In this document: positions 1-5,519 of the stretch, piece after piece | Position numbering within the stretch: position 1 is the first letter of the stretch | How the letters are laid out: each line of letters begins with the position of its first letter | Origin: a bacterium | GTDB lineage: Bacteria; SM23-31; JAUVVT01 | Assembly: GCA_030616165.1 (NCBI GenBank) | Contig: JAUWXV010000243.1 | Coordinates: forward strand, 1-5,519 | DNA: 5,519 nucleotides | Reading direction: 5' to 3' | The notes under the pieces: model-generated | Database searches by the model: none | The model's input: only the letters and a program-made list of their open reading frames with translations | What the model was told of the DNA's origin: nothing | Program-made: the position numbers and the translations under genes

Positions 1-143
1 TCATTATGCAAAGTCTCTATGTAATATTCGGTAATATCTCCTTCCAAAGTATAAATTTCTAAACTGGACAAGAATTCTATAGTAAAAAATTCTAAAAAGA
101 GGATAGAAAATATCAAAAAAGATTTTTTAACATTCCCAAGCAT
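1..143 (-). CDS. 5' part of a gene for a probable exported or membrane-anchored protein (runs off the window)
   Basis: An open frame starts at the ATG at 143-141 and stays open to the window edge, giving 47 residues. An in-frame TAA lies two codons upstream of the ATG, so this is the first possible ATG start. The N-terminus reads MLGNVKKSFLIFSILFLEFF: two lysines followed by a hydrophobic run (about residues 8-20), as in a signal peptide or signal anchor, although a Glu interrupts the run. The polar part that follows (EIYTLEGDITEYYIETLHN) looks like a mature extracytoplasmic protein. No strong Shine-Dalgarno is visible. A perfect 16-bp palindrome lies 34 bases upstream of the start and could be its operator. 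I do not recognise a family, and with so little sequence the function is unknown. It could be a chance open frame, but the start plus hydrophobic segment argue for a real gene. Confidence 0.5.
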   Translation of the reverse strand, partial: MLGNVKKSFLIFSILFLEFFTIEFLSSLEIYTLEGDITEYYIETLHN

Positions 144-176
144 TTCTTATAAAGAAATTAAAAATACATTTAAACG

Positions 177-192
177 TTCCGAATATTCGGAA
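177..192. promoter_or_regulatory. perfect 16-bp palindrome, possible operator
   Basis: TTCCGAATATTCGGAA is identical to its own reverse complement and is GC-richer at its arms than the surrounding sequence. It sits upstream of the minus-strand gene starting at 143, where a dimeric repressor site would be expected. A TTGAAT hexamer at about 217-222 on the minus strand lies 19 bases upstream of a GAATAT inside the palindrome, so the palindrome might overlap a -10 box. That promoter reading is weak. The symmetry is seen directly; operator function is inferred. Confidence 0.4.
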
Positions 193-200
193 TGATTTTT

Positions 201-230
201 AGTAGAGATTCAATATAATGAATCTCTACT
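201..230. repeat. inverted repeat, 12-bp perfect stem with 6-base loop (possible terminator)
   Basis: AGTAGAGATTCA is followed by six bases and then TGAATCTCTACT, a perfect 12-bp stem. It lies 47 bases past the stop of the small gene at 277-465 and before the start of the next minus-strand gene at 143. That is the expected place for a transcription terminator. No U-run follows the stem on either strand, since AAAAATC follows on the minus strand, so it is not a classical intrinsic terminator. It could instead protect an mRNA 3' end or be a protein-binding site. Confidence 0.5.
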
Positions 231-276
231 ATGAAAAATAAAAATTTATCAAATTTCAGTGAATAATATTAAAAAT

Positions 277-465
277 TTAAATTGGTATGAATGGACAGGA
301 ACCTTTATCTGAATCATAAAGATAACATTTTATATAACATCCAAATGGTGTGAATCCATTATCATCAGGAAGACAATCGAGGTCCATGTCTTTACAGGGA
401 ATTTCTTTTTTATCTTCCAATTTATATTCTATTACAATCTTATTTTTATCTATGTCTTTTATCAT
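277..465 (-). CDS. small Cys-rich hypothetical protein (62 aa)
   Basis: The frame runs from ATG (465-463) to a TAA at 277-279 and encodes 62 residues. The first 23 residues are charged and Lys/Asp-rich. The rest holds five cysteines at 24, 31, 43, 47 and 57, plus several Gly, Pro and aromatic residues (for example GFTPFGCYIKC). This pattern suggests a small metal-binding or disulphide-bonded domain. There is no signal peptide, so a cytoplasmic metal-binding role is more likely than a secreted disulphide protein. Only a weak GGAAAA lies upstream of the ATG, too far for an ideal Shine-Dalgarno. It follows the regulator relic by 40 bases in the same direction. I recognise no family. The Cys spacing and non-random composition argue for a real gene, but at this length a chance frame cannot be excluded. 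Confidence 0.45.
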   Translation of the reverse strand: MIKDIDKNKIVIEYKLEDKKEIPCKDMDLDCLPDDNGFTPFGCYIKCYLYDSDKGSCPFIPI

Positions 466-505
466 GCTATATTATTTTCCAAGACTTTAGTGAAAACTAA
501 GAATT

Positions 506-670
506 TCAGGTTTTCTCCGCAAATTTTATAGAAAAATCATCTGCTCCAAGTCTATTGCTTGGGCAAATAAGAACAGCCCTTTCGATAACATTTTCGAGTT
601 CTCTTATGTTGATAGGCAAGGAATACTCTTCCAAAAGTCTCAATACTTCTTGTATTAAACCCTGAATATC
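506..670 (-). pseudogene. relic of a sigma-54-dependent activator (end of the NtrC-type AAA+ domain)
   Basis: Between a TAA (671-673) and a TGA (506-508), the minus strand encodes 54 residues that include LRLLEEYSLPINIRELENV and then IERAVLICPSNRLGADDFSI. This is the C-terminal end of the AAA+ domain of NtrC-family activators. Their usual form there is LxLLxxYxWPGNxRELxNxIERAVxLC followed by an acidic (D/E)DL. The conserved WPGN is altered to LPIN. The frame has no plausible start or ribosome site. It lacks the Walker A, GAFTGA and Walker B parts, and no Fis-type helix-turn-helix follows, so both ends are missing. The segment before LRLLEEY (DIQGLIQEV) may be the EDIPxLI region of the same domain joined by an internal deletion. 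It lies right after the sensor kinase and is probably what remains of its partner regulator. No working activator can be made from it. Confidence 0.8.
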
Positions 671-672
671 TT

Positions 673-695
673 AATTATTTTTAATAAAAATAATT
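673..695 (-). terminator. AT-only hairpin just past the sensor kinase stop, candidate terminator
   Basis: AATTATTTTT, a three-base loop and AAAAATAATT form a perfect 10-bp stem, seven bases beyond the kinase stop codon at 703-705. This is the 3' end of the five-gene run, so it is the natural site for transcription to end. All stem pairs are A-T, so the hairpin is weak and is not a textbook GC-rich terminator. It could also be debris from the rearrangement that destroyed the adjacent regulator gene. Confidence 0.35.
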
Positions 696-702
696 CACGC
701 AG

Positions 703-2658
703 TTAAGAGGCAAATTTTGGTATAGTGATAAAGAATGTAGTTCCACTTCCTATATCGCTATCTATTTCAATTTTTCCCTTATGGAGTTCAACGAGTTCTT
801 TGATAATTGGAAGCCCGAGTCCAGTTCCTTCCTGGCGAGCTTCACTTTTCGACTCTATACGAAAGAATCTTTTAAACACATCTTTTTGTTTTTCTGGAGG
901 TATTCCTTTTCCTTGATCACTTACCCAGATTAGTGCTTCATTATTTTTTTCTTTTGCACCGATTGTGACTTCGGTATTTTTTTCTGAGTACTTTTTTGTA
1001 TTATCTACAAGATTTGTAAGTATCTGAGTTATAGAATCTGAATCTGCGTAAATTTTTATAGAATTTTCAGGTAGGTCGAGTTTCAATTTAATATTTTTCT
1101 CTTTTAATTGAATCATAAAAGATTGTGCAAGTTTTTTTAAATGGGTTTTTAGGTCAAACCAGGCTTTTCTGATTTTTAGAGTTCCCGAATCTACCCTGGA
1201 TATATTTAAAAGATTTTCTATCAATCTCAAAAGCCTTTCTATATTATTGTTCATTGTTTCTATATATTCTTTCTGGTCTACTGTCAGAGGACCGCCCACT
1301 TCATCATTCAATATAGATATAAACTCTTTAATCACCGCAGCAGGTGTTCTCAATTCGTGAGAAACATTGGAAATAAATTCTCTTTTCAATTGTTCAAGCT
1401 TTCTTTCGGTGGTAACATCACGAAAAACTATAACTAATCCCTGTATTAATCCATCGGGATTTGTAAGGTTTGCAATATTTGCATCAAGGATTACTTCATC
1501 ATCCACTCTTTTTAGTTTTATTTCTTTGATTACAGGGGCATTATTTTTTAAAGCCTCATTCTGAAGTGATGAAAAATCTAAATTTAATCTTTTTTCTATA
1601 TCTTCCTTTTTTACCTCCCTTGTTTTTCTTCGTTCAATCATCATTTTCGCCCGAGGGTTGATGAGTATAGATTCATCATTAATATCATACATAATGACCC
1701 CATCAGGAAGGTTGTCTATGATAAACTGGAGTTTTTCTCTCTGGCTGACTAATATCTCTTTCATGCGGGAGAAAATTTCTGATGATTGGTTCGCTATATT
1801 TTTTAAAAATTCTTTATCTAATTCTGAAAATGCATCCTTTTTGAAACTTGAAACGTTTATTACCCCAAAAGGTTTATCTTTTACCCATAATATCGTATTA
1901 AAATAAGATTTTGTTGTTAATCTATTTTTAACAATTTTTTCTTTCGAAATAAATTTTATATTTAAATGCTCCGGTCTAACTTTGCGTTTATAGAACTTCG
2001 AAATATCATTGAGCATAGAGTTTTTAAGGACTTCTATAAGTTTTTCCGAGATTTTATTTTTTACATCGATGGTTATTTCCCTTTTTTCAATATCAAGAAT
2101 AGCAGAGGAATCATATTCTATAGCCTGAGAGAGGGATTCGAAAATTATATTGAATAGTTTAGAAAAACTAAATGTATAACTGAAATTTACTCCAAGGTTT
2201 CTTAAGACAGAAAGTTCAAGAACTTTCTTTCTCAACTGGTCTCTATCATTTAAAATCTGTTCTTGGAGTTTTTTATTTTCTCTTGAGAGTTTCTGTGATA
2301 GAAGGTTTTTTTCGACAGTATTTAGTAGAATTGTTGTTTCGAAAGGTTTTATTATAAAATCATTTGCACCAAGTTTTAAAGCTTTAACAGCAGCCTCCAT
2401 TGTTCCATATCCAGTCATAATTATCACAATGATGTCATCATAGATAGATTTTGCTTCTTTAAGTACTCCAAGCCCGTCAAGCCTGGGCATCATCAAGTCG
2501 GTTAAAACAAGGTTATATTCAGTCTTTTTAAATTTTTCTACTGCATCTGTGCCATCAATTGCGCAGTCTACTTTATATTCTGAATTTTCAAGAATCTCCG
2601 TTAAAATCTCGCGTACGCTTTCTTCATCATCGGCTATTAATATTTTTTCTTCTCTCAA
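703..2658 (-). CDS. hybrid sensor histidine kinase, receiver-GAF-PAS-HisKA-HATPase
   Basis: A 651-residue two-component protein with its receiver at the N-terminus. The receiver (about 4-118) has the acidic pair D10/D11, phospho-acceptor D54 in TDLMMP, T82 and K104 (KPF). A charged coiled-coil linker follows (about 116-150), then a GAF-like region (about 150-300) ending in GVINVSS, and a PAS domain (about 305-420) ending in VFRDVTTERK. The HisKA dimerisation domain carries H434 in SHELRTP. The ATPase domain has the N box (NLVDN, 549-553), G1 (DQGKGIP), F box (FKRFFRI) and G2 (GTGLGL). All catalytic motifs are intact. There are no membrane segments, so it should be a cytosolic sensor, perhaps switched by phosphorylation of its own receiver by another kinase. 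The start is TTG (2658-2656): a TAA lies three codons upstream and the receiver begins at residue 4. No Shine-Dalgarno is visible, so translation may be coupled to nadK, which ends 38 bases upstream. It has no DNA-binding output; a wrecked sigma-54 activator lies just downstream. The signal sensed is unknown. Confidence 0.93.
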   Translation of the reverse strand: MREEKILIADDEESVREILTEILENSEYKVDCAIDGTDAVEKFKKTEYNLVLTDLMMPRLDGLGVLKEAKSIYDDIIVIIMTGYGTMEAAVKALKLGANDFIIKPFETTILLNTVEKNLLSQKLSRENKKLQEQILNDRDQLRKKVLELSVLRNLGVNFSYTFSFSKLFNIIFESLSQAIEYDSSAILDIEKREITIDVKNKISEKLIEVLKNSMLNDISKFYKRKVRPEHLNIKFISKEKIVKNRLTTKSYFNTILWVKDKPFGVINVSSFKKDAFSELDKEFLKNIANQSSEIFSRMKEILVSQREKLQFIIDNLPDGVIMYDINDESILINPRAKMMIERRKTREVKKEDIEKRLNLDFSSLQNEALKNNAPVIKEIKLKRVDDEVILDANIANLTNPDGLIQGLVIVFRDVTTERKLEQLKREFISNVSHELRTPAAVIKEFISILNDEVGGPLTVDQKEYIETMNNNIERLLRLIENLLNISRVDSGTLKIRKAWFDLKTHLKKLAQSFMIQLKEKNIKLKLDLPENSIKIYADSDSITQILTNLVDNTKKYSEKNTEVTIGAKEKNNEALIWVSDQGKGIPPEKQKDVFKRFFRIESKSEARQEGTGLGLPIIKELVELHKGKIEIDSDIGSGTTFFITIPKFAS

Positions 2659-2696
2659 AATTATTTATATTTTAAATTAAATATTACATATATTAT

Positions 2697-3569
2697 TTAA
2701 GTTTCGACTCCTCTTCTTCCCCAGTTTAGTTTTGTTCTTAATATATCATAGAAACTTTTTTTACTACAGTGCACGAGATTTACCAAATACTCTCCCTTTT
2801 TCACCTCTAATTTTTGTTCAGGCTTTAAATTGAATCCTATTTGACCGTCTGCAAATATTTTCACATGGCCTATCTCTGTCTTTAGTTTGATTGATATTAT
2901 ACTTTCTGAAGGGATAATTACAGGCCTTTCGGTAAGAGAGTGTGGGCAGATTGGATTGATAATAATCCCTTCCACATTGGGCGAAAGTATTGGTCCCCCA
3001 GCGGAGAGTGAATATGCTGTGGAACCCGTTGGTGTCGCAATTATCAATCCATCTGCAGTGTAAGTATTGAAGTATTTATCTCCGATAAATAGTTCCAAAA
3101 CAATAGTCCGAGAATATGAACCTTTGTTAACTACAATATCGTTCAATCCATAGATTTTTTTACCAGAGTCATTTGAAGGAATTGTGCCTGCCAATATCAT
3201 CCTCTTTTCAATATGAAACTTTTTTTCTGAAAGTATTTTAATGTTATCGATAAGTTCCTGGATGTCAATTTCTGCAAGAAATCCAAGCCTGCCTGTATTT
3301 ACTCCTAAAATTGGAACCATTTCTTTACCCACAACCTTTGCTGTTGAAAGTATGCCACCATCTCCACCCAGAGCAAGAATCATATCGCTCCTTTTAACCA
3401 GTTCATTTGACTCAACTCCTTTATCTGAAAATTCATTATTGCCGAGTTTTTCAATTAATGAATTTTCCACTAAAAATTTTATCCCTTCCCTATCCATCCA
3501 TTTGAAAAGTTTCTGAATGACTTCATTGTCACTTTCCCTAATTATTCTTCCTATTATTCCAAAATTCAA
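2697..3569 (-). CDS. nadK: NAD kinase
   Basis: A cytosolic enzyme that phosphorylates NAD with ATP or polyphosphate to make NADP. At 290 residues it has the usual length. Motifs in order: LALGGDGGIL with the GGDG at 68-71, where the following position is Gly rather than the common Thr or Asn; GVNTGRLGFLAEI (89-101); the N-E/D motif as N143-D144; TADGLIIATPTGSTAYSLSAGGP (in two parts, about 171-193), the hallmark of the family; and the late ICPHSLTERP (206-215). All core motifs are present, so it should be active. The start is TTG at 3569-3567, chosen because a TAA is the codon directly before it, a GGAG lies seven bases upstream, and MNFGIIG matches the usual N-terminal strand of the family. 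It is the fourth gene of the run, 91 bases after xseB and 38 bases before the sensor kinase. The spacer before it holds a GC-rich repeat that could affect its expression. Confidence 0.96.
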   Translation of the reverse strand: MNFGIIGRIIRESDNEVIQKLFKWMDREGIKFLVENSLIEKLGNNEFSDKGVESNELVKRSDMILALGGDGGILSTAKVVGKEMVPILGVNTGRLGFLAEIDIQELIDNIKILSEKKFHIEKRMILAGTIPSNDSGKKIYGLNDIVVNKGSYSRTIVLELFIGDKYFNTYTADGLIIATPTGSTAYSLSAGGPILSPNVEGIIINPICPHSLTERPVIIPSESIISIKLKTEIGHVKIFADGQIGFNLKPEQKLEVKKGEYLVNLVHCSKKSFYDILRTKLNWGRRGVET

Positions 3570-3576
3570 TTAATTG

Positions 3577-3580
3577 CTCC
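3577..3580 (-). promoter_or_regulatory. Shine-Dalgarno GGAG supporting the TTG start of nadK
   Basis: GGAG lies seven bases before the TTG at 3569-3567. The only start codon in range that also avoids the in-frame TAA is this TTG, so the site fixes the start. It lies outside the GC-rich element and leaves the ribosome site free of its hairpins. Confidence 0.65.
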
Positions 3581-3596
3581 AATTTTTTAGGTATGA

Positions 3597-3646
3597 AGTT
3601 TCTTTTCCGCCCAAGGCGTATCCGCCGTAGCGGAGCTAGTTTCTTT
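3597..3646. repeat. GC-rich palindromic element flanked by 9-bp direct repeats, in the xseB-nadK spacer
   Basis: AGTTTCTTT occurs at 3597-3605 and again at 3638-3646, on either side of a 32-bp core (3606-3637). In the core 22 bases are G or C, in sharp contrast to the AT-rich surroundings. The core holds overlapping short inverted repeats: GCC-CAA-GGC, GGCG-TATC-CGCC, and TCCGC-CGTA-GCGGA. Just beyond, TTTCTTT-AC-AAAGAAA (3640-3655) is a perfect 7-bp inverted repeat. The layout resembles a miniature inserted repeat with a target-site duplication, or one copy of a dispersed palindromic family. Because it lies inside the operon it is transcribed and should fold in the mRNA. It does not encode a protein. 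The structure is seen directly; mobility is inferred from one copy. Confidence 0.6.
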
Positions 3647-3660
3647 ACAAAGAAAGTATG

Positions 3661-3879
3661 TTAAGAAATAAGTTCAAGTTGAAAATTTCCGTTTTCATCC
3701 TTTACAAGTTTTTTAAGTTGTGTCTCTGCCTCATTTAGCTTTTCTTTACAAAACTTTGTTAATTCAACACCCTTTTTAAAAATATTTATTGATTCTTCAA
3801 GTGGAATGTCACCATTTTCTAATTTTGAAACTATTTCTTCGAGTTTTTGTAGTGCTTCTTCAAATGATTTTTCTGACAT
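3661..3879 (-). CDS. xseB: exonuclease VII small subunit
   Basis: The small, non-catalytic subunit of exonuclease VII. Several copies bind the coiled coil of XseA and are needed for a soluble, active single-strand DNA exonuclease. The 72 residues match the usual 70-80. The family pattern is clear: FEEALQKLEEIVSKLENGD, then IPLEESINIFKKGVELTKFC, then an acidic and basic helix (KEKLNEAETQLKKL) and a short tail. The family fold is a two-helix hairpin, which fits. It starts at ATG 3879-3877 with AGGA six bases upstream (3886-3889). The gene begins only 11 bases after the xseA stop, so the two subunits are co-transcribed and probably made in a coupled way. Confidence 0.96.
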   Translation of the reverse strand: MSEKSFEEALQKLEEIVSKLENGDIPLEESINIFKKGVELTKFCKEKLNEAETQLKKLVKDENGNFQLELIS

Positions 3880-3890
3880 TTTTTATCCTA

Positions 3891-5105
3891 TTAAATTAAT
3901 TTTTGTATTTTCCCTTCTGCTTCCCCTTCATAAAACTTAATTTTTACCTCATCATCAACTTTGAGTCCCTTTGAATTTCTAACAATTTCTTCTTCAGGAA
4001 GTTTATAGCAGATACTGTACCCTCTCTTTAATACTGCAAATGGATCGAGAGATTTCAGTCTTTCTTCATAATTTGAGAGTTTCTCTTTTAATAATGAAAG
4101 TTTATGCTTGTATGTTATCTTCAGTCTGTGAGAGATTTCGTCTATAGTTTGAGAATATTGTTTAAAAAGGTCAAGTGGTTTTCTAAAGGCATAACTGGAT
4201 TCTATAGACTGGATTTTTTGCCTCTCTGAATCTATTTTGTCTTTGAGATTTTGATAGATTTTTTTAAATAATTGGTCGATTTGTGTTTCAATTTCAACTT
4301 TGTTCAATACGGCGATTTCGCCGGCAGCAGATGGCGTGGGAGCCCTCTTATCTGCAACAAAATCTGATATACTGTAATCAATTTCGTGTCCTATAGCAGA
4401 TAATACTGGAATCTTGGAAGCAAAAATTGTCCGTGCTGCAATCTCTTCATTGAATGCCCAGAGGTCTTCAAGTGAACCCCCGCCTCTGCATACGATAATC
4501 AGGTCAACTTCCCCAAATTCATTAAATTCTTTTATTGCATTGCTTATCTCCAAGGCAGCCCCATCTCCCTGAACCCTGACCGGATTGATGATAATTTGCA
4601 CCTGAGGGAAGCGCCTTCCAATTACGCTTACTATATCCTGTATAGCCGCTCCAGTGGGTGAAGTTACTACTCCAATTCTCCAGGGAAACTTCGGAAGTGG
4701 CTTTTTGTGTGTTTCATCGAAAAGTCCCTCATTTTGAAGTTTGTTTTTCAGTTTTTCAAATGCAAGTTGAAGTTCTCCAACCCCGATAGGATGTATAGTT
4801 TCGGCGTCTAATTGGTATTTTCCCTGTTTTTCATATACAGTAAGACTTCCGCCTGTTATTATCTCCATTCCATCTTCAAGAATAAAGTTCATAAGTATAT
4901 TTCGCCATTTCCACATTACGCAGGATATTTGTGCCAAATTGTCTTTCAGAGTAAAATAATAGTGACCTGATGAGTGCCTTTTTAGATTTGATATTTCACC
5001 CTTTATCCAGACAAATGGGAAACTCCCTTCAATGAGATGTTTTACCTCACTGGTGATCTCGCTCACTGTATAAACTTTTTCTTGCAGTTTTGGTAAAGAT
5101 TCCAT
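3891..5105 (-). CDS. xseA: exonuclease VII large subunit
   Basis: The catalytic subunit of exonuclease VII, which degrades single-stranded DNA from both ends into short oligonucleotides and acts in mismatch repair and damage processing. The protein has 404 residues, at the short side of normal. An N-terminal OB-fold (about 9-105, with VWIKGEISNLKRHSSGHYYF) binds single-stranded DNA. The catalytic domain follows (about 125-320) with WRIGVVTSPTGAAIQDI, CRGGGSLEDLWAFNEE and SAIGHEIDYSISDFVADKRA then PTPSAAGE, all strongly conserved in the family. The last part (about 270-360) is rich in Lys, Glu, Gln and Leu heptads, the coiled coil where XseB binds. It ends with a small strand-rich tail (LKRGYSICYK...). 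The ATG at 5105-5103 gives a normal N-terminus (YTVSE at residue 13). Its only purine-rich site, AAAGG, abuts the ATG, too close for an ordinary Shine-Dalgarno. Translation may therefore depend on the upstream micro-gene, which ends 39 bases before. Confidence 0.97.
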   Translation of the reverse strand: MESLPKLQEKVYTVSEITSEVKHLIEGSFPFVWIKGEISNLKRHSSGHYYFTLKDNLAQISCVMWKWRNILMNFILEDGMEIITGGSLTVYEKQGKYQLDAETIHPIGVGELQLAFEKLKNKLQNEGLFDETHKKPLPKFPWRIGVVTSPTGAAIQDIVSVIGRRFPQVQIIINPVRVQGDGAALEISNAIKEFNEFGEVDLIIVCRGGGSLEDLWAFNEEIAARTIFASKIPVLSAIGHEIDYSISDFVADKRAPTPSAAGEIAVLNKVEIETQIDQLFKKIYQNLKDKIDSERQKIQSIESSYAFRKPLDLFKQYSQTIDEISHRLKITYKHKLSLLKEKLSNYEERLKSLDPFAVLKRGYSICYKLPEEEIVRNSKGLKVDDEVKIKFYEGEAEGKIQKLI

Positions 5106-5144
5106 CCTTTATAACTTTTATTGAAAATATAGAATTAATTTCTA

Positions 5145-5240
5145 TTATCTAATTTTCTTTTTATGTCTGTCTTTTCTTAATCTTTTTTTCCTTTTATGAG
5201 TGGCGATTTTATGTCTTTTTTTCTTTTTACCGCTTGGCAG
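5145..5240 (-). CDS. small basic ribosomal-type protein, COX24/AURKAIP1 domain (bS22/mS38-like), CTG start
   Basis: A 31-residue protein reading (M)PSGKKKKRHKIATHKRK followed by KRLRKDRHKKKIR; more than half of it is Lys, Arg or His. This closely matches the tiny proteins annotated in Bacteroidetes and relatives as AURKAIP1/COX24 domain-containing (Pfam COX24_C/DUF1713). They are related to mitochondrial mS38 and mycobacterial bS22, which bind rRNA in the small ribosomal subunit. The start must be the CTG at 5240-5238: a TAA in frame ends two codons before it, no ATG, GTG or TTG lies in range, and a perfect AAAGGAGGT sits six bases upstream. CTG is a very rare start and should lower initiation or allow control, offset here by the strong ribosome site. 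It is the first gene of the run and is easily missed by gene callers because of its length and start. The family call is from memory of the pattern. Alternatives such as another short rRNA-binding peptide are less likely. Confidence 0.88.
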   Translation of the reverse strand: MPSGKKKKRHKIATHKRKKRLRKDRHKKKIR

Positions 5241-5245
5241 TTTTT

Positions 5246-5254
5246 ACCTCCTTT
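5246..5254 (-). promoter_or_regulatory. full-length Shine-Dalgarno AAAGGAGGT of the CTG-started gene
   Basis: Nine bases fully complementary to the usual 16S 3' end, with six bases between GGAGG and the CTG start. It is the strongest ribosome site in the window; the sites before nadK and xseB are partial and the kinase has none. Its T is the first base of the in-frame TAA that rules out any longer reading of the gene. Confidence 0.85.
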
Positions 5255-5400
5255 CCGAAAATTAAATTATTAACTTTTTAGGTTCATCTCCGATTTAATT
5301 GTAGAAAAACATAAAAAGTAGAATTATAATTATTTAATAATTTTTAATTTATTTACTTATTTTAAATATCTCTTAATTCGTTTTGATATTAATAAAAACT
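5255..5400 (-). other. AT-only 5' leader of the operon
   Basis: About 150 bases with no credible gene in any frame, composed almost wholly of A and T. Contents seen: a second TATAAT on the minus strand at 5323-5328 with no matching -35; a weak AATTAT-TTA-ATAATT inverted repeat at 5328-5342; and two tiny ATG frames of five codons on the minus strand. No riboswitch, T-box or stable GC hairpin is recognisable. If transcription starts near 5394, this is an unusually long leader for a 31-codon ribosomal-type gene. Confidence 0.4.
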
Positions 5401-5409
5401 ATTATATCA
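5401..5409 (-). promoter_or_regulatory. candidate extended -10 promoter of the operon
   Basis: On the minus strand the sequence is TGATATAAT, a perfect extended -10 element (TGn-TATAAT). No TTGACA-like -35 lies at 16-19 bases, which extended -10 promoters can do without. A start of transcription near 5393-5395 would precede all five genes of the run. In such AT-rich DNA TATAAT alone is common; the TG extension and the position are what favour it. If the organism uses the Bacteroidetes-type promoter consensus, this assignment would be wrong. Confidence 0.4.
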
Positions 5410-5432
5410 TTAACAAAATGATTATGAGTTGA

Positions 5433-5519
5433 CTCTTAATTAATTTTTATCTTTTTACTGCAACTAATAATGATTTGCTGATAAAAGAAATTGCAAAAAG
5501 CAATTTGGGAGAATCTTTT
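5433..5519 (+). pseudogene. possible relic or partial gene with a precorrin-2 dehydrogenase-like motif
   Basis: After a TGA at 5430-5432, a plus-strand frame stays open to the window edge and encodes LLINFYLFTATNNDLLIKE then IAKSNLGESF. The stretch FTATNND-x-x-x-x-KEIAK resembles the (V/I)xAATNDxxxNxxIA segment of siroheme synthase N-terminal (Met8/CysG-type precorrin-2 dehydrogenase) Rossmann domains. There is no ATG in the frame. TTG at 5475 would leave the motif outside the protein, and no glycine-rich GGGxVAxxK loop is found upstream. It would therefore be a decayed 5' end, divergent from the operon, or a chance match of about 20 residues. The same frame upstream of the TGA is open back to a TAG at 5319 but is only the low-complexity I/N/Y/F/L expected of AT-rich DNA. 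Confidence 0.28.

Follow-up and report, generated by a model that had tools for sequence, protein, structure and literature searches.

Gene location and start codon

The window analysed here, a stretch of 5,519 nucleotides, contains a 31-codon ribosomal-type gene preceded by a strong Shine-Dalgarno sequence and apparently starting at CTG, which raises the question of whether this start is genuine and, if so, why a ribosomal protein gene would keep so weak a start codon. The gene is located on the minus strand (5145..5240), with the start CTG at 5240-5238 and the stop codon TAA at 5147-5145, and its translation from CTG is LPSGKKKKRHKIATHKRKKRLRKDRHKKKIR. Read along the minus strand (...TTCGGAAAGGAGGTAAAAACTGCCAAGCGG...), the Shine-Dalgarno sequence AAAGGAGGT (5254-5246) is followed by an in-frame TAA (5246-5244), by AAA, by the CTG and 30 more codons, and by the terminal TAA at 5145. 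The codons ahead of the CTG are AGG AGG TAA AAA, among which ATG, GTG and TTG are all absent, so no such start is possible and CTG is the sole possible start in the assembled sequence; an in-frame start farther upstream, or read-in, is blocked by the TAA two codons ahead. The distance from AGGAGG to CTG is 6 nt and the predicted pairing energy with the anti-Shine-Dalgarno sequence is -13.0 kcal/mol, which places it in the top 4% of the 227 starts modelled for this genome, whose median is -5.9. A start codon outside ATG, GTG and TTG is combined here with a strong ribosome binding site.

The preliminary description of this DNA, made from its letters alone, had given the same coordinates for a ribosomal-type gene with CTG as its only start, a TAA two codons upstream and a strong, properly spaced Shine-Dalgarno sequence, and all of this was confirmed. 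Its statement that initiation at this CTG is real is supported by the Shine-Dalgarno sequence and by protein conservation, which begins in the alignments at residue 2 (Pro2) in 16 of the 16 genomes of a first survey. Annotation pipelines restricted to ATG, GTG and TTG starts would overlook this copy of the gene.

Identity of the protein

Protein sequence homology identifies the product as bS22, an AURKAIP1/mS38-type (COX24-like) protein of the 30S ribosomal subunit. Indeed, phmmer searches against solved structures matched (i) bS22 of Flavobacterium johnsoniae (7jil, E 6.5e-9), (ii) an AURKAIP1/COX24-domain ribosome chain (9i5v, E 1.2e-8) and (iii) bS22 of Borrelia (8fmw, E 5.8e-5). The short, highly basic sequence typical of the family (of the MPxGKKxKRxKxxTHKRKKRxRxxRHKKK type) is present in the window protein according to phmmer and the alignments, and orthologues from four other genera of the same phylum share 90-96% identity with it. 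A chance open reading frame is ruled out by these orthologues and by the matches to solved bS22. According to PMC10618245, bS22 binds helices h2, h27, h44 and h45 of the 16S rRNA, a pocket of the 30S subunit which it occupies in Borrelia, F. johnsoniae and M. smegmatis, and touches H68 of the 23S rRNA.

The Pfam model COX24_C gives the window protein 12.7 bits, against a cut-off of 23. Two bS22-type sequences drawn from solved ribosomes or patterned on them (the second differing slightly from the 8fmw chain in one stretch) also score under this cut-off, so COX24_C does not define the bacterial family; an NCBIfam search with the window protein returned no match. A profile built without the initial methionine detected bS22 in 136 of 386 sampled genomes. 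The protein is therefore common, yet poorly caught by standard models.

Start codons of bS22 orthologues

Six genomes of the phylum to which the window belongs were sampled, and five of them encode bS22. The start codons are CTG (window), TTG in three genomes and GTG in one, all behind a good Shine-Dalgarno sequence and none of them ATG. The baseline for the window genome was obtained from about 390 kb with a simple, home-made and approximate start model, which gave 204 ATG, 10 GTG, 10 TTG and 1 CTG among the 227 starts, the lone CTG being devoid of a Shine-Dalgarno sequence; a flat prior gave similar results. ATG thus accounts for about 90% of starts genome-wide, in contrast to the non-ATG bS22 start in all five members of the phylum that have the gene.

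In the broad survey, 121 bS22 start regions were tallied (two genomes being counted twice, one with TTG and one with ATG, and about 17 lowest-scoring matches being left out), of which 85 start with ATG, 18 with TTG, 17 with GTG and a single one with CTG. CTG is ruled out as a family-wide start of bS22. In the comparison with orthologous loci, which had been proposed to see whether CTG is conserved or ATG is usual, ATG is the commonest start overall, but the relatives within the phylum use TTG or GTG and the CTG itself is not conserved, the orthologues starting with TTG, GTG or ATG. In a third phylum (that of genome G056), four of five genomes have GTG and one ATG. In Bacteroidota, bS22 starts with ATG without a Shine-Dalgarno sequence; the search of this collection was tilted towards ATG, one of its patterns containing the initial methionine, and the loci found with internal patterns agree. 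Because the methionine-containing pattern favours ATG, the loci of this collection were left out of the start statistics. A crude count of codons following strong Shine-Dalgarno sequences was too noisy.

The singularity of the CTG could also mean that the true codon is TTG and that the change from T to C reflects a base error in the assembly or a variant carried by a minority strain; the gene would then be an ordinary bS22 gene with a UUG start. The siblings do have TTG, the 5.5-kb contig belongs to an assembly of 343 contigs, and a switch from UUG to CUG is very rare, with 1 case among 2468 ancestral UUG starts (PMC5622118). However, the remainder of the reading frame is intact and conserved, the Shine-Dalgarno sequence equals those of the siblings in strength, and a single error would have had to strike exactly the start base; this explanation is held to be quite improbable. 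The result on weak starts presented below is independent of whether the CTG of the window is correct.

Maintenance of TTG starts in two phyla

Two densely sampled phyla were analysed. In the phylum of genome G325, 40 bS22 genes start with TTG, 10 with ATG and one with GTG (n=51); in the phylum of genome G012, 28 start with TTG and two with ATG (n=30). The TTG baseline among modelled genes, taken from one genome of each phylum, is 8/145 (phylum of G325) and 10/124 (phylum of G012), i.e. 6-8%. The control gene rpmH, another short ribosomal gene, starts with ATG in 20 of the 21 readable genes of these two phyla and with TTG in none; in the wider survey, rpmH was read in 27 genomes, almost all with a non-ATG bS22 start, and begins with ATG in 22 of them. 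Fisher tests of the TTG starts of bS22 gave P values of 1e-23 and 4e-20 against the baselines and 3e-13 against rpmH, which ignore relatedness and are descriptive only. These genome baselines, together with rpmH, rule out a high general use of TTG as the cause. The bS22 start is thus a weak one held across clades with an ATG baseline, as in rpsT.

The third base of the Pro2 codon, a four-fold degenerate site, is spread over the four bases (12/15/13/11) in the phylum of G325 while TTG is kept next to it; this randomised site beside a kept start codon makes inheritance without selection a poor explanation in that phylum. In the phylum of G012, the third base of Pro2 is less even (22/6/2). As judged from these comparisons, a weak bS22 start is maintained in several lineages, and the near-universal avoidance of ATG in the phylum of the window and in two others suggests that it is kept weak by selection. 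The trait is lineage-specific, since ATG is the commonest start overall and Bacteroidota use ATG without a Shine-Dalgarno sequence.

What holds the start codon could also be unrelated to how strongly it initiates, for instance an overlapping signal or an RNA element, and the strong dominance of TTG, and not GTG, in two phyla speaks for this. Against this, three different non-ATG codons occur across the window and its siblings, the flanking bases vary, including the third base of Pro2 in one phylum, and no conserved RNA structure was found in the bS22 leader, making this explanation very improbable. An Rfam search of the leader returned no match either, and on these two results an RNA operator in the leader was ruled out.

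Genomic neighbourhood

On the minus strand, bS22 is followed, 39 nt downstream, by xseA, encoding the large subunit of exonuclease VII (3891..5105), then by an xseB-like gene for the small subunit (3661..3879) and by an NAD kinase-like gene (2697..3569, with a TTG start in the mechanical list of reading frames), the last two being assigned from their translations and sharing their order with relatives. The order in relatives is HU-bS22-xseA-xseB(-nadK), bS22 lying shortly after the HU frame, and HU-bS22-xseA also occurs in other phyla. The window retains bS22-xseA-xseB-nadK. Ahead of bS22 the contig has 279 nt, which contain no HU gene; a dispersed intergenic repeat is found there instead (minus strand, 5275..5410, possibly to about 5468), ending some 20-25 nt upstream of the Shine-Dalgarno sequence. 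The best match to the HU of the siblings in the same genome (contig C137, 7417-7686, 70% identity) is not followed by bS22. The HU-bS22 cluster seems to have been broken up in this genome, close to where the repeat lies.

Partial copies of this AT-rich repeat lie on contigs C24, C47, C182, C218, C32, C301 and others, the best being 84-89% identical. Its ends, GGTTCATCTCCGATTTAATTG and ATTAGTTGCAGTAAAAAG among them, suggest that it is MITE-like and bounded by a terminal inverted repeat. Elsewhere in the window, a short minus-strand frame (506-643; NIRELENVIERAVLI...) immediately follows a gene for a response regulator/histidine kinase (703-2658); it resembles the C-terminal remnant of an NtrC-type regulator and is possibly a decayed gene.

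Co-transcription of bS22 and xseA is likely on the basis of their arrangement. The preliminary description had gone further and suggested that xseA is translationally coupled to bS22; this is unsupported, because the two genes are 39 nt apart, and their conserved order is compatible with co-transcription only. In the gap (5106-5144), AAAGG directly abuts the ATG of xseA and a well-spaced Shine-Dalgarno sequence is absent.

Possible initiation-limited synthesis of bS22

The median energy of the duplex between the Shine-Dalgarno sequence of bS22 and the 16S tail is -12.4 in the siblings of the window's phylum, -16.6 in the phylum of G325 and -8.25 (moderate) in that of G012. In the survey, the energies are -10.2 for ATG, -11.6 for TTG and -10.3 for GTG starts, a modest difference between non-ATG and ATG (P 0.005). 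A strong Shine-Dalgarno sequence thus typically accompanies a weak start in the window's phylum and in that of G325, and does not do so universally.

AUG is normally favoured by selection, most strongly in conserved and highly expressed genes (PMC5622118). The retention of UUG by a ribosomal gene over phylum-level divergence, with CUG once, is contrary to this rule and points to translational control. In the reading that we prefer, and regard as evenly poised between right and wrong, bS22 synthesis is limited at initiation by a selected weak start joined to a strong Shine-Dalgarno sequence, the window being the extreme, CTG case. Selection would hold the start weak (mostly UUG in relatives, sometimes GUG, and CUG here, one step from UUG), the strong Shine-Dalgarno sequence would place 30S subunits on the start so that the weak codon stays usable, and acceptance of the start codon would limit the output of bS22. 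Permissive 30S subunits, either at low IF3 or without bS22, which sits against h44/h45, would accept the weak start more readily, and bS22 would rise; from this we infer a feedback on bS22 through its weak start. In E. coli, the output relative to AUG is 0.86% for CUG and 29.8% for UUG (PMC11497404), and the former value counts against initiation-limited synthesis, since so low an output would be hard on an abundant protein. Further points against it are the predominance of ATG among bS22 starts overall, the ATG starts of Bacteroidota, the moderate Shine-Dalgarno sequences in the phylum of G012, the modest energy difference between ATG and non-ATG genes and the lack of a conserved structure in the leader.

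In the main alternative, a weak start would serve a static tuning, setting a fixed lower output of bS22 (for instance in proportion to that of HU, whose gene it follows in the cluster of relatives), with the strong Shine-Dalgarno sequence as ordinary compensation and no feedback. The conserved HU-bS22-xseA order with bS22 close behind HU, the leader without conserved structure and the genome-wide tendency of weak starts to have stronger Shine-Dalgarno sequences (PMC5622118) all fit such tuning. Yet in the window genome, bS22 seems parted from HU and its start is even weaker; a weaker Shine-Dalgarno sequence would moreover be a simpler way to lower output, whereas infC, sigR and ccpN all pair a strong one with a weak codon. 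Static tuning is accordingly considered possible but rather doubtful.

Initiation-limited synthesis with feedback recalls infC, to which the preliminary description had likened the locus. In three relatives, no standard start is found ahead of the IF3 domain of infC, the most likely starts being ATA, ATT and ATA behind a Shine-Dalgarno sequence, and in the window genome ATG, GTG and TTG are all absent before the IF3 domain. From these near-cognate infC starts, the known infC autocontrol, and with it control of near-cognate starts by IF3, is probably present in this phylum. CUG, unlike UUG and GUG, belongs to the class repressed by IF3 (PMC5472188), and would likewise be IF3-sensitive in the window organism. 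The proposal of a weak start kept for regulation therefore stands in part: weak starts, mostly TTG, are kept over phylum-scale divergence and infC is near-cognate, but the CTG is not conserved, and TTG and GTG are not repressed by IF3 as AUU and CUG are. A bolder version, in which ribosomes lacking bS22, a protein normally packed against h44/h45 near the decoding site, accept UUG or CUG behind a strong Shine-Dalgarno sequence and those bearing it do so poorly, so that in several phyla bS22 mRNA would be a preferred template of specialised ribosomes without bS22 (autoregulation), is judged unlikely.

Comparison with known systems

A literature search, mostly of open papers, returned no report of conserved weak bS22 starts. 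Several known systems share part of the arrangement, and infC, sigR, rpsU of Bacteroidota and rpsT are precedents for the proposed logic. One of them is infC (AUU, AUA or AUC start, autoregulated by IF3), which like bS22 of the window has a near-cognate start behind a strong Shine-Dalgarno sequence in a translation gene; bS22, however, is a ribosomal protein and not a fidelity factor, and most of its non-ATG orthologues have UUG or GUG, which are not repressed by IF3. As the non-standard start is not conserved among orthologues, bS22 is not classified as infC-type, and only its working may be similar. In gamma-proteobacteria, rpsT (bS20, UUG start) also encodes a 30S protein contacting h44 and has a lineage-conserved weak start proposed for autoregulation (PMC10931766); it differs in that bS20 is another protein, whose autoregulation is called unproven in PMC10931766, and in that bS22 has one CUG case and a very strong Shine-Dalgarno sequence.

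The rpsU gene, which in Bacteroidota is translated by ribosomes devoid of its product bS21, resembles the bS22 gene in encoding a small 30S protein behind a very strong Shine-Dalgarno sequence (PMC9976891). There, the Shine-Dalgarno sequence is the sensor in genomes which otherwise ignore such sequences, whereas most modelled genes of the surveyed bS22 genomes carry Shine-Dalgarno-like motifs and the unusual element of bS22 is its start codon. Borrelia bS22 (bb0822) is of the same family and, according to PMC10618245, was unannotated, has a non-AUG start and was verified by cryo-EM; its start is GUG and not CUG. Finally, sigR of Streptomyces (GTC; PMC5472188) and cvfC1 (AUU) and ccpN (AUA) of S. 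aureus (PMC13009471) combine a conserved near-cognate start with an extensive Shine-Dalgarno sequence, the weak start lowering output, and differ from bS22 in not being ribosomal protein genes.
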